DNA from: Pseudidiomarina tainanensis
Lineage (GTDB): Bacteria > Pseudomonadota > Gammaproteobacteria > Enterobacterales > Alteromonadaceae
DNA length: 64,000 bases
Assembly (NCBI RefSeq): GCF_004214835.1
Contig: NZ_PIQJ01000001.1
Coordinates: forward strand, 372,001-436,000
Direction of reading: 5' to 3'
The first letter of the stretch is position 1. Each line of letters starts with the position of its first letter. A program made the translations under genes and the position numbers. This document shows, piece after piece, positions 1-64,000 of the stretch. Under the pieces are notes generated by a model that was given only the letters and a program-made list of their open reading frames with translations, did not search any database and was not told the DNA's origin.

Positions 1-255
1 TCTTGGGATACCGCGTTGGCTCAAGCACAAGTTCCCAATTCAGACATTTTCAACGCGATGATGAAGTTATCTGATTTATCAGCTGAAGAGCTGACGATGT
101 CGATGGCACAATTGAAGTTTTATGACACTAAACAGAGTCGTGAGTTTTTTAAAACGGGGTATGCCGAGGTTAGTGAACAAATCGCAGCTCACTTACAGGA
201 AACGGGCGTATTTGATGCGCCTAAAATGTTATCGCCTTGCGAAGGTGTTTTGTGA
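1..255 (+). CDS. C-terminal end of a probable ABC-type solute-binding protein (5' truncated)
   Basis: The frame is open from the first base and stops at 253-255, so this is the last 84 residues of a gene that begins upstream. A TTG at 16 is in frame, but there is no reason to treat it as a start. The fragment is helical and polar, with a stretch reading ELTMSMAQLKFYDTKQSREF, which resembles the C-terminal helices of NitT/TauT/phosphonate-type periplasmic binding proteins. That assignment is by general likeness only. Its stop overlaps the start of the next gene (TGATG), so the two are translationally coupled. A binding protein coupled to a membrane c-di-GMP enzyme would suit a ligand-sensing pair. 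Confidence 0.5.
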   Translation, partial: SWDTALAQAQVPNSDIFNAMMKLSDLSAEELTMSMAQLKFYDTKQSREFFKTGYAEVSEQIAAHLQETGVFDAPKMLSPCEGVL

Positions 256-2681
256 TGAAGCTACCGCTATACCAACGTTTGAGCCTACAAATCACCGTGC
301 CGATTGTGGCGATTGCGTTCATTATTTTGGCAAGTTTGAGCCATTATCTTATCCGTGCGCAACAAGAGGAGGCATTTGAGCGAGCGGAACTTGAATTACG
401 CTCGATGTTGGTGGTTGCGCAAGGTTCACTCAACCGAATGTTTGGTTTGAATCGATTAGAGTCGGTACCGGAATTGTTAAGTGAGGTGCATGTTCACCCG
501 CGTATTGAAAAAGCGTTTTTGCTCGATAGTAGTGGCGAGCTGATGCGCTTCTATGCGATGAATCAAATTGCGCCAGAACTACCAGAATTTATACAGCGAC
601 TATCGATTGATAAAATTCAGTCGGCCTCGCGTTCAGGTGTAACGTCAATCGAATATCATTCTCAGCATAAGCATTTTGTTGCGATTGTACCGGTGGTGCC
701 ACCGGGTGAACTGAGTGCTGCACTACGCCGAAATTTATTCGTCGTGGAATATCGTCACGACGACGCCTGGTATCAGCTTAGTATGCTAGCGGTTCAGGAG
801 TTAAGTGTGTTTGTCATGGTTTTGGCGACACTAGGCATCTTGTTGTGGCTCGGATTACAAACGCTGATTGTGCGCCCGATGCAATCCATTGTGTCAGCAC
901 TCGATCGATTTTCACGGCGTGAGCCAATTGGTGACGTAAAAATAAAAGCATATAACGAACTTGGATTGCTTTCTGATGCGTTGGTGAATGCCGCGCAAGC
1001 ACGCGAGCAGTACGAAGGTCGTTTACGCCGCTTATCTGCAGCAGTAGAGCAAAGTAGCGATTGTATTGTCATTACCGATCTTGATGCGCGTATTCAATAC
1101 GTCAATACAACGTTTACTGAAATCACCGGTTATACCGCCGACGAAGTAATCGGGCTCAATCCGAAAGTATTGGCATCTGGAAACACACCGAAATCGACCT
1201 ATGAATCAATGTGGCGAGCACTGACTGACGGTAAAGTTTGGCAGGGTGAGCTGTATAATCGGCGTAAAGATGGCAGTGAATACCGCGAATGGGCGACCAT
1301 TTCACCACTGCGAGATGAGCACGGTACGATCATTAATTATTTGGCGAGCAAACAAAATATTACCGAACGCCGTGCTGCTGAAGCACAAGTCAATTACTTG
1401 GCCTATTTCGATGTGCTAACGGGACTTCCAAACCGAACGAAATGCACAGAAATTTTGCAACAGCTACTGACAACGCGTGAAGCAAGAAAATTTGGCGCCG
1501 TTGTTTTGTTGGATGTTGATGGATTGCAACGTATCAATGACGTGTGCGGTTTTGAGTTTGGTGACCAAGTATTGCTCGCAATTAAAGATCGCCTCAGCCA
1601 GGTTGTGCAACACGAAAGTAATGCAACACTCGGTAATCTTGGTGGCGACCTGTTTGCACTTTTATTACCTGCGACTGCTGAGCGTGAGCATGTGCTTGCG
1701 CACACGCAAGTGCTGATTAAAGAAGCTTTAGACGAAATTAGTAAGCCGCTGCTTGTTGACGGCGAACGCATTATTGTTACAGCGAGTGCGGGTATGGTGA
1801 TGTATCCTGAATATGGCGATACGCCAGAGTCGATCATTCGCCATGCCGAAACCGCCGTTCATCATGCCAAAGAAAATGGCGGCAACCAGTTGATGGTTTA
1901 TAACCCGTCTTATAGCTATGCGTTGGAGCAGTACTTTGAAATTGAACGGGCACTGCGCGACGCAATCGGCACTGAGCAATTGCAATTGCATCTGCAACCA
2001 CAGCAATTACCAGACGGTACTCTGGTGGGTATTGAGATACTGTGTCGGTGGCAGCATCCCGAACTTGGTCACGTATCGCCTGGAGTGTTTATTCCAATCG
2101 CTGAAAAAAGTGACCTTATTGTGTTGCTGGGTAAGTGGATTGTCACACGCGCACTAGAAATAGCCGCCCAATTACCAGAACAGTTGACGGTTGCGATAAA
2201 TATTAGCCCACGTCATTTCCGTAAATATGACTTTGTCTACTTTATTGAACGACAACTCGTGCGCAGTGGTGTTTCGCCGAACCGACTTATTTTAGAAATC
2301 ACTGAGAATTTGCTCGTTGATGACATCCAGGATATTACTCTGAAAATGAAAACGTTAAAGGAAACTGGCGTGCAGTTTTCAATTGACGATTTCGGTACGG
2401 GCTATTCATCGCTAAGTTATCTGACCACCTTAGCCATTGATGAATTGAAAATTGATCAAGGCTTCGTGCAAGGCATTGGCCATTCCAACCAAGATAAGAT
2501 TGTTGAAACGATTATTTCGATGGGGCAACACCTAGGATTACGCATTGTTGCTGAGGGTGTTGAAACGAAAGAACAACTCGATTTCTTACAACGCCTTTCA
2601 ACAGACGTTGTATGCCAAGGCTACTATTTTCATAAGCCGATGACATTCGATGACTTTAAAGCGCTGACATTCAAGGGATAA
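255..2681 (+). CDS. Membrane PAS-GGDEF-EAL protein, probable c-di-GMP phosphodiesterase
   Basis: This is an 808-residue inner-membrane signalling protein. The ATG at 255 overlaps the upstream TGA; an in-frame start at 237 has no advantage. Order: membrane segment ~13-33, periplasmic sensor ~34-181, second membrane segment ~182-206, HAMP-like linker, PAS ~258-380, GGDEF ~381-545, EAL ~555-805. The cyclase signature reads GGDLF (463-467), so the catalytic Glu of GG[DE]EF is Leu and cyclase activity is unlikely. The EAL domain looks complete: E594-I-L, EITEN, DDFGTGYSS (D711, D712) and AEGVETKEQ. Family knowledge then predicts c-di-GMP hydrolysis, perhaps with GTP bound by the dead GGDEF as a regulator. 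The coupled upstream gene may supply the ligand sensed by the periplasmic domain; this is inference. Confidence 0.88.
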   Translation: MKLPLYQRLSLQITVPIVAIAFIILASLSHYLIRAQQEEAFERAELELRSMLVVAQGSLNRMFGLNRLESVPELLSEVHVHPRIEKAFLLDSSGELMRFYAMNQIAPELPEFIQRLSIDKIQSASRSGVTSIEYHSQHKHFVAIVPVVPPGELSAALRRNLFVVEYRHDDAWYQLSMLAVQELSVFVMVLATLGILLWLGLQTLIVRPMQSIVSALDRFSRREPIGDVKIKAYNELGLLSDALVNAAQAREQYEGRLRRLSAAVEQSSDCIVITDLDARIQYVNTTFTEITGYTADEVIGLNPKVLASGNTPKSTYESMWRALTDGKVWQGELYNRRKDGSEYREWATISPLRDEHGTIINYLASKQNITERRAAEAQVNYLAYFDVLTGLPNRTKCTEILQQLLTTREARKFGAVVLLDVDGLQRINDVCGFEFGDQVLLAIKDRLSQVVQHESNATLGNLGGDLFALLLPATAEREHVLAHTQVLIKEALDEISKPLLVDGERIIVTASAGMVMYPEYGDTPESIIRHAETAVHHAKENGGNQLMVYNPSYSYALEQYFEIERALRDAIGTEQLQLHLQPQQLPDGTLVGIEILCRWQHPELGHVSPGVFIPIAEKSDLIVLLGKWIVTRALEIAAQLPEQLTVAINISPRHFRKYDFVYFIERQLVRSGVSPNRLILEITENLLVDDIQDITLKMKTLKETGVQFSIDDFGTGYSSLSYLTTLAIDELKIDQGFVQGIGHSNQDKIVETIISMGQHLGLRIVAEGVETKEQLDFLQRLSTDVVCQGYYFHKPMTFDDFKALTFKG

Positions 2682-2688
2682 GACGAAG

Positions 2689-2710
2689 AGAGGCGCAAAT
2701 CTGCGCCTCT
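2689..2710. terminator. Bidirectional hairpin between convergent genes
   Basis: A 9-bp stem, AGAGGCGCA / TGCGCCTCT, with loop AATC, lies 7 bp after the EAL gene stop and 14 bp after the adenosine deaminase stop on the other strand. Neither side has a long U tract, so it is a weak or bidirectional terminator candidate. Confidence 0.6.
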
Positions 2711-2724
2711 TACCATTTGTCGAT

Positions 2725-3954
2725 TTAGCTTATCCCATGCTCTGCAGCGATTTTATCGAAGTACTCTAGTGCCTGTTTTGCATAAGCACGTTTCGCAATA
2801 TAATCACCGGCAAAGAAATTCTTTTTAAAGCCGTATGCGACCATGTCTTTTAGACGTTTTAACGGCACGTCAACAGCGCTTAACGCCAGTTCATATTCTT
2901 GTGTCACGGTAGTACGCGAAACCAGCCGGTTGTCGGTACAAATGACAGTGGCTAAGCGATTCGCATACATGTGCTTAAAGTTGTGATTAGCGACATCACC
3001 AATTTCTGGATTGGTTTGTAGATTACTGGTGATACATACTTCAATTGCAATGCGGCGGTCGGCAACAAATGATGCAAGCCGACGCGCATAGTCTTCTTTA
3101 TTGGTGATTGAGGGGGCTTGGATCATCTCAGGCGAAAACAACGAATAGCCATGACCTAACCGATCGGCATAACACTGTGTGAGTGCTTCAAAAATACTCT
3201 CGGCGCCATAGGCTTCGCCTGCGTGTACGGTTTTCAGTAAGAAATTCTGATGGGCGTATTCGTACACTTCTTTGAAATCGTGGGCTGGATAACCCATTTC
3301 CTGACCTGCAATATCGAGCCCGACAATCGGTAAGCCTTCTTCATCACGCAGACGAACGCTGGCGCGGATCATTTCCATGGCCGCCGTTTTAATCACTTGC
3401 TTCGGTTCATGATCACGTAACATTTGGAAGAGTTGCGTGTAGTATGGCGAGAAGCCCTTCTTGCCGAACATACGCATCGCACAATTAATAATGCCGTAAT
3501 CAAATGACGGTTTGGTACCATTTTGGACATCGGCCTGCGCATTGTATTCGTCTTTAGCGCGCTTTAAGCCTTTGTTGGTGGTGTGCATCACCGTGTCAAA
3601 ATCGATACCGCGAGCTGGGTCCATCATCAATTGCGGCGCAAAGCGCACCTCAATGTAGATAACGCCCTCGGCAATATTATCTTGCGCGAGCTCATACGCA
3701 GCTTGCTCGAGGTTTTCCATATCACGCAGTACCGCGCAGGTATATTGGAAGCCATTTAAGTACTCACCTAAATTCTGATACGACTCTTTAAAAACGAGGT
3801 CGTACAAGCCCTCAACTGTATACGACGGCAGCTCGATACCACTTCGCTTCGCCATTTCAATTAGTCCGTCTGGGCGCAGACTGCCATCTAAATGCAAATG
3901 CAAATCAGCCTTTGGCATGGCTTTTAAAAATGCGCGCGAATAAGGTGTTGTCAT
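2725..3954 (-). CDS. Adenosine deaminase family protein
   Basis: A 409-residue amidohydrolase that should deaminate adenosine or a related purine nucleoside in the cytoplasm (purine salvage). I chose the ATG at 3954 because AGGAG sits six bases upstream; the frame stays open to 3981 without another good start. Visible metal and substrate motifs are HLH (H19, H21) near the N-terminus, HAGEAYG (H244), GHGYS, and T-D341-N342-R. Classic adenosine deaminases have two Asp residues at the last site; here the second is Asn, as in the longer bacterial ADA branch. At ~410 aa it is longer than E. coli Add (~333 aa), matching that branch. Its exact substrate is not certain. It is transcribed away from tdk and converges on the EAL gene. 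Confidence 0.85.
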   Translation of the reverse strand: MTTPYSRAFLKAMPKADLHLHLDGSLRPDGLIEMAKRSGIELPSYTVEGLYDLVFKESYQNLGEYLNGFQYTCAVLRDMENLEQAAYELAQDNIAEGVIYIEVRFAPQLMMDPARGIDFDTVMHTTNKGLKRAKDEYNAQADVQNGTKPSFDYGIINCAMRMFGKKGFSPYYTQLFQMLRDHEPKQVIKTAAMEMIRASVRLRDEEGLPIVGLDIAGQEMGYPAHDFKEVYEYAHQNFLLKTVHAGEAYGAESIFEALTQCYADRLGHGYSLFSPEMIQAPSITNKEDYARRLASFVADRRIAIEVCITSNLQTNPEIGDVANHNFKHMYANRLATVICTDNRLVSRTTVTQEYELALSAVDVPLKRLKDMVAYGFKKNFFAGDYIAKRAYAKQALEYFDKIAAEHGIS

Positions 3955-4010
3955 GGGCTTCTCCTGTTTTAATTTGAGCAATTATATCAAAAAGAAAGGC
4001 GAAAAAGGTT

Positions 4011-4080
4011 GGATATTAGCTATTGGATATTAGATATTAGAAAGACACTTCGAATAACCAATAACTAATAACGAATATCG
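4011..4080. repeat. Palindromic intergenic repeat, copy A (diverged)
   Basis: The left arm (4011-4040) is made of GGATATTAG / ATATTAG units. The right arm (4051-4080) aligns without gaps to its reverse complement at 22 of 30 positions. The loop is ~10 nt and purine-rich. It belongs to the same family as the copies at 36421, 53405 and 56677. It ends four bases before the tdk start codon, so it occupies the place where a Shine-Dalgarno should be. Confidence 0.8.
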
Positions 4081-4084
4081 ACCT

Positions 4085-4663
4085 ATGGCTTCACTTTATT
4101 TTACTTATTCGGCAATGAATGCCGGTAAAAGCACATCCTTACTGCAGGTTGCTCATAATTACGAAGAACGTGAGCAACACGTTTTATTATTAACACCATC
4201 GATTGATGATCGGGCCGGGCATGGGCGAATTGCATCTCGGCTTGGTATCGATCGGGAAGCCTTAGCATTTTCGAATACTACCGACCTAGCCGCCTTGATT
4301 GAAGCGCGGCATCAACGTAAGCACATTGATTGCGTGTTGATTGACGAGGCGCAGTTTCTCACTGAAACTCAGGTTTGGCAGCTCACTGACGTTGTTGATC
4401 GGATAGATATTCCGGTCATGTGCTACGGTATTCGAAGTGACGCTTTTGGCAAGGCGTTTCCCGGTAGCGCCGTGTTGCTCGCCGTAGCCGATAAACTCGC
4501 GGAAATGAAAACAATCTGTTTTTGTGGTCGCAAAGCTACCATGAATTTACGCATTGACGCCGAAGGTAACGCAGTAAAAGCCGGCGATCAAATTGCTATC
4601 GGCGGCAATGACCGTTACATCTCTTGTTGTCGTAAACATTGGAAAGAGCGACTCGGCCTTTAA
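4085..4663 (+). CDS. tdk: Thymidine kinase
   Basis: This 192-residue type II thymidine kinase phosphorylates thymidine to dTMP using ATP (pyrimidine salvage). The P-loop SAMNAGKST is at 9-17, the Walker B-like DEAQF at 87-91, and structural-zinc cysteines are visible in CFCGRK and CCRKHW near the C-terminus. Length matches the family (E. coli ~205 aa). The start is fixed by homology to the MAxLYFxYSAMNAGKS opening. Odd: no ribosome-binding site is visible, because a palindromic repeat ends at 4080, four bases before the ATG. The gene is divergent from the adenosine deaminase and followed by a diguanylate cyclase. Confidence 0.95.
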   Translation: MASLYFTYSAMNAGKSTSLLQVAHNYEEREQHVLLLTPSIDDRAGHGRIASRLGIDREALAFSNTTDLAALIEARHQRKHIDCVLIDEAQFLTETQVWQLTDVVDRIDIPVMCYGIRSDAFGKAFPGSAVLLAVADKLAEMKTICFCGRKATMNLRIDAEGNAVKAGDQIAIGGNDRYISCCRKHWKERLGL

Positions 4664-4751
4664 ATCGTAAAATAATTAATCACATCAATTGCTTTGGGAA
4701 AAGTTTGCTACTATTTAAACAGAAGTAGATTTAACTCATAGCGGAGAGTCA

Positions 4752-7079
4752 ATGAAACCAGCACCGATACCGAACAATGAGTCAGAACGGTTGCATCTGT
4801 TACATGAGCTCGACATTCTCGATACCGAACCAGAACCGGTATTCGACAATATTACGCAATTTGTAAAGCAGTTATTTGATGTTGATGCTGCTCTCATAAC
4901 CCTCGTCGACAGCGAACGACAATGGTTCAAGTCAAAAATTGGCTTTCAAGAATGTGAAACACCGCGCGAAATTTCTTTTTGTGGTCATGCGATTATGCAG
5001 GGCTCCACCATGGTCGTCGAGGATGCCACGAAAGACGAACGCTTTGCAGATAATCCATTTGTGGTTGCGGCAGAGGGCTTGCGCTTTTATGCCGGCGCAC
5101 CTCTCGAAATAAAGCCGGGCATTATCATCGGCACACTTTGCATTATCGACTCCAAGCCGCGTCAATTCTCCGCACAACATAGACAATGGTTAGAAAGCCT
5201 TGCTGAATGGGTCGAGAATGAGCTGACCAATCGTTATGCCATCAGTAATTACGAACAAGAACGCCAAGTTCTTGCTGAAGGGCCAATTGCCGCAGTTGTC
5301 TGGCAAGTTGAGCCCGAAGCTCATTTGATCTATGCCGCTGCGAATGTCGAAAAAGTACTCGGTTACTCGCGTGACCACTTGCTGAGTCCTGCAGTCAATT
5401 ATGAGTCCATCGTGCACCGCGCCGACCGCCGCGAATTATTAACGCGAATGCATGCGGTATTAGACGGTAAACAACCTTCGTTGGAACTCGAGTATCGGGT
5501 TATTACGCCAGAAAATGAGCTTCGTTGGGTACAGCATTATGCGCGCGCCGATTATGACAGCCAAGGGCATATCGTTAGAGTGCGCGGTTATTTGCATGAC
5601 AATACCAAGCGCAAACAACTCGAACTTAGCTTAAAACAAGCGAACCAGAGCTTTGCGTTAGCCCTTGCGGCTGGCAACTTAGCCACCTGGGATTGGCACC
5701 TACTCAAACAATCCGTCAATGTTAACCACACCTGGGATGAAATACTTGGGCGTGATGAAAGCTATTCGCAGCAAAATAGGTGGGCGCAATTAATCCATCC
5801 CGATGACTTTCAAGCAACACGTGCGGCATTGCAACGTCATTTGAAAGGCCTTGATGAACGCTTTGAAGCACGCTTTCGTTTGCAACACGCTGATGGGCAT
5901 TATATTTGGCTGCATAGTATCGGCAAAGTCATTGAGTCCGACGAACAAGGTCTAGCAGTGCGAATGGTTGGCATTCATCACGACATCACTGCAGAAGTTG
6001 CTAACGAGGAACGTCGCCGTCAACAAGAAACCATCTTAAATCTCGTGACGGCCGTACAGCATGAGTTTCTGTTCGTGAAGGAGTTTAGCGAAGTCTGTGA
6101 TATCGCATTGCCGCAGTTGATGGCGCTCACTCAGAGTGATGTTGGTATTATCGGTGAGCTACCCGGTAATTCACATACGCAGGATTTGCTCTGGTTGCAT
6201 GGCGTTCGTCGCTACGATGATGACAACAAAAATCGAGCCTATCAGAAACTGATTCAACAAGGCTTAGAAGTTGAGGTGACGGGTCGTGTCATCCGCCAAG
6301 TGTTGAGCGACGGCGAAGCGCAACTCTGTCCTTATCCGGTTCAGAAGGATGAAGTATTACTGCAACCCATTGACTTGCCGGAATTTGATAATGCCTATTT
6401 ACTGCCATTGTTTTTCAATCGCGAAGTGGTCGGTATCTTATTACTGGCGAATAGCCCAATTGGATACACCCCCGATCTGTTGTTAACCTTTGAGCCGATA
6501 CTCAATACGCTGGGAACTCTGATGCACTTTCGTCGTATCGAAGCGCAACGACTATCAGCAACCGAAGAGCTGCGCCGTATGGCAACGATTGACGAGCTGA
6601 CCCAAGTCGCGAATCGGCGAATATTTCTTGAAACGGCTGGGCAAAAATTCAACGAACAACATCGTTACGATGTTCCTGTGAGCGTTGCGATTATCGATTT
6701 AGATCATTTCAAAAACGTGAATGACACATACGGGCATGCGGCCGGCGATAAAGTGTTGAAGCAATTCGCCGATACTACTCGAGAGATCTTGAGAGATGGC
6801 GATTTACTGGGGCGACAAGGTGGTGAAGAGTTTGCCATATTACTCCCTCATGCAGACATCGAGCAGGCCTTATTGGTTGCCGAGCGCGTCCGTAGTAGCG
6901 TTGAGAAAGCTAGTTTCGAATGGCAGGGTAAACGTATTCCGGTTACGGTAAGCATTGGAATCGCACAACTGTTATCAACCGACAAAGATATCGACCGTTG
7001 GTTTGCCCGGGCTGACAAAGCTCTTTACCAAGCAAAATCTGACGGACGGAATCGCTGTATCGCCGCAAACGAGGTATAA
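4752..7079 (+). CDS. GAF-PAS-PAS-GAF-GGDEF diguanylate cyclase
   Basis: A soluble 775-residue sensor enzyme with no membrane segment. Order: GAF ~20-160 (its opening, SERLHLLHELDILDTEPE, is typical of GAF-linked cyclases), PAS ~175-290, PAS_3-like ~300-415, a second GAF-like region ~430-590, GGDEF ~605-775. The catalytic motif GGEEF (690-694) is intact. An RxxD inhibitory site (RDGD, 681-684) lies exactly five residues before it, so it should make c-di-GMP from two GTP and be product-inhibited. GGAGAG precedes the ATG. What it senses cannot be read from the sequence. It lies 3.5 kb upstream of the MSHA locus, whose ATPase is a predicted c-di-GMP binder. Confidence 0.92.
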   Translation: MKPAPIPNNESERLHLLHELDILDTEPEPVFDNITQFVKQLFDVDAALITLVDSERQWFKSKIGFQECETPREISFCGHAIMQGSTMVVEDATKDERFADNPFVVAAEGLRFYAGAPLEIKPGIIIGTLCIIDSKPRQFSAQHRQWLESLAEWVENELTNRYAISNYEQERQVLAEGPIAAVVWQVEPEAHLIYAAANVEKVLGYSRDHLLSPAVNYESIVHRADRRELLTRMHAVLDGKQPSLELEYRVITPENELRWVQHYARADYDSQGHIVRVRGYLHDNTKRKQLELSLKQANQSFALALAAGNLATWDWHLLKQSVNVNHTWDEILGRDESYSQQNRWAQLIHPDDFQATRAALQRHLKGLDERFEARFRLQHADGHYIWLHSIGKVIESDEQGLAVRMVGIHHDITAEVANEERRRQQETILNLVTAVQHEFLFVKEFSEVCDIALPQLMALTQSDVGIIGELPGNSHTQDLLWLHGVRRYDDDNKNRAYQKLIQQGLEVEVTGRVIRQVLSDGEAQLCPYPVQKDEVLLQPIDLPEFDNAYLLPLFFNREVVGILLLANSPIGYTPDLLLTFEPILNTLGTLMHFRRIEAQRLSATEELRRMATIDELTQVANRRIFLETAGQKFNEQHRYDVPVSVAIIDLDHFKNVNDTYGHAAGDKVLKQFADTTREILRDGDLLGRQGGEEFAILLPHADIEQALLVAERVRSSVEKASFEWQGKRIPVTVSIGIAQLLSTDKDIDRWFARADKALYQAKSDGRNRCIAANEV

Positions 7080-7127
7080 TAGTGCGATAATTCATCGCAT
7101 CCCAAAATTCAATTCATAGAGGTACAC

Positions 7128-8165
7128 ATGCAGGCGACTGAGCTAACCATTCCAACCCCAGACGATTGGCATTTACATCTTCGCGACGGCGACTTGTTAG
7201 CAACGACAGTACCTGCAACTGCGGATGTATTTGCGCGCGCCGTGATTATGCCGAATTTAGTTCCGCCGGTAACTTCAGTGGAGCAAGCGCAACAATACCG
7301 CCAACGTATTCTCGCACAGCGCCCGCTAGCAAATTCTTTTGAGCCGTTAATGGCATTGTATTTGACGCAAAACACCAGCTTAGAAACGGTGCGTGCAGCG
7401 GCGGCAGATACCAACATCATTGGTTTTAAACTCTACCCTTCAGGTGCTACCACCAACTCTGATGCGGGTGTTACCGATGTTGATGGCCTAGACGACGTAT
7501 TTGCTGAAATGGCGAAACTGCAGGTGCCATTATTAGTGCATGGCGAGGTCACCACGGCGGATATCGATATTTTTGACCGTGAAAAAGTGTTTATTGATCG
7601 TCATTTGCGTCCATTACTGCAGCGCCATCCGAAATTAAAATTGGTGTTGGAGCATATCACCACGGCTGACGCAGTGAAATTTGTTGAAGAGCAAGGCGAC
7701 AATGTTGCCGCAACCATTACACCGCAACACTTGTTGATGAACCGCAATGATTTGCTTGTTGGTGGCGTTCGTCCGCACAATTATTGTTTACCGATTTTGA
7801 AACGTCGCGATCACCAGTTGGAACTGCGTCGCGCCGCCGTGTCCGGTAATCCGAAGTTCTTCCTCGGCACGGACTCTGCACCGCATGCGCAATCGAAAAA
7901 AGAAAATGCTTGTGGCTGCGCGGGTTGTTACTCAGCGCCTGCAGCGTTACCTTTGTATGCAGAGTTTTTTGAACAAATGGGTGCGCTTGATAAATTAGCC
8001 GATTTTGCCAGTGGCTTTGGTGCTGATTTTTACGGGTATGCGCGGGCAATATCAACAGTAACGTTAATCAGGTCGCCGTGGCGAGTACCAGAAACTGTGA
8101 TGACAGCCGTTGGGCCGATGGTGCCATATTGGGCTGGCGAAATGTTAAATTGGCAGCTAAAATAA
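7128..8165 (+). CDS. pyrC: Dihydroorotase
   Basis: A 345-residue zinc amidohydrolase of the short (E. coli PyrC) class that interconverts carbamoyl-aspartate and dihydroorotate in pyrimidine synthesis. The HLHLRDGD motif at the N-terminus, the Lys of GFKLYPSGATTNS (the usually carbamylated metal bridge), the His residues in LVHGE and LEHIT, and the Asp of GTDSAPH are all present. AGAGG precedes the ATG by six bases. A small stem (7083-7088 with 7094-7099) lies in the leader; E. coli pyrC has leader-based control, but I cannot show that here. It is followed by an A-rich 133-bp gap before the MSHA operon. Confidence 0.96.
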   Translation: MQATELTIPTPDDWHLHLRDGDLLATTVPATADVFARAVIMPNLVPPVTSVEQAQQYRQRILAQRPLANSFEPLMALYLTQNTSLETVRAAAADTNIIGFKLYPSGATTNSDAGVTDVDGLDDVFAEMAKLQVPLLVHGEVTTADIDIFDREKVFIDRHLRPLLQRHPKLKLVLEHITTADAVKFVEEQGDNVAATITPQHLLMNRNDLLVGGVRPHNYCLPILKRRDHQLELRRAAVSGNPKFFLGTDSAPHAQSKKENACGCAGCYSAPAALPLYAEFFEQMGALDKLADFASGFGADFYGYARAISTVTLIRSPWRVPETVMTAVGPMVPYWAGEMLNWQLK

Positions 8166-8264
8166 AAAAACAACAAAAAATAAACAAACAGTTGAACAAT
8201 TTAACAATCTAGTAATCCCCCTCAAGACATGGTCTTATATGACTTCAGGGTTTATAAATAGAAC

Positions 8265-8270
8265 TATAAT
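8265..8270 (+). promoter_or_regulatory. Candidate -10 box (TATAAT) for the mshI operon
   Basis: A perfect TATAAT lies 28 bp before the mshI start in the A/T-rich gap after pyrC. No convincing -35 is present at 16-18 bp spacing (ACTTCA at 8242-8247 is the nearest), so an activator or a different sigma factor may be involved. AAGGAAA at 8287-8293 serves as ribosome-binding site. The gap 8166-8298 holds nothing else I can name. Confidence 0.4.
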
Positions 8271-8298
8271 AAAAATTATAATTTGAAAGGAAATCAAC

Positions 8299-9252
8299 TT
8301 GATTCGTTTGTGGCGCGCTAAACACAACAATCGACTGGTGCTAACGTATGCGTTAGCGTCAGGTTTTGTGTCTCTAGCGATCGCAGAATATGCCGATGAT
8401 GACACTAGTCATGCGCCTGCCTTGATTGTTTCTGACCACCTTGAAATTGCCGACGGTAATTGGGCTTTAGCAATTAAAACGCTTACTGCCAAGTATGCGC
8501 GCTATACCAAAACCAACCCAGCTGTGGTGCTTGTTTTAGGGCCATCTCTCTATCAAAGCGTGCAACTCGAACGTCCAAACCTTCCTGCTGAAGAAATATC
8601 ACAGGCATTACGTTTCAACTTGCGTGATTTAGTCACGTTACCGCCCGCAGATATTATTGCGGATTATTACGATGCACCGGTGCAACTTGCTGGGCAAGAT
8701 AAGATCAACGCCATTGTCGCGGACAAAAGGATTCTTGAACCGGTGCTCACTGAGCTACACAGTATCAGCGAGAATATCGTCGGCATTGTTTCCGAAGAGC
8801 AAGCGATTGCGCAACTCTTTAGCGAACAGCAAGACCCCATCGTGATTGCCTATCAGCACGATCTTGAGCCAGCTTTGTTGCAGGTCTATCAACAAGGGAA
8901 ATTACAGGTTAACCGAGTTGTACGTAGCCTTGAGCAATTATCGCAGTTAAGTGCAGATGAAATTCAGTTGGGCGGCGCTGCGCCATTGAGCGTCGAAGTG
9001 CAACGATCTGCAGATTATTTTGAACGGCAGTTACGCCAACGTCCGATTCGCGAGGTTGTGGTAGCGGTCGGTACCAAGCACCGTCAAGGTATCACGCAAC
9101 AGCTAGACGAAGATTTAGGTTTAACCTCGCGCTGGGCCGAATACCCAATGTGGGCACAAGAGTTGGCCGCCGGTGATTTCTCTGATTTTCCAGTACTTGG
9201 CGGAGTATTGCTGGCGCAAGTTTTACGCGCCAGTAAGGCGGAGGTCGCATGA
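8299..9252 (+). CDS. mshI: MSHA biogenesis protein MshI (PilM-like)
   Basis: First gene of the MSHA pilus operon, 317 residues. It uses TTG as start (AAGGAAA six bases upstream; no in-frame ATG fits). MshI resembles PilM/GspL cytoplasmic actin-fold proteins that recruit the PilN/PilO-like pair. In support, the protein has no membrane segment, and it contains ELERPNLPAEEISQALRF-type sequence around residues 92-112 (LERPNLPAEEISQALRF is directly visible), as in PilM-like proteins. It is coupled by ATGA overlap to the next gene. No mshH precedes it, unlike the Vibrio locus. Confidence 0.85.
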   Translation: MIRLWRAKHNNRLVLTYALASGFVSLAIAEYADDDTSHAPALIVSDHLEIADGNWALAIKTLTAKYARYTKTNPAVVLVLGPSLYQSVQLERPNLPAEEISQALRFNLRDLVTLPPADIIADYYDAPVQLAGQDKINAIVADKRILEPVLTELHSISENIVGIVSEEQAIAQLFSEQQDPIVIAYQHDLEPALLQVYQQGKLQVNRVVRSLEQLSQLSADEIQLGGAAPLSVEVQRSADYFERQLRQRPIREVVVAVGTKHRQGITQQLDEDLGLTSRWAEYPMWAQELAAGDFSDFPVLGGVLLAQVLRASKAEVA

Positions 9253-9881
9253 AAAAAATAGCGAACCTCTATGTGCCTGAACTACAACCGAAGCGTGAAA
9301 CCTTAACTTTCAAGCGTGTCGCAATCACTATAGCAGCTGTGTTGGTGGTTGGGGTTCTTGCTAGCATCACATTAAATTTCTGGGCCAATCAACAAACGAT
9401 TGCAACGCAACGCATGGCCCATAGCCTGAGTCAGGCGCAACAGCAATTAGTTGCCAAGCAAAACGAGCTGCGTGCCGCGATGAACGATCCGCAAGTTGCG
9501 CAACAAATTGAAACGGTAGAGCTCGAATTCGCGCAACGTCAACGTTTGTTGCAACAAATGCGCGGCGTCACGCAAACCGCAAATGCGAGCTTTGCTGACG
9601 TGCTTGCCGATTTGGCGCGCGCCGATACCGATGCCATTTGGCTAAATCGCATACTGATTACCAATGGCCAACTGACGCTGCAAGGTAAAACCGCCGATGC
9701 GAGTGCTCTGCCATTGTGGCTAGCCAGCTTCTCTGATTATGAGACGTTGAGTGGTCGTCAGTTTGGTGTATTCGAACTACGCGACGTGGACACGCGTGGC
9801 GTTCTCGATTTTACCGTGGGGAGTTTGCAGCATAGCAGTTTGCTGGTGCAACCACGCATGAATTCGAGGTCGGCACGATGA
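9249..9881 (+). CDS. MSHA biogenesis PilN-like protein (MshI2)
   Basis: 210 residues with one N-terminal membrane segment (~24-46, VAITIAAVLVVGVLASITL) followed by a long Gln-rich coiled coil (~55-105) and a small C-terminal domain. This is the PilN/GspL-C layout. By position between mshI and mshJ it is the inner-membrane partner of MshI and MshJ in the pilus alignment complex. Start and stop overlap both neighbours by four bases, so the three should be made in fixed ratio. Family assignment is by architecture and position. Confidence 0.8.
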   Translation: MKKIANLYVPELQPKRETLTFKRVAITIAAVLVVGVLASITLNFWANQQTIATQRMAHSLSQAQQQLVAKQNELRAAMNDPQVAQQIETVELEFAQRQRLLQQMRGVTQTANASFADVLADLARADTDAIWLNRILITNGQLTLQGKTADASALPLWLASFSDYETLSGRQFGVFELRDVDTRGVLDFTVGSLQHSSLLVQPRMNSRSAR

Positions 9882-10522
9882 AAGAGCAATGGCTACAGTG
9901 GCAACAAAAGTTTGAAAGTGTCGATGCCAAGCGGCGGCGCATATGGTTGATTGCCGCCGTATTTCTGATTTTGTATCTCAGTTATTGGTTTGGTGTGCGT
10001 CCAGCGCTGGAAATTATTACCAGCGAGAGAAACAAGCAACAAGCGCAGCAGGCGCAGATTGATCAAGTTTCACGCGAAGTCACCCAGGTACAACAACGAT
10101 TAGCAGGCGATCCTCAGGCTGCCCAACGGCGTCGATTAGAGCAACTTCAGGCTAGCTTGCTTGAGGTGAATCAGCAACTGAACCAAGAAGCAAATTATGT
10201 CAGCGCTGCCGACAACCGTGCGCTATTAAGAGAACTGTTGAATCAAGCAAGTCGTGTGCAGGTACAGTCGGCACAAGCGTTGCCAGCAGAGTTAATTTAT
10301 CAGGATGAAGTAGATTCTGAAACGGGAATTTTTCGTCATCGGTTACAACTGGTTATTCGCGGTAATTATTACTCGTTGAGTAACTATCTGCAGCAATTGG
10401 AGCAGTTAGATTGGTCGTTTTATTGGCAACGCTTGGATTACAAAGTTTTGGAAGCGCCTGAGGCGGAGCTGACTTTAGAAATTTATACCATCAGTTTGGA
10501 GCGTGATTATGTGGCGAGTTAA
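9878..10522 (+). CDS. mshJ: MSHA biogenesis protein MshJ (PilO-like)
   Basis: 214 residues: an N-terminal membrane segment (~23-42, IWLIAAVFLILYLSYWFGV), a Gln-rich coiled coil (~50-105) and a ferredoxin-like C-terminal region (~125-205). This is the PilO/GspM type and should dimerise with the preceding PilN-like protein in the periplasm. The ATG overlaps the previous stop, and its 3' end overlaps mshK by 14 bases. Confidence 0.85.
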   Translation: MKEQWLQWQQKFESVDAKRRRIWLIAAVFLILYLSYWFGVRPALEIITSERNKQQAQQAQIDQVSREVTQVQQRLAGDPQAAQRRRLEQLQASLLEVNQQLNQEANYVSAADNRALLRELLNQASRVQVQSAQALPAELIYQDEVDSETGIFRHRLQLVIRGNYYSLSNYLQQLEQLDWSFYWQRLDYKVLEAPEAELTLEIYTISLERDYVAS

Positions 10523-10862
10523 AGCGCTACTAATCTTGCCGTTGGTAGGCATGTCGACACTCGTGGCGCAAGAATTGCGCGACCCAACCGCACCGCCAAG
10601 AGTGTTGGAGCGTGCCGGTAGCACGGCGACGGCTGTTACTGTACCAAAATTACAGTCTATTCAATGGGTTGGCGAACAACGTAAAGCACTGATTGAAGGC
10701 TCATGGAAGCAAGTTGGTGACAGTGTAGGCCCATACCGAGTGAATGCGATACATATGAGTGAAGTAGTTTTGCGAGATACGCGTAACAGTAAAGATTTAA
10801 CCATACGGCTGTTTGGCTTTTCAGCAACACCAGTTAATCCGACAGCAGGGAGCAGTTTATGA
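10509..10862 (+). CDS. mshK: MSHA biogenesis protein MshK (PilP-like)
   Basis: 117 residues with a cleavable-type signal (ALLILPLVGMSTLVAQE), then LRDPTAPP and a small beta domain. Proteins of this size and place link the inner-membrane PilN/O pair to the secretin. I chose ATG 10509 (GGAG seven bases upstream) rather than GTG 10503, which would sit on the Shine-Dalgarno itself. It overlaps mshJ by 14 bases and mshL by four. Confidence 0.8.
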   Translation: MWRVKALLILPLVGMSTLVAQELRDPTAPPRVLERAGSTATAVTVPKLQSIQWVGEQRKALIEGSWKQVGDSVGPYRVNAIHMSEVVLRDTRNSKDLTIRLFGFSATPVNPTAGSSL

Positions 10863-12505
10863 TTCGAGCAGGCCTTATTAGTGTCGCTGTTTTAGTGTTG
10901 GCCGCTTGTGCCCATCAACCTGAGCGGCAGCCTGTTGATGCACAGCAAGCGTTGCAACAGCGCGCGTCTGATCGTGCTGGCGCAGAGCGTCCGCCATTGC
11001 CTGAGTCAGTGCGAGCAAGTCTGCGTGGTCAGAACAACCAAGTGCGTGAAGCCGGTGAGCAATTGCTGGCTGAACCGCGTTTTTCAATTGCTGCGAACGA
11101 CGTTCCAGCGGCACAGTTTTTTGCTGGGTTAACCACTGATTCACCTTACAATATTGTCGTTCATCCTGAGGTAAGCGGCACTATTACAGTGAACCTAAAA
11201 GATGTCACGTTAACCGAAACGCTTGATGTGATTAGTGATATCTATGGCTATCAAGTGCGCAAAGAGCGCAATATGATTCGTGTTTTCCCTGCCGGTTTGC
11301 GTAGCGAAACCATTGCTCTGGATTATTTAGCTCTACGCCGTATGGGGTTGTCACAAACGAGTGTCAGCTCTGGTGGTGTAAAAGAAAACGACCGTAATAG
11401 CGGCAGTAACAATCAATATGGCGGCAATACCAATAACAATCTATTAGGTAACCAAGGTGGTGCGAATAACAATCCGTTGTCGCAAAACTTAAATGGTATG
11501 CAAACCAATGGCTCATCCATCAGTAGCTCTTCAGAGACGGATTGGTGGAGCGAGCTGCAAGCCATTATTGAAGGAATTATTGGCTCTGGCGATGGTCGCC
11601 GCGTGGTGGTTGCTCCGCAAGCCGGTTTGGTCACAGTCACTGCGTTACCACGTGAGTTACGTGCAGCGCGCGAGTTTCTTGAATCTGCGCAACGTCGCCT
11701 GCAACGGCAAGTGATTCTGGAGGCGCGTATTGTTGAAGTCGCTCTTAACGATGACTATCAGCAAGGCATCAATTGGAATGATATTTTTAAAGCCGGAAAC
11801 TCTACTGGTTCTATCAGCATGAGCGGGTCAGGCGTTGTCGGTAGCGGCCTTGGCGGCGTATTTGGCATGACATTAAATGTTGGTGAGTTTACCGGTGCCC
11901 TGAATTTGCTCCAAACACAAGGAAACGTGCAAGTTTTGTCGAATCCGCGCGTGAGTGCTGCCAATAACCAAAAAGCAGTGATCAAAATTGGTGAGGACGA
12001 ATACTTTGTCACTAACGTCTCAACCACAACCGTTACCGGTACGGCAACAACATCAACGCCAAATATTGAATTAACACCGTTCTTCTCTGGTATCTCGCTG
12101 GATATCACACCACAAATTAGTGAAGACGGCGAAGTGATTTTGCATGTCCACCCGTCGGTGGTCGAAACCACAGAGCAAGAAAAAGTGGTGAAACTCAATA
12201 ACGACACCTTTGTGCTCCCGCTCGCACAAAGCAACATTCGCGAGAGCGATACAATTGTCAAAGCGCGCAACGGTGAGATTGTGGTACTCGGTGGTTTGAT
12301 GCAAACCTCGTACACCGATACCGAAGCGAAAGCACCATTACTCGGCGATATTCCGGTAGTTGGAAACCTGTTTAAAAACAAACGTCGTGTTGAGCAGAAG
12401 AAAGAGTTAGTTATCTTAATTCGTCCGACCGTTGTTGGTGTTGACACCTGGCAGGACGAGCTGGACCGTTCCAGTGAAATTTTAAAACAATGGTACGGAA
12501 ACTGA
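10859..12505 (+). CDS. mshL: MSHA secretin MshL (outer-membrane lipoprotein)
   Basis: 548 residues forming the outer-membrane ring for the MSHA pilus. The signal ends in the lipobox LAAC (Cys17), so it is lipid-anchored before assembly. An STN/secretin N domain lies at ~80-145 and the secretin core at ~280-545, with LSNPRVSAANNQKAVIKIG, VVLGGLMQ and PLLGDIPVVGNLFK motifs. An Asn/Gln/Ser/Gly-rich stretch at ~173-227 separates the periplasmic domains from the core; such loops are common in MshL proteins. It is coupled to mshK by overlap, and mshM follows seven bases after its stop. Confidence 0.95.
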   Translation: MIRAGLISVAVLVLAACAHQPERQPVDAQQALQQRASDRAGAERPPLPESVRASLRGQNNQVREAGEQLLAEPRFSIAANDVPAAQFFAGLTTDSPYNIVVHPEVSGTITVNLKDVTLTETLDVISDIYGYQVRKERNMIRVFPAGLRSETIALDYLALRRMGLSQTSVSSGGVKENDRNSGSNNQYGGNTNNNLLGNQGGANNNPLSQNLNGMQTNGSSISSSSETDWWSELQAIIEGIIGSGDGRRVVVAPQAGLVTVTALPRELRAAREFLESAQRRLQRQVILEARIVEVALNDDYQQGINWNDIFKAGNSTGSISMSGSGVVGSGLGGVFGMTLNVGEFTGALNLLQTQGNVQVLSNPRVSAANNQKAVIKIGEDEYFVTNVSTTTVTGTATTSTPNIELTPFFSGISLDITPQISEDGEVILHVHPSVVETTEQEKVVKLNNDTFVLPLAQSNIRESDTIVKARNGEIVVLGGLMQTSYTDTEAKAPLLGDIPVVGNLFKNKRRVEQKKELVILIRPTVVGVDTWQDELDRSSEILKQWYGN

Positions 12506-12512
12506 GACTGAC

Positions 12513-13427
12513 ATGTATCAAAAGCATTACGGCTTAACAGAATTACCGTTTACGCTAACGCCGAATACCAGCTTCTACTGTGATCTGGAAGGCCATCGCG
12601 CAGCGTTAGAGGTATTGTTAACCGCACTGCGAACCGGTGAAGGCTTTATCAAAGTTGTGGGTGAAGTGGGTACCGGGAAAACGTTGCTGTGTCGCAAGCT
12701 TTTGAATGAATTACCAGAAAATTATGTTACTGCATACATTCCAAATCCGTTTTTGAATCCAGACGAACTACGTGCGCAAATTGCGCGCGAGTTACAAGTC
12801 GATATTTCTCAGGCGAGCAGTCAGCAACTGGTCACTCAGGCTATTCAGCAACGTTTAATGGAAATTAATGCAGCCGGCAAAACGGTGGTGATTGTGCTGG
12901 ATGAAGCGCAAGCATTGCCAAGTGATTCGCTTGAAGCTTTGCGCTTAATTTCGAACTTAGAAACGGAAACGCGTAAGTTACTTCACATTGTGTTGTTTGG
13001 CCAACCTGAATTAAATGAACGTTTAGCTGCGCGCGAGCACCGCCAATTACGTCAGCGCATTTCATTTAGCTACCACTTGCAGGCGATGACAGTACACGAG
13101 CTCGCTCGTTACATTTCTCATCGTTTACATATCGCCGGCTATAAGGGTGCACCAATCTTCAACGGTCGTGTTGTGAGTATGCTACACCAAGCCAGCCGCG
13201 GAATTCCGCGCTTGGCTAATGTGCTGTGTCACAAAGTGCTCCTGTTGTGCTACGGCGAGGGCGTATATCCGGTTACGCCTAAGCATGTTCGTACCGCTGT
13301 GGACGATACCGAGGATGCAACTTTACCTAAAGCAACTTGGCCATGGTGGTTATTAGGGGCTGCCGTAATTGCTGGAGTGGCCGCTGTGGGGTATTACCAA
13401 CAATGGTTTGTTGGGGGTGACATGTGA
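12513..13427 (+). CDS. mshM: MSHA biogenesis ATPase MshM (ExeA/GspA-like)
   Basis: 304-residue AAA+ ATPase. Opening MYQKHYGLTELPFTLTPN is typical of the ExeA family. Walker A GEVGTGKT is at 50-57 and Walker B VIVLDEAQAL around 127-136. A single membrane segment near the C-terminus (~272-292) is followed by only a short tail, so the peptidoglycan-binding domain seen in full ExeA is absent. Family members help insert or assemble the secretin. The stop overlaps the GTG start of mshN. Confidence 0.9.
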   Translation: MYQKHYGLTELPFTLTPNTSFYCDLEGHRAALEVLLTALRTGEGFIKVVGEVGTGKTLLCRKLLNELPENYVTAYIPNPFLNPDELRAQIARELQVDISQASSQQLVTQAIQQRLMEINAAGKTVVIVLDEAQALPSDSLEALRLISNLETETRKLLHIVLFGQPELNERLAAREHRQLRQRISFSYHLQAMTVHELARYISHRLHIAGYKGAPIFNGRVVSMLHQASRGIPRLANVLCHKVLLLCYGEGVYPVTPKHVRTAVDDTEDATLPKATWPWWLLGAAVIAGVAAVGYYQQWFVGGDM

Positions 13428-14539
13428 GTGTGATTAATCGCATGTTACGCGACCTAGATAAGCGACAGCAGCATCAGAATCAGCAAACTTATACGCCAGC
13501 GGCAGTAGCTCCTCAGCCGATTCATTGGGCCTGGATTGTGGGTATTCTGCTGTTAAGCCTCGCGGTGATTATCGGCGCTTTGAATCTGTGGTGGATGTAC
13601 GGTACCAGTTCTTCAGAGCCGGTCACCACACCGGAACAAACGCTTGCGACTTCGGAGGGTGTGTCACTACCACCGGCGCAACAAGTTATCGAACCGGTTG
13701 TTTCAAAACCAAAGTCAACGGCGATTGTCGATGTGAAACGTTTACCAGACTCGCAACAAGAGCCACAATCAGAATCACAAGCAGAGCGACAGTCAGTCTC
13801 ACAACCAGAGTTGGCGGCGATTAATGAAGAGCAACCGCAGTCGTCTGCTGAACCTGCAGTAACCGCGGCTGAAGAGCCACCAGCACCAGTGACGCCAGCC
13901 GTTCGGAAGAAGCCAGCGCAAGAACAGTCCGTATCATCGTTTAGCGTCGAACGTGTGCAATTATCACCGCAGCAACTGGCTGATACCAACTTAGCCAAAG
14001 CACGCGAAGCCTTGCAAAAAGGTGAACAAATACGCGGCCAAGAATTGTTGGAAAAAGCGTTAATTGTTAAGCCTGATCACGTACAAGTTCGCTCTGAATT
14101 AGCGGCATATTGGTATGGCAAAGGCCTAACAAGCCGCGCAACAACGCTGTTACACCAAGGGCTTGAGCTGAAACCGCAAGAGGCCGAGTGGCAATTGTTG
14201 CTAGCGCGCATTTACGAGCGCATTGGCCGTATTGAACAAGCCTACAAAGTATTAGCTGTCATTTCACCGCAAGCACCGGAGCACCGAGAATTGTTGCAGT
14301 TGCGGGCGGCCGCAGCCACTCAGCTTGGTTATTTTAATGAAGCCGCAGCTGATTACACCGCACTAGCTGCAGAGTTTAATGAAGGGCGTTGGTGGTTAGC
14401 TGCAGCCGTCGCTTACGACGATGGCGGTAATCTTGATGCCGCTGTACGAAGTTACCGACAAGCCTTACAGCAAAATGATTTAGGCCAAGACGCGCGCTTG
14501 TACATTGAGCAGCGACTTGCTGTGTTGGAGGGGTTCTAA
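13424..14539 (+). CDS. mshN: MSHA biogenesis TPR protein MshN
   Basis: 371 residues: short cytoplasmic N-terminus with SVINRMLRDLDKR (a hallmark opening of MshN/GspB-like proteins), one membrane segment (~36-60), a low-complexity linker rich in Pro, Gln, Ser and Glu (~65-170), then tetratricopeptide-like repeats (~190-365). Start is GTG at 13424, overlapping the mshM stop. Likely a periplasmic scaffold partnering MshM, by analogy with GspA/GspB. Confidence 0.87.
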   Translation: MSVINRMLRDLDKRQQHQNQQTYTPAAVAPQPIHWAWIVGILLLSLAVIIGALNLWWMYGTSSSEPVTTPEQTLATSEGVSLPPAQQVIEPVVSKPKSTAIVDVKRLPDSQQEPQSESQAERQSVSQPELAAINEEQPQSSAEPAVTAAEEPPAPVTPAVRKKPAQEQSVSSFSVERVQLSPQQLADTNLAKAREALQKGEQIRGQELLEKALIVKPDHVQVRSELAAYWYGKGLTSRATTLLHQGLELKPQEAEWQLLLARIYERIGRIEQAYKVLAVISPQAPEHRELLQLRAAAATQLGYFNEAAADYTALAAEFNEGRWWLAAAVAYDDGGNLDAAVRSYRQALQQNDLGQDARLYIEQRLAVLEGF

Positions 14540-14540
14540 G

Positions 14541-16304
14541 ATGCGCCCACGTTTAAAAATGCGCCTTGGTGACTTACTCGTTCAAGACGGCATGATCACC
14601 GAGAATCAGCTACAACAAGCCCTTGCCGACCAAAAGCAAAATGGTCGTAAGCTCGGTGTTACCCTCATTGATCTTGGCTTTATCGATGAACATGATTTAT
14701 TAGAGTTTTTGGCGCGTCAGCTCAATATTCCTTTGATTGAGCTGGGTGACCGAAAAATTTCACAGCAGGTCGTTAATCTTATTCCTGAAGTGCAAGCGCG
14801 TCGCCATCGTGCCTTAGTGATTGAGGCAGATGACAAGTCGGCTCTGGTCGGCATGAGCGATCCGGCTGATTTGGCGGCGGTTGATGCGATATCACAGTAT
14901 TTACAACCGCGCGAAATGAAGTTAGCGGTCGTGCCTGACGCCGAGCTGCTTGAAGCCTTTGATAATTTATATCGCCGCACCAAAGATATCGCTCAGTTCG
15001 CGAAAGAATTACAAACCGAAACGCAAGATGGTGCGGAATTCGATCTCGGCGCTTTGTCACTTGATGATGACGATGACGAAGCGACGGTAGCCAAACTTCT
15101 GCAATCGATTTTTGCCGATGCTGTTCAGGTACGTGCTTCAGATATTCATATTGAACCAGACGATCGAGCCTTGCGCATTCGTATGCGGGTTGATGGCGTC
15201 TTGCAAGAAAACGTGCTTACCGAAACCAATATCGCCAACGCATTGTTGCTCCGATTAAAGCTGATGGCGGGGTTAGATATCTCGGAGAAACGCTTACCGC
15301 AAGATGGCCGGTTTAACATCAAAGTGCGAGACCACTCAATTGACGTGCGGGTATCCACCATGCCCGTTCAGTATGGCGAATCGTGCGTGATGCGTTTACT
15401 TGATCAATCAGCCGGTTTGTTGCAGTTAGAGCAAACAGGTATGCCAGAACATATTCTTAAACGCGTGCGACGCTTGATCCATCGCCCATACGGCATGTTG
15501 ATTGTTACTGGTCCAACGGGATCTGGTAAAACCACGACCTTGTATGGCGCGCTGAGTGAACTCAACCAAGCTGAGAAAAAGATTATTACGGTGGAAGACC
15601 CAGTGGAATATCGTCTGCCGCGTATTTCTCAGGTGCAAGTGAACAGTAAAATTGGTCTGAGCTTCTCGAATGTATTGCGTACCACGCTACGTCAAGACCC
15701 TGACATTATCATGGTGGGTGAGATGCGCGACCATGAAACGGTCGAAATCGGTTTGCGTGGCTCAATTACCGGTCACTTAGTATTAACGACATTGCACACC
15801 AACGACTCTATTACGAGTGCGTTGCGCCTCATCGACATGGGGGCTGCGCCGTATTTGGTTGGCGCCGCTTTACGTGGCGTTTTAGCGCAACGGTTGATTC
15901 GCCGAGTGTGCGACAACTGCAAAACAACAGATACACCAGAAGCCGCAGAATTAGCGCTTTTGCGGCGCATGGATGCCAGTATCCCGGCAGATGGTAGCGG
16001 ATTTGTGCGGGGCAAAGGGTGTCGTAGTTGTAACCATACCGGCTACAAAGGCCGAATCGGTGTATTTGAATTACTCGAAATGAACGAAACCATGATCGAC
16101 GCTTTGCGCGATAGCAATATGCGTGAGTTCGCTCAGGCTGCGCGTCAATCAGAAGGTTTTAAACCGTTAGCAAGTGTGGCACTCGAGTACGCGCGTCAAG
16201 GTATCACCTCACTTGATGAGGTATTGTTCTTAGCGGAAACAGTAGAAGAGAAAGAGTTGCGGATAACCGCTCCAGCTACAGAGAAGGGCGATGGCGAACT
16301 ATAA
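14541..16304 (+). CDS. mshE: MSHA extension ATPase MshE with N-terminal MshEN c-di-GMP-binding domain
   Basis: 587-residue PilB/GspE-type hexameric ATPase that powers pilus extension. ATG 14541 follows GGAGGGG and the mshN stop; earlier in-frame starts lie inside mshN. The N-terminus has two matched 24-residue motifs (8-31, beginning RLGDLLV and ending ADQ; 37-60, beginning KLGVTLI and ending ARQ) separated by five residues, the known c-di-GMP-binding arrangement of MshEN domains. Walker A GPTGSGKT is at 324-331, followed by ITVEDPVEYR and DPDIIMVGEMRD. A zinc tetracysteine is formed by C457/C460 and C494/C497. No separate retraction ATPase is in this window. Confidence 0.97.
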   Translation: MRPRLKMRLGDLLVQDGMITENQLQQALADQKQNGRKLGVTLIDLGFIDEHDLLEFLARQLNIPLIELGDRKISQQVVNLIPEVQARRHRALVIEADDKSALVGMSDPADLAAVDAISQYLQPREMKLAVVPDAELLEAFDNLYRRTKDIAQFAKELQTETQDGAEFDLGALSLDDDDDEATVAKLLQSIFADAVQVRASDIHIEPDDRALRIRMRVDGVLQENVLTETNIANALLLRLKLMAGLDISEKRLPQDGRFNIKVRDHSIDVRVSTMPVQYGESCVMRLLDQSAGLLQLEQTGMPEHILKRVRRLIHRPYGMLIVTGPTGSGKTTTLYGALSELNQAEKKIITVEDPVEYRLPRISQVQVNSKIGLSFSNVLRTTLRQDPDIIMVGEMRDHETVEIGLRGSITGHLVLTTLHTNDSITSALRLIDMGAAPYLVGAALRGVLAQRLIRRVCDNCKTTDTPEAAELALLRRMDASIPADGSGFVRGKGCRSCNHTGYKGRIGVFELLEMNETMIDALRDSNMREFAQAARQSEGFKPLASVALEYARQGITSLDEVLFLAETVEEKELRITAPATEKGDGEL

Positions 16305-17514
16305 GTATCGTGGTCGCGATAACGGCGGCCAACCAGTGCAAGGGGTTATTGAAGCAGCCAGCGAAAGTTCGGCGGCAGATAGCCTATTGCGTCGGGGGAT
16401 CACCCCGCTGGCGATACACGTAGAAGCAAATGAGACAAAAACCGCGTCGACATCCGGTAGCCTCTTTCAGCCGCGCATTAGCCATGTGGATTTGATTATT
16501 TTCACTCGGCAAATGTACTCACTGACCAAAGCTGGTATCCCCTTGTTACGGGCAATGGAAGGATTAGCAGAGAATACCAGCAATAAACGCTTTGGCGTCA
16601 TTTTGAAAGATCTGGTGGATCAGTTGGAGCGGGGGCGATCATTGTCCTCAGCATTGGCTGCACATCCGCGCGTATTCCCACGCTTATTAGTGGCTATTGT
16701 CCATGTTGGTGAGAACACTGGTGAGTTAGAAGGAGCTTTTTTACAGCTTTCCGATTATTTAGAGAAAGAGCAAGAAACTCGCAAGGCGATTAAATCAGCA
16801 TTACGCTATCCAACATTTATTATGTTGGCGCTGGTCGCCGCTGTGGTGATTATTAATATTTGGGTGATACCGCCATTTGCACAGATGTTTGCTAACTTTA
16901 ATGTCGAGTTGCCATTGCCAACACGAATCATTTTGGCGACATCAAATTTCTTTGTGAACTGGTGGCCACTGATGCTTGGTGCTGTGGTGATTGCGATTGC
17001 TGGCGCAATTAATTACGTGAAAACAGTGCCTGGCAAATTAGCCTGGGACAGGTTTAAAACGCGTATGCCGGTAGTTGGCGACATCATTATGCGCTCGTTA
17101 CTCGCCCGATTTGCTCGAACGTTTGCGGTGATGTTGCAAGCTGGCGTCCCGCTCACGCAAGGCTTAGGACTGGTTGCTGAAGCAGTTGATAACTCTTGGA
17201 TGAGTGGCCGAATAAACGACATGCGTCGTAATATTGAGCGTGGTGAGAGCCTCACGCGCACAACACGCAGTAGTGAACTATTTACGCCGTTAGTATTACA
17301 AATGATAGCGGTGGGCGAAGAAACTGGACGCGTTGATGAAATGTTGTTTGAAGTGGCGGGTTATTATGAACGCGAAGTTGATTATGACCTCAAGAGTTTA
17401 ACAGCCCGTATTGAGCCTATTTTGTTGGTTTTCGTGGCAGTCATTATTACCATCATGGCATTAGGAGTATTCCTGCCAATGTGGGAAATGATGGATGCAT
17501 ACCGAGGGCGCTAA
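16291..17514 (+). CDS. mshG: MSHA platform protein MshG (PilC-like)
   Basis: 407-residue inner-membrane core of the pilus machine, with two T2SSF domains (centred near residues 75-195 and 275-400), each opening with F-A/T-R-Q/T-F/M-style sequence (FTRQMYSLTKAGIPLLRAME and FARTFAVMLQAGVPLTQGL). Membrane segments are near 170-195, 215-245 and 375-400. The start overlaps mshE by 14 bases. In Vibrio mshF follows; here only 88 bp separate mshG from the first pilin gene, so mshF is missing at this place. Confidence 0.93.
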   Translation: MANYKYRGRDNGGQPVQGVIEAASESSAADSLLRRGITPLAIHVEANETKTASTSGSLFQPRISHVDLIIFTRQMYSLTKAGIPLLRAMEGLAENTSNKRFGVILKDLVDQLERGRSLSSALAAHPRVFPRLLVAIVHVGENTGELEGAFLQLSDYLEKEQETRKAIKSALRYPTFIMLALVAAVVIINIWVIPPFAQMFANFNVELPLPTRIILATSNFFVNWWPLMLGAVVIAIAGAINYVKTVPGKLAWDRFKTRMPVVGDIIMRSLLARFARTFAVMLQAGVPLTQGLGLVAEAVDNSWMSGRINDMRRNIERGESLTRTTRSSELFTPLVLQMIAVGEETGRVDEMLFEVAGYYEREVDYDLKSLTARIEPILLVFVAVIITIMALGVFLPMWEMMDAYRGR

Positions 17515-17553
17515 TATAACAATAATACAACAAGTGTAGATAACCATTAATAT

Positions 17554-17582
17554 TTGCATGGTTTTGTTATAAAAATCATAAT
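17554..17582 (+). promoter_or_regulatory. Candidate sigma-70 promoter for the pilin genes mshB-mshA
   Basis: TTGCAT (17554-17559), 17-bp spacer, CATAAT (17577-17582), in the 88-bp gap between mshG and mshB. Both hexamers match at four or five of six positions. A separate promoter for pilin subunits makes sense because they are needed in large excess over the machinery. Not tested by any search. Confidence 0.5.
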
Positions 17583-17602
17583 AAAGCTACGGGGAATAAG
17601 GG

Positions 17603-18214
17603 ATGCAAGCAGTGCAGACAAAAATTACTTCAACAGCGAAACAATCAGGTTTTACTCTGATTGAGCTGATTATTGTGGTTGTCATTCTAGGTTTGTTAGC
17701 AGCCTCAGCGTTGCCGCGTTTCACGAGTGTGACCGCTGATGCTGAAGATGCCGCCGTAGAAGGCGTGGCTGGCGGCTTTGCAAGTGCCGTTGGCTTAGTG
17801 CGTGCCGAATGGGAGCTACGTGGTCGTCCGCAAGGTAATGCGGATGGCGCTGGCGCCGTGGTAGTGATGGACGGTATCAGCGTAAATGTTGACGGTAGCA
17901 CCGGTTATCCCGTGAGCGGCGATAACAACCTTGATGCCCATGATTTAAACGTAACAAGTGAAGATTGTCGCACCATGATGCAAGCGATTCTGCAAGGTGC
18001 GCCAACCGCAACAACCAGTTTTACCCTTCTGGGTGAAAACCGTTATTACGTGACCCGCGAAAATAACGGTGTGAATGATATTTGCGTTTATTATCTCGCA
18101 AATACCATTAAAAACTTGGCCTCAGCGCCAAGCGGCACCGACTACCTCTCTGTCGGTAACGTGTTTGTTTACAACCCACGTACCGGTGGGGTCAGTATTT
18201 TTAGTAATAATTAA
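17603..18214 (+). CDS. mshB: MSHA minor pilin MshB-like prepilin
   Basis: 203 residues with a type IV prepilin signal: 16-residue leader ending Gly16, cleavage before Phe17, Glu at mature position 5 (FTLIELIIVVVILGLL). The remainder carries two Cys (in SEDCRTMM and NDICVYY) that could form the pilin disulfide loop. Position just before mshA and length fit MshB. The ORF begins at an ATG with AAGGG directly upstream. It could also be called a second MshA-like pilin; the MshB name rests on gene order. Confidence 0.82.
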   Translation: MQAVQTKITSTAKQSGFTLIELIIVVVILGLLAASALPRFTSVTADAEDAAVEGVAGGFASAVGLVRAEWELRGRPQGNADGAGAVVVMDGISVNVDGSTGYPVSGDNNLDAHDLNVTSEDCRTMMQAILQGAPTATTSFTLLGENRYYVTRENNGVNDICVYYLANTIKNLASAPSGTDYLSVGNVFVYNPRTGGVSIFSNN

Positions 18215-18259
18215 TTTATACTTTGGGGAATACTCCTTACTTTTAAAAGGGAAAGCGTT

Positions 18260-18790
18260 ATGAAAGCACAAAAAGGTTTTACATTGATCGAACTGATCAT
18301 CGTTATCGTGGTACTCGGCATCCTAGCCGTAACTGCCGCGCCGCAGTTCTTTAACTTCTCAACAGATGCACGCGAGTCAACTCTGAATGGTCTTAAAGGC
18401 TCAATGAACGGCGCAGCTGACTTAGTTTTCGGCAAAGCAGCGATTCAAGGCGTTGAAGGTGATGCGAATGACGGCGCAACCACACCAGCATACGTCACCG
18501 TAGACACTATTGAAGTAGTTTATGGTTATCCAGCAGCGACTGCAGCAGGTATTACTTCAGCTTTAAATATAACAGCAGCTGACTGGGATATTGCGTACAC
18601 AGCTTCAACAGCAATTGGAACCGCAGCTGCAACAGTACGCTTTGCTCCTGCAGGAACCACTCCGACAACAGGTACTGCGGCACTAGATCCTGCAGACCAT
18701 ACGACTATCACTGAATGTTACGTTGAGTATGTTGATGTAACGACAGCCGGTGCGCGTCCAACTATTACTGTTGAGACAACTGGTTGCTAA
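18260..18790 (+). CDS. mshA: Major MSHA pilin MshA
   Basis: 176-residue major pilin. A very short leader (MKAQKG) is cleaved before Phe7 by prepilin peptidase, which is not in this window; Glu is at mature position 5. The helix continues with FTLIELIIVIVVLGILAVTA. Two C-terminal cysteines (TECYVEY and terminal TTGC) form the expected D-region disulfide. AAGGGAAAG precedes the ATG. A strong terminator follows within 20 bp, so the transcript from mshB-mshA ends here, before the oppositely oriented mshQ. Confidence 0.93.
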   Translation: MKAQKGFTLIELIIVIVVLGILAVTAAPQFFNFSTDARESTLNGLKGSMNGAADLVFGKAAIQGVEGDANDGATTPAYVTVDTIEVVYGYPAATAAGITSALNITAADWDIAYTASTAIGTAAATVRFAPAGTTPTTGTAALDPADHTTITECYVEYVDVTTAGARPTITVETTGC

Positions 18791-18810
18791 TAAACATTTA
18801 GACATGTTGA

Positions 18811-18834
18811 AAAGCGCCTTCGGGCGCTTTTTTA
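18811..18834 (+). terminator. Rho-independent terminator after mshA
   Basis: Stem AAAGCGCC / GGCGCTTT with a TTCG tetraloop followed by TTT. It ends the plus-strand MSHA transcript 20 bp after the mshA stop. Confidence 0.9.
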
Positions 18835-18869
18835 TTGCCTGTAATTTAATGAACAGTGAGCGAAGCGCA

Positions 18870-18892
18870 CGAATAACGAACAACGAATAACG
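18870..18892. repeat. Half copy of the GATATTAG-type palindromic repeat (copy E)
   Basis: This segment (CGAATAACGAAC... ) matches the right arm of copy A at 4051-4073 at about 19 of 23 positions. No opposite arm of the same family is present, so it is a remnant or half site. It lies inside the mshA-mshQ convergent gap. Confidence 0.5.
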
Positions 18893-18917
18893 ATTTTAGA
18901 TTAACGCCGCTTCGCGT

Positions 18918-18954
18918 CACCCGGCATTACCTTGCGGAGAAAACGCCGGGCTAC
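18918..18954 (-). repeat. REP-like hairpin with GTAG foot
   Basis: Read on minus, GTAG (18951-18954) is followed directly by CCCGGC (18945-18950), a 19-nt loop and GCCGGG (18920-18925). A GTAG tetranucleotide at the foot of a GC-rich hairpin is the signature of REP elements moved by REP-associated tyrosine transposases. An outer imperfect inverted repeat, GCGAAGCG (18860-18867) with CGCTTCGC (18908-18915), surrounds the half repeat. Only one copy was seen in the window. Confidence 0.5.
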
Positions 18955-18956
18955 GG

Positions 18957-18978
18957 TAATCCGGCCTTGGCCGGATTA
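18957..18978. terminator. Palindrome overlapping the mshQ stop codon
   Basis: TAATCCGGCC-TT-GGCCGGATTA is a 10-bp perfect inverted repeat whose right edge is the mshQ TAA. It may terminate the minus-strand mshDOPQ transcript, though no U tract follows on that strand, or be part of the adjoining REP-like cluster. Confidence 0.5.
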
Positions 18979-21900
18979 TTGGCGCTCCATCCAGAAAATG
19001 ACGCGGTCGTTACCTCGATATTGACCAAAGCCGGCTGTTGCGCGCGGATTCTCATTGGTTTCAACCGTGTCATTGCCCCATTCATAGCGCAGCCATGGGT
19101 CCGTCTGATATTCGAACACAAACTCACCAAAGTTATTTGGTGCATTGGGTGCTAGCCAAAATAAATCACCGTAACTCAGTTCACCATTTGTGAGCAAAAT
19201 AGGTCCAGTAGTTTGACCGGCTGTGGTGTCGATCGCATCGGGGTTCTCAACAATGTTTAGGTTGGCGGCCAATACACTCGTACAAGAGTCTAATTCATTG
19301 AGTAAAAAGCGATTACCGTCGAAATATTCACTGTACATGACAATCGGTAAATCTTCGTTTTCAGGACCGAAGATGTTCTCTAAACGCAACCGACCATAGC
19401 GCAGTTCGAGTAGGCCACCGATTGGTGTTGCGACTGTTGGTAAAGTTAATAACGGATCATTTTGCACCAGCATCGTCAAATCGGCCGCAGCGAAATTTCT
19501 TCCATCAATACTCGGGTCAATGAGTTGCAGGCCAAGTTGAAGTTCGGGATAGGGGCCGTCAGGCGCATTATCAGTGCGACGATTAAACGCGATTGCACTG
19601 CTAGCAAAACTAAGCTCACCGGCTAACCAAGTTGTTTGTGGTAGAAAATCAAGCCGATTATAAAACTCGTCAGCGACAATGTCGGAAGGCGTAAGGCTCG
19701 CCGCCCGCATTTGCACGGTTGCGGTATCGTTATAGAGTACACCGCCAGTGTTGGCGTAATTCTTGGTTACTTCACCTAGGCGATTCAACGCTTGAACGGT
19801 ATAACTGACGTCAATGCTATTTTGCCCCATGTAGCTAAAACCAGAGCAGGCATTGAGTACATTGGCCGCAGATACTGCGAAGCGATCTGGATAAAACCGA
19901 CCTATTGGGCTAGGTGGGCGTGAGAAAGCATCGCCAGCGCCGAGATAATCATCAGCCGTCAAACGTGCGGTCAGATTTACGGTGCCAACTTCTTTCCAAA
20001 TTGCCCCAGAAGTTCGTTTGGCACCTGGATAGGTTGGATCAAGCACAAATGGATTATTCAGCGTCAGTTTAGAGCCGTTACTATCAAGGTCGGCAGGGCT
20101 AGGGTAGGCCATCGAATGAAACTGGACCTGCACGCCCGCCGAAGTTGTCTCCAAACCAAAATTTGGGGTCGGGTTGCCCGCCGCGTTGAGTGATTGTACA
20201 ACCATACTGAATGGTGCTGCTGCGGCAGTAAATCCAGCGCCGGTATTCGTTGTACTTGTCCAAAGATCGCCGGCGCTATCAAGCGCGCGTGTTACCAACG
20301 TGTGAGGTTTCACGACAAAGTCATTGATACTGGTGCCGACCAATTCAATGTCAGGATCGCTCAGAGCGGGATTTGAGGCTGATGGCGCTTCGGTAAGTGG
20401 TAATGATGCAAACAACCGAATTTGTCCGACATCGGAATAATTAATCAGCAAATCATGATCAACACGTCCGGTTGCATCAAAGGTCAACGCTAGCGTTTGT
20501 GTGTTTGCAGTGCCTCCTGCAGCATTAAGGCCAATTGCTTGCCCGTCAATAGTGAGTGTCTGGCTGGGTTGGCAGGCGCTGGGGTTTAAACATTGCATAC
20601 CTAAGTTAACGTTGTGAGTGCCGGTAAGACGGGCTTCACAAGCACCGGTGGTTGTGTTGGTCTCTACAGCGCGCAAAGCAGCAGGTAAATCTACACCGGC
20701 AAAGGTTGAAGGGAGCGGACTCATACCATCGGTATCCGTAATAATTAATCCCGCAGTATTAAACGTGACCTCGCAGCTTGTCGGCACGGTGCCGCTACTG
20801 TCATAACATTGTGTTGCTTCAACAGCGGTTGGCGAAGCATTGCTAAGCGCTAATGTTGCTGTGCCACCATTCACATTACGTAGACCGCTACTACCGCTAC
20901 CGTTGCTAAATAGTAAATTAACTTCAGCGCCGGTGGTGGCATCAAGATTGCCACCTTGCCAAACACTATCACCATCACTTGAAGTGATAGTAATCGTAAC
21001 CGGGTCATCATAGGTTGCCGAGCAGGTATCATCGGCACAAGCAATCACTTCAATTGCCGCCGAATAACAACTCACCAAAACTTGGGGGTGAAGCAAACGG
21101 TAATGATGCACTTCGGCGTCTACTGGAGCACAACCGAGTGATGCGGTGACCTCTGCCTGAACTTCCGGACTATAATTGAATACCGTATCGGTACCCACAT
21201 CAATGGTCCCAGCAGTAAGGATACTGCCCTGTAACGTATTGTTATTACCTAAACTAATATCGTTATCGGGAAACGGACCATAAATCGTCCCATTAAAATT
21301 TAAGGTATCTTTGCTACCACCCATATTCCCGTTACCGAGCATGATGGTGGCACCTTCATAGAGATAAATCTGAAAGTTCGCCGCTGAGCCGGAACTATTG
21401 AGTTCAAGTTGGTTGGCATTACTTTCGCCAATGCTGGTCTCAATGAACAATCGAGCAGGTCCGGCACTGGTGGTATTCACATAAATACCGGAATTAAAGA
21501 TGATTTCACGGATGAAGTAATCACCTGCTCCTAAGGTAATACCCGTGCCGCTACCAGTGGCTCCGACGATGAGTTGGTCAATGTAATACGTGCCGCCCAA
21601 GAAATTACCATTCTTACCCCCAGCGACATTAATTGTTCCGTAAGTACCAGCAGGGATATCCTCTGGGTCATTTTTTTTACTGATATTGAGGTTAGGGCCA
21701 CCACTAAAGGTTGGATACACCAAGGGGTCAAGTGGCGGATAGTCCAAGTCAACGGTATCCACTTGACCAACCGGCGTTGGCGTATTCCCGGTGCCATCTA
21801 TCGGGTTGCCATTAATTTCTGAACCGTTTCCAAAGGTAAAACCACCACTACCGACAACACCGTATGTAGTGAGCAACGTCACTTCACTGCAATAATCAAA

Positions 21901-22689
21901 TTCTGGATCTTGCGCACCGGGGCAGGGGCCCACATAAGAATTAATACTACAGGTGAACGGAGCAGTGCCGGTTCCACTAACACTTGGCGCATTAATATAG
22001 CCTAATACGGTACCATTATTGACCACTGGACTACTTGAGTTAATACTGCCCGCGGTTGCGCCACTGTTATTTGCAACAGAACCTAGCGCATCAATATTGG
22101 AAGTCACCGTACCGCTATTTTGTACGCTTCCGGAAGCGTCGACACGACCGCTCAGTACCGCTCCGGGATTATTAATAAAACTCCCAGCAACGGTTAATTT
22201 GCCGTTAATCAGTCCACTATTGCTGACTGAGCCACCAGCGGTCATATCGCCGTTCACAGTAGGGCCCGCCAGCACTGAAATGTTCCCTAGTGCGGTTAAG
22301 TCACCATTAATTACCGTCTCTAATCCGCTGATGGTGACATTACCTGCAGCAATATTGGCGTTAATGATCGCGTTGTCACCGCTCATTAAGAAGTTATTAT
22401 TGCCAAGTTGAATAGCCAAAGTATAGCTATTATTGGGGTTAATTGTGATACCGTCAGCAGTCGTAAACGTCCCATTGATCACTAAATTGAGATTCTGAGT
22501 CAGGCTTAACGTGGCATCCACTGTGGTCAGCGTAATGGCACTATTACAAGTAACAGTTTGTCCGCCATCAAAGCTACACGAAGCAAAATCACCGACGTTG
22601 TTAATGGCATCGTTTGGGAGAGACCAGTTGGCATGAGCGATAAGCGGTGTTAACGCAAAAACAACTAAGCAGGCTCTAATAAACCCCAT
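18976..22689 (-). CDS. mshQ: MSHA-associated large adhesin-like protein MshQ
   Basis: 1237-residue secreted protein. Signal peptide ~1-20 (ending ALTPLIAHA). Residues ~95-225 contain short repeats of the NSGxVxGxVxAxGSV type that should form a right-handed beta solenoid, as in polymer-forming or adhesin proteins. The region ~230-540 is Gly/Asn-rich, with further beta structure. The C-terminal ~600 residues, with paired Cys such as CEARLTG and MQCLNPSACQPS, match the general look of the MshQ/DUF6701 region. GGAGG precedes the ATG, which overlaps mshP by 14 bases. Likely a tip or surface component of the pilus; the role is inferred from locus membership. Confidence 0.85.
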   Translation of the reverse strand: MGFIRACLVVFALTPLIAHANWSLPNDAINNVGDFASCSFDGGQTVTCNSAITLTTVDATLSLTQNLNLVINGTFTTADGITINPNNSYTLAIQLGNNNFLMSGDNAIINANIAAGNVTISGLETVINGDLTALGNISVLAGPTVNGDMTAGGSVSNSGLINGKLTVAGSFINNPGAVLSGRVDASGSVQNSGTVTSNIDALGSVANNSGATAGSINSSSPVVNNGTVLGYINAPSVSGTGTAPFTCSINSYVGPCPGAQDPEFDYCSEVTLLTTYGVVGSGGFTFGNGSEINGNPIDGTGNTPTPVGQVDTVDLDYPPLDPLVYPTFSGGPNLNISKKNDPEDIPAGTYGTINVAGGKNGNFLGGTYYIDQLIVGATGSGTGITLGAGDYFIREIIFNSGIYVNTTSAGPARLFIETSIGESNANQLELNSSGSAANFQIYLYEGATIMLGNGNMGGSKDTLNFNGTIYGPFPDNDISLGNNNTLQGSILTAGTIDVGTDTVFNYSPEVQAEVTASLGCAPVDAEVHHYRLLHPQVLVSCYSAAIEVIACADDTCSATYDDPVTITITSSDGDSVWQGGNLDATTGAEVNLLFSNGSGSSGLRNVNGGTATLALSNASPTAVEATQCYDSSGTVPTSCEVTFNTAGLIITDTDGMSPLPSTFAGVDLPAALRAVETNTTTGACEARLTGTHNVNLGMQCLNPSACQPSQTLTIDGQAIGLNAAGGTANTQTLALTFDATGRVDHDLLINYSDVGQIRLFASLPLTEAPSASNPALSDPDIELVGTSINDFVVKPHTLVTRALDSAGDLWTSTTNTGAGFTAAAAPFSMVVQSLNAAGNPTPNFGLETTSAGVQVQFHSMAYPSPADLDSNGSKLTLNNPFVLDPTYPGAKRTSGAIWKEVGTVNLTARLTADDYLGAGDAFSRPPSPIGRFYPDRFAVSAANVLNACSGFSYMGQNSIDVSYTVQALNRLGEVTKNYANTGGVLYNDTATVQMRAASLTPSDIVADEFYNRLDFLPQTTWLAGELSFASSAIAFNRRTDNAPDGPYPELQLGLQLIDPSIDGRNFAAADLTMLVQNDPLLTLPTVATPIGGLLELRYGRLRLENIFGPENEDLPIVMYSEYFDGNRFLLNELDSCTSVLAANLNIVENPDAIDTTAGQTTGPILLTNGELSYGDLFWLAPNAPNNFGEFVFEYQTDPWLRYEWGNDTVETNENPRATAGFGQYRGNDRVIFWMERQ

Positions 22690-23146
22690 CGCTCGCCTCC
22701 AACATTATTTCCTTTGAATAGTTCATGTCACCTGCGCTACAACTACCCTGTGCCAATATCCGAAAATGCACACCAGTATATGGCGCAGTGAGCTCTGCTT
22801 GGTCGCACAACACCGTTGTGTCGCAATTCGCTAATCCGTCAATTGTATACGACGTCTGCACAACAACTGATGTTGGCACTCCGCTAGTTCTCGTTGGGCA
22901 CACGTTGATATCGGCGTTTGCCGAGCCAAGCGGAAATAATTCAACTAATAATGTTTCAGCACCGCTGCGAGCTGCCGCCTGTGCTCGCGCACCAAGCACT
23001 TCACTTACTGTGGCACTTGAAGCGTCACCTAAGATACGAACCATGGCCATACCAATCAGCCCCATCACCACAATAATAAACACCGCGACAGCGAGAGCCG
23101 CGCCACGTTGTTGTTGAGGTGAAGGTATTTGACGTTTAGGGAACAT
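22676..23146 (-). CDS. mshP: MSHA minor pilin-like protein MshP (PilX-like)
   Basis: 156 residues with an N-terminal RGAALAVAVFIIVVMGLIGMA helix after a Gln-rich leader, the form of PilX/GspK-like minor pilins that lack the standard Phe-Thr-Leu-x-Glu start. Several Cys pairs follow (NVCPTR, LANCDTTVLCD, GSCSAG). GAGG precedes the start, which overlaps mshO by 11 bases. Likely part of the initiating minor-pilin complex with MshO, MshD and MshC. Confidence 0.85.
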   Translation of the reverse strand: MFPKRQIPSPQQQRGAALAVAVFIIVVMGLIGMAMVRILGDASSATVSEVLGARAQAAARSGAETLLVELFPLGSANADINVCPTRTSGVPTSVVVQTSYTIDGLANCDTTVLCDQAELTAPYTGVHFRILAQGSCSAGDMNYSKEIMLEASDGVY

Positions 23147-23990
23147 TTGGTATCGCCACCTCGTGCAATATTTCTAAAGGTTCTTGTGCATTTGCGCGAC
23201 GAAAGCGCCAATCAAGCTGAATTAAACTGTTCCGATACAGTGTTGCTTCGTAGACGCGAAATGGGAATTCGCTGTTATTGAGATCATTATAGATGTTCTC
23301 TGCCATCACTTCGGCACTCGTCGCTGCGCTAGCTTTCAAATCGGCCAGCGTTGGTTGATTATTCATGCGCCCATACCCGGCAAAACGAAATAGATTGTGG
23401 TTAATTTCGTCGTAGCACCAACTCACTGGGTCACCGCCGATATAATAACGTCGTACTGGGCTATCGGTTACAAAAAACGTGCTTGGTGTATAGGTAATCT
23501 CGACGAGATTATTGGATGGCGTGGAAATGCCAGTGACCTCTTTGCGCCGTTGAGTCGAATTGCCATAAATATGTTGCGTGGTGGTAGCATAAACCAGTAA
23601 GTACCCCCCCACCAAATTAGTAAGTGAGGTTGGTTCAATTGCGGTAAACGGCACGTTTGAAACTGATGGCGGACCAGGCCGCGGCATCCGTACATACTGG
23701 CTGCTAGCTAAAATCGGCATGAATTCGAGACAGCGCTGATTATCTGCTGCCCGCACTCGAACACTTCGAGGAACCGCATTGCGCAGTTCGCTGGTGAGTC
23801 GGTTTAGCGCAAACCTTGATTGTGATACCAGTTGATCGCGCTCGGTCGTGTCACGAAATATCTGTGCACCGAAACCCAAATAATTGAACACAAACAGCCC
23901 AGTTAGTGCGAGTAGCACAATCACAATAATCAGCTCGACCAAAGTAAAGCCATGGTTCTTGTTGTTTAGTTCAGAAGCGAATGGAGGCAT
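23136..23990 (-). CDS. mshO: MSHA minor pilin MshO (PilW-like)
   Basis: 284 residues with a prepilin signal: 14-residue leader ending Gly14, then FTLVELIIVIVLLALTGLFV. The long C-terminal domain is typical of PilW/GspJ-class minor pilins. ATG at 23990 overlaps the mshD stop (TGATG) with GAGG nine bases upstream; a TTG one codon earlier is less likely. Confidence 0.88.
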   Translation of the reverse strand: MPPFASELNNKNHGFTLVELIIVIVLLALTGLFVFNYLGFGAQIFRDTTERDQLVSQSRFALNRLTSELRNAVPRSVRVRAADNQRCLEFMPILASSQYVRMPRPGPPSVSNVPFTAIEPTSLTNLVGGYLLVYATTTQHIYGNSTQRRKEVTGISTPSNNLVEITYTPSTFFVTDSPVRRYYIGGDPVSWCYDEINHNLFRFAGYGRMNNQPTLADLKASAATSAEVMAENIYNDLNNSEFPFRVYEATLYRNSLIQLDWRFRRANAQEPLEILHEVAIPNVP

Positions 23991-24550
23991 CAATAATTAC
24001 CTCGCAACGTGCTGAACACAAAATTTTGGCCGAAGGATGTGGTCACGGTGATTTGAATACGCTTAAATTCGGTGATGACTGTCTGGCAGTTACCCGCGTT
24101 GTCGCTGTAACAAACATTAATAGCGTAACTAAAGCCTTGGTAGCGGGCTGCGATATCATCGCCAAGCGCATCTTCAAGAGTAGCGGCTGTGGTTTCAAGT
24201 TGATGGTAATCGTCAACATCGTCAAAAATATCACGGGTTTCGCCGTCGGGACCCAAATTGGCGGGAACCGTGCACGTTGTGCTGTCTTCGCCGCAGCGAA
24301 TCAACCCGCCTTGACGGTCACTGTTTTCATCAAACGATTTTGCACTAATTTCGTCGATAAACGCTTGGCCTAAAGCCGACGCACGTTGCTGCAACAGCGG
24401 TTCGGCGCTTCGTTGCGCCTGCGGAAATACAAGTACCGTGAGCAATACGATGGAAATGCCAAGCACAACAATACCAATAATAATCTCAACGAGCGTGAAT
24501 CCACGCTGGGTTGAGTGCATCAATGGCTGTGTGCTCGACGTTCTGGGCAT
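23990..24550 (-). CDS. mshD: MSHA minor pilin MshD (PilV-like)
   Basis: 186 residues with a 17-residue leader ending RG, then FTLVEIIIGIVVLGISIVLL. I kept the first ATG because GAGG lies eight bases before it; Met11 would give a shorter leader. First gene of the minus-strand operon D-O-P-Q, divergent from mshC. In the usual MSHA order it follows mshC on the same strand, so its orientation here is unusual. Confidence 0.85.
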   Translation of the reverse strand: MPRTSSTQPLMHSTQRGFTLVEIIIGIVVLGISIVLLTVLVFPQAQRSAEPLLQQRASALGQAFIDEISAKSFDENSDRQGGLIRCGEDSTTCTVPANLGPDGETRDIFDDVDDYHQLETTAATLEDALGDDIAARYQGFSYAINVCYSDNAGNCQTVITEFKRIQITVTTSFGQNFVFSTLRGNY

Positions 24551-24678
24551 AGATAAGCCTCGCAGCTTCTACTTTTCTTATAATTTGTTGATATATTGTT
24601 CTGTATACTACACTTTTTTCGTTTACACTGCATAAATTGTTCGCCAATTATGACTAACGACATAGAGCTAACGAGACC

Positions 24679-25197
24679 ATGGGATTTGCCTCGACCAAAC
24701 AGCGCCAAATTGTAAATAATCAGCAAGGTTTCACGCTTGTTGAATTGATTATTGTTATTGTACTGGTCGGTATTTTGGCTGTGACCGCAGGCCCCCGAAT
24801 TTTTGGTTCAGGCGGTGTCGATCAAGTCGTTACTGAGCGACAATTGCTAAGTCTGCTGCGTTTGCAACAACAACAAGCAATGCAAGATGTCGTCAATCGT
24901 TGTTACGGAGTTAACCTAAGTAGTACCGTAGTGACACCATTTGATTGTGGTCAAGCCATTGAAAATACGCGAGTTATAACGTTGCCTGAGGCGAATAATC
25001 TGACTGTGGTTTCGACATTACCAAGTGCATCGACTGGGTTTCGCTTTAATGCGTTGGGTTGTCCGGTTTCAACAAACCATGCAACCACTGCCGAGAATTG
25101 CGGTCAGAGTTCAGTAGAACTACAAATAAATGGCGCAAACGCACGTCGCGTTTGCGTGCAAAGCCAAGGCTATATTCGGGTGGGTAATTGCAGTTAA
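24679..25197 (+). CDS. mshC: MSHA pilin MshC (GspH/FimT-like)
   Basis: 172 residues: 17-residue leader ending QQG, then FTLVELIIVIVLVGILAVTAG. Cys residues in NRCYGV, FDCGQ, LGCPVS, ENCGQS, RVCVQS and the terminal GNCS suggest disulfides. It stands alone on the plus strand between the divergent mshD operon and mreB. The 128-bp mshD-mshC gap must hold two divergent promoters; TTTACA near 24622 with an A/T-rich -10 about 18 bp on is one weak candidate for mshC. Confidence 0.83.
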   Translation: MGFASTKQRQIVNNQQGFTLVELIIVIVLVGILAVTAGPRIFGSGGVDQVVTERQLLSLLRLQQQQAMQDVVNRCYGVNLSSTVVTPFDCGQAIENTRVITLPEANNLTVVSTLPSASTGFRFNALGCPVSTNHATTAENCGQSSVELQINGANARRVCVQSQGYIRVGNCS

Positions 25198-25240
25198 TAT
25201 ACAAGGTATAACGCTTGCCCGCAGGATGTCAGCTTGGTAA

Positions 25241-26335
<1,095 letters not shown>

Positions 26336-26343
26336 GCGACACC

Positions 26344-27216
26344 ATGAAGTCGCTTTTTGAACGGGGGCCAACCCTTCTCACACGACTCATATTGGCGCTA
26401 ATTTGCGCCAGTACCTTGATGTTTCTCGACCACCGGCTCAATACCATGCAGCCGGTGCGTTCGTTTTTATCGACCCTCGTTGCCCCTGTTCAATATCTTG
26501 CTGTATTACCAGAGCAAGTTCTCGATCGCCTCGTTTATTTATCAACTACGCGCACTACGTTACGCGAAGAAAACAAAGCACTGAAACAAGAGCTACAAGA
26601 GTTACAAATGGCGGTGCAACGGCTTAATTTTCTCGAAAACGAAAATGACCGCTTGCGCCAATTACTCGGCTCGGATATTCGTCAAGCGAGTCGACGTATG
26701 GCAGCTGAAGTCGTTGCGGTAGCAACCGATCCGTTCTCGCATCAGGTGGTGATTAATAAAGGCAGTGCTAACGGTGTTTATGAAGGGCAACCGGTACTCG
26801 ATAATCGCGGCATTTTAGGGCAGGTGATGAGTGTCGGACGAGGCACTGCGCGGGTGTTGCTTATCAGCGATCAAAGTCATGCATTATCGCTACGAGCCGA
26901 ACGCAACGATATTCGTGTGCTGGCGCGCGGTACTGGTGATTTGCAACGGCTTGAGCTCATGTATATCCCGCACTCAAGTGAGCTTGAAGTAGGCGATAAG
27001 CTGATGTCCTCTGGCCTTGGTGGTGTCTACCCAGAAGGCTATCCGGTAGCGGAAATCACTGAAATTGACCGAGATGAACGGCTTCAGTATGCACGCGTGT
27101 CGGCACGACCATTTGCACAACTCGATCGTATTCGTACGGTGCTATTACTATGGCCGCCGAGCGCTACCGAGCAGCCCGTATACGACGACACGGAGAGCAC
27201 CAACAATGTGGATTAA
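26344..27216 (+). CDS. mreC: Rod shape-determining protein MreC
   Basis: 290-residue bitopic protein: membrane segment ~12-32, coiled coil ~60-105 (rich in Glu, Leu and Gln), then the periplasmic double beta-barrel domain ~115-270. It bridges MreB/MreD to PBP2/RodA. The stop overlaps the start of mreD by 11 bases. Confidence 0.96.
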   Translation: MKSLFERGPTLLTRLILALICASTLMFLDHRLNTMQPVRSFLSTLVAPVQYLAVLPEQVLDRLVYLSTTRTTLREENKALKQELQELQMAVQRLNFLENENDRLRQLLGSDIRQASRRMAAEVVAVATDPFSHQVVINKGSANGVYEGQPVLDNRGILGQVMSVGRGTARVLLISDQSHALSLRAERNDIRVLARGTGDLQRLELMYIPHSSELEVGDKLMSSGLGGVYPEGYPVAEITEIDRDERLQYARVSARPFAQLDRIRTVLLLWPPSATEQPVYDDTESTNNVD

Positions 27217-27688
27217 ATCGGGTTTAATACCGCTGCTTGTGAGCTATCTGATTGCGTTAGTATTGATGGTGATGCCGATGCCTTCGTTTTTGGAGGCTTG
27301 GCGGCCAGATTGGCTCAGTCTCGTTATTATTTATTGGGTCATGGCGCTTCCGCATCGAGTTGGTATGGGAACGGTACTAATTCTCGGCCTGATCGCCGAT
27401 ATATTGATGGGTTCGGTGTTTGGTATTTATGCGACCGCTTTGCTAATCATGGCTTACCCTGCCATTCGGCATTTTCAGCGTATTCGCAACTACTCATTTA
27501 CCCAACAAGCATTTGTGGTAGCGGTATTAATTCTCATCAAGCGCGTGATTGTGTATGAGCTTGAACACGTCTTAAACGATGCTGTGTTTAACTTCGCGTA
27601 TCTCTATCCGGTTCTATCCTCGGCGATCGCTTGGCCATGGGTTTACCTGATTTTGCGCAAATACCGGAGGCATTACCTTGTTCGCTAA
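27206..27688 (+). CDS. mreD: Rod shape-determining protein MreD
   Basis: 160-residue hydrophobic inner-membrane protein with about five membrane segments. The start is ATG 27206 (MWIKSGLIP), with GGAG ten bases upstream inside the mreC end; the longer open frame upstream is only mreC in another frame. Component of the elongasome. Its last 11 bases overlap maf. Confidence 0.93.
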   Translation: MWIKSGLIPLLVSYLIALVLMVMPMPSFLEAWRPDWLSLVIIYWVMALPHRVGMGTVLILGLIADILMGSVFGIYATALLIMAYPAIRHFQRIRNYSFTQQAFVVAVLILIKRVIVYELEHVLNDAVFNFAYLYPVLSSAIAWPWVYLILRKYRRHYLVR

Positions 27689-28253
27689 TGCACTCGTATT
27701 GGCCTCAGGCTCGCCGCGTCGCCAAGAGTTACTGAAGTTACTTGATAGACCATTTAGTGTCGTGGTGCCGAATGTTCCTGAACAGCGAGAAAGCCACGAG
27801 TCGGCCTCGGCTTACGTGCAACGATTGGCGCTGAGCAAAGCGCGCGCTGGTGCAGAGCTCGCCGAACCGAATAGCTTGGTTCTGGGTGCTGATACCGTAG
27901 TGGTGTGCGATGACGATGTGCTCGAAAAGCCTCACGATTACGATCATTTTGTCGACATGATGAAGCGTCTTTCCGGACGTAGCCATTTTGCCATCACGGC
28001 TGTAGCGGCGGTGCTGGGAGCAAAAGAACATGTGATTGTTAGCCAAGCTGAGGTTCATTTTAAACGGCTCAGTGATGGTGAAATTGACCAGTATTGGCAT
28101 TCAGGCGAGCCGCAAGACAAAGCCGGCGGATACGGTATTCAGGGGCGAGCATCGAAGTTCGTAACCCACTTAAACGGCAGCTACTTTGCCGTAGTAGGTT
28201 TGCCGATGTATGAAACCGAACAACTTATTGAAACGATTGAGGGGAGCGTATGA
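27678..28253 (+). CDS. yhdE: Maf family nucleotide pyrophosphatase (YhdE type)
   Basis: 191 residues. Hydrolyses non-canonical or excess NTPs to NMP and PPi; YhdE members act on dTTP/UTP. The Maf signature LASGSPRRQELL follows the start, with GADTVV and KPHDYDHFVDMMKRLSGRSH later. The start is TTG at 27678, with GGAGG seven bases upstream and no alternative ATG. The neighbourhood mreBCD-maf-rng matches E. coli yhdE. It overlaps rng by four bases. Confidence 0.94.
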   Translation: MFANALVLASGSPRRQELLKLLDRPFSVVVPNVPEQRESHESASAYVQRLALSKARAGAELAEPNSLVLGADTVVVCDDDVLEKPHDYDHFVDMMKRLSGRSHFAITAVAAVLGAKEHVIVSQAEVHFKRLSDGEIDQYWHSGEPQDKAGGYGIQGRASKFVTHLNGSYFAVVGLPMYETEQLIETIEGSV

Positions 28254-29719
28254 GTGCAGAAATTCTGATGAACGTTACGCCCACCGAAACGCGCGTTGCG
28301 TTAATTGAAAATGGGATTTTGCAAGAAGTTCATATTGAACGCCAAGCCAAACGTGGCTTGGTAGGTAATATCTACGTCGGCAAGGTGTCGCGGGTATTAC
28401 CTGGCATGCAAGCCGCGTTTATTGATATCGGCCTCGATAAAGCGGCGTTTTTGCACGCCTCTGATATTGTCACGCAACTCGAACAAGCTGAAGGCATCGC
28501 GCGTGGCACCATGCCTGCCGCAGACATCGCACAACTGGTGCGCCCAGGACAAAAAATATTAGTTCAGGTCGTGAAAGACCCGCTTGGCACCAAAGGGGCG
28601 CGATTAACGACCGATATCACCATTCCATCGCGCTACATGGTGTTAATGCCACAATCGCCTCATGTGGGTATCTCGCAACGTATCGAGGATGAAGCGGAGC
28701 GGAATCGCTTGAAGCAAGCAGCCATGCCGTATTGCGACGACGAGGGCGGCTTTATTGTGCGCACCGCTGCCGAAGGTGCGAGTGATGACGAACTGCAACG
28801 CGATGCGAAGTTTTTACGTCGTTTATGGGACACCATCCAAAAACGTCGCAAAGGCATGCGTAACATTGGTTTAGTTTATGAGGACTTAAATCTTTCTTGT
28901 CGTATTTTGCGTGACTTTGTGGGCGAGCAAATTGAACGAATTCGAGTTGATTCTCGCGTCACCTTCGACTTGCTCAACGAGTTCGTGAAAGAGTTTATTC
29001 CTGAGCTCAGTAATGCATTGGAATACTACGCTGGCGAGCGTCCTATTTTCGATTTATTTGATGTTGAGAATGAAGTGCAGCGCGCGTTAGATCGTAAAGT
29101 TGAGTTGAAATCAGGCGGCTCAATTATCATCGATCAAACAGAAGCGATGACCACAATTGATATCAATACTGGTGGTTTTGTGGGGCATCGTAACCTCGAA
29201 GAAACCATCTTTAACACCAATATTGAAGCAACCCAAGCCATTGCGCGGCAGCTGCGTTTACGTAACTTAGGCGGCATTATCATTATTGACTTTATTGATA
29301 TGCAGAATGCCGATCACCGTCGCCGCGTCTTGCACAGCCTTGAACAAGCGCTCGGTAAAGATCGCGCGAAAACCTCCATTAACGGATTCACTTCACTTGG
29401 CTTAGTTGAAATGACCCGCAAACGAACCCGCGAAAGCTTAGAGCATGTACTATGCTCAGAGTGTCCGGTATGTGGTGGCCGCGGCTCAATGAAGACAGTT
29501 GAGACGGTTTGTTACGAAGTGATGCGAGAAATTGTGCGAGTTAACCGTGCTTATGCAGCTGACCACTTTATGGTTTATGCATCTGCAGCAGTAGCAGATA
29601 TGCTGTTAAACGAGGAATCGCATGCGCTTGCTGAGCTCGAGGTGTTTATTGGCAAGCAGGTTAAAGTGCTGATTGAGCCACTGTACCATCAAGAACAGTT
29701 TGACGTGGTAATGATGTAA
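28250..29719 (+). CDS. rng: Ribonuclease G
   Basis: 489 residues, the same length as E. coli RNase G. An S1-like RNA-binding domain at ~35-120 is followed by the RNase E/G catalytic domain. Metal-binding Asp residues lie in TTIDINTGG and IIIDFIDMQ; the zinc-link cysteines are in CSECPVCGGRG. Cleaves 5'-monophosphorylated RNA and helps mature 16S rRNA 5' ends. Coupled to maf, and yhdP starts two bases after its stop. Confidence 0.97.
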   Translation: MSAEILMNVTPTETRVALIENGILQEVHIERQAKRGLVGNIYVGKVSRVLPGMQAAFIDIGLDKAAFLHASDIVTQLEQAEGIARGTMPAADIAQLVRPGQKILVQVVKDPLGTKGARLTTDITIPSRYMVLMPQSPHVGISQRIEDEAERNRLKQAAMPYCDDEGGFIVRTAAEGASDDELQRDAKFLRRLWDTIQKRRKGMRNIGLVYEDLNLSCRILRDFVGEQIERIRVDSRVTFDLLNEFVKEFIPELSNALEYYAGERPIFDLFDVENEVQRALDRKVELKSGGSIIIDQTEAMTTIDINTGGFVGHRNLEETIFNTNIEATQAIARQLRLRNLGGIIIIDFIDMQNADHRRRVLHSLEQALGKDRAKTSINGFTSLGLVEMTRKRTRESLEHVLCSECPVCGGRGSMKTVETVCYEVMREIVRVNRAYAADHFMVYASAAVADMLLNEESHALAELEVFIGKQVKVLIEPLYHQEQFDVVMM

Positions 29720-29721
29720 TT

Positions 29722-32700
29722 ATGGCGGGTAAGGCGTTTGGGTTTGTCTACCGAACTTTACTTTACACTATCGCAATCGCTTTGGTGCTTTTTGCGTTGC
29801 TGATTAGTGGGCTTCGCTATTTACTACCGCAACTGCCTGACGTGACCCAACAAGTCGAAGCGTTTCTAGCTAATAACTATGCAACCGAAGTTTCACTTGC
29901 ACAAATAAGTGCTGACTGGGGACGCAGTGGCCCTGAGTTGATATTACATGAATTAGTGGTGCAGCCAGACGCAGCCAAGGCAACACGCGTAGAAGTAAAT
30001 GAAGCGCGGGTGCTGATTGATTTTTGGGCAAGCGCCCGTTCATTCAGTATTCAATTTGAGCGTGTCCAACTGGATGCTATGCGCTTACATTACGACCTTC
30101 GCGACAGTTATGGCAATGGCGCCGATACGCAGTTCAAGCTTTCCAATAACCTGACCGATTTATTATTGCAACAGCTTGATTACATTCAAGTTGTTGATAG
30201 TACGCTGGAGCTTGTGAACTTAGTTGGTGCAACACGTACAATTGATATTACCGAGTTACGTTGGTCGAACCAACAACGACGCCATCAAGGTGTTGGAAAG
30301 TTAGCGTTTTCTAAGGTATCCGACAATACCTTAGATATCATTATCGATGTGCAGGGTTCTGATTCACGCGCATTAAATGGTCAGGTGTATGTCGCCGCAA
30401 ACCAGTTGGATATTACGCCGTGGGTGCAGCAACAGATTATCGATACCGAAATCAAAACGGCTGAATTTAATTACAAGCTCTGGCTTAACTTTAAGCAAAA
30501 TAAATTTACCGATGGCCTATTGCAACTCGGTGAGCAGGCTTTAGTTTGGGAAGTTGATCAACAGCAACATCAGTTACGCATTCCGAGTGGTGAGCTTAAA
30601 TTGCGTCCTTATCGTGATGGCTGGCGCGTCAATTCAAATCCATTAACTATTGAACACAATCAACGCAGTTGGGAATTACCAACCTTTAGCTGGGAACAGA
30701 CGCCGACAACAGCGGCAGTGAGTGTCGATGACCTCCCGTTGGCACCAGTACTTCAATTATTAAACCTATTCGGTAGCCAAGGTGCGCAAGTCAGCGAACA
30801 GTTCGCAGAGCGTGACACACAAGGCTTAATTGATGTGGTTTATGAAAGTGATATTAATGCCGGCGCGCGGTGGTTCGCGCAAGGCGAAAAACTAAGCTGG
30901 GGGCAATTTGCTGGCGTTCCCGGCTTAAGTAACGTCAATTTACGCGTACGAGGTATCGATAACCAATTAAGTTGGCAGTTAGATGGTACGGATGCCTCGT
31001 TTATTAGCCGTGCATTGGATTATGACGACCCATGGGCACTGCCAAAAATCGACTTGTCGGGGCAATTCGTATGGTTTGAGGATGGTGGCTGGCGCTTGCA
31101 GGTTGCTCCAGGTAGTGAGTTGCATTTAGATGGCTTATCAATTGGCCTCGTCGCTACATTGCAACCGAGTGACGAGTCGGTTTATGTTGATGCCATCGCA
31201 ACGAGTTTGAACCAAGAGCCAATTGATGCTGAAGTATTGCGGCGTCATTTACCCGTGGTTATGGGCGACAATCTTCATGATTATCTTACTGTGGCCTTAC
31301 AAGATGGCCAGGCGCAAGATCTCGCCATGGTGTGGCGTGGTGCCGTCGAACATTTTCCTTATCATGATAATCAAGGGATATTCGAAGCGCGCACTCGAAT
31401 CTCCGGATTAAATTATAAGTTTCAACCAAACTGGCGGCCGATTTACGATGCCAACGCCGTGGTGAACTTTCGTAACGAGCGCATGCACATCAAAGCGACT
31501 GATGGACTGTTAGGGAATGTGCAAATCGAGCGCGCCGATGTGGTGCTACCTGACTTACTCGGTGGTGAGCAAGCGCGTTTAGATATTACCGCCGATATTG
31601 CTGGTAACGCGAACGAGTTAAAACCAATTTTTGACGACAGCCCGCTGGCAAATTCGCTGGGTACCACGTTTGCTGAACTTCAATTAAGCGGGCCAATGAC
31701 GAGTCAGCTAAAATTGACCATTCCGTTAGCGGAATCACCTCAAGTTGTTGCGGAAGGCTATGCACAGTTAGATGATGTCAGTATGTATGTGCGTGGTTTA
31801 AAAGAGAGTTTTCGAAATCTACACGGTCGCGTACATTTTCGTAATGATGTGATTGACGCGCAAGATTTGGTTATGACCTGGCGCGGGTTTCCGTTGCAGG
31901 CAAATTTGAATAGCGCACAACGCGAAGATGATTACTATGTTGAGGTTGCGGCGTTGGGCACGTGGCAACTTGATGAATTTGCTCCGCTTACTGCCGGTGA
32001 GATGCCTTGGCAGGCCGATTTCAATTTAAGTTTACCCAAAGACGGTGGTTATTCTTTTCGGTGGCAACAAACCGCAGATTTACAGCCGACGGTCATTAAT
32101 GTTCCTGCGCCATTTGCTAAAAATGCCGATGAATCAGAGCAGTTAGAGCTCATCGTTTCCGGTAGCCAAGATAGTATTTTGGTCAATGCTGAGCTTGGTG
32201 AGAGAGCCATGCTGGAGCTGCAATTTGATGGCGCCGCCAATGTTCTTCAATCGGGTTATGCGCGTATTGGTAACGCTGTATCACAAGCGCCAAACCCAAA
32301 TGTTTTGCGGCTCAATCCAACGTTTACGGTCGAGGCAAACTTACCGCCGAGTGATGTTGAATTGTGGCTGGAACACTACGAGCACTTATTGAGTTTTATG
32401 CCTGAGGGTTCTGGTGAAAGCCAACTCGCTATGCTGTTACAACCGGATTATATTCAGCTTTTAAGTCCGCAATTAAATTATGGCAGTGTGGTGCTTAACG
32501 ACGTGACTGTTGTTGGCTGGCCAGAACAAAAGAATTGGCGCGCGCGCATCGATTCTCAGCAAGTCATTACAGAAGTTGAGTGGCGCCCAGCAACAGCTGA
32601 AACGGGCAGTGCGCAGCTATTATTGAACGCTGACATTATTGAGTTACAGGGTGCTCAGCCAGAAGAAAAGCTCGATGAAGTACTCGAAGGAGAGCAAAGC

Positions 32701-33654
32701 AGTTATCCACAAAGCTTTGCAAAGTTGCCTGACATCTATTTAGCCTGCAAACGCTGTCGTTACAACGTATATGATTTAGGCGAAGTGAATCTTCACTTAC
32801 GCGGCGACGAAAAGCAATTAGAACTGGTTGAATTCAGCGCGAATCATCGCAATCATACCCTGAAGGCGAGCGGTTCCTGGGCGCTGGAAACAGCGACACA
32901 GCACCCGCAAACACGTATCACCGGTGAATTTAGTTCACCAGATTTTGGTGAGTTTCTGGAAAACTACGAGTTCACCTCAATGGTGCGGGATAGTAATGCA
33001 ACAATTGCTTTTGATCTAAGCTACCTTGGTGCGCCGCAAGAATTACAAGCAAGTTCGTTGAATGGCACCGTGAACTGGCGCTTAGGACAAGGTTACCTGA
33101 ATGATGTGAGTGATCGAGGTGCGCGATTATTCTCGCTACTAAGTCTCGATAGTATTTTGCGCAAATTACGTTTCGACTTTCGTGATGTATTCGCAAATGG
33201 CTTGTTCTACACGAACTTTAGTGGGGATTTCAATATCGTCAATGGCATTGTCGCGACAGATAACACCCAACTCAACGGTGCTGCGGGCGATATGGAAGTG
33301 AAAGGCCAAACCAATTTAATGACGCGCAGCTTGGACTACGACTTGCAGTTTGTGCCGAAGGTCACTTCAAGTTTGCCAGTTATTTTAGCTTGGATGATTA
33401 ATCCACCATCAGGGTTAGCTGCGTTAGTGATTGATCGCATGTTGCACGACGCCAAAGTAATTAGCCGTCTTGAATACAAAATTTCTGGCACTATGGATGA
33501 GCCACAAATTGAGGAAGTCGCGCGAGATAGCCGCGATGCGCCAATTCCACCGGAGGTGCAAGTTGAACCAAAAACAGAACAGCCATCAAGTACAACTGAC
33601 GGCGCTACAACTAACCAGCAGCCCGAGCCCGCAACAGAATCTTCAGGAAATTGA
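29722..33654 (+). CDS. yhdP: AsmA/TamB-like envelope protein YhdP
   Basis: 1310 residues: one N-terminal membrane segment (~12-35), then a very long beta-rich periplasmic region ending in an AsmA-C-like part (~1050-1260) and a Pro/Gln/Ser/Thr-rich tail. YhdP-class proteins span the periplasm and carry phospholipids toward the outer membrane. Slightly longer than E. coli YhdP (~1266). Its last 92 bases overlap the start of the next gene in another frame. Confidence 0.92.
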   Translation: MAGKAFGFVYRTLLYTIAIALVLFALLISGLRYLLPQLPDVTQQVEAFLANNYATEVSLAQISADWGRSGPELILHELVVQPDAAKATRVEVNEARVLIDFWASARSFSIQFERVQLDAMRLHYDLRDSYGNGADTQFKLSNNLTDLLLQQLDYIQVVDSTLELVNLVGATRTIDITELRWSNQQRRHQGVGKLAFSKVSDNTLDIIIDVQGSDSRALNGQVYVAANQLDITPWVQQQIIDTEIKTAEFNYKLWLNFKQNKFTDGLLQLGEQALVWEVDQQQHQLRIPSGELKLRPYRDGWRVNSNPLTIEHNQRSWELPTFSWEQTPTTAAVSVDDLPLAPVLQLLNLFGSQGAQVSEQFAERDTQGLIDVVYESDINAGARWFAQGEKLSWGQFAGVPGLSNVNLRVRGIDNQLSWQLDGTDASFISRALDYDDPWALPKIDLSGQFVWFEDGGWRLQVAPGSELHLDGLSIGLVATLQPSDESVYVDAIATSLNQEPIDAEVLRRHLPVVMGDNLHDYLTVALQDGQAQDLAMVWRGAVEHFPYHDNQGIFEARTRISGLNYKFQPNWRPIYDANAVVNFRNERMHIKATDGLLGNVQIERADVVLPDLLGGEQARLDITADIAGNANELKPIFDDSPLANSLGTTFAELQLSGPMTSQLKLTIPLAESPQVVAEGYAQLDDVSMYVRGLKESFRNLHGRVHFRNDVIDAQDLVMTWRGFPLQANLNSAQREDDYYVEVAALGTWQLDEFAPLTAGEMPWQADFNLSLPKDGGYSFRWQQTADLQPTVINVPAPFAKNADESEQLELIVSGSQDSILVNAELGERAMLELQFDGAANVLQSGYARIGNAVSQAPNPNVLRLNPTFTVEANLPPSDVELWLEHYEHLLSFMPEGSGESQLAMLLQPDYIQLLSPQLNYGSVVLNDVTVVGWPEQKNWRARIDSQQVITEVEWRPATAETGSAQLLLNADIIELQGAQPEEKLDEVLEGEQSSYPQSFAKLPDIYLACKRCRYNVYDLGEVNLHLRGDEKQLELVEFSANHRNHTLKASGSWALETATQHPQTRITGEFSSPDFGEFLENYEFTSMVRDSNATIAFDLSYLGAPQELQASSLNGTVNWRLGQGYLNDVSDRGARLFSLLSLDSILRKLRFDFRDVFANGLFYTNFSGDFNIVNGIVATDNTQLNGAAGDMEVKGQTNLMTRSLDYDLQFVPKVTSSLPVILAWMINPPSGLAALVIDRMLHDAKVISRLEYKISGTMDEPQIEEVARDSRDAPIPPEVQVEPKTEQPSSTTDGATTNQQPEPATESSGN

Positions 33655-34435
33655 GGCTCACTTACAACAACTCCCAGATTTTCGTCCCCAACTTGTGGTA
33701 CTACCTGAGGCTTGTCTTTGCTTCGGCGCCGGTGACAAACGTCAGCGCGAAATAGCCGAACTCCCTGGCGTAGGCCCAATGCAAGACGGCCTCGCAGAAT
33801 TGGCCAAGCGATTTAACGTGTGGTTAATTGGCGGAACTATGCCTCTCATCGACAACGTTGATGATACAAAATTTAGTGCGACGAGCTTGGTATTTAATCC
33901 TCAGGGCGAGTGCGTCGCGCGTTATAACAAAATGCATTTGTTTGATGTTGACGTTGCCGACAAAACCAAAAGCTACCGAGAGTCACATTGGACAGAAGCC
34001 GGTGATAGCGTTGTTACGGTCACCACAGAGTTCGGTACGATCGGGCTTGCAGTATGTTATGATGTGCGCTTTCCCGAGCTATTTCGCGCCTTAAGAAATG
34101 CTGGTGCAGATATTTTCGTATTACCTTCAGCCTTTACACAGGTTACCGGCAATGCGCATTGGCATGTGCTGACCCGTGCGCGAGCGATTGAGCAACAATG
34201 CTTTATGGTCGCCGCCGCCCAAGCTGGAGAACATGAAAATGGGCGTCAGACTTATGGGCACGCCCTTGTTATTGATGGTTGGGGCCGCATATTAGCTGAA
34301 ACAGAAACGCTGCAACCGGGGTTAGCGACGGCGTTGGGCAATACCGACAGCTTACACAAAATCCGCCAAGATATTCCCGTAGCGAAACACTTCAACCGTA
34401 GTAAAAAGGTTATTCATGCAAGCACAGAACGTTGA
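33563..34435 (+). CDS. Carbon-nitrogen hydrolase, Nit1/YbeM-type (deaminated glutathione amidase family)
   Basis: 290 residues from a TTG start at 33563, chosen because GGAGG (33552-33556) lies six bases before it and because homology begins soon after ([18 protein letters not shown]). The nitrilase triad is visible: Glu in [10 protein letters not shown], Lys in [11 protein letters not shown], Cys in [16 protein letters not shown]. The [10 protein letters not shown] context is typical of Nit1 proteins, which repair deaminated glutathione. Starts with long overlaps into yhdP (92 nt) and ends overlapping tldD (20 nt), so it is firmly in this operon. Confidence 0.9.
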
Positions 34436-35861
34436 GCAAAACCTGCTTCACCAATACCAATTAGATAGTGACAAATTACATCAATCGTTGGCGACGCTTT
34501 ACACCGGCGCAATAGATTTTGCAGATATTTATTTGCAAAGTAGCGTAAATGAATCGTGGGTACTCGAAGACGGTATTGTCAAAGAAGGTAGCTTTCATAT
34601 CGAAGCGGGGCTTGGAGTACGTGCGGTGCATGGGGATAAAACCGGTTTCGCGTACGCCGACGATATCTCACCGCAAGCACTGCAAAAAGCTGCAGCGGCT
34701 GCTCGCGGCATCAGCTTAGCTGGTCAAAATAAGCAGGTGCAAGCATTTGCTTCGGCTCCTGTCGGCATGCGATATGCACCAGTGAACCCATTAGCGAGTT
34801 TGAATGAGCAAGCGAAAATCGAGTTGCTGCGTGAAATTGATGCCTATGCGCGCAGTCTGGATTCGCGAGTAGTCGAAGTGATCGCCAGCATCAGCGGTAG
34901 CTATGACGAAGTGTTAGTTGCCGCAACCGATGGCACGTTTGCAACCGATATTCGACCTCTCGTACGCGTGAATTGTACGGTACTCGTCGAGCACAATGGT
35001 CGTCGTGAGCGCGGCAGTGCTGGAGGCGGCGCTCGTGTTGACTACCATTACTTTACTGCCAATGTGAGCGACAAGCCGCGCTGGCAAACCTACGCCGATG
35101 AAGCTGTTCGCCAAGCGTTGGTCAATTTAGAAGCACGTCCAGCGCCTGCTGGAACCATGCCGGTGGTGCTTGGTGCAGGATGGCCGGGTGTTCTCTTGCA
35201 TGAAGCCGTGGGCCACGGTTTAGAGGGCGATTTTAACCGTAAAGGCGCATCGGCCTATGCCGGTAAAATCGGTGAAATGGTAGCCTCAGAATTGTGCACA
35301 ATCGTAGATGATGGAACCTTGGCCGACCGTCGCGGCTCATTAGCCATTGACGACGAAGGTACCGAAGCGGGTTACAACGTGCTGATTGAAAAGGGCCGCT
35401 TGGTTGGCTACATGCAAGATAAAATGAATGCGCGCTTAATGGGCGTGAACCCAACCGGAAATGGTCGTCGTGAAAGCTACGCCCATTTACCAATGCCGCG
35501 CATGACCAATACCTACATGCTTGCTGGGGAACATGATCCAGAGGAAATTATTGGTAGTGTGAAACGCGGCATTTACGCTCCGCACTTTGCCGGTGGCCAA
35601 GTTGATATTACTTCAGGCAAGTTTGTGTTCTCAGCATCTGAAGCGTATTTGATAGAAGACGGTAAAATCACCGCACCAGTGAAAGGCGCGACGCTAATTG
35701 GTAATGGTCCAGATGCCATGCGACAGGTATCCATGGTTGGTCACGATCTCGCGTTAGACCAAGGCGTAGGTGTGTGCGGAAAAGATGGTCAAAGTGTTCC
35801 GGTTGGTGTTGGACAGCCAACCTTAAAATTAGATGCGATGACGGTGGGTGGCACCGACTAA
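34416..35861 (+). CDS. tldD: Metalloprotease TldD
   Basis: 481 residues, the standard length. Zinc site [11 protein letters not shown] begins at His262, followed by [10 protein letters not shown]. TldD is the catalytic partner of TldE/PmbA; the pair degrades unfolded peptides and matures modified peptides. pmbA lies 660 bp downstream, beyond one reversed gene. Overlaps the amidase by 20 bases; its stop overlaps the stop of the convergent yjgA. Confidence 0.97.
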
Positions 35862-36361
35862 GCGGTGGCCACCTCACGCAAATATTTGAACAGCTCGCGC
35901 TTCGCGGTCGGCGGTTTGTTTTGTTCAGCCTGTTTATTGGCCTGACGATACAACTGACGAAGTTTTTGCCGGTCAGCATTTGGATAAGTATCGATGAATT
36001 GCTGAATCGCATCATCACCAGTTGCCAATATCGCATCACGCTGTTTCTCAAGTTGATGAAACAAAGCGTTTTGTTCGTGATGCGAATGTTCGAGTTCAGC
36101 AAGTGCTTGCTCAATTGGCCCGGTATCGCGATGGCGCATCATTTTACCGATGAGCTGTAATTGGCGACGATAGCCTTCGCGCGTATTACGAATACGCTGT
36201 GCCAGATGAATAGCGTCAAGTAGCTCTTCATCGAGAGGAATTTTCGCTAATTTGCCTTCAGCAAGGCTGACGAGTTGTTCGCCCAGCTGTTGTTGCGCTT
36301 CGGCGGCGCGTTTTAGTTCGGATTTACTGACGATTTCATCGTCGTGCTCAAATTCGCTCAT
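35858..36361 (-). CDS. darP: Ribosome biogenesis factor DarP (YjgA, DUF615)
   Basis: 167 residues from ATG 36361 (GAGG eight bases upstream); the frame extends to 36409 but without a good start. All-helical and highly charged, with [16 protein letters not shown] and [18 protein letters not shown] matching the family. Acts in late 50S subunit assembly. Divergent from pmbA, as in E. coli, and convergent with tldD. Confidence 0.93.
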
Positions 36362-36420
36362 GGGGATGCCTCTGTGGTTTCGAGCGAATTGTACCCGAAC
36401 AAGAGACATAAATACAAAAA

Positions 36421-36498
36421 CGATATTAGCTATTGGATATTAGATATTAAAAAAGCAGGGTTAGAAGCGTCGTCGCTAATATCCAATAGCTAATATCG
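36421..36498. repeat. Palindromic intergenic repeat, copy B (perfect 23-bp arms)
   Basis: The left arm 36421-36443 (starts CGATATTAGCTATTGG) and right arm 36476-36498 are exact reverse complements over 23 bp, separated by 32 nt. It sits between divergent darP and pmbA and ends 25 bp before the pmbA start, leaving the AGGAGAGG ribosome-binding site intact. Confidence 0.93.
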
Positions 36499-36523
36499 CA
36501 GTAAGGTTTTCAAAGGAGAGGTA

Positions 36524-37870
36524 ATGATTCCTGACAAAAATGAACTACAAACAGAACTGCACGACGTCGAGCAGGCTGTCACCGACGCCATAGCCTACGC
36601 CAAGCAACTTGGCGTAAGTGCAGCTGAGTGCGCGATGAGCCGCAGTAGTGGCATCAACGTTGCCACTCGGTTAGGTGAAGTAGAAACGGTTGAGTTCAAT
36701 CAAGACGGCGCACTGGGGATTACGGTTTTTCGGGGTCAGCAAAAAGGTTCATCTTCTACCACCGACTTGACCGCGAAAGCGATTCGCGCAGCAGTAGAGA
36801 AGGCAAACGATATTGCGCGCTATACCTCGGCAGACCCATATTCTGGGTTAGCGCCGGCTGAAATGATGGCAACGGATATCCCTGATTTGGATTTATGTCA
36901 TCCAGCCGATCAGAGTGCCGAGTTTGCACTCCAGCAGGCTCTTGCTTGTGAAAATCACGCACTCCAGCTTGATCCGCGCATCGTTAACTCTGATGGTGCT
37001 GGCTACAGTAGCCATGTTGGCTATCGTGTGTATGGTAATAGTCACGGTTTCGTTGCCGGTTATTTACAGTCGCGGCATAGCTTAAGTTGCTCATTAATTG
37101 CGAAAAGTGGCGATGCGATGCAGCGTGATTATAGCTATACCGTGGCGCGCCATCGTGACGATTTATGGACACCGCAACAGGTTGCCGAAGACGCTGTACA
37201 AAGCACCGTATCGCGTTTGGATGCGCGCAAAATTGCGACCGCAAAGGTACCTGTGATTTTCCGTGCCGATGTCGCGAATAGCCTATTTGGGCATTTGGTC
37301 GCCGGTATTAGCGGTGGTAGTTTGTATCGTAAATCGAGCTTTCTCGTGGACCATTTAGGTAAGCAAGTGTTGCCAAGTTGGTTAACTGTGCAAGAGCGTC
37401 CACATTTGCGTGGTGCACTGGCGAGTAGTCCGTTTGACCATGAAGGTCTGGCGACGCATGATCGCGATATCATTCAAGATGGTGTGCTACAAACGTACTT
37501 ATTAACCAGTTATTCGGCGCGCAAACTGGGTATGCAGCCAACAGGCCATGCCGGCGGTATTCATACTTGGGAAGTGAATCATCAAGTGAAAGATTTATCT
37601 GCTTTGTGCAAAAAAATGGGTACCGGATTGCTGGTAACCGAACTGATGGGGCAGGGTGTGAACATCGTGAATGGCGATTACTCGCGCGGTGCTGCAGGTT
37701 TCTGGGTTGAGAATGGCGAGATTCAGTACCCAGTTGAAGAAATCACCATTGCCGGCAATTTAAAAGATATGTTGGCAAATATTGTAGCCATTGCGGGTGA
37801 TGTTGATGCACGGCATGGCGTGCGCACTGGGTCGGTCTTACTAGAAGAAATGCGTATTGCTGGGGTTTAA
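36524..37870 (+). CDS. pmbA: Metalloprotease partner PmbA/TldE
   Basis: 448 residues, the standard length. Shares the TldD fold but lacks the HExxxH zinc site, as expected for the non-catalytic subunit. GGLATHDRD-like and GGIHTWEVNHQ regions and a C-terminal block TVAGNLKDM-like (ITIAGNLKDMLANIVAI) are characteristic. AGGAGAGG precedes the ATG. Its stop overlaps the stop of convergent mgtE by four bases. Confidence 0.96.
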   Translation: MIPDKNELQTELHDVEQAVTDAIAYAKQLGVSAAECAMSRSSGINVATRLGEVETVEFNQDGALGITVFRGQQKGSSSTTDLTAKAIRAAVEKANDIARYTSADPYSGLAPAEMMATDIPDLDLCHPADQSAEFALQQALACENHALQLDPRIVNSDGAGYSSHVGYRVYGNSHGFVAGYLQSRHSLSCSLIAKSGDAMQRDYSYTVARHRDDLWTPQQVAEDAVQSTVSRLDARKIATAKVPVIFRADVANSLFGHLVAGISGGSLYRKSSFLVDHLGKQVLPSWLTVQERPHLRGALASSPFDHEGLATHDRDIIQDGVLQTYLLTSYSARKLGMQPTGHAGGIHTWEVNHQVKDLSALCKKMGTGLLVTELMGQGVNIVNGDYSRGAAGFWVENGEIQYPVEEITIAGNLKDMLANIVAIAGDVDARHGVRTGSVLLEEMRIAGV

Positions 37871-39228
37871 CCCAGCAATAGAGTGGCAGTGCCAAGGAAT
37901 GCAAAAATACCAACGACATCGGTTACGGTGGTGAGAATCACACCGCCGGCTAAAGCCGGATCGATATCAAACTTTTTCAAAATCAGCGGCACCGTGACGC
38001 CCGCTAAACCAGCGGCTAACAGGTTCGCCATCATCGCAAATGCGATGATACCTCCTATCACAAGATCTTGTTTCCATAGCGCAACGACACCGGCAATGAG
38101 AATTGCCCAAATGACACCGTTGAGCGCACCAATTGCCAGCTCTTTACCAATTAACCAACGTTGGTTACTTTGACCAATGTGCCCCAACGCCATACCGCGA
38201 ATCACCAATGTTAAAGTTTGTGAACCGGCAATGCCGCCCATACTTGGCACAATGGTGTTTAAGATGGCAAGAATTGCCATTTGCGCCAAGATGTCCTCGA
38301 ACATTGAGCTCACCGCTGCGGCGAGGAGTGCGGTTATGAGGTTAACGCCCAACCAAATACTGCGGCGCCGAGTACTTTTGAGTACTGGCGCAAACGTATC
38401 TTCGTCGTCATCTAAACCGGCCATGCTCAACATTGAATGTTGTGCGTCTTCACGAATGATATCAACTACGTCATCGATAGTGATACGACCGAGCAAGCGG
38501 TTTTCATCATCAACAACGGGCGCCGAGATCCAGTCTTGGCGTTCAAATAGCTTGGCGACTTCGGTCTCATCCATATCGACCGCAATGCCTTGAATATCCT
38601 GATCCATGACGTCGCTAACGAGCTTGGTCGGGTCAACGGTGAGTAATCGCGTAATACCAATCTCACCAATAAACTTGTCATCGCGATCAACCACATACAA
38701 TTTGTCGGTGGCTTCGGGTAGCTCGCCTTTCAGTCGCAAATACCGTAGGACCACATCGATGGTGACATCGGGACGTAAGGTGATGGTATCGGTATTCATC
38801 ATACCGCCGGCAGTTTCGTCGGCGTATGACAAGGCTTGTTCTGCACGATGGCGATCTTGCTCGTCCATCGACTTTAGAACTTCTTGATAAATTTGCTCCG
38901 GCAGACCACGTAAAACGTAGGCAAGGTCATCGGTGTCCATACCTTCGGTTGCTGCTGCCAGCTTTTCTGGCGCCATTTGCCGAATAACGGACTTCTGAAC
39001 TTCTTCCGAGAGTTCCTCGAGAATATCACCATGCTCGTCGGCATCAACTAATTGCCAGATGATGGCACGGGCTTTAGGCGGGGATGATTCGAGAAGAAGG
39101 GCAACATCCCAGGCCGGCAGGTTATGAAGCTGACGTCGCGCCTGCACGTACATGCCACGAGCTAACGATTCAGAAACTTCCTGAATGCGTTGTTCGGCAA
39201 ATTCTTTGTCGGCGACTTCAGCTAGCAT
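37867..39228 (-). CDS. mgtE: Magnesium transporter MgtE
   Basis: 453 residues: N-terminal helical Mg-sensing domain ~1-135, two CBS domains ~140-260, then five membrane segments ~285-450. Conserved features include P-S-M-G-G-I-A-G-S-Q-T (pore region) and DPALAGG. Cytosolic Mg binding to the N and CBS domains closes the channel. GAGGG lies about nine bases before the ATG. It is 36 bp downstream of npr and may share its transcript. Confidence 0.96.
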   Translation of the reverse strand: MLAEVADKEFAEQRIQEVSESLARGMYVQARRQLHNLPAWDVALLLESSPPKARAIIWQLVDADEHGDILEELSEEVQKSVIRQMAPEKLAAATEGMDTDDLAYVLRGLPEQIYQEVLKSMDEQDRHRAEQALSYADETAGGMMNTDTITLRPDVTIDVVLRYLRLKGELPEATDKLYVVDRDDKFIGEIGITRLLTVDPTKLVSDVMDQDIQGIAVDMDETEVAKLFERQDWISAPVVDDENRLLGRITIDDVVDIIREDAQHSMLSMAGLDDDEDTFAPVLKSTRRRSIWLGVNLITALLAAAVSSMFEDILAQMAILAILNTIVPSMGGIAGSQTLTLVIRGMALGHIGQSNQRWLIGKELAIGALNGVIWAILIAGVVALWKQDLVIGGIIAFAMMANLLAAGLAGVTVPLILKKFDIDPALAGGVILTTVTDVVGIFAFLGTATLLLG

Positions 39229-39264
39229 ACGTTAAACCCTCAGTAATAAGAGAAGTTTACCGCA

Positions 39265-39543
39265 TCATTGCTCTTCATCAAAGCGAGATTCAATTAAGTT
39301 TGCAATAGCATCAACGGCTTGGCTTGCTTCGTTACCTTCAGCAACGATATCAATCTCACGACCTTGACCACTCGCCAATAGCAGTAAACACATGACGCTC
39401 GAGGCATCCACATGCTGTTCGCCTTGTACAATGGATACTTGGGCATCAAATTGATGAGCGAGCTTAGCAAGCTTGGTTGCGGCGCGTGCGTGCAGGCCGA
39501 GCTTATTGCGGATGGTAACGGTGCGACGGATGACATCGGTCAT
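39265..39543 (-). CDS. ptsO: Nitrogen-PTS phosphocarrier NPr
   Basis: 92-residue HPr-like protein. The phosphorylated His18 lies in NKLGLHARAATKLAKL. Relays phosphate from EINtr to EIIANtr (ptsN, three genes upstream). Last gene of the rpoN block, as in enterics. Confidence 0.96.
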   Translation of the reverse strand: MTDVIRRTVTIRNKLGLHARAATKLAKLAHQFDAQVSIVQGEQHVDASSVMCLLLLASGQGREIDIVAEGNEASQAVDAIANLIESRFDEEQ

Positions 39544-39570
39544 AAGAAAACCTTTAAAGAGCTTTAGGCG

Positions 39571-40428
39571 TCATGATTTTGCGTGGCGACTTGATTCACG
39601 ATGTCGCACTTGCACCTTGAATGGTTGTTCAGCGAAACGCTTGGCAAGTTGTTCGGCAATATAAACCGAGCGATGCTGGCCACCCGTACAGCCGATGCCT
39701 ATGGTTAAGTAACTTCGGTTGCTCCGCTGAAAATGTGGTAACCAGGTTTCAAAAAACACTTCAAGCTGATGAATAAACTTAGTTACTAGCGGCTGCTGCT
39801 CAAAAAAATGTTGTACTGCCGGGTCATTGCCAGTTAATGGCTTGAGCTCTGGCACCCAGTGCGGGTTGGGTAAAATACGCGCATCAAATGCATAGTCTAA
39901 ATCAGGCGGTAGCCCATATTTGTAGCCAAAGGACTGAAACACCACAATTAATCGTGAAGCGGCTTTACCAAGCACGCGCTCGGACACTTGTTCGCTGAGC
40001 TGATGAACACTCAAATCACTACTATCGATACGCCAAGTTGCGCGTTCCGCCAATGGCTCAAGCATCGCTGCTTCAGCGGCTAAGGCATCCGCCAATGGCA
40101 TTTCTTTTTGTGAGAGCGGGTGCAGGCGACGGGTTTCGCCAAAGCGTCTTAGTAAAATTGCTTCCGATGAGTCGATGTAGAGAATTTCTGGTTTAACTTT
40201 GCTGGGCAGAAAATCGAGCGCTTCGGTAAGCTCATTTTGATCGGCAGGTAAATTGCGCACATCAACACTGACCGCAACTTTGTCATATTGATCAATGACT
40301 GCATGCACAAGTGTAGGCATCAGAGTAATCGGTAAATTATCGACACAGTAATAGCCGAGATCTTCAAGAACTCTCAGCGCAATAGTTTTCCCGGAGCCGG
40401 ATCGGCCTGTGACAATAATTAATTGCAT
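39571..40428 (-). CDS. rapZ: RNase adapter RapZ
   Basis: 285 residues. Walker A GRSGSGKT at 8-15, then the RapZ C-terminal domain with TIGIGCTGGQHRSVYIAEQL. In E. coli it directs RNase E to the GlmZ small RNA, so controlling glucosamine-6-phosphate synthase; the local role here is inferred. Eleven bases downstream of ptsN. Confidence 0.96.
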   Translation of the reverse strand: MQLIIVTGRSGSGKTIALRVLEDLGYYCVDNLPITLMPTLVHAVIDQYDKVAVSVDVRNLPADQNELTEALDFLPSKVKPEILYIDSSEAILLRRFGETRRLHPLSQKEMPLADALAAEAAMLEPLAERATWRIDSSDLSVHQLSEQVSERVLGKAASRLIVVFQSFGYKYGLPPDLDYAFDARILPNPHWVPELKPLTGNDPAVQHFFEQQPLVTKFIHQLEVFFETWLPHFQRSNRSYLTIGIGCTGGQHRSVYIAEQLAKRFAEQPFKVQVRHRESSRHAKS

Positions 40429-40439
40429 GATGCTTCTAC

Positions 40440-40886
40440 TTAACCCGTGAACAGGTCATATAATTCTTGATCGCTCTGGGCATCACGTAAAGCCCGCGTA
40501 CAATTCTTATCATTTAATCGTTGTGCCACCGACGCCAGAGTTTGCAAGTGTTGCTCATGCTGGTCTTCAGGTACCAATAGCGCGAAAATAATGTCGACCG
40601 GCTGATTATCAATGGCGTCGAAATCGATAGGTGCTGATAGCGTCATGAGTATTGCTACAGGTTTGTTAGCACTCGCTAACCGACCGTGTGGAATTGCAAC
40701 GCCCATACCGATACCGGTGCTGCCCAATCGTTCGCGATTCAGCAGGCTTTCAAAGACATCGAAGCTGGTAGTGCCAGACAGGCGAGGCGCGGCCAGTTGG
40801 CCAATGAGCTCAAGTACTTTCTTTTTACTTGAGCCGTCGACTGCACAGCGCGTGCAGTCGGGGCTTAACAAGGTGGATAAATCCAT
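40440..40886 (-). CDS. ptsN: PTS EIIA component PtsN (EIIA-Ntr)
   Basis: 148 residues. Active His67 in GMGVAIPHGRL. Terminal acceptor of the nitrogen-PTS, a regulator (for example of potassium transport) rather than a sugar transporter. Close behind hpf (three bases). Confidence 0.95.
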   Translation of the reverse strand: MDLSTLLSPDCTRCAVDGSSKKKVLELIGQLAAPRLSGTTSFDVFESLLNRERLGSTGIGMGVAIPHGRLASANKPVAILMTLSAPIDFDAIDNQPVDIIFALLVPEDQHEQHLQTLASVAQRLNDKNCTRALRDAQSDQELYDLFTG

Positions 40887-40889
40887 GAT

Positions 40890-41177
40890 TTAGTGACGTT
40901 TCATCTTTTCTTTATGTTTAATAACCTGCCGATCGAGTTTGTCGATCAACCCGTCGATGGCGGCATACATATCTTGATGCTCTGAATCTGCGAAAATTTC
41001 GCCGCCATTCAAATGCAGCGTAGCTTCCGCTTTTTGCGTCAACTTTTCAACATTTAAAATGACATGGACGTTATTTATGTGGTCAAAATGACGTTCGAGC
41101 TTGCTAAATTTGCTATCAACATACTCGCGCAAGGCGTCAGTGATTTCTACGTGATGACCAGTCAGATTAATTTGCAT
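40890..41177 (-). CDS. hpf: Ribosome hibernation promoting factor (short HPF)
   Basis: 95 residues, the short form. MQINLTGHHVEITDALREYV and KLERHFDHINNVHVILNVEK are typical. Binds the 30S decoding centre and helps form inactive 100S ribosomes in stationary phase. Lies 26 bp after rpoN. Confidence 0.95.
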   Translation of the reverse strand: MQINLTGHHVEITDALREYVDSKFSKLERHFDHINNVHVILNVEKLTQKAEATLHLNGGEIFADSEHQDMYAAIDGLIDKLDRQVIKHKEKMKRH

Positions 41178-41203
41178 AACATCTTCCTTCTGTTGTCCAA
41201 GAT

Positions 41204-42574
41204 TCAGATAAGACGTTTGCGTTGACTCGAGGGCGGAATATTGAGTGCCTCTCGATACTTCGCAATGGTCCGTCTAGCTACTTGGATACCCTGTTCCGCT
41301 AGGAGTTCAGTCAATTTACTGTCACTCAGCGGCTTTTTCGGGTTTTCCGCAGCAACTAGCTTTTTCAACAACGCGCGTATCGCCGTTGATGAAGCTTCTC
41401 CACCCGTATCAGTGCCAAGCTGACTAGAGAAGAAGTACTTCAATTCAAACACACCACGCGGCGAATGCATATACTTTTGCGTGGTTACTCGTGAAATAGT
41501 TGATTCGTGCATATCAACCGCACTGGCAATGTCCGCTAAAACCATCGGTTTCATGGCTTCTTCACCGTATTCAAAGAAGCCTTGTTGGCGCAAAACAATA
41601 GCGTTGGCTACCTTGAGCAACGTTTCGTTGCGGCTATCAAGGCTACGAATAAACCATTTGGCTTCTTGTGTTTGCTGGCGTATGTATTGCATGTCATCAG
41701 TTTGGCGCGATCCTTGGCATAACTTCGCGTAACTTTCATTTACCTTAAGTTTAGGCACACTTTCTGGATTTAGCTCAACCATCCAGCGATTATTTTTTTT
41801 GCGCACTAAAATATCCGGAATCACATAGTCGTCATCACTTTGATTGAACGCCTCGCCCGGTCGCGGTTGTAGTTGTTGAATGAGCTCAATGACTGCGGCT
41901 AAGTCGTCTTCATTCAAGCGTAATCGCCGCGCCAACGTTCGGTAATCACGACTGCCCAAAAGAGCTAAATGCTCACGAACTGCCGTAAACGCTTCATTGC
42001 GCCACGGTGTATCGGTGGGTAAGTGTAGAAGTTGCAAGGCGAGGCATTCACCGACATCGCGAGCGCCGACGCCGATAGGGTCAAAATGTTGAATACGCTT
42101 AAGTACAACAGCCACTTCATCGAGCTCAACTGGCTCGTCTAACTGCTGATTGACGGCGCTAATGATGTCGTCAAGCGAGGCGGTTAAGTAACCACTATCA
42201 TCAATGGCGTCAATGATGGCGAGGGCAATGACTTCATCAACAGTAGAAAAATGCGAGAGCTGCATTTGCCAGATTAGATGGTCGTGCAAACTTGTGCTTG
42301 AGGCGCCTTCAAATACTGAATCCTCGCCATCGAAACTCGATGCTGACTGACCTAAAGAAGCAGAACAAGGACTATCCCATAATTCATCGTCGCTGATTGC
42401 GGTTTCGCCCTCCGCTTCGGCTTGCTCAAGTTCAAGTAGGGGATTTTCTTCAAGCGCTTGTTGAACTTCTTGCTGTAGTTCCAGCGTTGAAAGCTGCAAC
42501 AGTTTAATCGCCTGCTGCAGCTGTGGAGTCATTGACAGCTGCTGAGAGAACTTAAACTGCAGACCTTGTTTCAT
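41204..42574 (-). CDS. rpoN: RNA polymerase sigma-54 factor RpoN
   Basis: 456 residues. The N-terminal Gln/Leu-rich region I (SQQLSMTPQLQQAIKLLQLS) binds activators; an acidic region II (~45-95) follows; the C-terminal RpoN box is seen as ARRTIAKYREALNIP. Recognises -24/-12 promoters. Nine bases after lptB, in the conserved lptB-rpoN-hpf-ptsN-rapZ-npr order. Confidence 0.97.
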   Translation of the reverse strand: MKQGLQFKFSQQLSMTPQLQQAIKLLQLSTLELQQEVQQALEENPLLELEQAEAEGETAISDDELWDSPCSASLGQSASSFDGEDSVFEGASSTSLHDHLIWQMQLSHFSTVDEVIALAIIDAIDDSGYLTASLDDIISAVNQQLDEPVELDEVAVVLKRIQHFDPIGVGARDVGECLALQLLHLPTDTPWRNEAFTAVREHLALLGSRDYRTLARRLRLNEDDLAAVIELIQQLQPRPGEAFNQSDDDYVIPDILVRKKNNRWMVELNPESVPKLKVNESYAKLCQGSRQTDDMQYIRQQTQEAKWFIRSLDSRNETLLKVANAIVLRQQGFFEYGEEAMKPMVLADIASAVDMHESTISRVTTQKYMHSPRGVFELKYFFSSQLGTDTGGEASSTAIRALLKKLVAAENPKKPLSDSKLTELLAEQGIQVARRTIAKYREALNIPPSSQRKRLI

Positions 42575-42582
42575 TAAACCAC

Positions 42583-43308
42583 CTAGAGGGTGAATTGTTC
42601 GCCCAAATACACGTCTCTAACCTGTTGGTTATTTAAGATGGTATGGGCGTCACCGGTCGCTATCAACTCACCGTGGCTAACAATATAAGCATTTTCACAA
42701 ACCGAGAGGGTTTCGCGTACGTTGTGATCAGTAATTAGCACTCCAATGCCGCGATTTTTCAGATGCTCAATAATTTTTTTAATATCGAGAACTGAAATGG
42801 GGTCGACGCCTGCAAACGGTTCATCGAGCAAAATAAACGCTGGGTCAGCGGCAAGAGCACGAGCAATCTCGACGCGACGACGTTCACCGCCGGACAAGCT
42901 CATCCCGAGGCTATTCGCAATGTGGCCAATATGAAACTCTTCGAGCAGACCATCTAAACGTTCTTCACGGCCATTGGCATCGAGGTCTTTGCGCGTCTCT
43001 AAGATCGCCATGATATTGTCACGTACGGTCAATTTTCGAAATATTGAGGACTCTTGCGGCAGATACCCAATACCGCGGCGCGCACGCTCATGCATTGGAA
43101 GCAACGAAATATCTTCGTCATCAATCATGATGCGACCTTTATCGTTGTTGACCAAGCCAACAATCATATAGAAAGTAGTCGTTTTACCAGCCCCATTCGG
43201 GCCCAGCAAGCCGATAATTTGACCGGATTCTACGGTTAGACTGACGTCTTTTACTACTTGCCGCTTGTTGTACGATTTCGCGAGATGCTCAGCGATTAGT
43301 CGGCTCAT
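42583..43308 (-). CDS. lptB: LPS export ABC ATPase LptB
   Basis: 241 residues. Walker [11 protein letters not shown], signature [15 protein letters not shown], Walker [14 protein letters not shown]. Powers extraction of LPS from the inner membrane with LptFG (not in this window). Overlaps lptA by 20 bases. Confidence 0.97.
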
Positions 43309-43822
43309 TCTGGTTGTCGCTCTTTTTCTTTGGCATAAAAATGGTGGTCACACGATCCGCATCATCTTCGCTACGGTTAGCTGAAAGCTGTTGCGTCGCA
43401 AAGTTATAGATAATCTCGCTACCTTGTATCACGCTATTTTCTTGCGAGACCTTCACATTGCCAGAGAGTGTCAATAATTGCTGGCTTTGATCGTAACTAA
43501 TTATTTCCGCTTCAGCCGTGATGGGCGAGCCATCGTCCAACTGCTGCTCATAAACAGCGGGGCTACCTGTGGCGGTGAATACATCCGTTTGATCATCACG
43601 ACGTGTCACTTCAAGATGATCGGCACGAATCGATAAGCTACCCTGACGAATCACGACATTTTGATCGAACACCGCTACTTTTTTGGCCACATCAAATGAC
43701 TCACGTTCGGCATTAATCTGAATCGGCTTATCAAAGTCTTCGCGACCTTGCGCAGCGCTCTCATTCACACTTATAGCATTAATTGCTAGTAGCACTACGA
43801 CCGGTATAAATCGTTTCAACAT
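43289..43822 (-). CDS. lptA: LPS bridge protein LptA
   Basis: 177 residues with a signal peptide (~1-24) and an OstA/LptA beta-jellyroll (~35-150). Forms the periplasmic bridge that passes LPS to LptD. The start lies inside lptC (44-base overlap), and the end overlaps lptB. C-terminal tail is Lys/Asn/Asp-rich. Confidence 0.93.
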
Positions 43823-44354
43823 GTTTTGTCATTTCCAATGTTTGGGCGCGCAAATCGGCACGCATTCCTTCACCTTTTGCCGTGAAGTCACGACCAATAA
43901 TTAACACCGGCTGTTCGGTGATAACCAATTCTTCGCGCGTATTAATTGTCAAATAACTGGTTTCAATACGTTCGACAAATTCTTCGGCAGACAGACTCGT
44001 CATTTCAATATTACGTTCTAATACCAGTGTTTTATCTGCATAAAACGAACCTTGTTCGGCTTCAACTTGCCACATCGGCCCGTTATTATCGAGCTGCACA
44101 ATATAAGTTGGCGCCATTAACTCGGTTAGTCCAATGGGGCTGTAGTGCGTCATTTGTTCGGCAGCTATTTTGTGAGCAAGTTCACCTTGTTCGCCGTATA
44201 CCCGCACAATTAAACCTTTGGCGGTAAAGTCAGGTTTTATTTCTCGATAACCCTGCTGTTCTTCGGTACTCACGCTGTCATCGAACGGTCGCCAAATCAG
44301 CATTGCCGCTGCGAGAAAGATAATGCCAATGATAACCAGAATATTCCGATTCAC
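43779..44354 (-). CDS. lptC: LPS export protein LptC
   Basis: 191 residues: N-terminal membrane anchor (~4-22) and a periplasmic LptC jellyroll, with YSPIGLTELMAPTY and LTINTREELVITEQPV segments. Hands LPS from the LptBFG pump to LptA. Overlaps kdsC by four bases and lptA by 44. Confidence 0.94.
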   Translation of the reverse strand: MNRNILVIIGIIFLAAAMLIWRPFDDSVSTEEQQGYREIKPDFTAKGLIVRVYGEQGELAHKIAAEQMTHYSPIGLTELMAPTYIVQLDNNGPMWQVEAEQGSFYADKTLVLERNIEMTSLSAEEFVERIETSYLTINTREELVITEQPVLIIGRDFTAKGEGMRADLRAQTLEMTKHVETIYTGRSATSN

Positions 44355-44905
44355 AGGCTCACTCCACCGTGCAATTGTAATTGTCCCTGTGCCAACAAAA
44401 TTAAATCGCTTAATTCCCGCACGGCACCGTAACCGCCGCGTTGTGCGGTGACATAATCTGCCGATTGTTGCACAAACGGATGCCCATCTTGCACTGACAC
44501 ACCAACGCCACTGCGCTTGAGCATGTCAACATCAGGTACATCATCACCGATACTGGCAACTTCATGTGCATCTAAGTTTAGCTTGGTCAACAACTGCTCA
44601 AAGCAGGTTAATTTATCTTCTTGGCCTTGATAAATATGCTTTACCCCCAGCGCGGTCATACGATTTTCGACAATGGCCGAACGTCGCCCGGTAATCACAG
44701 CAACCTCGATGCCAGCATTCAGCAGTGCTTTGACGCCAAACCCATCACGTGTATTAAACGCTTTAAGTTCTTCTCCTTGGTTACCCAAGTAGATACAGCC
44801 GTCAGAAAACACCCCGTCGACATCGCAAACCACCAGTTTAATTTGCTGGAATCGATCAAATAATGTCGCATTAATGTCGCCGTACCAGGTACTGATCATT
44901 TCCAT
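44351..44905 (-). CDS. kdsC: KDO-8-phosphate phosphatase KdsC
   Basis: 184-residue HAD-family tetrameric phosphatase without a cap domain. The nucleophile motif is VVCDVDGVFSDG, with TGR and GDDVPD motifs later. Produces KDO for LPS core. ATG 44905 overlaps the kdsD stop (TAATG) with GGAG seven bases upstream; Met3 is a weaker choice. Confidence 0.95.
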   Translation of the reverse strand: MEMISTWYGDINATLFDRFQQIKLVVCDVDGVFSDGCIYLGNQGEELKAFNTRDGFGVKALLNAGIEVAVITGRRSAIVENRMTALGVKHIYQGQEDKLTCFEQLLTKLNLDAHEVASIGDDVPDVDMLKRSGVGVSVQDGHPFVQQSADYVTAQRGGYGAVRELSDLILLAQGQLQLHGGVSL

Positions 44906-45885
44906 TACATCACTCCGGCTTTCAAAAGGTCATGCATATTCAAGGCGCCCTGAGGGATACCGTTTTCATCGACAACAAACAGGCCATTAATTTTACGGTC
45001 TTCCATTAACTTCAAACCCTGCGCAGCAAGCACATCGGGTTTAATGGTTACAGGTTGACGTGTCATCACTTGCGCTATTGGGGTACTGTGCAGATCGATT
45101 CGCTGGTCGAGGATACGACGCAAATCGCCGTCGGTAAAGATACCTGCGAGCTTTCCTTCGATGTTTGCAACACCGGTCATTCCCAAACCTTTGCGTGACA
45201 TTTCTAATAAAGCTTCAGAAATCGTCGCTTGTTCGGCAACCATCGGCATGCGTTCACCATCATGCATGACATCATGAATGTGTAGTAGCAATCGGCGGCC
45301 AAGACTTCCGCCTGGGTGCGACATAGCAAAATCATCAGCAGTAAAACCGCGAGCATTCAAAAGTGCCACAGCGAGGGCGTCGCCCATGACCAAAGTCGCC
45401 GTTGTAGACGACGTGGGTGCTAGCCCCAGCGGGCATGCTTCTTGCTCAACTGCAATACAAACATGCACATCCGCAATGTCGGCCAGCGTTGATTTCGGGT
45501 TGCCAGTCATACTGACCAGCTTAACGCCGCGGCGCTTGATGAGTGGGGCGATAGCCAGCAATTCACCAGTTTCTCCGGAATTGGAAATCGCCAATACCAC
45601 GTCGTGTTCCGTTATCATGCCAAGGTCACCGTGACTTGCTTCGCCCGGATGCACAAAAAAGGCTGGTGTGCCGGTTGACGCCAGTGTCGCTGCAATTTTT
45701 CCGCCAATATGGCCAGATTTACCCATACCAATCACAATCACGCGGCCACGGCAATTTAAGAGCAACTCACAAGCGTGCTCAAAATCGCCGTTGAGATACT
45801 GTTTTAAACCAGAAACGGCGGCAGTCTCGATATCAATAACGCGCTCGCCAAGCTCGCGAAATGAACGGTTGCTGGAATCTGTCAT
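44905..45885 (-). CDS. kdsD: D-arabinose 5-phosphate isomerase KdsD
   Basis: 326 residues from ATG 45885, close to E. coli KdsD (328); an alternative start at 45918 lacks a Shine-Dalgarno. SIS sugar-isomerase domain ~30-180 (GMGKSGHIGGKIAATLASTG, ISNSGETGE) and two CBS domains ~205-325. Converts ribulose-5-P to arabinose-5-P, the first committed step to KDO. Heads the minus-strand kds/lpt/rpoN block and is divergent from mla. Confidence 0.95.
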   Translation of the reverse strand: MTDSSNRSFRELGERVIDIETAAVSGLKQYLNGDFEHACELLLNCRGRVIVIGMGKSGHIGGKIAATLASTGTPAFFVHPGEASHGDLGMITEHDVVLAISNSGETGELLAIAPLIKRRGVKLVSMTGNPKSTLADIADVHVCIAVEQEACPLGLAPTSSTTATLVMGDALAVALLNARGFTADDFAMSHPGGSLGRRLLLHIHDVMHDGERMPMVAEQATISEALLEMSRKGLGMTGVANIEGKLAGIFTDGDLRRILDQRIDLHSTPIAQVMTRQPVTIKPDVLAAQGLKLMEDRKINGLFVVDENGIPQGALNMHDLLKAGVM

Positions 45886-46025
45886 AACTGATTTTGCTCC
45901 GACCCAATGTGATGGCATGTGCTATTGCTTGTCCTAAACTCAGATAATAACCGATCGAAAAGCGAAATGCAGACGTAAAAAGCATAGAAACTAACGAATT
46001 GTCACAATTTTTACCGCCTTAATCT

Positions 46026-46053
46026 TTGGAAAAAGCGCTAAATCTGGTACACT
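46026..46053 (+). promoter_or_regulatory. Candidate sigma-70 promoter of the mla operon
   Basis: TTGGAA (46026-46031), 16-bp spacer, TACACT (46048-46053), 30 bp upstream of mlaF. Both hexamers match consensus at four of six positions. The kdsD-mlaF gap (45886-46083) must also hold a minus-strand promoter for kdsD; TATTAT near 45945 on minus is a possible -10 without a clear -35. Confidence 0.5.
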
Positions 46054-46083
46054 AGCGGGCTCGAAAAGGGAGATATCAAGGCG

Positions 46084-46947
46084 ATGCAGACGGCTCAAAA
46101 ATCAACGAGCAACCAGCCACAAACTCATAGTAACGACGAAGCATTAGTTGTTATCGACAACATTGACTTCGCGCACGGGTTCGGCGCTCATCAAGTTTAT
46201 CGCGGTTTATCCATGCGTATACCCAAAGGCAAAATCACCGCAGTGATGGGGCCAAGTGGTATCGGTAAAACAACCTTGTTGCGCTTAATTGGTGCACAGT
46301 TGCGACCTCAGCAAGGGACAATTACTTTCGCTGGTGAAAATATTCATGCGTTGGGGCGTTCAGACTTATACGAACTGCGCAAACGAATGAGTATGTTGTT
46401 TCAAAGCGGTGCGTTGTTCACTGATATGACGGTGTATGACAACGTTGCGTTTCCAATTCGTGAGCATAGCCAGCTCCCTGAAGAAATTATTGAAACCATC
46501 GTTAAATTGAAGCTTGAAGCGGTTGGTTTGCGTGGTGCACGTCATCTTATGCCAGCTGAGTTATCCGGTGGTATGGCACGGCGTGCGGCACTGGCTCGGG
46601 CAATTGCGCTTGACCCTGAACTCATCATGTACGATGAACCATTTGCTGGACAAGATCCAATCTCAATGGGCGTTATCGTGAAGTTGATTAAAGAACTGAA
46701 TCAATCGCTGGGGTTAACCAGCATTGTGGTGACGCACGACGTTGCGGAAGTTATGACCATTGCCGATTACGTCTACATTATTGCGGATAAAAAGGTTGTT
46801 GGTCATGGTACGCCAAGTGAGCTAGAAGCCTCTGACGATCCTTTGGTTCATCAGTTTTTACATGGTGAAGCCGATGGTCCTGTGCCGTTTCATTATGCCG
46901 CACCATCGCTCGAAGATGAATTATTGGGGGTGGACAATGCTCGATAG
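46084..46947 (+). CDS. mlaF: Phospholipid ABC transporter ATPase MlaF
   Basis: 287 residues, somewhat longer at the N-terminus than usual. Walker [13 protein letters not shown], signature [16 protein letters not shown], Walker [14 protein letters not shown]. Cytoplasmic ATPase of the Mla system that maintains outer-membrane lipid asymmetry. AAGG precedes the ATG; the stop overlaps mlaE by 11 bases. Confidence 0.96.
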
Positions 46948-47713
46948 AGTTGCCGCACTAGGGCGAACCACCCTAAATACGATTGCAGGTGCCGGAGCAG
47001 CGTTTTTTATGCTGATGCGAGCGTTAGTGGGAAAACCTACCTTGCGTAAATCGTGGCCGCTGTTGATGCAGCAAATGTACTCGGTTGGGGTCTTGTCGTT
47101 GGTGATAATCGTCGTCAGCGGCCTATTTATCGGTATGGTGCTTGGCTTGCAAGGTTACACCATATTGGTGGACTTCGGTGCTGAGCAATCACTGGGTCCG
47201 ATGGTGGCACTGTCGTTGCTTCGTGAACTCGGTCCAGTGGTCACTGCGTTGCTGTTTGCCGGTCGTGCTGGCTCAGCACTAACGGCAGAAATCGGCTTAA
47301 TGAAAGCGACCGAACAGTTGTCGAGCCTTGAGATGATGGGAGTTGACCCGTTACGTCGTGTTATTTCACCGCGGTTTTGGGCGGGCTTTTACAGCATGCC
47401 AATTCTTGCCTTGGTGTTCTCGGCGGTTGGTATCTACGGCGGTTATTTAGTCGGGGTACGTTGGTTAGGTGTTGACGATGGCGCGTTCTGGTCGGTCATG
47501 CAGTCGAATGTGGAATGGGGCCAAGACATTGTCAACGGCATTATCAAAAGTTTAGTTTTCGCGTTTGTGGTCACCTGGATTGCTTTGTATAAAGGCTACA
47601 GCTGTACACCGACTTCGGTTGGTATAAGTCGTGCCACAACATCGACGGTAGTCACTGCATCCTTAGCAGTGCTCGGCCTCGACTTCGTATTAACAGCATT
47701 GATGTTTGGATAA
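46937..47713 (+). CDS. mlaE: Phospholipid ABC transporter permease MlaE
   Basis: 258 residues with about five membrane segments. The start is ATG 46937 ([12 protein letters not shown]) inside the mlaF end; the longer open frame upstream is mlaF read in another frame. Conserved [22 protein letters not shown] is the coupling region of MlaE permeases. Confidence 0.95.
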
Positions 47714-47718
47714 GAGCT

Positions 47719-48186
47719 ATGGAATCAAGAAATACACAACTCGCAGTCGGTTTCTTTGTCATTATTGGCGTTCTGGCATTGTTGTTTTTAGGCTTGCAAG
47801 CAGCCAATACAAGTGTTGTGACGAATGGTGAAACGTATAAACTTTATGCAAAGTTCGACAACATTGGTGGACTAAAAGAACGCTCGCCTGTCAAAGTGGG
47901 CGGTGTTGTTGTTGGCCGTGTCAGCAAGATTTCACTTAGCGGTGATTATTATGAACCATTGGTTGAGATGACAATTAGCCAAGAATACAGTGAATTTTCT
48001 GATACAACATCGGTCTCAATTCTGACTTCAGGAATATTAGGTGAGCAATATATCGGCTTGAATCCGGGATTTATTGACGACACCGTTGAGATGTTAAAAG
48101 ACGGCGATCAGATTTATGACACGAAATCAGCGCTGGTATTAGAGGACTTAATTGGGCAGTTCCTATTTAGTCAGGGTAAAGATTAA
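47719..48186 (+). CDS. mlaD: Phospholipid-binding MCE protein MlaD
   Basis: 155 residues: N-terminal membrane helix (~8-27) and one MCE domain (~38-118, with YAKFDNIGGLKERSPVKVGG). Forms the hexameric periplasmic ring over MlaE. Five bases after mlaE. Confidence 0.95.
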   Translation: MESRNTQLAVGFFVIIGVLALLFLGLQAANTSVVTNGETYKLYAKFDNIGGLKERSPVKVGGVVVGRVSKISLSGDYYEPLVEMTISQEYSEFSDTTSVSILTSGILGEQYIGLNPGFIDDTVEMLKDGDQIYDTKSALVLEDLIGQFLFSQGKD

Positions 48187-48195
48187 GGAGTACGT

Positions 48196-48858
48196 ATGAA
48201 ACAATGGTTGTTAGCACTTGTAGTTGCGGTAGTTGCAGTTACCGGTAGTGGTGTTGCGCAGGCCGAGTTAATTCGTGACGAGAATCCATACATCTTATTG
48301 GAGAAACTCGCGAATAAAACTATCGAGCGAATTGAGCAAGATCGTGAACTTATTGATCAAGATATCAACCATATTCGTGTCGTCATTCGCGAAGAAATGA
48401 TGCCATATGTGGATTACGTTTACGCCGCCAAGCGTGTGTTAGGTCGTAACTTAACTGATACTACCGAAGAGCAACGGCAAGAATTTTACACAGTATTTCG
48501 TGATTACTTAATCACCACATACGCGGGTGCATTTACCCAATATGACGAGACCAAGCACACCATCGAGTTCGGTGACTCTGGTCGGTTTGAAGAAGGTAGC
48601 CGCATGGTGGTTGTTAACACGCGACTGATTGAAGAAGGTCGTCCACCCGTGCGTATGGATTTTAAAATGCGTTATGACAATGGCGATAACGTTTGGAAAG
48701 CATACGATCTCGTCGTTGAAGGTGTTAGCTTACTGAATAGTAAGCAAGCGGAAATCAGCGCAGTGATCCGTAGTAACGGGATTGATGGCACGATTGCATT
48801 GTTACGCGAAAAGGCGCAAGAATCAGTGAAGCCGCATGATGGCGTAGGTGCCGAATAA
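48196..48858 (+). CDS. mlaC: Periplasmic phospholipid carrier MlaC
   Basis: 220 residues with a signal peptide (~1-23, ending AQA). The Tol-Tol-Ttg2 lipid-binding fold is recognisable from MMPYVDYVYAAKRVLGRN and FRDYLITTYAGAFTQY. Shuttles phospholipid between MlaA and MlaFEDB. AAGGAG precedes the ATG; stop overlaps mlaB. Confidence 0.95.
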   Translation: MKQWLLALVVAVVAVTGSGVAQAELIRDENPYILLEKLANKTIERIEQDRELIDQDINHIRVVIREEMMPYVDYVYAAKRVLGRNLTDTTEEQRQEFYTVFRDYLITTYAGAFTQYDETKHTIEFGDSGRFEEGSRMVVVNTRLIEEGRPPVRMDFKMRYDNGDNVWKAYDLVVEGVSLLNSKQAEISAVIRSNGIDGTIALLREKAQESVKPHDGVGAE

Positions 48859-49172
48859 TGAAAACTTGCGAGTGGCAGCGTGGTGAAGACAACGAAATTC
48901 AATTCATCGGTGAATTGGATCGGATGACTGTACCTGCACTTTGGAAGCAACGTAAGAGCTGGCTAAGCGGTGAGCAAGTGCTTACTCTAAATCTGCAAGG
49001 CGTCACCAAAATAGATTCAGCCGGCGTGGCGATGCTGCTTGAAGCCAAACGTGCAGTGTTAGCAGATCAACGTGAGCTCGCTATAACTCATGCGAACCAA
49101 CAGCTGCACGCCATGGTGCAGGTTAGTGGTGTGTCGGCACTACTACAACTGAATGAACACACAAATAAATAA
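48858..49172 (+). CDS. mlaB: STAS-domain subunit MlaB
   Basis: 104-residue STAS protein that stabilises and activates MlaF. LNLQGVTKIDSAGVAMLLEA contains the conserved Ser/Thr-like turn (DSAG). Start overlaps the mlaC stop (TAATG). Confidence 0.93.
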   Translation: MKTCEWQRGEDNEIQFIGELDRMTVPALWKQRKSWLSGEQVLTLNLQGVTKIDSAGVAMLLEAKRAVLADQRELAITHANQQLHAMVQVSGVSALLQLNEHTNK

Positions 49173-49182
49173 AAGCGATTAA

Positions 49183-49449
49183 ATGAATATGATGACAGCA
49201 GAATCAATTCAACAGCGATTGTTGGATGAGCTCGATGTAACTGAAGTTTTGGTAAAGCTTGACGGCAGCCATGCGAATATTACCGTGGTTGGTGAAATGT
49301 TTGCCGAACTCTCGCGGGTTAAAAAGCAACAAGTTGTTTATGCACCGCTCAAAGAATTAATCGCTAGCGGCGAATTGCACGCTGTATCAATTCGTACCTA
49401 TACCCCGACCGAATGGCAACGCGAGAAAAAGCTCGCGATGCTCAGTTAA
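49183..49449 (+). CDS. ibaG: BolA-family protein IbaG
   Basis: 88 residues. BolA fold with VKLDGSHANITVVGEMF and the conserved terminal helix region (LHAVSIRTYTPTEW). Family members bind a [2Fe-2S] cluster with monothiol glutaredoxin and link acid response to iron-sulfur handling. Conserved position between mlaB and murA. Confidence 0.94.
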   Translation: MNMMTAESIQQRLLDELDVTEVLVKLDGSHANITVVGEMFAELSRVKKQQVVYAPLKELIASGELHAVSIRTYTPTEWQREKKLAMLS

Positions 49450-49461
49450 GCGGCAGAGTAA

Positions 49462-50733
<1,272 letters not shown>

Positions 50734-50737
50734 CTTC

Positions 50738-51787
50738 TTACTGCAGTTTAGTAATCGTCACTGCCGTTGTTTCTTCTTTATTGTCTCGTAAAAACTGAAC
50801 CTGCAAAGTGGTGCCAGGTTTGGTGTTAGCAACCAGTGCTAAGCCCTCTGCTGCCGACTGCATCGGCTGACCATTAATTTCCGTAATATAATCTTCGGCG
50901 CGCAAGCCTGCTCGCTCTGCTGGGCTGTTTGGGTCGACGCCAGTGATGAAAATTCCGGGCTGTGTATAGGGACTGGATTGCGGCGTTTCACCTGCTTGTA
51001 CACCCAAATAACCGCGTACAACTTCACCTTCTCGAATCAGCGTGTCCATCACTGAACGTGCCAGCGGGTAGGGAACGGCAAAGTAAATCCCATCAATGCC
51101 TTGGCCGCGGGCGTCACGAAATTGCGCATTGTTAATTCCCACCAAATAACCTTGGCTATTAATAAGGGCACCACCGGAGGCGCCTTCATTAATCACTGCG
51201 TCCATTTGAATCAGATCTGCGTGAGAGTTAATGACCCCCATACGTCCACCGGTCGCACTGATAATACCTTGTGTAATGGTTTGACCTAAGTTGTGAGGGT
51301 TGCCAATGGCAAGAACTACGTCGCCAACTTGGGTTGTCAGCGTTTCATTTTGAGGAATCGTTGGTAAGTTATCCGCCTCAATACGTACCACCGCTAAATC
51401 GGTTATCCGATCATAACCAATCACTTGACCGCTATAATTACGGCCATCCTGCAATGCGACCTGTATTTCATTCACATCGGCAACAACATGATACGCGGTG
51501 AGTATGTGACCGCGGTTATCCATGATAACACCAGAGCCTAAGCGCACTAGCGTGTTCGGTCGGCGCGAGTAATACGAATCACGCGTTGAACCGATACTGT
51601 AGATGTTTACCACTGCTGGCGCAGCGCGCTGAACCGCTGTGGAGAAGCTAAATGGTTGCTCTGATTGCTGTGAATCACCAGTGAACTGTTCACGCAGGTG
51701 AGGTAGGGCATAAATCACGATAGCTGCGACTGCGAGGCCAAGAATGACTGATCGAACAATATACCAAGCGAATTGCCGTAGCTGCAT
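50738..51787 (-). CDS. degS: Site-1 protease DegS
   Basis: 349 residues from ATG 51787 (E. coli DegS 355); a GTG at 51832 would add 15 residues and is less likely. N-terminal membrane anchor (~8-28), trypsin-like domain with His in TAYHVVADV, Asp in RITDLAVVRI and Ser in NEGASGGALIN, one PDZ domain (~255-345). Senses misfolded porins and cuts RseA to free sigma-E. The residue before the Gly-Ser motif is Ala where HtrA proteins usually have Asn (GNSGG). Confidence 0.93.
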   Translation of the reverse strand: MQLRQFAWYIVRSVILGLAVAAIVIYALPHLREQFTGDSQQSEQPFSFSTAVQRAAPAVVNIYSIGSTRDSYYSRRPNTLVRLGSGVIMDNRGHILTAYHVVADVNEIQVALQDGRNYSGQVIGYDRITDLAVVRIEADNLPTIPQNETLTTQVGDVVLAIGNPHNLGQTITQGIISATGGRMGVINSHADLIQMDAVINEGASGGALINSQGYLVGINNAQFRDARGQGIDGIYFAVPYPLARSVMDTLIREGEVVRGYLGVQAGETPQSSPYTQPGIFITGVDPNSPAERAGLRAEDYITEINGQPMQSAAEGLALVANTKPGTTLQVQFLRDNKEETTAVTITKLQ

Positions 51788-51843
51788 AGCGACTTGTAAC
51801 CTATTGATTAAGAATACTGCAAAGCATAACACTGTTTACAAAA

Positions 51844-51867
51844 GAAGGCAGTATCTCAACTGCCTTC
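51844..51867. terminator. Terminator between degQ and degS
   Basis: 9-bp stem GAAGGCAGT / ACTGCCTTC, loop of six. On minus it is followed by TTTTG, so it should end degQ transcription before degS; on plus it is followed by GTTTT. Confidence 0.8.
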
Positions 51868-51909
51868 GTTTTGTCATACGTTACTTTTGAACATTCGCAG
51901 CGTAGCTAA

Positions 51910-53256
51910 CTAGCCGCCACGTAACACAAGGTATAATTGCGAGTTTCCGCGACGAATATTCAGAGCGACCACGCTTCCGGCGTTGCTTAATGCTTCACGT
52001 AACTCACTCATGCTATTCACAGGGCTGCGATTCACACCGATAATGGCGTCGTCTTTGCGAATACCATAGCGCTCCGCTAATGAACCTTCTTCAATTTCGG
52101 TAACCTTGAGGCCGCCGCGTTCGTCCGGAACCAAGGTAATACCATCAAGTGCAGGATGCAGAGCAGCCGCCGTTACTGCCTGTTCGTCAGCAGTTAACAC
52201 CACATCGAAATCACGCTCTTTACCGTCACGTAAAACCGTAATACTCAGTTCTTTGCCGGCACCGATTGTGCTAACACGCGCACCTAAATCAGCAAAGGTT
52301 CGAATTTTTTCACCATTCACAGCAACGATAACATCGCCTGATTTCAAACCCGCTTTATCGGCCGCTCCTTCCGGAATGACTTCGGCGATAAAAGCGCCTT
52401 GGTTCGCCTTCAGTTCGAGCGCTTTGGCAATTTCATGAGTCAAATCATTACCACGAACACCAAGCACACCACGACGCACTTCACCAAACTCAACCAACTG
52501 CGCAACAAGATTCTTCATCATGTCAGCTGGGATGGCAAAACCGATACCGATGTTACCACCGTTTGGTCCCAAAATAGCCGTGTTGATACCAATCAACTCG
52601 CCTTTTAACGTCACCAATGCGCCGCCAGAGTTACCACTATTAATTGCCGCGTCGGTTTGAATGAAGTTTTCAATCTCTTCAATACCCAAGCCACTGCGCC
52701 CCAACGCACTGACAATACCAGAGGTCACGGTTTGGCCAAGACCAAACGGATTACCGATAGCGACAACGAAATCGCCCACACGTAAATCAGCTGAACTACC
52801 AATTTTAATTTCAGTGAGGTTCTCGCCGTCTTTTATTTTAAGCAGTGCAATGTCCGAGCGATCATCGGTACCAATAACCGTGGCATCAAATTGGCGTCCG
52901 TCTTTCAAGGTCACCATGATCTCAGACGCGCCGTCAATTACGTGATTATTTGTGACCACGTAACCCTCATCAGCATCGATAATGACGCCAGAACCTAATC
53001 CTTGGAATGGACGTTCTTGTACTTGCTCACGAGGGCCACCTGGACCAAAGAAAAAGCGAAACATATCTGGAATGCGCTGGCGCACCTCACGCTTACCTTT
53101 TACTGAGATATTCACCACCGCAGGGGTGACTTCCTCAAGCATAGGGGCCAGCGTAGGCGTTTCATTTTTGTCACCAAAAAAAGGAATGCCGGCTGAAACA
53201 GGTGCAATAATTAACGCACTTGCCAATGCCAGAACCGCAATGAACTTCACTTTCAT
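51910..53256 (-). CDS. degQ: Periplasmic serine endoprotease DegQ (HtrA family)
   Basis: 448 residues: signal peptide (~1-22, ending APVSA), protease domain with His in VTNNHVIDGA, Asp in RSDIALLKI and Ser in NSGNSGGALV, and two PDZ domains (~255-345 and ~365-445). Degrades unfolded envelope proteins. AGGAG is nine bases from the ATG. Separated from degS by a terminator, so the two are likely regulated apart. Confidence 0.95.
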   Translation of the reverse strand: MKVKFIAVLALASALIIAPVSAGIPFFGDKNETPTLAPMLEEVTPAVVNISVKGKREVRQRIPDMFRFFFGPGGPREQVQERPFQGLGSGVIIDADEGYVVTNNHVIDGASEIMVTLKDGRQFDATVIGTDDRSDIALLKIKDGENLTEIKIGSSADLRVGDFVVAIGNPFGLGQTVTSGIVSALGRSGLGIEEIENFIQTDAAINSGNSGGALVTLKGELIGINTAILGPNGGNIGIGFAIPADMMKNLVAQLVEFGEVRRGVLGVRGNDLTHEIAKALELKANQGAFIAEVIPEGAADKAGLKSGDVIVAVNGEKIRTFADLGARVSTIGAGKELSITVLRDGKERDFDVVLTADEQAVTAAALHPALDGITLVPDERGGLKVTEIEEGSLAERYGIRKDDAIIGVNRSPVNSMSELREALSNAGSVVALNIRRGNSQLYLVLRGG

Positions 53257-53283
53257 CAGAGTTAACTCCTATACATGCAAATT

Positions 53284-53306
53284 CTGCTAGAAGATGTCGC
53301 TAGCAG
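53284..53306 (-). promoter_or_regulatory. Stem-loop in the degQ leader
   Basis: 7-bp perfect stem CTGCTAG / CTAGCAG with a nine-base loop, about 30 bases before the degQ start and upstream of its AGGAG. Function unknown. Confidence 0.4.
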
Positions 53307-53336
53307 GGCTCGAAATAATTTCAGGTAGATGCAGTT

Positions 53337-53363
53337 AAAGACTGACTCAGATTAAATAAGTTC
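53337..53363 (-). promoter_or_regulatory. Possible sigma-E-like promoter for degQ
   Basis: On minus, GAACTT (53363-53358), a 15-bp spacer and GTCTTT (53342-53337). The -35 matches the sigma-E GGAACTT core well; the -10 only partly. Biologically sensible for an envelope protease, but a short match like this may be chance. Confidence 0.3.
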
Positions 53364-53404
53364 ACCGTGGATGTGTTTCAAGATGTAAAACAGAAAATAA
53401 AGGC

Positions 53405-53491
53405 GATATTAGCTATTCGATATTAGATATTAGAGAGAACAGAAATACCCGATTCATCAGTCCTAATATCTAATATCGAATAGCTAATATC
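53405..53491. repeat. Palindromic intergenic repeat, copy C (perfect 29-bp arms)
   Basis: Arms 53405-53433 and 53463-53491 are exact reverse complements over 29 bp, separated by 29 nt containing AGAAATACCCG, a core shared with copy D. Lies downstream of zapG and upstream of degQ, both on minus; a transcript through it would fold into a long hairpin. Confidence 0.95.
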
Positions 53492-53502
53492 ATTTTTGGG
53501 GG

Positions 53503-53919
53503 TTATTTGAATAGGCCGGATTTGGTGTCGCTGTAATCACGCGGCATATCACTTGGCGCCTTATCATCCGAGCGGCGTTTTTCGCCCTTTACCTTGTTTG
53601 CCATTCGCAATTCGCGAATAGTATCTTCCGCAAAAAATGGCAAACTTGGCTGCTCTTGCTCACGCTGTAATAAGTCCGCGCTGTGATGTAAATACGCTTT
53701 TAGCTTGTCTTGAGTTTCTTCGAGTTGACCTACCAGAGCTTGAGCAGTTGCAAGGTGCTCGGCAACTTCTTGACGATAATCGGCAAGCTGTTGTTTGGTT
53801 TGGGTAACTTGTTGGTTTAACTCGGCTTCATCCGAATGCTCTGCGAGCCAGTAACGCGCCACAAAAAAACCAACGATTGCGCCTGCTATGACGAGTAAAA
53901 TTCCAACAATCCAGCTCAT
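53503..53919 (-). CDS. zapG: Cell-division/envelope protein ZapG (YhcB, DUF1043)
   Basis: 138 residues: N-terminal membrane helix (~3-22), long coiled coil (~30-90) and a C-terminal segment with PRDYSDTKSGLF that matches the family ending. YhcB links envelope growth and division. Divergent from zapE and upstream of degQ as in E. coli. Confidence 0.93.
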   Translation of the reverse strand: MSWIVGILLVIAGAIVGFFVARYWLAEHSDEAELNQQVTQTKQQLADYRQEVAEHLATAQALVGQLEETQDKLKAYLHHSADLLQREQEQPSLPFFAEDTIRELRMANKVKGEKRRSDDKAPSDMPRDYSDTKSGLFK

Positions 53920-53989
53920 AAAAACTCCTTAAAAATGCATTTCGCATGATAAACTACTGTCTACTAGCATAATCTAGAACAGGGTCGAA

Positions 53990-55117
53990 GTGGTAGTGAC
54001 AACGAACAAGCTTACGCCATTATTAAAATATGAGCAGGATTTAGCGACTGGCAATTTCCAGCCGGACGCCGCGCAACGTCGAGCTGTAGAGGAATTGCAG
54101 CGGCTTTATGACGAACTGGTCTTATTTCATCAAGCTGAAGCTAAGTCGAGCTTATTGAGTCGCTTGAAGAAGACTTTCGGTGGTGGTCAGCCCACGCCAA
54201 AGGGGATTTACTTTTGGGGTGGCGTTGGTCGCGGTAAAACTTATTTGGTTGATACATTCTTCGAAACCTTACCGTTTGAGCGCAAGCTTCGCGTTCACTT
54301 TCACCGCTTTATGCATCGTGTGCATAACGAACTGAAGGAGCTAAAAGGGCGTAGCGATCCTCTACCAATTATTGCAGACAAGCTTGCCAGCGAAGCGCGA
54401 GTGGTCTGTTTTGATGAGTTTTTTGTGCAAGATATAACCGATGCCATGATTCTCGGCACGTTAATGCAAGAGCTCTTCAAGCGCAACGTGGTGTTAGTTG
54501 CAACTTCCAATATCGTCCCTGACGAGCTGTATCGTAACGGTCTGCAGCGGCAGCGTTTTATTCCTGCAATTGAACTAATCAAACAGCATTGCCAAGTGAT
54601 CAACGTTGATAGTGGTATCGACTATCGTTTACGCACGCTAACTCGTGCTGAAATATACCATGCTCCAGCTGATGCTGGCGCCGATGAAAATTTACAGCGT
54701 TATTTTACCGAGTTGGCGCCGGACCATTGTAACCGCGACGAACGCGGTTACATTGTGGTGAATAATCGCAATATTCCGGTACGGATGGAGTGCGACGATG
54801 TGGTGTTATTTTCGTTTGACGCCATTTGTGGTGGTCCTCGTTCACAGAACGACTATATTGAAATAGCGCAGTGTTACCACGCGGTACTGATTAGCGAAGT
54901 GCCACAAATGGGCGCCCAAAACGATGATGCGGCACGGCGCTTTATTGCATTAGTGGATGAATTTTATGAGCGTCGCGTCAAATTGATCATGTCTGGTGCA
55001 GCGCCATTGGACGAGCTGTATACGCAAGGCAAGTTGAATTTCGAATTTAAACGCTGTGTAAGTCGCTTACTTGAAATGCAAAGCCACGAATATTTAGGAC
55101 TGGCCCATAAACCATGA
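53990..55117 (+). CDS. zapE: Cell-division ATPase ZapE (AFG1-like)
   Basis: 375 residues. Walker A GGVGRGKTYL, Walker B VVCFDEFFVQD. Acts at the FtsZ ring late in constriction. Start taken as GTG 53990 with AGGG five bases upstream; GTG 53996 is an alternative. Its stop overlaps the next gene by four bases. Confidence 0.95.
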   Translation: MVVTTNKLTPLLKYEQDLATGNFQPDAAQRRAVEELQRLYDELVLFHQAEAKSSLLSRLKKTFGGGQPTPKGIYFWGGVGRGKTYLVDTFFETLPFERKLRVHFHRFMHRVHNELKELKGRSDPLPIIADKLASEARVVCFDEFFVQDITDAMILGTLMQELFKRNVVLVATSNIVPDELYRNGLQRQRFIPAIELIKQHCQVINVDSGIDYRLRTLTRAEIYHAPADAGADENLQRYFTELAPDHCNRDERGYIVVNNRNIPVRMECDDVVLFSFDAICGGPRSQNDYIEIAQCYHAVLISEVPQMGAQNDDAARRFIALVDEFYERRVKLIMSGAAPLDELYTQGKLNFEFKRCVSRLLEMQSHEYLGLAHKP

Positions 55118-56667
55118 CGTTGACTGATTGGACTTTAGCATTGGGTGGACTTGGCCTGCTACTCCTTGGTATGCAGCTGCTAACCGACGGGCTTAAAGCT
55201 GCCGCCGGCACCCATTTGCAAAGCTTTTTAGAGCGTTCGACACAGACACGGTTGCGCGCAGCATTTGCCGGGTTTACCGTCACGGCGCTGGTGCAGGCTT
55301 CTGGCGCAGTAGTTGTCGCTTTGCTCGGCTTTACTAATGCTGGGATGCTCAAGCTCAAACAAGCTGCTTGGGTTGTTTTCGGCAGTAATGTCGGCACCAC
55401 CATGACAGCCTGGATTGTGGCGTTAATTGGTTTGAAGTTTAATGTTGGCATGATTGCATGGCCACTTATTGGCCTCGGAATGCTATTGCAATTGGTGCGT
55501 CGCTCTTCTCCATCAGGCAGTGTCGGGTTAGCTATCGCTGGATTTGGTGTTCTTTTCGTCGGCTTAGACACTTTACGAGATGCTTTCGAGCAACTTGTCA
55601 CTATCATGCCGGTAGAGCAGTTTTCTGTGAGTGGGCCATTAAGCATATTATTAGCCGTTTTTGCTGGTGTGTTGCTGACAGCCTTGATGCAATCCTCGTC
55701 AGCGGCACTAGCAATTGTCTTAACGGCCTCAGTCAGCGGCGCATTTACACCTTTAGCCGGTGCAGCGGTTGTCATTGGCGCCAATATTGGAACCACACTG
55801 ACCGCACTACTTGCGAGTATTGGTGCGACTGCTCACGCCAAGCGCTTGTCGGCAGTTCATGTGTTGATGAACGCTGTCACCGCTGTTGTGGCATTGATAT
55901 TGCTCGTGCCAATGTGGTGGGTTGCTGAAATCCTTTCAGGGGGCGAGCAGGTCACCAATATTAGTACCGGCCTCGCTATCTTTCATACATTATTCAATGT
56001 GCTCGGCTTAGTTCTTATGTGGTTTCTTGATGAGCGTATTTTCCGGCGAGTTGAGAGCTGGTACCGGTTACCGCCATTACGTTCTGGTGAACCACGTTTT
56101 CTCGATAAAACCGTTTTAGAAGTTCCTTCAATGGGCCTGAACGCAATACAGCAGGAGCTCAACCGCGTATTGCGTCAATATGTTATACGTCTGCGCATGC
56201 TCCTCAAAGATGAAGGCGCTTTAAAGGAAACCGAGGAAGATATCGCAACCGGTGAATTGTTAGCTCATATTCAAACCTATCTGACCAAGCTAAGCGCCAA
56301 ACAACTGCATGGCGATGAAGCATTGCTGCTTGCCGAACTGCATACCAGCCATGCTCGCTTGCGCGATCTACGTGATATTGTCGAAAAACTACGTGCCGCA
56401 ACACCGACACAAATTGACGCCAGTTTGAACCACCAACTCCGCGAACAGTTACTCGAGTTACTTAACGGCGCCGACATGAAAGATCGTCCCGAAGCAAACT
56501 GGGCTTCTCTTGTGAGCTCGATACGCGCGACGCGCAACTTGCTCCGTCACACATGGTTAAATCGCATCGCAGCAAACGAGTTAGAACCAACGGAAGGGGC
56601 GGCGTTGATGCAGTTGGCAAGTATGTGGGAACGCAGCGCCGAAATCATCACCGCTCTCAAAACCTAA
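55114..56667 (+). CDS. Na/Pi cotransporter family protein (NptA/YjbB-like) with PhoU-like C-terminus
   Basis: 517 residues: about nine membrane segments in two inverted halves (~1-310), with the paired motifs LVQASGAVVVALLGF / LMQSSSAALAIVLTAS and GSNVGTTMTAWIVALIG / GANIGTTLTALLASIGA, followed by a helical cytoplasmic PhoU-like domain (~340-517). Such proteins export or import phosphate with sodium. The first half has QASGA where the family usually has QSSSA. Coupled to zapE by overlap, with no obvious functional link. Confidence 0.88.
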   Translation: MTLTDWTLALGGLGLLLLGMQLLTDGLKAAAGTHLQSFLERSTQTRLRAAFAGFTVTALVQASGAVVVALLGFTNAGMLKLKQAAWVVFGSNVGTTMTAWIVALIGLKFNVGMIAWPLIGLGMLLQLVRRSSPSGSVGLAIAGFGVLFVGLDTLRDAFEQLVTIMPVEQFSVSGPLSILLAVFAGVLLTALMQSSSAALAIVLTASVSGAFTPLAGAAVVIGANIGTTLTALLASIGATAHAKRLSAVHVLMNAVTAVVALILLVPMWWVAEILSGGEQVTNISTGLAIFHTLFNVLGLVLMWFLDERIFRRVESWYRLPPLRSGEPRFLDKTVLEVPSMGLNAIQQELNRVLRQYVIRLRMLLKDEGALKETEEDIATGELLAHIQTYLTKLSAKQLHGDEALLLAELHTSHARLRDLRDIVEKLRAATPTQIDASLNHQLREQLLELLNGADMKDRPEANWASLVSSIRATRNLLRHTWLNRIAANELEPTEGAALMQLASMWERSAEIITALKT

Positions 56668-56676
56668 AAGCAAATA

Positions 56677-56797
56677 CGATATTAGCTCTTAGATATTGGA
56701 TATTTGAAAAGGACAAATACCCGCTATTCCCTGATATCCAATAGCTAATATCGTCGTCGATGTTTTAATATCTAATATCCAATATCTAATATCGTCG
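56677..56797. repeat. Palindromic intergenic repeat, copy D (composite: one left arm, two right arms)
   Basis: Left arm 56677-56705, loop containing ACAAATACCCG (shared with copy C), first right arm 56733-56753, then a second right arm 56766-56793. The left arm carries a short insertion relative to copy B. The element fills the gap between the Na/Pi gene and the rplM promoter and ends one base before its -35 box. Confidence 0.85.
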
Positions 56798-56826
56798 TTG
56801 ATCTTTTAAGCGCTTTTCCCTATAAT
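56798..56826 (+). promoter_or_regulatory. Sigma-70 promoter of rplM-rpsI
   Basis: TTGATC (56798-56803), 17-bp spacer, perfect TATAAT (56821-56826) followed by CCGCGC, a GC-rich discriminator typical of stringently controlled ribosomal promoters. The transcript would have a leader of about 110 nt. Confidence 0.8.
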
Positions 56827-56871
56827 CCGCGCAGCCCACGTTACAGGTACAACTAACCGAATTTGTGGCTC

Positions 56872-56893
56872 AACCACAACGGTTGTTGTGGTT
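56872..56893 (+). promoter_or_regulatory. Leader hairpin upstream of rplM
   Basis: 9-bp perfect stem AACCACAAC / GTTGTGGTT with a GGTT tetraloop in the rplM 5' leader, 53 bases before the start codon. In E. coli L13 represses its own operon through the leader; this stem is a candidate binding site, by analogy only. Confidence 0.5.
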
Positions 56894-56946
56894 CGCGGGG
56901 AAGCCCGGAACTACTGTCGTGAACCTTAAAGAAAGAGTAATTCTCA

Positions 56947-57375
56947 ATGAGTACATTTGTTGCAAAACCAGAAACAGTACAACGTGACTGGTATGTTATT
57001 GACGCTGAAGGTAAAACTTTAGGTCGTTTGGCAACTGAAGTTGCCCGTCGTTTGCGCGGTAAGCACAAGCCTGAGTACACTCCTCACGTTGACACTGGTG
57101 ATTACATCATCATCGTTAACGCTGAAAAAGTTGCTGTAACTGGCCGCAAAGCGCAAAACAAAATCTACTATTCACACACGGGTTACCCAGGTGGTATCAA
57201 AGAAATCAACTTCGAGAAGTTGATTGCTAAGAAGCCTGAAATGGTAATTCAGAAAGCGGTGAAAGGTATGTTACCTCGTGGTCCACTAGGTCGTGCCATG
57301 TTCCGTAAACTGAAAGTGTACGCTGGTGCAGAGCACAATCATGTCGCTCAGCAACCAAAACAACTTGAAATTTAA
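56947..57375 (+). CDS. rplM: 50S ribosomal protein L13
   Basis: 142 residues, the standard length. [20 protein letters not shown] and [20 protein letters not shown] are diagnostic. Early-binding large-subunit protein. First gene of the conserved rplM-rpsI pair, 17 bp before rpsI. Confidence 0.98.
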
Positions 57376-57392
57376 GACGGAGCATGAAGACT

Positions 57393-57785
57393 ATGGCACA
57401 GAATCAATACTACGGTACTGGTCGTCGCAAAAGCTCAACTGCACGCGTTTTCTTGCGTCCAGGTAGCGGCAACATCAGCATCAATAACCGCACTTTAGAA
57501 GAATACTTCGGTCGTGAAACCGCTCGTATGGTTGTTCGTCAACCGCTTGAGTTGGTAGACATGGTTGAAAAATTCGACTTATACATCACTGTGAAAGGTG
57601 GTGGTGCAAGTGGTCAAGCAGGCGCAGTGCGTCACGGTATCACCCGTGCACTGATGCAATATGACGAAGCTTTACGTGGTGACTTACGTCGCGCGGGTTA
57701 TGTAACTCGTGACGCGCGTCAAGTTGAGCGTAAGAAAGTCGGCTTGCATAAAGCACGTAAGCGTCCACAGTTCTCGAAGCGTTAA
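57393..57785 (+). CDS. rpsI: 30S ribosomal protein S9
   Basis: 130 residues from ATG 57393, matching E. coli S9; an in-frame ATG at 57384 lies too close to GGAG. The C-terminal [12 protein letters not shown] tail reaches the P-site tRNA. A strong terminator follows. Confidence 0.98.
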
Positions 57786-57808
57786 TTCTTCGAAATCTCG
57801 ACTGCATC

Positions 57809-57837
57809 AAAAACCCGGCCTTTGTGCCGGGTTTTTT
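57809..57837 (+). terminator. Rho-independent terminator after rpsI
   Basis: 11-bp stem AAAAACCCGGC / GCCGGGTTTTT with a six-base loop, ending in a run of six T. Separates the ribosomal operon from petABC. Confidence 0.93.
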
Positions 57838-57847
57838 GTCTTTATCC

Positions 57848-57876
57848 TTGTAAAAATCAGGGCATTTCTTTATCAT
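57848..57876 (+). promoter_or_regulatory. Candidate sigma-70 promoter of petABC
   Basis: TTGTAA (57848-57853), 17-bp spacer, TATCAT (57871-57876), just after the rpsI terminator and about 115 bp before petA. Confidence 0.5.
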
Positions 57877-57990
57877 CTGAAGGCATTTTTTTGCCGTTCG
57901 CCTAAAATCACTTGGGTGAACCTATCGCAGCAGCTAATTACTGACTTCGCGGCGATGTCTCGCGAAGCGTCCAAACTGGAGAGTAAGTGG

Positions 57991-58581
57991 ATGAGCAATG
58001 CGCCTGTAGATAAAGGCCGCCGTCGTTTCCTGACCGTCGCGACATCTGTCGTCGGTGCAGCGGGCGCGGTTGGTGTTGCCGTTCCTTTCATTGCGTCGTG
58101 GAACCCGAGCGAAAAAGCTAAAAACGCGGGTGCCCCAGTGGAAGTGAACATTGGAAAAGCCGAGCCGGGTCAATTGATTCGTGTTGAATGGCGTGGTCAA
58201 CCGGTTTGGGTGGTACGTCGTACCCCTGAAATGTTGGCATCGCTTGAAGCCGTGAGTGACCAACTTCGCGACCCTAATTCTGAAGAACCTCAGCAGCCTG
58301 AATATGCGAAGAATATTCACCGCTCGCGCAAAGAAGAATTCTTTGTCGCTGTCGGTATCTGTACACACTTGGGATGTTCACCACAGTTCCTTGATACAGG
58401 AATGGGTGAATATGTAGAGGGCGCTGAGACTGGTTTCTTCTGTCCGTGTCACGGTTCTATCTTTGATATCGCTGGTCGAGTGTTCCAAGGCGTTCCTGCC
58501 CCTTATAATTTGGTGGTTCCGCCTCATTACTACATCAACGATAACACCATTTTGGTGGGTGAAGATGGGGAGCAAGCCTAA
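57991..58581 (+). CDS. petA: Ubiquinol-cytochrome c reductase Rieske iron-sulfur subunit
   Basis: 196 residues from ATG 57991 (GGAG nine bases upstream); the much longer upstream open frame runs into rpsI and is not coding. A twin-arginine type N-terminus (RRRFLT, 10-15) precedes the membrane anchor. The [2Fe-2S] ligands lie in CTHLGC (C124, H126, C129) and CPCHGS (C151, C153, H154). Part of complex bc1. The stop overlaps the petB start (TAATG). Confidence 0.97.
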   Translation: MSNAPVDKGRRRFLTVATSVVGAAGAVGVAVPFIASWNPSEKAKNAGAPVEVNIGKAEPGQLIRVEWRGQPVWVVRRTPEMLASLEAVSDQLRDPNSEEPQQPEYAKNIHRSRKEEFFVAVGICTHLGCSPQFLDTGMGEYVEGAETGFFCPCHGSIFDIAGRVFQGVPAPYNLVVPPHYYINDNTILVGEDGEQA

Positions 58582-59843
58582 TGAATAAACTCATTGCATG
58601 GTTTGACGAACGTATTCCGATGACCAAAACGTGGAATATCCACTTAGCTCAATATCCAGCTCCAAAAAACTTTAACTTCTGGTACATCTTTGGTGTGCTA
58701 GCAACGTTAGTTTTGGTCAACCAAATCTTGACTGGTATCTGGCTAACCATGAACTACGTACCTTCAGCTGAGGGCGCTTTCGCATCAGTTGAATTTATCA
58801 TGCGTGATATCGAGTACGGCTGGTTGCTTCGCTATATGCACTCAACCGGTGCGTCCGCATTTTTCGTGGTGGTCTACTTGCACATGTTCCGTGGCATGAT
58901 GTACGGCTCGTATCAGAAGCCGCGCGAACTGCTGTGGGTGTTCGGTATGCTGATCTTCCTCGTGTTAATGGCTGAAGCCTTCATGGGCTACCTATTACCA
59001 TGGGGTCAAATGTCATACTGGGGTGCGCAGGTAATTATCTCGTTGTTTGGTGCGATTCCAATCATCGGTGATGATTTAACGCTTTGGATTCGTGGTGACT
59101 ACGTTATCTCGGGTGCGACACTGAACCGCTTCTTTGCACTGCATGTCATTGCATTGCCATTAGTACTGGTTATTTTGGTGTTCTTACACATCATCGCGCT
59201 ACACGAAGTCGGCTCGAACAACCCTGAGGGTGTTTCAATCAAGAAACCGAAGGGCTCAGTGCCAGATTCAGAGAAGCCGAAGTTTACCTTCCATGAGCGC
59301 TTCACTAAGAAGTATGACATTGTTGATGCCTTCCCATTCTTCCCGTATTACATCGTGAAAGACTTAGTGGGCGTAGCAATCTTCTTGTTCTTCTTCTGTT
59401 ACGTTATCTTCTTTGCTCCGGCAATGGGCGGCTTGTTCCTTGAGCCACCAAACTTTGAAGCGGCGAATCCGTTGAAGACACCAGCACATATTGCACCGGT
59501 ATGGTACTTCACACCGTTCTACGCAATTTTGCGTGCGGTACCTGACAAGTTACTGGGCGTTATTTTGATGTTCGGTGCCATTGTCGCACTATTTGTACTG
59601 CCTTGGTTGGATCGCGGTAAAGTGCGCTCTGTTCGCTATCGTAGTGCGTTGCACAAAGTAAACCTGACTGTATTTGCAATTAGCTTTATTGCACTCGGTT
59701 ATCTGGGTCTGAAGCCAGCGACAGAGGTTTACACCATGTTCGCTCGTATCTTCACCTTCTTGTACTTCGCCTTCTTCGTTTTACTGTGGTTCTACAGTAA
59801 GAATGAAAACACGAAGCCAGTTCCAGAGAGGATTACTAAGTGA
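58581..59843 (+). CDS. petB: Cytochrome b subunit of complex bc1
   Basis: 420 residues, the full-length bacterial form with about eight membrane segments. Heme-ligating histidines lie in RYMHSTGASAFFVVVYLHMF and the later HVIALPLVLVILVFLH. The Qo-site PEW-like loop region is present as HIAPVWYFTPFYAILR (PVWY; the canonical PEWY Glu is Val here). Oxidises quinol and pumps protons. Overlaps petC by one base (TGATG). Confidence 0.96.
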   Translation: MNKLIAWFDERIPMTKTWNIHLAQYPAPKNFNFWYIFGVLATLVLVNQILTGIWLTMNYVPSAEGAFASVEFIMRDIEYGWLLRYMHSTGASAFFVVVYLHMFRGMMYGSYQKPRELLWVFGMLIFLVLMAEAFMGYLLPWGQMSYWGAQVIISLFGAIPIIGDDLTLWIRGDYVISGATLNRFFALHVIALPLVLVILVFLHIIALHEVGSNNPEGVSIKKPKGSVPDSEKPKFTFHERFTKKYDIVDAFPFFPYYIVKDLVGVAIFLFFFCYVIFFAPAMGGLFLEPPNFEAANPLKTPAHIAPVWYFTPFYAILRAVPDKLLGVILMFGAIVALFVLPWLDRGKVRSVRYRSALHKVNLTVFAISFIALGYLGLKPATEVYTMFARIFTFLYFAFFVLLWFYSKNENTKPVPERITK

Positions 59844-60589
59844 TGAAACAGTTAATCAAAAATACTCTGCTGGTAGCAGCATCACTGTGGTCAGTTGCAA
59901 GTTTTGCAGCTGACCCAACAGTACCACTGGACAAAGCAAACGTTGATTTACATGACAAAGCGTCGTTGCAACGTGGTGCACAATTGTTCATGAACTACTG
60001 CTTGGGTTGTCACTCAATGCAGTATCAACGCTACAACCGTACTTTCCGTGATTTAGAAATCCCAGAAGAGTTAGGCGTTGAAAACCTTCAGTTTACGGGT
60101 GAAAAAGTCGGTGATCTCATTACCAACGCCATGGCCACTGAAGATGCTGGCAACTGGTTTGGTACTGCAGCGCCAGATTTGACGTTAGTAGCGCGAGTTC
60201 GTGGTGCGGACTGGATTTACACCTATTTACGTTCTTTCTATGTTGACGAATCACGTCCATTTGGCGTAAACAATGCTGTGTTCCCGAACGTGGGTATGCC
60301 GCACGTATTAGAAGAGCTACAAGGTATTCCGCGCAAAACCACCGAACAGCGAATGATTGACGGTGAAATGCAAGATGTATACGTAGGCATTAAAACCGAC
60401 GGCAGCGGTATGCTGACAGATGCTGAGTACGATCAAGCCGCACTCGACCTAACTAGCTTCTTGGTTTACACCGGTGAACCAATGATGTTGGAACAGCGTC
60501 GTATCGGTTGGTATGTGTTCGGTTTCTTACTAGTCTTTTTAGTATTCGCGGTACTGCTGAAACGTGAATTCTTTAAGGATGTGAAATAA
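59843..60589 (+). CDS. petC: Cytochrome c1 subunit of complex bc1
   Basis: 248 residues: signal peptide (~1-22, ending ASFA), heme site CLGCH (C53, C56, H57), axial Met152 in NVGMPHVL, C-terminal membrane anchor (~223-240). Start chosen as ATG 59843 over GTG 59840. Passes electrons to a soluble cytochrome c. sspA follows 17 bp later. Confidence 0.96.
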   Translation: MKQLIKNTLLVAASLWSVASFAADPTVPLDKANVDLHDKASLQRGAQLFMNYCLGCHSMQYQRYNRTFRDLEIPEELGVENLQFTGEKVGDLITNAMATEDAGNWFGTAAPDLTLVARVRGADWIYTYLRSFYVDESRPFGVNNAVFPNVGMPHVLEELQGIPRKTTEQRMIDGEMQDVYVGIKTDGSGMLTDAEYDQAALDLTSFLVYTGEPMMLEQRRIGWYVFGFLLVFLVFAVLLKREFFKDVK

Positions 60590-60606
60590 GTTTTATGGAG
60601 AACAAC

Positions 60607-61236
60607 ATGTCGGTTGCGGCAAACAAACGGTCAGTGATGACCTTATATTCGGGCGTAAATGACTTACGCAGCCATCAAACACGTATCGTGCTTGCTGAAA
60701 AGGGTGTGGGCGTTGAGATTACTTTTGTGGAGCCAGATAATCTCCCAGAAGATCTCATGCAACTCAACCCATATGCGGATGCATTGCCAACGTTGGTGGA
60801 TCGTGAGTTAGTGCTATATAACGCTCATATCATCATGGAATACCTTGATGAACGTTTCCCGCATCCGCCATTGATGCCGGTTTATCCGGTTGCACGTGGT
60901 ACTAGCCGTTTGATGATGTATCGCATCGACCGTGATTGGTATGCGCTTGCGGATAAAATTTTGGCAGGTGGTAAAGGCGCAGATGCAGCACGTCAAGAAC
61001 TGCGTGAAGGTATTCTTGCGCTAGCACCATTGTTCGCTGATTCACCATTCTTCATGAGCGAAGAGTTCAGCCTAGTCGATTGCTATTTGGCACCGTTGCT
61101 GTGGCGTTTGCCGCTATATGGTATCCAATTAGAAGGTACTGGTGCGAAGGAAGTAAAAGCCTACATGGTTCGCGTATTTGAGCGTGAGTCATTCCAAGAG
61201 TCGCTTACCGATGTTGAGAGAGATCTAGGTCGGTGA
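60607..61236 (+). CDS. sspA: Stringent starvation protein A
   Basis: 209 residues from ATG 60607, because GGAG is five to six bases upstream and homology starts at MSVAANKRSVMTL; ATG 60595 lies before the ribosome-binding site. Glutathione-S-transferase fold without transferase activity. Binds RNA polymerase in starvation and acid stress. Overlaps sspB by four bases. Confidence 0.96.
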   Translation: MSVAANKRSVMTLYSGVNDLRSHQTRIVLAEKGVGVEITFVEPDNLPEDLMQLNPYADALPTLVDRELVLYNAHIIMEYLDERFPHPPLMPVYPVARGTSRLMMYRIDRDWYALADKILAGGKGADAARQELREGILALAPLFADSPFFMSEEFSLVDCYLAPLLWRLPLYGIQLEGTGAKEVKAYMVRVFERESFQESLTDVERDLGR

Positions 61237-61703
61237 GTGATGAGGCGATGACACCACGTCGCCCGTACCTAGTGCGGGCGATGTATGAATGGATTCTGGA
61301 TAATCAGCTAACCCCTCATTTAGCGGTAGATGCTGATTATCCTGGTTGTCAGGTGCCGTGGCAGTTTGTCCAAGATGGGCAAATTATTTTGAATATTTCC
61401 CCTACCGCAGTCACTAACTTCATTGCTGACAACGATGCGGTTCAATTCAATGCCCGATTCTCAGGCGACCCGCACCGAGTTATTGTCCCAATGGGGGCAA
61501 TTTTAGCAATGTACGCACGTGAAAATGGCGCCGGGAGCATGTTTGAACCGGAACCTTTTTATGACAATCCTGCTGCCGTAGCGCCGGTTTCTCCAAAGCC
61601 AGTTGAATCCGGTAGTAAGTCTGAAGAGCAAAGTGCTAAGCCACAGAAAAAAGAAAGCCAGAAGAAAAAATCTTCCGGCTCACATTTGCGCGTCGTTAAA
61701 TAA
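61233..61703 (+). CDS. sspB: ClpXP adaptor SspB
   Basis: 156 residues with a GTG start overlapping the sspA stop. Substrate-binding domain ~8-112 (RPYLVRAMYEWILDNQLTPH), a flexible Lys/Glu/Ser-rich linker, and the terminal GSHLRVVK peptide that docks on ClpX. Delivers ssrA-tagged proteins to ClpXP. Confidence 0.96.
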   Translation: MSDEAMTPRRPYLVRAMYEWILDNQLTPHLAVDADYPGCQVPWQFVQDGQIILNISPTAVTNFIADNDAVQFNARFSGDPHRVIVPMGAILAMYARENGAGSMFEPEPFYDNPAAVAPVSPKPVESGSKSEEQSAKPQKKESQKKKSSGSHLRVVK

Positions 61704-61712
61704 GAGTCTAAT

Positions 61713-61730
61713 TGCCTTTATTCAAAGGCA
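61713..61730. terminator. Small hairpin between convergent sspB and dolP
   Basis: 7-bp stem TGCCTTT / AAAGGCA with loop ATTC, overlapping the dolP stop codon. No U tract follows on either strand, so terminator function is uncertain. Confidence 0.35.
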
Positions 61731-62293
61731 TCAATGACGCGAGTCACACCGTTAATGTTACGCGCAATATCAATTGCCTGACGCGCGATATCACGCTCAA
61801 CCAACCCCATCAATGCCACTTCACCGTTTTCGGTTACGACTTTAATATCACTGGTTTTGATATTTTCATTTGCGATAAACTTCGCTTTGATTTTACTCGT
61901 GATATAAGTGTCTTTGCTGATCTGACCGAGAGAAATTACAGGGGCGACTTTCAGCTCATTGTGAACGCGGTCGACACCTTGCGTATTGCGCACGATGTGG
62001 CTTGCTAAGTCGCGCAAAGAACTATTTGTCACTTGACCTAGTAACAATACTGAACGGTTGAAAGACACGACCTGTACCCGTGAATCGTCGAGGCGATCAT
62101 CGCCCTTCAGTGCGGTGATAACTCGCACTTCAATGGTTTGGTCATCAATTTGAGTCCCAATACTGCGGGTGTCCGTGGCAGCTGAAATGCCAACTGCGGT
62201 AGCTCCGACGAGTGCCGCGGCACAACCACTTAAGCTCACAACTAATGCGGTGATTAATACCGCTACAGGCAAAAACTTCCGACGTTCGGTCAT
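61718..62293 (-). CDS. dolP: Outer-membrane BON-domain lipoprotein DolP (YraP)
   Basis: 191 residues from ATG 62293, equal in length to E. coli DolP, with AGGAG eight bases upstream. Signal peptide with lipobox LSGC (~Cys24), then two BON domains (~45-112 and ~122-190). Supports outer-membrane integrity and BAM function, and in enterics is sigma-E regulated. The start overlaps the diaA stop (TAATG). Confidence 0.94.
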   Translation of the reverse strand: MTERRKFLPVAVLITALVVSLSGCAAALVGATAVGISAATDTRSIGTQIDDQTIEVRVITALKGDDRLDDSRVQVVSFNRSVLLLGQVTNSSLRDLASHIVRNTQGVDRVHNELKVAPVISLGQISKDTYITSKIKAKFIANENIKTSDIKVVTENGEVALMGLVERDIARQAIDIARNINGVTRVIDAFE

Positions 62294-62862
62294 TAATCTG
62301 TCTCCTGAGGGAAAATTCGTTGTTCTGCGACACTGCACAGCATATTTGAAATTTGTAACAGGTGCTCACTTGCACGTGCGGCATTGCTGGTTGGAATACG
62401 AATTTCAACGTCATCAGGACCGAGCAAGCCGGCAATATCTACATCGCTATTTTGCGTGAGTGCAATAATCAGCATATTGCGACTGAGTGCCGCTTCCATC
62501 GCACGGCTAACACGCGGAGCACGCTCCGCGGCGTTAAATACAATAAGTACATCGTTCGGCTGGCCTACCGCTTGTATCTGTTGTGCAAACATCCGATTGT
62601 ATTCAAGCGCACCGTAGTCGGCGTGCAATGATGTTACCGGAAACGGCGGGCGCTCGAAACTCAAGCCAGTCAGCATAATATGCGCAAAATGGCGTGACGT
62701 TGCATGGGCAAGACCTTCACCACAGCAATAGACTTTACGTCCATTCAGGAGTGATTCGACTAATAGGTTGCACGCTAACTCAATGGGCTCTTGCAACATG
62801 TCAGCCGCAGCAATTTGAGTTTGAATACATTCAGTAAATAAGGTTTTTATAGGATCCTGCAT
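62293..62862 (-). CDS. diaA: DnaA initiator-associating protein DiaA (SIS domain)
   Basis: 189 residues with a SIS fold: GRKVYCCGEGLAHATSRHFA and DVLIVFNAAERAPRVSRAM. DiaA tetramers promote DnaA assembly at oriC. GmhA is a close relative, but gene order (yraN-diaA-dolP) favours DiaA. Ten bases after yraN. The usual phosphosugar-site residues are partly altered (GEGLAHA). Confidence 0.9.
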   Translation of the reverse strand: MQDPIKTLFTECIQTQIAAADMLQEPIELACNLLVESLLNGRKVYCCGEGLAHATSRHFAHIMLTGLSFERPPFPVTSLHADYGALEYNRMFAQQIQAVGQPNDVLIVFNAAERAPRVSRAMEAALSRNMLIIALTQNSDVDIAGLLGPDDVEIRIPTSNAARASEHLLQISNMLCSVAEQRIFPQETD

Positions 62863-62871
62863 ATCACCTCG

Positions 62872-63222
62872 TTAAAACGCATCTTGCAACCACTGCGCTT
62901 GCTCATAGTCCATGACAATGGCGACCACATCAAAGCGCATGCGCGTGACGTGCTCATTCAAATTTTGTTGTATAAGAAAGAGTTGAGCACAACGTCTGAT
63001 TCTTTGACACTGCGCAGCGGTAATCTGTTCCACGACACTGGCAAATTGCTCGTTACTGCGACTTTTCACTTCAACGAATACCCAAGTATCCGCTTCTCGC
63101 ATGATCAAATCAATTTCGCCCATATCGCAAGTATAGTTACTTTCGACATGCTCTAAACCGTGACGCTCAAGTAATCCACGGGCAAGATCTTCCCCGTCCT
63201 TACCCATATCTTTGCGTGACAT
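62872..63222 (-). CDS. yraN: UPF0102 family protein YraN
   Basis: 116 residues with a PD-(D/E)XK nuclease-like core: GEIDLIMREADTWVFVEVKSR. Function is not established. Conserved position between lpoA and diaA. Confidence 0.93.
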   Translation of the reverse strand: MSRKDMGKDGEDLARGLLERHGLEHVESNYTCDMGEIDLIMREADTWVFVEVKSRSNEQFASVVEQITAAQCQRIRRCAQLFLIQQNLNEHVTRMRFDVVAIVMDYEQAQWLQDAF

Positions 63223-63240
63223 TCCTTGTCCCTCATTGAG

Positions 63241-64000
63241 TTACTGACCAGCGACAACCTCGTGCCCGTCGAAACGAGCCCAGTTTAACTCGCGAATCAC
63301 TTGGTTATTGTGAACGGTTAGCTCTCCTGTTAGCCCTTGGGCAGTAATGCCCGGCATCGTCTGTAATAGTGGCAATCGTTGGCTCAACAGTAACGCATCA
63401 TGGCCAAAGGCGACTAAGCGCGCTGTACTGTAGCCCCAATTGCTTCTTAACTCGAGTAAATCTTCGAGTTGTTGTGCTTCACTGTGCCCTGGCAATAGCC
63501 ATGGTGCATCGGTAAAGCGCACCGCGTCGAGATCATTCTCGCTTAAATCGTTACGCAGTGTGTGGCTACCCGAGTTTGCATAAACAGGCAGCGCTTTCAT
63601 AAATGGTGAGATGTTGACGTCAATAAAAGGCTTAAGCAGGCGGGTTTGCTCAATGCCTCCTACTAAGTAAACTGCATCGACGTCGGCTCGACTGCGCGCT
63701 TGCGCATCCACAATAATTTTACCTGCGGCGATTTTTACCTGGTAAATTCGCGCTTCACTGGCTGTTACCCCCAGTTGATCTTGCACTGCCGATTTCATCT
63801 CTTCCGTATTGCGATAATCGCCCATTGAAATCGCTGCGGGATCAGTAAACTGTTCTTGCCAAGCTGTTTTGAATACTTGCGCATGTTGCGAACCGCGTTC
63901 CGTCGCTGGCGCTAATACAATGGGATGGCGATGCCCTTGTTGCGCCATATGTTTGGCGGCTTGACGAATTTCTGTCTCGGCATCTAACGCAAAAAAGTAT
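63241..64000 (-). CDS. lpoA: Penicillin-binding protein activator LpoA (C-terminal part, runs off the window)
   Basis: The frame is open through the last base, so at least 252 C-terminal residues are here; the ATG at 63948 is internal. The periplasmic-binding-like fold is recognisable (ALDAETEIRQAAKHMAQQG, PIVLAPATERGSQHA, DAVYLVGGIEQTRLLKPF). LpoA is an outer-membrane lipoprotein that activates PBP1A. Position next to yraN-diaA-dolP supports the name. Confidence 0.88.
   Translation of the reverse strand, partial: YFFALDAETEIRQAAKHMAQQGHRHPIVLAPATERGSQHAQVFKTAWQEQFTDPAAISMGDYRNTEEMKSAVQDQLGVTASEARIYQVKIAAGKIIVDAQARSRADVDAVYLVGGIEQTRLLKPFIDVNISPFMKALPVYANSGSHTLRNDLSENDLDAVRFTDAPWLLPGHSEAQQLEDLLELRSNWGYSTARLVAFGHDALLLSQRLPLLQTMPGITAQGLTGELTVHNNQVIRELNWARFDGHEVVAGQ

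Follow-up and report, generated by a model that had tools for sequence, protein, structure and literature searches.

Repeat and protein vary together in RAYT systems, short 23S rRNA intervening sequences (IVSs) without an ORF exist, and the STRR sequences of cyanobacteria are heptamers. A RAYT gene lies between two inverted copies of a short repeat that also occurs scattered through intergenic DNA (PMC2817692), and in the Coxiella IVS, which has a 28-bp stem, tandem heptamers (GACAGAT) are placed before the S23 ORF (PMC4990558). Heptamer repeats have been described before (PMC4692102, PMC4679880); those of Xanthomonas are mostly comprised of four units and lie nearer to the upstream ORF, and their convergent pairs number 70 in one strain and 75 in another (PMC4692102).

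The palindromes presented here were detected in a 64-kb stretch of Pseudidiomarina DNA (the window, meaning the whole stretch that was analysed). They resemble REPIN/BIME-RAYT systems in that a gene lies between inverted copies of a short intergenic dispersed repeat. However, RAYT is a Y1 transposase (IS200/IS605-like), whereas the protein encountered here, S23/IVP, is a four-helix bundle; equally, the REPIN repeat is a GTAG- or GTGG-headed GC-rich hairpin, while the arms studied here are AT-rich direct repeats of heptads with a characteristic end motif. The same protein family (S23p) is found in the stem-loop of 23S rRNA intervening sequences of Leptospira and Coxiella, and the present element shares with these a PF05635 ORF within long inverted repeats. 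The Leptospira and Coxiella IVSs are located within 23S rRNA, from which RNase III excises such sequences, whereas the IVP copies of Pseudidiomarina adjoin rpsT and the small copies are intergenic. Heptads are also dispersed in Xanthomonas and Nostoc (GGGNATC), in Beggiatoaceae (TAACTGA) and as cyanobacterial STRR. With the GGGNATC type the present repeats share dispersed intergenic 7-bp units, mostly four and often convergent, but the heptad differs. No linked protein is named for the published heptamers in the portions of PMC4692102 and PMC4679880 considered here, whereas the arms described below are tied to IVP. In the open-licence literature that was searched, we found no publication linking heptad palindromes with IVP.

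The window contains 18 copies of GATATTAG against 1.10 expected, a number reached in none of 100 shuffles, and 8 matches to a 23-mer arm (3 or fewer mismatches; 0.00 expected). The original prediction assigned the same arms to five loci, and this holds for four of them. Two of the four, copy B and copy C, possess the perfect inverted arms of 23 and 29 bp that had been described. Copy B as a whole element spans 36410..36509, with 13-bp ends at 36410-36422 and 36497-36509 and three matching heptads in each arm (36423-36443 and 36476-36496) around a 32-nt loop; its perfect inverted arms are at 36421-36443 and 36476-36498. It is flanked by divergent genes which, from their sequences, we take to be yjgA-like and pmbA-like. 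Copy C (53393..53503) has four heptads per arm (53406-53433 and 53463-53490), a 29-nt loop and perfect inverted arms at 53405-53433 and 53463-53491, and its right end is devoid of the CG of the end motif. Folding as single-strand RNA gave z = -7.06 for copy B and z = -9.02 for copy C. The third locus (56666..56805, 140 bp in total) is three-armed: a single arm on the left faces two on the right, which are formed by repetition of the 13-bp end and heptads. The fourth (4000..4091, outer ends set by position alone) is a hybrid, in which a left arm of the ATATTAG type (4013-4040) and a right arm of the TTATTCG type (4051-4078) are separated by a 10-nt loop. The fifth locus, 18870-18890 on the minus strand, is a lone array of three heptads (TTATTCG TTGTTCG TTATTCG) of this other type; its arm differs from those of the other four loci, and no partner arm was found for it. 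No Rfam match was obtained in the window.

Element anatomy was studied in the window and 400 kb of sampled, partly overlapping stretches, which amount to 456 kb after overlap removal. The general plan consists of a 13-bp end, about four heptads NTATTNG, a loop, and then the inverted copy of arm and end. A typical arm reads ATATTAG CTATT(G/A)G ATATT(A/G)G ATATTAG, base 6 of the heptad being the most variable. The commonest loop length is 29 nt (13 of 35 pairs), and the loop sequence is often similar to aactgatgtatcgggtatttgtgttttct, in either orientation. Outside the heptads there is a sharply bounded 13-bp motif, AA(AAN)CAA(NNN)CG, derived from 96 arms on both strands, and palindromes with these conserved ends measure ~100-145 bp. 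In places, the arm and the 13-bp motif are tandemly repeated (L049:9714-10003). Arms within one element are alike in 25.64 of 28 positions compared to 25.20 between elements (117 of 10,000 permutations), thus any correction of arms by each other within an element is weak at most.

Array length is variable, with a few long arrays that are almost perfect (for instance L048:9251-9355), as could be expected of heptanucleotide microsatellites generated by polymerase slippage. Slippage is discussed for heptamer repeats in PMC4692102, and G-quadruplex or translational roles, too, have been considered for the repeats of Xanthomonas/Nostoc and Beggiatoaceae. For the family described here we find these explanations hardly credible, because slippage alone produces neither inverted pairs nor a 13-bp end motif and accounts neither for the usual arm of four units nor for the linkage to a single gene family, and ATATTAG has no G-tracts from which a quadruplex could be built.

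Concerning gene context, the expectation that the repeats are restricted to intergenic DNA proved correct for 58 of the 61 array groups in the 456-kb sample, while the remaining three are inside rough ORF calls. In two of these three, the heptad runs are short and the ORFs measure 757 and 580 aa. A single GATATTAG of the window, at 21254-21261, is within a 1237-aa ORF. The genes on either side of an element are tandem in 29 cases, convergent in 15 and divergent in 13. Where a forward gene precedes, the start of the first heptad lies 10-14 nt beyond the stop codon in 17 of 37 cases, and the AA of the element itself is able to complete the TAA stop codon of the preceding gene.

Searching the whole genome from which the window derives (G000; 2.37 Mb in 5 contigs) with a 22-base arm revealed 235 matches having 3 or fewer mismatches, 122 of them forward and 113 reverse, and none with the reversed arm as a control. 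The palindromic family is therefore dispersed, as had been proposed, and spread genome-wide, although the suggested hundreds of copies were a somewhat high estimate, as the genome holds roughly a hundred palindromes. The pmbA/yjgA site is occupied by an element in 7 of 26 Pseudidiomarina genomes (read by eye), so the relatives do not all carry an element at one shared orthologous position, in accordance with the original prediction. Some orthologous Pseudidiomarina gaps contain ATATTAG-type, TTATTCG-type or REP-like palindromes, depending on the species, and the outer motif may be common to different types, as in G025 compared to G020 and G004 at L036:17546-17642. Because the outer motif is shared across a change of type, replacement of the palindrome interior in place is suggested at the few sites observed. 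In a broader search, a narrow heptad pattern matched 21 of 369 genomes of the class, with at most 12 matches each besides G000; this search told little, since some reversed controls gave 10 or 11.

One sampled arm pair encloses an ORF. It is located at L040:9060-9590 (L087/L040), in the same genome but outside the window, and has the same arms and the same 13-bp ends as the palindromes. We know of no catalytic activity in the S23/IVP fold or family, to which the enclosed protein belongs. The protein matches 23S_rRNA_IVP (PF05635) with 118.7 bits against a cut-off of 33.8 (E=1.6e-34) and also TIGR02436 (four helix bundle). Its nearest solved chain is 2gsc (XCC0516; E=1.6e-22), and a solved relative of IVP is a pentamer (PMC4990558). 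A search for a cognate transposase with the same termini had been suggested; a gene sharing the termini indeed exists, but it encodes IVP/S23 and PF05635 is not a transposase family. This IVP gene is likely the master copy of the palindromes in the window.

In the genus, IVP is present in 17 of 26 genomes, with one match in each. It is situated in the rpsT/murJ gap in 14 genomes and beside rpsT in the other three, where murJ is beyond the fetched stretch. No movement of IVP was seen within the genus, as the gene is beside rpsT in all 17. Codon differences amount to 6 synonymous and 4 replacement changes between G000 and G013, and 14 and 5 between G000 and G018. Using a pattern of at least three heptads, an inverted pair was detected at 9 of 15 Pseudidiomarina IVP loci checked, and arrays at the remaining loci are shorter, interrupted or, in G023, direct. 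Diversity-generating retroelements, in which the Avd protein occurs, have a linked reverse transcriptase, whereas no PF00078 reverse transcriptase was found in G000. Counting G000, 13 of the 17 genomes with IVP gave this negative result. Reverse transcription by PF00078 is thus ruled out as a requirement, because it is missing from the genome in which the palindromes reside.

Dispersed arrays and IVP occur together in the genus. Counted with the IVP locus, a generic heptad pattern has 26-390 matches in the 17 IVP genomes; among nine genomes without IVP, seven have no matches and the other two have 57 and 30. Since the locus counts itself, it was subtracted, after which 52-390 matches remain in 16 of the 17 IVP genomes and one in G010. 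The resulting co-occurrence is 16/17 vs 2/9 (Fisher p=4.0e-4 with G010 taken as negative; 5.5e-5 before subtraction). Reversed-pattern controls gave 0-9 matches in 14 of the 17 IVP genomes and were high in G010 (22, all at the IVP locus), G017 (33) and G023 (51, of which 7 lie at the IVP locus). G010 carries IVP with long arrays and almost none elsewhere. Inspection by eye indicates that dispersed arrays resemble the flanks of their own IVP in G000, G001, G002, G011 and G014, and do so partially, with other types mixed in, in G003, G007 and G013, the last having both ATATTAG and TTATTCG types dispersed. In G005, G006, G020 and G025, an IVP of another clade has TTATTCG-type flanks, and many dispersed copies are of the ATATTAG type. 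The 80-kb samples of G010, G017 and G023 contained no array for comparison.

To follow the association in other bacteria, a profile of 15 Pseudidiomarina proteins was used, and named loci were taken from the best 80 of at least 566 relatives; three of the 80 are from Pseudidiomarina itself (L208, L246, L286). Arrays were defined by period 7 and a self-match of at least 17/21 within 300 bp of IVP. Such arrays were detected upstream in 32 and downstream in 50 of these best 80 loci, compared to 5 of 131 far flanks, and lags other than 7 were near zero, save lag 8 (11 and 8). Arrays of period 7 or 8 are present on both sides in 62 of 80 loci vs 0 of 53 far-flank control pairs and on at least one side in 74 of 80 vs 7 of 53, leaving six named loci with an array on neither side at these thresholds. 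The two arrays of one locus are mostly mutual reverse complements, as their inverted similarity is 0.745 vs 0.501 to other loci, a value reached in 0 of 2000 permutations (computed on the 50 loci having period-7 arrays both upstream and downstream). The own array partner ranks first in 32 of these 50 loci and 19th or worse in seven. Scanning 20 of the 80 named loci against Rfam, rRNA included, gave no match.

Furthermore, the order of Dokdonella has IVP in 41 of 121 genomes, and because 12 of the 41 have 2-6 matches, one IVP per genome is not a general rule. Arrays are on both sides in 19 of 30 fetched loci of this order, one of which is also among the 80 named, while single far ends gave 5 of 60. 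Repeats GGGAWTC are beside IVP in 6 of these 30 loci and resemble the Xanthomonas repeats as portrayed in PMC4692102. In cross-tests, GTGAGGN arrays were found in 7/7 cognate genomes vs 4/18 others and GTCGTTN arrays in 3/3 cognate genomes vs 2/22 others. These counts take in the IVP locus, where all matches in G399 (3) and G415 (5) are located; matches are on several contigs in G397, G398, G400, G409 and G416, and for G394-G396 only counts, with places unlisted, are given. One non-cognate genome has 24 matches, and in non-cognate G405 the control equals the signal (12 and 12).

The recurrence of the array-IVP link across phyla, with differing heptads, bears on the nature of the palindromes. 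Being dispersed, ~100-145 bp long and provided with conserved 13-bp ends, they could be ordinary MITEs, with which they share the form of a short palindromic non-autonomous element, or REP/BIME sequences, the more so as a GTAG-headed REP-like family occupies some of the same sites; an unlinked transposase would move them and IVP would be a passenger between two copies. The recurrent array-IVP link speaks against this. In addition, 27 end pairs from 23 Pseudidiomarina elements were tested at the 13-bp boundary (k=2-9, offsets 0-2), and target-site duplications reaching 5 bp were absent; three or more of these end pairs finish at an inner right arm, and for k=4 and offset 1, two were seen vs 0.41 expected. 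In this genus the elements differ from MITEs in this respect; 5-bp direct repeats are present at two of nine cyanobacterial plasmid sites compared. The only gene found with matching ends is IVP. The description as MITE-like or REP-like therefore applies as far as dispersed, palindromic and probably non-autonomous elements are concerned, but it does not extend to a duplication of at least 5 bp or to the GTAG-headed REP hairpin, which the arms lack. We consider a conventional MITE or REP origin very unlikely.

Evidence for mobility comes from plasmids. The IVP gene was found in 31 plasmid records, mostly cyanobacterial, and 10 of 12 cyanobacterial plasmid IVPs fetched have arrays on both sides (at least 16/21). 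Their neighbours include cas6 and cas4, cas10 and cmr3, and two ribonucleotide reductase genes. Comparison of nine plasmid IVP sites with plasmids without IVP revealed the element present in one and absent in the other, with clean junctions and 5-bp direct repeats at two sites and altered flanks at the other seven. At the first clean site, filled in Trichormus and Scytonema plasmids and empty in Nostoc linckia and Tolypothrix (~98% flank identity), the insert has GTAAT on either side. The second distinguishes pNsp_a from pNsp_c of Nostoc ATCC 53789, with TTCTA on either side and one further base differing. In a sister plasmid from the same strain, the adjacent gap is occupied by a different IVP. 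At the GTAAT site, Nostoc C052 contains an arm and sequence resembling the beginning of IVP, the rest of the gene being missing. Carriage by phages was rejected, as 50,697 phage records contained no IVP match (E 1e-5).

These observations weigh on another explanation, in which IVP acts as a regulator for the host, with the palindromes serving as its operators or RNA targets, selected after stop codons as terminator-like or RNA-stability hairpins and unmoved by IVP. A single gene in a fixed place in each Pseudidiomarina genome that carries it would suit a regulator, and so would the frequent start of the first heptad shortly past a stop codon, the different palindrome types, REP-like included, in some orthologous gaps, and the terminator-like hairpins seen by eye in a few loops. 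Against it are whole IVP elements present or absent at matching plasmid sites, two of them with 5-bp repeats, the different IVP in the neighbouring gap of the sister plasmid, and the location of elements between convergent, tandem and divergent genes alike. On balance, we regard a purely regulatory role as rather unlikely, although regulation is a possible reading, chiefly for the placement after stop codons.

Arrays and IVP firmly belong together. Recognition of heptads by IVP is the simplest account of their joint variation, with binding as its presumed basis, and both the plasmid comparisons and the likeness to RAYT/REPIN suggest that IVP moves the palindromes; it may also be required for their mobility. 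The palindromes of the window are thus probably non-autonomous copies of an IVP-encoding mobile element, spread in trans via IVP. The full element would be comprised of a single S23/IVP four-helix-bundle gene between inverted 7-bp arrays, or 8-bp arrays in some lineages. The IVP of each genome would recognise its own heptad sequence, as DNA or as an RNA hairpin, and would mark palindromes bearing arms of this heptad for copying or insertion, so that geneless arms could also be propagated in trans. Within Pseudidiomarina, many small copies may be fed by a single master gene per genome, as REPINs are by RAYT. Cutting and copying would be performed by host enzymes, and PF00078 reverse transcriptase would not be required.

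A much broader proposal can be put forward only tentatively, and we hold it to be somewhat doubtful. IVP/S23 may represent a distinct and widespread class of mobile elements of ~0.4-0.5 kb without their own transposase or reverse transcriptase, in which the four-helix-bundle protein recognises, in the inverted arms, a heptad code specific to itself and has the host machinery copy the element or geneless palindromes, rewriting older interiors in place; its non-autonomous copies would then include most bacterial heptameric repeats and the short 23S intervening sequences that have no ORF. Intergenic 7-bp repeats and S23/IVP proteins, both unexplained, co-occur in most loci tested (62/80, 19/30 and 10/12). 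If they constitute one element, a binding assay could test the function of S23/IVP, and the origin of many annotated repeats would be explained. Such an element would also provide a second partnership of master gene and palindrome in the manner of REPINs, involving an unrelated and apparently non-catalytic protein.

Some additional features were observed along the way. In the window, positions 18900-18970 contain a REP-like, GTAG-headed GC-rich family (GTAGCCCGGCGTT...). The same family (L290, L292, L288) fills orthologous gaps in G004, G013 and G025, and at some sites the gaps with this family hold heptad palindromes in sister species. A third element type, with arms mixing TTATTCG and longer TGCGCTTCGCTGTTCG units, is present in G004, G006, G018 and G020 (L292, L293, L289, L291), and at the IVP locus of G005 (L084); this type also occurs beside clade-B IVP genes. 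In G023 (L082), long arrays in direct orientation on both sides of IVP are mixed with palindromic GCGCAGCGCACGAACA units. Octamer (period-8) arrays were noticed at 13 named loci, including L209, L262 and L271, and 10 of the 13 are without a period-7 array. In the plasmids of L294, L304 and L305, IVP is within CRISPR-Cas operons (cas6|cas4, cas10|cmr3), and relatives without IVP at the CRISPR-Cas site were seen for L304 and L305. Judged by eye, loops at L031:827-932, L033:18750-18844 and L045:2201-2301 have a GC-rich hairpin followed by T-runs, similar to intrinsic terminators. Tandem tRNA-like genes, two complete and a third represented by its end, are located at L044:10750-11270, and a heptad array follows each of them.
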